A stretch of DNA of 6,170 nucleotides from Actinomycetota bacterium (GTDB taxonomy: Bacteria > Actinomycetota > Thermoleophilia > Gaiellales > Gaiellaceae): positions 1-6,170 of the forward strand of contig JACDER010000095.1 of assembly GCA_013816275.1 (NCBI GenBank). Reading direction: 5' to 3'. The position numbers were made by a program, and so were the translations under genes. The notes under the pieces are model-generated. The model did no database searches. It was not told the origin of the DNA and saw only the letters and a list, made by a program, of their open reading frames with translations. Every line of letters starts with the position of its first letter. Position 1 is the first letter of the stretch. Of the stretch, positions 1-6,170 are shown piece by piece.

Positions 1-128
1 CGCTGGGTTCCCTCCGCGCAGTCGAAGAGCATCCGGTCGCCGCCCCGGCGCACGAGCGTCGCGGTCGGAGCCCGGTGCGCGGTCGGCATCGAGCCGGACG
101 TCCCGAGGAAGAGAATGTCGAGGTCCAC
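1..128 (-). CDS. rnz: Ribonuclease Z, N-terminal fragment (gene continues beyond the left edge)
   Basis: Reading the minus strand from the GTG at 128-126 gives 42 codons open to the window edge. The protein begins (M)DLDILFLGTSGSMPT and continues to LFDCAEGTQ. This is the first beta-strand and loop of RNase Z / ElaC (family pattern LFLGTSxxxPT ... LFDCGEGTQ), the metallo-beta-lactamase-fold endonuclease that trims tRNA 3' ends to prepare them for CCA. The metal-binding HxHxDH motif would lie outside the window, so activity cannot be judged. GTG is the chosen start because an in-frame TAG lies at 140-138 and the family motif begins four residues later. There is no Shine-Dalgarno sequence; a TAGAAT -10 lies 6 bases upstream, pointing to leaderless expression. 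The gene diverges from the ThDP enzyme gene with 46 bases between starts. The identification is strong; only the first ~15% of the protein is seen. Confidence 0.9.
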   Translation of the reverse strand, partial: MDLDILFLGTSGSMPTAHRAPTATLVRRGGDRMLFDCAEGTQ

Positions 129-150
129 GGCTCGATTCTATTTTCGAGCC
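129..150. promoter_or_regulatory. Inverted repeat around the ribonuclease Z -10 region, possible operator
   Basis: GGCTCGA (129-135) and TCGAGCC (144-150) are perfect 7-bp inverted arms separated by 8 AT-rich bases. The rnz -10 lies between and at the edge of the arms, and the whole element sits in the short divergent intergenic region. If rnz is leaderless, the repeat is not in its transcript, so a DNA-binding site is more likely than an RNA hairpin. A chance palindrome cannot be excluded. Confidence 0.35.
135..140 (-). promoter_or_regulatory. -10 element of the ribonuclease Z gene (TAGAAT), leaderless arrangement
   Basis: On the minus strand TAGAAT is followed by six bases and then the GTG start at 128, which places transcription initiation at or next to the start codon. 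No convincing TTGACA-like -35 is seen 16-18 bases upstream. Confidence 0.6.
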
Positions 151-159
151 CGTTCCGGT

Positions 160-165
160 TAGGCT
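160..165 (+). promoter_or_regulatory. Candidate -10 (TAGGCT) for the ThDP enzyme gene
   Basis: TAGGCT fits TANNNT and ends nine bases before the ATG at 175. No ribosome binding site is visible between them, so transcription would start two or three bases before the start codon. No clear -35 is seen. Confidence 0.45.
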
Positions 166-174
166 CGCGCGGCG

Positions 175-1797
175 ATGACGGAGCAGATACAGGGCGGACG
201 CCTCGCCGCCCAGGCAATCGACGCAGAGGGCGTGGACACGATCTTCACGCTCTGCGGGGGGCACGTCATGCCGATCTACGAGGGCTGCCGGCTCGAGGGC
301 GTCCGCGTGATCGACGTCCGCCACGAGCAGGCGGCCGCGCACGCCGCGGAAGCCTGGGGACGGATCAACCGGTCCTGCGGCGTCGCAGTCGTGACTGCCG
401 GCCCTGGCGTGACCGGGGTGGTCACAGCCGTCGCCAACTCCTTCTCGGCGCAGACTCCACTCGTCGTGATCGGAGGAGCCCGCCCGCTCGCCCAGGCGGG
501 GCAGGGCGCCCTCCAGGAGCTCGACCAGCGCGCCATTCTCGACCCGATCACGAAGTGGTCGGCGGTGTGCATGCAGCCCGAGCGAATCGCCGACTACGTC
601 GCGACCGCGTTCAGGCACGCACTCGCGCGGCCTCGCGGCCCGGTCTATCTGGAGCTCCCGATGGACGTGCTGTTCGCGGAGGCTTCCGGTGCACCCGCGC
701 GTTCGCGATCCGAGGCCCGCACGTTCGGCGACCCGCGGGAGATGATGAAGGCAGCCGACCTGCTGACGAAGGCGGAACGCCCCGCGGTGATCGCCGGAAG
801 CGGAATCTGGTGGGATGGCGGCTGGAAGCAGCTCCGCGCCTTCGCGGAGAACGGCGAGCTCCCGATCTTCCTCAACGGCTCCGGCCGCGGAGCTCTCCCC
901 CCGGAGCACCCCCTCTTCTTTCAGCACGCACGCGGGAAAGCTCTCGAGGCGGCGGACGTGATCTGCGTGATCGGCACGCCGCTCGACTTTCGCCTCAAGT
1001 TCGGCCGCTTCCCCGAGCCGGCCAAGCTGATTCACATCCACGCCGACGCGACCGAGCTCGGGCGCAACCGGGCCCCCGACGCCGGCGTAGTCGGGGACTG
1101 CGCGGCCGTTCTGGGCATCCTCGCCGACGGTGTCAAGACCCACGCGGGCAGAAAGGCCTGGCTCGAGAACCTCGGCGCGGCCGACGAGGCCTGGTGGGAT
1201 CAGCACCGGCCCGAGATCGAGTCGGACTCCTCGCCCATCCACCATTACCGTCTCGGCGCCGAGCTCGACCGCGTCCTCGATCCGGGCACGATCGTGATCG
1301 GCGACGGGGGTGACGTCGTCGCGGCAGCCTCGAGGGTGCTACGCATCCATCGTCCGGGACACTGGCTCGATCCGGGACCGTTCGGCTGCCTGGGCGTCGG
1401 TCCGCCGTACGCCCTCGGGGTCAAAGCCGCCCGGCCCGACAAGCAGGTCGTCGTGATCGCCGGCGACGGCGCGTTCGGCCTGAACGGCTTCGAGTTCGAG
1501 ACGCTGACCCGCCTCGGCCTGCCGGCCGTGTTCGTGATCGGGAACGACGCCGCGTGGGGCGAGATCCGAATCCCTCAGATCGGCCTGTACGGCGAGGACG
1601 CCGAGGTCGCGACGCGCCTCGCTCCTACTCCCTACGAGCGGCTCACGGAGACGTTCGGAGGCCATGCAGAGCACGTCGAGCGACCCGAGGAGCTCGCACC
1701 GGCGCTGGAGCGGGCGCTGGGAGCCGGCGCACCGGCGATCGTCAACGTGATGCTGGACCCGGACGCGATGGCGGGTCACGCCTATCGCGGCATGTGA
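175..1797 (+). CDS. Thiamine-diphosphate-dependent enzyme, acetolactate synthase / 2-hydroxyacyl-CoA lyase-like
   Basis: A 540-residue protein with the three-domain layout of the ThDP decarboxylase/lyase superfamily. The N-terminal pyrimidine-binding domain (about 1-170) has the activating glutamate Glu51 in RHEQAAAHAAEAWGR and the TAGPGVT turn (75-81). A central Rossmann-like domain covers about 190-320. The C-terminal pyrophosphate-binding domain has GCLGVGPPYALG (404-415) and the metal motif starting GDG at 430-432. By ungapped spacing against benzoylformate decarboxylase, that motif ends in Asn457-Asp458 rather than Asn-Asn. The GALQELDQ stretch (111-118) recalls both acetolactate synthases and oxalyl-CoA/2-hydroxyacyl-CoA enzymes. 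True acetolactate synthases carry an LGMVxQWQ-like segment after the metal motif; here it reads AAWGEIRIPQ, and no small regulatory subunit gene is adjacent. Biosynthetic acetolactate synthase is therefore unlikely and the substrate is unknown. It ends 9 bases from the convergent LysM gene. The fold assignment is near certain, the reaction is not. Confidence 0.9.
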   Translation: MTEQIQGGRLAAQAIDAEGVDTIFTLCGGHVMPIYEGCRLEGVRVIDVRHEQAAAHAAEAWGRINRSCGVAVVTAGPGVTGVVTAVANSFSAQTPLVVIGGARPLAQAGQGALQELDQRAILDPITKWSAVCMQPERIADYVATAFRHALARPRGPVYLELPMDVLFAEASGAPARSRSEARTFGDPREMMKAADLLTKAERPAVIAGSGIWWDGGWKQLRAFAENGELPIFLNGSGRGALPPEHPLFFQHARGKALEAADVICVIGTPLDFRLKFGRFPEPAKLIHIHADATELGRNRAPDAGVVGDCAAVLGILADGVKTHAGRKAWLENLGAADEAWWDQHRPEIESDSSPIHHYRLGAELDRVLDPGTIVIGDGGDVVAAASRVLRIHRPGHWLDPGPFGCLGVGPPYALGVKAARPDKQVVVIAGDGAFGLNGFEFETLTRLGLPAVFVIGNDAAWGEIRIPQIGLYGEDAEVATRLAPTPYERLTETFGGHAEHVERPEELAPALERALGAGAPAIVNVMLDPDAMAGHAYRGM

Positions 1798-1806
1798 GCG
1801 CAGGCC

Positions 1807-2046
1807 CTACGGCATCACGAGCCTCTCGCCGACTCGAATGACCGTCCCCGAGAGATGGTTGCGCTCGCTGATCTTCCAGACCCCTTCCCGCGGGTCGCCG
1901 CCGTAGTACCGCGATGCGATCGACCACAGCGTGTCGTGGGGCCTCACGACATAGGAGCCCGAAGGTGGCGAGCCGCTCGACGGGCGGGCAAACACGACCC
2001 AGCCCACCAGGAAGACGAGTGCGAGTGCGATTGACCGTACGAACAT
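1807..2046 (-). CDS. Small membrane-anchored LysM protein under LexA (SOS) control, YneA/Rv2719c-like
   Basis: The protein has 79 residues: a hydrophobic N-terminal segment (about 5-20, SIALALVFLVGWVVFA) that would anchor or export it, a short Ser/Pro/Gly linker (21-30), and one LysM domain (31-79). The domain begins SYVVRPHDTLWSIASRYYG and ends with the typical VIRVGERLVMP. LysM binds the N-acetylglucosamine backbone of peptidoglycan; no catalytic domain follows. This size and layout match the SOS-induced cell-division inhibitor YneA of Bacillus and, loosely, mycobacterial Rv2719c, which lie next to lexA; here lexA is not adjacent. The promoter (2055-2083) carries a perfect LexA box in its spacer and a second box over the start codon. 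The upstream ATG at 2056 is out of frame. The gene lies 33 bases downstream of the DUF1611 gene, so read-through expression is also possible. Its role as a division inhibitor is inferred from regulation and architecture, not from close sequence identity. Confidence 0.88.
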   Translation of the reverse strand: MFVRSIALALVFLVGWVVFARPSSGSPPSGSYVVRPHDTLWSIASRYYGGDPREGVWKISERNHLSGTVIRVGERLVMP

Positions 2047-2053
2047 ATGTCCG
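2040..2053. promoter_or_regulatory. Second, one-mismatch LexA box over the LysM start codon
   Basis: Read on the minus strand, CGGACATATGTTCG matches CGAAC-N4-GTTCG at nine of ten positions. Its centre is 24 bp from that of the perfect box, and the ATG of the LysM gene lies inside it. It may provide cooperative repression. The right half-site is also coding sequence (MFV), so part of its conservation could be coincidental. Confidence 0.6.
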
Positions 2054-2054
2054 C

Positions 2055-2083
2055 ATGATAAAGCGAACGTCTGTTCGTGTCAA
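2055..2083 (-). promoter_or_regulatory. Strong promoter of the LysM gene (TTGACA-N17-TATCAT)
   Basis: On the minus strand a perfect TTGACA -35 (2083-2078) is followed by an optimal 17-bp spacer and a TATCAT -10 (2060-2055), with the ATG eight bases later at 2046. The -35 overlaps the stop codon of the DUF1611 gene (TGA at 2082-2080). Predicted initiation is within a few bases of the ATG, giving an almost leaderless transcript. Confidence 0.85.
2064..2077. promoter_or_regulatory. LexA operator (SOS box), perfect CGAAC-N4-GTTCG
   Basis: CGAACGTCTGTTCG matches all ten defined positions of the Gram-positive LexA consensus. It lies entirely within the 17-bp spacer between the -35 and -10 of the LysM promoter, where a bound repressor would exclude RNA polymerase. 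Confidence 0.88.
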
Positions 2084-3114
2084 GCCGAATCGTGACCGAT
2101 TTGTGTCAGGACCGCGTCGACAATCCGAGCGGCGCCAAAACGGACTGGATCGTCGGCTACGAGCCCGGTCTCCTCTCCCGCCTCGGCGACCGCCCGCCGG
2201 GCCGCCTCCTCGTCGAGAGCCCGCGTGTTGAGCGCGATCGCCGCCACCGGGGCCCGACGTGCGATGAGCGCCATCTGCTCGTGCAGTTCGACCAGCTCGC
2301 GGAGCGCCGGCATCGGAAAGCGAGGGTCGTCGTTGACGTACTCCTGACCCGCGGCATGGCAGAGGACGAGCGCATGAGGAGCGCAGCCGTGGTAGAGACC
2401 GAGGGTCACTCCCGAGTACTGCGGATGCGTGAGGGAGCCCTGGCCCTCGATCCAGAGCAGCTCTCCCCCACGTTCGACGCCCTCGAGGACCAGCCGCTCG
2501 GCCGCGCCTGCGATGAAGTCCGCGATGACGGCGTCGACGGCGATCCCCCAGCCGGCGATCGCGATCCCCGTCTGGCCGGTCGGGACGAAGACCGAGGCGA
2601 TCCCGCGAGCGCGAGCCTCCCGGTCGAGCTCGAGCGAGACCGTCATCTTCCCGATCGCGCAGTCCGAGCCGACCGTCAGGACGATGCGCGCGGAGACCTC
2701 GAGGTTCGCCCCCGTCGGAACGTTCAGGTCGTCCGGCGGCTTCCGCAGGTCGACGAGCTCGGCGCCGCTCCGGCTCGCGAGCTCGACCAGCTCGGGGTCC
2801 TCGCTCACCCGCTGATGCAGACCGTTCTCGATGTCGAGCCCGGCGGCGATGCAGCTCTTGAGGAGCTCGCGCCAGGCGGGCGGGAAGCGGCCGCCCGACG
2901 TGGCGACGCCGACGAGCGCCGTCGTCGGCCCTAGCGGCATCGCCTCCTCGACGCTGCCCACGATCGGGAAGCCCTCATAGCGCTCGCCAGGGCGCTCGGA
3001 GTCGAGCACGGCGACGACCTTCTCGGGCGCATACCGAACCACCCCACGCGCGGTCTTGCCGTAGTGGGGATCGCCGGAGCGTCCCTCAGCCAGGACGAGA
3101 TATCGCTTCGGCAT
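2080..3114 (-). CDS. dgcN: DUF1611 family protein, D-glutamate N-acetyltransferase (DgcN)-like
   Basis: 344 residues. The N-terminal Rossmann-like domain (about 1-140, starting MPKRYLVLAEG) is followed by a P-loop domain (141-344) with the variant Walker A motif GSDCAIGKMT (149-158). The family-typical stretches TGQTGIAIAGWG (179-190) and IEGQGSLTHPQYSG (222-235) follow. Full length for DUF1611. Members of this family, paired with an enolase-superfamily racemase, have been reported as DgcN, which N-acetylates D-glutamate before racemisation by DgcA. Older annotations call the family NAD-dependent epimerase/dehydratase-like or of unknown function. The start at 3114 was chosen because homology begins at MPKRY and GGAG lies just upstream; an in-frame extension to 3186 encodes unconvincing sequence inside the previous gene. 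The start overlaps the end of the epimerase gene by 29 bases, implying one transcript and coupled translation. The family is certain; the acetyltransferase role rests on family precedent. Confidence 0.85.
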   Translation of the reverse strand: MPKRYLVLAEGRSGDPHYGKTARGVVRYAPEKVVAVLDSERPGERYEGFPIVGSVEEAMPLGPTTALVGVATSGGRFPPAWRELLKSCIAAGLDIENGLHQRVSEDPELVELASRSGAELVDLRKPPDDLNVPTGANLEVSARIVLTVGSDCAIGKMTVSLELDREARARGIASVFVPTGQTGIAIAGWGIAVDAVIADFIAGAAERLVLEGVERGGELLWIEGQGSLTHPQYSGVTLGLYHGCAPHALVLCHAAGQEYVNDDPRFPMPALRELVELHEQMALIARRAPVAAIALNTRALDEEAARRAVAEAGEETGLVADDPVRFGAARIVDAVLTQIGHDSA

Positions 3115-4111
3115 GAACTCCAAGTCCAGGGGCGTCGGCCGGGAGCTGCACCCCGTCGACCAGCTCGACGCCGGGGCACGGATCACGGGCGATCAGGAGG
3201 TTCCCGTCCAGGTCGACGTGGTCACAGAGGCTGGCCACCTGGCAGCCCGCGGCGATCCCCAGCCCGGACTCGATCATGCAGCCCACCATCACCTCGAGAT
3301 CGAGCGCGCGGGCGGCGTGAGCGATCCGGATCGCCTCCCGGATCCCGCCCGACTTCGCCAGCTTGATGTTGACGCCGTGCGCCCGCTCGGCGCAGGCGGC
3401 GACGTCCGCGAGCGTGTGGCAGTCCTCGTCGACGTAGATCGGGATCGGCGAGCGGCGCTTCAGCTCGGCCCCGCCCTCGTCGCCCGCGGGCAACGGCTGC
3501 TCGCAATACTGGACGCCCGCCGCCGCGAGCTCGGGAAGCGCCTCGAGCGCTTCCTCCAGCGACCAGTATTCGTTGACGTCGACCTGGAGCGGCAAGTCGG
3601 TCGCCGCGCGCACGGCCCGGACGCGCTCGACGTCCAGCCCGTCGCGCCCGCCGATCTTGAGCTTCAGCCGGCGGAAACGCCCGTCGCTTGCCCGCTCGGC
3701 GGAACGTGCCATCGAGTCGGGATCCGCGAGCGTGATCGTCCAGGATGTCGGCGGCCCGGCGCGAGGCAGGCCGAGCAACCGCCAGACCGGCAGGCCGGCC
3801 AGCTTGCCGCAGAGGTCGTAGAGGGCGGCGTCGATCGCGGACCGAGCGGCGAACTCCTCCGCCGGTAGCCGGCCGAGGATCTCCTCGAGCGCGAACGGAT
3901 CCTCTCCCAGCAGGTCCGCGTTGTCCTCAACGTACCGTAGAGCGGATTCCGCCGACTCCCCGTAGCGATCGATCGGCGCCGCTTCGCCCAGTCCGACGGC
4001 GTCGTCATGGCGGAGCTCCACCTGGACGACGTCCGCCTCGGTCTGGGTCTCGCGAGCGATCACAAACGGCTCCGCGAGTTCGAGACCGACGATCCGGGCG
4101 GCGATTTCCAC
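3086..4111 (-). CDS. dgcA: Enolase-superfamily dipeptide epimerase / N-acetyl-D-glutamate racemase-like
   Basis: 341 residues with the muconate-lactonizing/Ala-Glu-epimerase layout: capping domain (about 1-120) and (beta/alpha)7-beta barrel. Visible catalytic residues are Lys150/Lys152 in LKLK, metal ligands Asp178 (QVDVN), Glu204 (CEQPL) and Asp228 (YVDEDC), and the opposite base Lys250 in NIKLAKSGG. A DLD motif (300-302) occupies the place where L-Ala-D/L-Glu epimerases bind the substrate amino group. The family epimerises the alpha carbon of L-Ala-D-Glu during murein-peptide recycling. The related DgcA converts N-acetyl-D-Glu to N-acetyl-L-Glu. The partner DUF1611 gene favours the DgcA role, while the DLD motif keeps the dipeptide role open. 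GTG at 4111 is the start: TAGTCT lies exactly six bases upstream and no ribosome site is seen, so it is probably leaderless. Head-to-head with tRNA-Arg. Confidence 0.87.
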   Translation of the reverse strand: MEIAARIVGLELAEPFVIARETQTEADVVQVELRHDDAVGLGEAAPIDRYGESAESALRYVEDNADLLGEDPFALEEILGRLPAEEFAARSAIDAALYDLCGKLAGLPVWRLLGLPRAGPPTSWTITLADPDSMARSAERASDGRFRRLKLKIGGRDGLDVERVRAVRAATDLPLQVDVNEYWSLEEALEALPELAAAGVQYCEQPLPAGDEGGAELKRRSPIPIYVDEDCHTLADVAACAERAHGVNIKLAKSGGIREAIRIAHAARALDLEVMVGCMIESGLGIAAGCQVASLCDHVDLDGNLLIARDPCPGVELVDGVQLPADAPGLGVHAEAISRPG

Positions 4112-4116
4112 GCCGG

Positions 4117-4123
4117 TAGACTA
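4117..4123. promoter_or_regulatory. Symmetric -10 element serving both the epimerase and tRNA-Arg genes
   Basis: TAGACTA reads TAGACT on the plus strand (4117-4122, 12 bases before the tRNA) and TAGTCT on the minus strand (4123-4118, six bases before the GTG at 4111). Both fit TANNNT and overlap almost completely. Only 23 bases separate the two genes, so divergent transcripts would have to start from this site or from within the neighbouring gene. No good -35 is seen on either side. Confidence 0.55.
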
Positions 4124-4134
4124 GGCCGTCAGAC

Positions 4135-4207
4135 GCGCCCGTAGCTCAGGGGATAGAGCGCGCGCCTCCGGAGCGCGAGGTCGCAGGTTCAAATCCTGCC
4201 GGGCGCA
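4135..4207 (+). tRNA. tRNA-Arg (anticodon CCG)
   Basis: A full 73-base cloverleaf can be drawn. Acceptor stem GCGCCCG/CGGGCGC (4135-4141 with 4200-4206), discriminator A4207. D-arm GCTC/GAGC with an 8-base loop. Anticodon stem CGCGC/GCGCG with loop CTCCGGA, so the anticodon is CCG at 4168-4170, reading CGG. Five-base variable loop; T-arm GCAGG/CCTGC with loop TTCAAAT. All stems pair perfectly. CCA is not encoded, so it must be added after 3' trimming, the step in which RNase Z (encoded at the left edge) acts. The gene converges on the lipoprotein operon with 34 bases between. Confidence 0.97.
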
Positions 4208-4241
4208 CTCTCCTCGATCTTGAAAGCCCGGATCTGGTGCA

Positions 4242-4691
4242 TCAACCGGGGAAGCAGCCCGTCGCGCCGATCTCCTGCGCGGGGGGCCAGGTGTCCTGGT
4301 TGTCGGTGTTCGACTTCTGGAGGGCAGCCAGGAGCTTCGCGGCGTCTCCGTCCTTGGCGGCGCTCACCGCATCTCTCGTGTCCTCCAGGACCTTCGCGTT
4401 GGCGTCGCGGTACTCGCGCGCGGCGTCCGCGATCTCATCCGGGGGCGTGAGCGCGTCGAACTTCTTCTGGAAGTTCTCCTCGATCTTGACCAGCTCGTCG
4501 CCGGCGTGCTTCCAGGCCGCCACCGTGTTGTCGACGTGCAGCTCGCGGACCTGATCCGAGCCGAGAAGGCACAGCTTGGTGAGCGCGGAGGCGTAGTGCT
4601 CCTTGTCCAGCTGCTTCTTACCCCCGCCACCGCACGACGCGCCGACAAGCGCTACGGCGACGACGATCACGAGCCCGGTCGCCCTATGCAC
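4242..4691 (-). CDS. Small putative lipoprotein, paralogue A of a tandem pair
   Basis: 149 residues from a GTG at 4691. A hydrophobic signal (about 4-16) runs into VGASC with Cys20 as the likely lipidation site; Gly at -3 makes the lipobox slightly atypical. A GGGGKK linker follows, then a mostly helical charged domain with LC (Cys41), DQV (46-48), AWK (59-61), TPPDE (82-86), EY (93-94), AAKDG (111-115) and IGATGC (Cys146). The two conserved cysteines outside the signal could form a disulfide. It is a gapless paralogue of the upstream gene. The start was chosen because GTG overlaps the upstream stop by eight bases, gives a signal peptide and aligns exactly with the paralogue; an in-frame extension to 4808 is a reading-frame artefact within that gene. 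No family is recognised; a surface-exposed role is inferred only from the signal. Confidence 0.82.
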   Translation of the reverse strand: MHRATGLVIVVAVALVGASCGGGGKKQLDKEHYASALTKLCLLGSDQVRELHVDNTVAAWKHAGDELVKIEENFQKKFDALTPPDEIADAAREYRDANAKVLEDTRDAVSAAKDGDAAKLLAALQKSNTDNQDTWPPAQEIGATGCFPG

Positions 4692-5133
4692 AGGACTTGG
4701 CGCCGATCCTCCCCGCCAGGGCATTCCCCTTCTGTCCGGCATTCTGTTGCCGGCTGATCGCGTCGTCGAACTTCGTGACGTTGCCCGCCTTCGCTGCATC
4801 GGCGGCATCCTGCACCGCCGCGGCGATCTCCTCGCTCGCGCTGATGTACTCGCTGGCCAGGCTCCGGAGCTCGTCGGGAGGCGTGTAGAACTTGAACCCG
4901 ACCACCGTCGCCTTGGCGATCTGGGCGGCCTTCTGCCCGTTCCGCTTCCACGTCCCGATCGCGGTGGTGAGCCTCAGAGCCGCCACCTGGTCGTTCGCGC
5001 TCGCGCACAACCTGTTCATCGACGCGACGTAGTCGCCGCGCGACAGCTTCTGCGTCTTCTTTTCCGAGCCTCCGCAAGCTGCGGCGACGGCCACGAGGGC
5101 GATCACGAGGATCGCGGGCAAGACCTTCCGCAT
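4684..5133 (-). CDS. Small putative lipoprotein, paralogue B of a tandem pair
   Basis: 149 residues. N-terminal MRK followed by a hydrophobic segment (4-18) and VAAAC, with Cys20 the predicted lipidated residue, then a GGSEKKTQ linker. The mature domain has LC (Cys43), DQV (48-50), TWK (61-63), TPPDE (84-88), EY (95-96), AAKAG (113-117) and IGAKSC (Cys148). The lipobox cysteine is at residue 20 in both paralogues, and from about residue 27 the two align without gaps; I count roughly 36 identities over 122 positions by hand. AGGA lies eight bases before the ATG. It starts 16 bases after the stop of the secreted-protein gene and overlaps paralogue A by eight bases, so the three form one operon. 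No known family is recognised; the helical, charged make-up gives no enzyme motif. Confidence 0.85.
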   Translation of the reverse strand: MRKVLPAILVIALVAVAAACGGSEKKTQKLSRGDYVASMNRLCASANDQVAALRLTTAIGTWKRNGQKAAQIAKATVVGFKFYTPPDELRSLASEYISASEEIAAAVQDAADAAKAGNVTKFDDAISRQQNAGQKGNALAGRIGAKSCA

Positions 5134-5149
5134 GCGGGAAATCCTATGT

Positions 5150-5659
5150 CTAGGTGCGCCCGGTTTGCCAGACGCGGACCTTGGCCATCTTCCCGTCCTG
5201 CCACTCGAACCGGAAATGCTTCATGCCACCGGTCGGGCAGCAGGGCCGCTTGTCGGTCGGTCTGTAGACCGGGTCGGTCTCGATCACCGCCACGCCGGTC
5301 AGCTGAATCCGGGCTCGCACGAGGCCGATCCGGCGGAAGGAGAGCTTCCAGCCGTCAGCGACAGAGCGGAAGAAGACCCACGCCTCGACGCCGATCGCGG
5401 TGCCCGAGTACACGCTCGCCACCATGTCCTTGCGGCCGTCGGAGGTGAGGTCCCGGCACAGCAACCGGTCGATTCCGGCTCCCCCTTTTCCGCCGGCTGC
5501 ATCCTGCTTCACGCGCATCGGCAGATCGGACGCGAGGATTCCCGACTTCGCGGCCAGCAGGGTGCAGGGCGCCGTGCTGGCAGCGGGCGCGCTCGAAGCC
5601 GCCGCTGTCAGGACGACACTTGCAAGCGCAACCACGAGGGCGGTCAGAGGCCTCCGCAT
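5150..5659 (-). CDS. Secreted protein resembling LppP/LprE family, unknown function
   Basis: 169 residues with a clear signal peptide (MRRP, hydrophobic 5-19, Ala-rich cleavage region near 24-28). The mature part contains Cys32, Cys68, and a Cys140-Cys141 pair within KRPCCPTGGMKHFRFEW. A CCP(S/T)G segment followed by an aromatic strand is characteristic of actinobacterial LppP/LprE-type exported proteins, to which I assign it tentatively. RDLTSDGRKDMVAS (69-82) resembles the aspartate-rich strand turn of FG-GAP/VCBS-like secreted domains. There is no lipobox, so it is probably released or held by folding rather than lipidation. A purine-rich GGGGAG sits three bases before the ATG. It is the first gene of the three-gene exported-protein operon, with a promoter at 5669-5697. 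Its function is not known. Confidence 0.8.
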   Translation of the reverse strand: MRRPLTALVVALASVVLTAAASSAPAASTAPCTLLAAKSGILASDLPMRVKQDAAGGKGGAGIDRLLCRDLTSDGRKDMVASVYSGTAIGVEAWVFFRSVADGWKLSFRRIGLVRARIQLTGVAVIETDPVYRPTDKRPCCPTGGMKHFRFEWQDGKMAKVRVWQTGRT

Positions 5660-5668
5660 TCACTCCCC

Positions 5669-5697
5669 ACGGTAGGGACGCGTCTGCCCCTGGTCAA
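5669..5697 (-). promoter_or_regulatory. Promoter of the exported-protein operon (TTGACC-N17-TACCGT)
   Basis: On the minus strand TTGACC (5697-5692) and TACCGT (5674-5669) are separated by exactly 17 bases. The -10 ends nine bases before the ATG at 5659, so the transcript leader would be only a few bases, even though a purine-rich GGGGAG lies there. The -35 abuts the 22-bp tandem repeat. Confidence 0.65.
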
Positions 5698-5698
5698 T

Positions 5699-5744
5699 TT
5701 GAAATAGGTATGAGTAGCCTGCTTGAAATAGGTATGAGTAGCCT
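5699..5744. repeat. Perfect 22-bp direct repeat (two copies, 24-bp period) in a divergent promoter region
   Basis: Copies at 5699-5720 and 5723-5744 are identical over 22 bases; each begins TTGAAATAGGTATGAG and ends TAGCCT, with two bases (GC) between. The element is markedly AT-richer than its surroundings and fills the space between the -35 of the exported-protein operon and the MFS start. The final TAGCCT of the second copy is the candidate MFS -10. It is best read as a double operator or duplicated regulatory element; the repeat is not coding. Confidence 0.8.
5739..5744 (+). promoter_or_regulatory. Candidate -10 (TAGCCT) for the MFS gene
   Basis: TAGCCT fits TANNNT and ends eight bases before the ATG at 5753. 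It is the 3' end of the second direct-repeat copy, so anything bound to the repeat would cover it. No -35 stands out at 17 bases. Confidence 0.45.
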
Positions 5745-5752
5745 TGCGCCCG

Positions 5753-6170
5753 ATGCGCGCCTTCGCGCGATACGTCCGCAGTCTGAATCCCCAGCTTCCA
5801 CGGGCGGTCTGGCTGCTCCAGGCCGGCGGGCTGGCGAACATGTTCGGGAACGGCGCCGTCGTCCCGTTCCTCGTCATCTACCTGCACAACGTGCACGGGA
5901 TCTCGCTCGGGCTCGCCGGGTTGATCGCGGCGACGAACGCCCTCGCGGCGCTCGTGTCGGGGCCGATCGCCGGCGCGCTGGCCGACCGGATCGGCGCGCG
6001 CACGACGCTGGTCTTTGCGCTCGTGGTCATGACCGCTGCCTTCTCGCTCTTTCCGCTGATCACCACGGCCTGGCATGCGTTCCTGCTGAACGCACTCGCC
6101 GGCACGGGAAGCGGCGCCTTCTGGCCCAGTCAGGGCGCGCTGCTGTCGGCGCTCACGCCCCCCGAGCGGC
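5753..6170 (+). CDS. Major facilitator superfamily transporter, N-terminal part (continues beyond the right edge)
   Basis: 139 complete codons are visible. Membrane segments fall at about 17-43, 51-71, 84-104 and from 107 onward, corresponding to the first four helices of an MFS permease. The cytoplasmic loop between helices 2 and 3 carries motif A as GPIAGALADRIGART (70-83), with the expected Gly, Asp and Arg. The fourth helix contains GTGSGAFWPSQGALLSAL, typical of drug/multidrug-efflux-type MFS proteins; the substrate cannot be told from this half. The ATG at 5753 lies eight bases after TAGCCT and no ribosome binding site is visible, suggesting leaderless expression. It diverges from the exported-protein operon with 93 bases between starts, and the 22-bp direct repeat in that gap probably regulates it. 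The remaining helices lie outside the window. Confidence 0.9.
   Translation, partial: MRAFARYVRSLNPQLPRAVWLLQAGGLANMFGNGAVVPFLVIYLHNVHGISLGLAGLIAATNALAALVSGPIAGALADRIGARTTLVFALVVMTAAFSLFPLITTAWHAFLLNALAGTGSGAFWPSQGALLSALTPPER

Follow-up and report, generated by a model that had tools for sequence, protein, structure and literature searches.

A YneA-like LysM gene with a predicted LexA-repressed, leaderless promoter, its start codon inside a LexA-type box and lexA elsewhere in an order of Actinomycetota

Layout of the LysM locus

We analysed a 6,170-nucleotide stretch of a Gaiellaceae genome (hereafter the window), whose minus strand carries a small LysM gene and its compact promoter (Table 1). 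The encoded protein has the architecture of YneA/ChiZ-like division inhibitors, i.e. a small protein with one transmembrane segment, predicted here by hydropathy only, followed by one LysM domain, and a Pfam search returned no other domain. Against the NCBIfam YneA model (NF010723) it scores 35.3 bits, under the curated cut-off of 60 and thus short of an equivalog assignment, and we therefore refer to it as YneA-like rather than YneA. A hydropathy segment above 1.6 was found in all 55 proteins of the order, the window's included, and the relative P0093, a Gaiellaceae LysM protein, is 58% identical, which points to Gaiellales as the probable order. When genome contigs were searched with the window protein, only three matches to LysM were obtained, all distant and located in bins of Planctomycetota and Proteobacteria.

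Table 1 Features of the LysM locus in the window
Feature	Coordinates	Strand	Basis
-35 element TTGACA	2083-2078	minus	promoter-like site scan of the window
LexA-type box 1, CGAACAGACGTTCG, perfect CGAAC-N4-GTTCG, filling the 17-bp spacer between -35 and -10	2077-2064	minus	
-10 element TATCAT, with the ATG 8 nt further on	2060-2055	minus	
LexA-type box 2, CGGACATATGTTCG, 9/10 (one mismatch), including the start codon	2053-2040	minus	
Start codon ATG of the LysM ORF, inside box 2	2046-2044	minus	
79-aa YneA-like protein: short N-terminus, hydrophobic segment, one LysM	2046-1807	minus	
Predicted transmembrane anchor, residues 3-19	2040-1990	minus	Kyte-Doolittle mean 2.32, 17 residues
LysM domain, residues 32-79	1953-1810	minus	PF01476, 40.3 bits (cut-off 20.9), 2.9e-10
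DgcN-like / DUF1611 upstream neighbour (mechanical ORF; translation probably begins further in)	2080-3186	minus	NF041892, 284.8 bits (cut-off 480 not reached)
DgcA-like enolase-superfamily racemase/epimerase, next neighbour	3086-4111	minus	NF042940, 263.2 bits (cut-off 400 not reached)

A first-pass annotation of this DNA had described, on the minus strand, a TTGACA and a TATCAT separated by a 17-bp spacer, a perfect CGAAC-N4-GTTCG within that spacer, and a second box matching nine of ten positions over the LysM start codon at a spacing of 24 bp, all of which we found as described. The promoter agrees with the consensus at 11 of 12 positions, and the window contains two promoter-like sites compared to a mean of 0.3 in shuffled sequences. 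The upstream DgcN-like ORF terminates within the -35 element, whose TGA is its stop codon. Judging from the two boxes and their conservation across relatives, the LysM promoter carries a predicted LexA operator, as is characteristic of YneA/ChiZ-like inhibitors.

The same annotation had placed the LysM gene behind D-glutamate/murein-peptide genes. DgcN- and DgcA-like genes are indeed found there, both below their NCBIfam cut-offs, and they carry little meaning, since a DgcN-like gene lies near the LysM gene in few loci (14 of 55 with codon-bias-filtered gene calling and up to 18 with cruder calling, neighbourhood calls being rough even with the filter). Upstream neighbours vary among relatives, and include M29-aminopeptidase-like, YfcE-like phosphoesterase, glycosidase-like and other genes (named by eye, without a family search). 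On these grounds, a functional link between the LysM gene and the DgcN/DgcA genes was rejected. Elsewhere in the window, a tRNA-Arg (CCG) at 4135-4208 on the plus strand separates the DgcA-like gene from a pair of adjacent small paralogues on the minus strand (4242-4808 and 4684-5133; 32% identity over 129 aa), which have lipoprotein-like N-termini by eye and returned no Pfam match. A perfect 22-bp direct repeat, TTGAAATAGGTATGAGTAGCCT, occurs at 5699-5720 and 5723-5744, 24 bp apart, just ahead of an MFS transporter ORF.

LexA and the conservation of the start-codon box

LexA is encoded in the genome and has both of its domains (TIGR00498, 219.6 bits, cut-off 110.95), and the lexA gene is preceded by the same type of box, CGAACACACGTTCG, beginning 32 nt before the start codon. 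One characteristic of a LexA/SOS regulon, a LexA encoded in the genome with the motif ahead of its own gene, is present, and the lack of LexA, named in the first-pass annotation as a fact that would speak against SOS control, does not apply. Across the 1.79-Mb assembly, we counted seven perfect boxes compared to six for the reversed pattern, and the window contains four matches with up to two mismatches where shuffled sequences average 5.9. Box counting was accordingly rejected as a line of evidence: taken alone, the sequence of the box is no more frequent than expected by chance, but its placement and conservation go beyond chance. A narrower form, CGAACRNNYGTTCG, picked after viewing the boxes, is shared by four of the seven perfect ones, located at the LysM gene, at lexA, in the start region of uvrA (whose product exceeds the NF001503 cut-off for UvrA), and where two divergent mechanical ORFs overlap, one of them encoding a radical SAM protein of the Rv2578c family (279.3 bits, cut-off of 430 not reached). 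The remaining three include two within ORFs and one at an ORF end. recA was not found in this assembly, which is 64.6% complete, and was found in all 16 other genomes searched.

Placement and conservation were evaluated across the order. A LysM search of 61 genomes, including the window's own, identified the gene in 55, with one locus read per genome, and a class-wide search yielded strong matches in 12 further genomes of the order, for a total of 67 orthologous loci. The start codon lies within a LexA-type box (up to one mismatch) in 54 of the 55 loci and in all 12 added ones, i.e. in 66 of 67, across f1, f2 and f3, all three families of the order in which the gene was found. The exception (L095) has a box in the spacer only. 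These start-codon boxes are perfect in 59 cases and have one mismatch in seven, box 2 of the window among them; the start codon is ATG in 61 and GTG in five, and the second codon is TTC in all 66. Another box with up to one mismatch is located 21-26 bp upstream in 58 of the 66 loci, and TTGAC is found upstream in 57, out of register in one (L031). Within the 58 two-box loci, box columns are 91-100% conserved, save position -1 (53%), compared to 31-50% at positions -70 to -40; since having a box (up to one mismatch) was the entry condition for these column figures, the count of 66 out of 67 is the stronger statement. No LysM match was found in six of the 61 genomes, including all five of family f4, nor in a further member of that family (G170) covered by the class-wide search.

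The first-pass annotation had suggested looking for the box upstream of LysM orthologues in related genomes and had regarded loss of the sites in close orthologues as counting against its reading; the sites are instead retained, including as pairs in most loci. This also bears on a reading by chance, in which CGAAC-N4-GTTCG and a good sigma-70 match would merely coincide in a GC-rich genome. As far as numbers go, perfect boxes hardly more frequent than the reversed pattern would fit such a coincidence, but a start-codon box recurring at the same place in nearly every locus of three families makes it exceedingly improbable, and we consider this reading already refuted by that conservation.

Boxes with up to one mismatch also precede lexA in all 30 lexA loci read, of which three have an in-frame start-like codon within the box. 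In two lexA loci from family f4 (L059 and L060), an in-frame ATG is found inside a lexA box with one mismatch, and no LysM orthologue was found in this family. The start of lexA itself may thus lie within its own operator in f4.

In leaderless promoters, the -10 element is located 6-9 nt ahead of the start codon, and a Shine-Dalgarno sequence is lacking. The sequences of the LysM loci follow this pattern: in 62 of the 66 loci, a TANNNT is found at a distance of 7-11 nt ahead of the start codon, a distance that is 7-9 nt in 59, with none of six Shine-Dalgarno-like 5-mers found in the last 22 nt before the start in any of the 66 (a count made without a control set). Since transcription from a -10 element at a distance of 7-9 nt would be expected to begin on the start codon or no more than about 2 nt from it, we predict a leaderless mRNA for the LysM gene, in which case box 2 would cover the transcription and translation starts together. 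Alternatively, the transcript could have a short leader or a true start elsewhere, with box 2 including the ATG only by happenstance, a reading left room by a transcription start that is a prediction here, and by the four loci of 66 without a TANNNT in register. We judge this unlikely in view of the start codon and TTC found within the box in every one of the 66 loci, the regular 7-9 nt spacing and the consistent lack of Shine-Dalgarno-like motifs, and the invariance of M1 and F2 across 53 aligned orthologous proteins. The predicted leaderless start has a parallel in lexA of M. tuberculosis, reported to be a leaderless SOS gene whose transcription and translation starts coincide (PMC2897130). 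That gene differs in encoding the repressor itself, and the consulted part of that account describes no start codon inside an operator (PMC2897130).

Separation from lexA and recA-type promoters in relatives

Among known inhibitors, yneA adjoins lexA, and the gene for ChiZ (Rv2719c) neighbours lexA as well. In the order studied here, the LysM gene and lexA lie apart: no lexA was found in the flanks of the 55 LysM loci or of the 12 further ones (0 of 67; flanks of 1.5 kb as a rule, shorter at contig ends), and no LysM gene was found near the 30 lexA loci. The two genes are separated by about 850 kb in a single-contig genome (G018) and about 309 kb in another (G053). In family f6 of the same class, lexA is located directly upstream of the LysM gene in 13 of 14 strong-match loci, the 14th being cut by a contig end. 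In these 13, the LysM core starts 337-463 nt past the lexA stop codon on the same strand, and two boxes precede lexA, with none between the two genes. LysM matches in the remaining families of the class were only weak (best 2.4e-7) and mostly in longer ORFs. Beyond the class, we sampled 149 genomes of the phylum, 86 of which had some LysM match, and took the 30 best places, 28 of them outside the class. lexA is divergently oriented beside the LysM gene, with boxes between the two, in 21 of these 28 loci, and the other seven include six from family f23, one of them cut by a contig end. These six f23 loci (L119, L120, L122, L123, L131 and L132, the last being the one cut) have no motif box within 500 nt upstream (up to one mismatch) and no lexA in the fetched flanks.

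The proposal of the first-pass annotation that the gene had moved away from lexA is in line with this distribution. From this comparison of loci, the LysM gene is detached from lexA in the order, yet has kept its predicted LexA-type operators. The start codon itself reads GTG-TTC within a box in one divergent locus outside the class (L144), so that this arrangement may predate the order. L144, in which the box directly precedes position 2 of the hmm, was the only such case counted; start-in-box flags at far-upstream boxes of other lexA-linked loci were discounted.

The upstream box is missing in eight of the 66 loci. Seven of these (L029, L031, L035, L038, L072, L076 and L085) have a GTCCG-N10/11-TANNNT in register with the start-codon box, hereafter the recA-type promoter, and the eighth (L034) has a GTCCG without the TANNNT. 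In the seven relatives, the GTC-to-TA distance is 12 in five loci and 13 in two. The published LexA-independent P1/PafBC consensus is tTGTCRgtg-8nt-TannnT, with a GTC-to-TA distance of 12 (PMC5656591). Compared to these promoters, the spacing is alike and a similar motif is found upstream of recA in the order, but the motif of the order reads CGTCCG instead of TTGTCRGTG. The window's own promoter differs further, being of the TTGACA kind and without the motif.

Upstream of recA, CGTCCG was found in 15 of 16 genomes (L163-L178); in the remaining one, the motif reads TGTCCG and lies within a LexA-like box. Eight of the 16, which are related genomes compared without a shuffled control, have a strict TANNNT at the appropriate distance. 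Three of the seven genomes were further searched for CGTCCGA-N9/10-TANNNT, yielding 18 matches compared to five for the reversed control, and these include the LysM gene (three of three genomes), recA (two of three) and recJ (once; TIGR00644 above cut-off), along with unrelated or uncharacterised places. A PafC-like match was obtained in 16 of the 17 genomes searched, above cut-off in 13; the one without, G013 (78% complete), is among the seven with a recA-type LysM promoter. The CGTCCG-type motif is probably the LexA-independent (PafBC-type) damage promoter of the order, and we infer a putative PafBC-type control of the LysM gene in these seven relatives. In two genomes, the same motif precedes a conserved 79-80-aa protein (L198 and L202), for which a leaderless start is predicted 8 nt past the -10 element, and the L198 copy of which has no Pfam or NCBIfam match; this protein is a candidate member of the damage regulon. 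A single origin of the one-box group was unsupported: the short LysM tree needs four changes, at least two of them forced, and 0% of bootstrap trees have a single one. The direction of the promoter exchange is not settled on this tree.

Predicted function and significance

The window and its genome contain the promoter, both boxes, a gene for a hydrophobic segment followed by LysM, and a lexA gene with a like box, in a layout conserved across the order. We are confident in interpreting this combination as a predicted LexA-repressed, leaderless SOS promoter, whose product would likely block division after DNA damage. LexA dimers bound to both boxes would shut out RNA polymerase, one over the spacer and the other over the transcription start, and RecA-triggered cleavage of LexA would free both boxes. 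Transcription would then begin on the ATG or GTG, or no more than about 2 nt away, and the mRNA would have no leader. Once anchored in the membrane, the LysM protein would reach the divisome via its transmembrane segment and bind septal glycan via LysM, in the manner published for YneA and FtsW of Bacillus, and division would be held until repair is complete. Through its own operators, the gene would remain in the regulon though away from lexA.

Among characterised inhibitors, YneA of Bacillus is reported to dock on transmembrane segment 7 of FtsW via its own transmembrane segment, and to need glycan binding by its LysM to stop septal synthesis (PMC13396833). Like the protein proposed here, YneA of Bacillus subtilis is small and SOS-controlled, with one transmembrane segment and one extracellular LysM. 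The window's gene differs from it by its sub-cut-off score, its location away from lexA, its two operators, its start codon within one of them and its predicted leaderless mRNA. ChiZ (Rv2719c) is described as damage-induced, with an extracellular LysM, and as restraining division, but it is reported to be a cell wall hydrolase whose LysM is apparently dispensable (PMC3989709). The likeness to this actinobacterial protein is by description rather than by sequence comparison, and the differences are the hydrolase activity with a dispensable LysM and the adjacency to lexA, which the window's gene does not share. DivS of Corynebacterium glutamicum is reported to be an SOS-induced division suppressor with lexA close by and no significant homology to YneA (PMC3989709); it resembles the proposed role and is set apart by description only. 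Since ChiZ does not appear to need its LysM and DivS is reportedly unrelated to YneA, the way in which division is stopped may differ between such proteins. Streptomyces has been reported to be without clear homologues of these division inhibitors (PMC9380542).

By analogy with these proteins, the LysM protein is likely a division checkpoint protein of the YneA/ChiZ kind. It could instead be a LexA-regulated protein induced by damage for cell-wall maintenance or repair, given that LysM is a general glycan-binding module, that the YneA score is under its cut-off and that a murein-peptide-type gene is found among the neighbours in the window. This role appears distinctly unlikely for a protein made of a hydrophobic segment and one LysM with no further Pfam domain, whose 53 aligned orthologues all match the NCBIfam YneA model and whose orthologues in other lineages adjoin lexA, as known inhibitors do.

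For the checkpoint protein, this kind of gene is known, and what is new is its detachment from lexA with the operators kept, an order-wide start codon within an operator, the exchange for a recA-type promoter and the predicted leaderless mRNA. Among the titles listed in literature searches, none dealt with such a variant or with the SOS response of the order, which is weak evidence of absence as most subscription journals were outside the search. With moderate confidence, we propose that a single 14-bp sequence serves across the order as LexA operator, leaderless transcription start and start codon, dictating Met-Phe at the N-terminus, that the gene left an ancestral place beside lexA, and that several lineages swapped the other operator for a recA-type, PafBC-like promoter, which would place the gene under both damage circuits at once.

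If true, this reading would widen the known range of the SOS division checkpoint by an order for which we found no SOS study, and would show that a checkpoint gene can leave lexA yet remain in the regulon. With its operator and start codon fused, the gene would make a clean system in which to study how expression of leaderless genes is prevented, and through the promoter exchange, LexA and recA-type (PafBC-like) circuits would be joined at one gene. For unstudied actinobacteria, the layout would also provide a search rule for SOS checkpoints, namely CGAAC-NN-[A/G]TG-TTCG at a LysM ORF.
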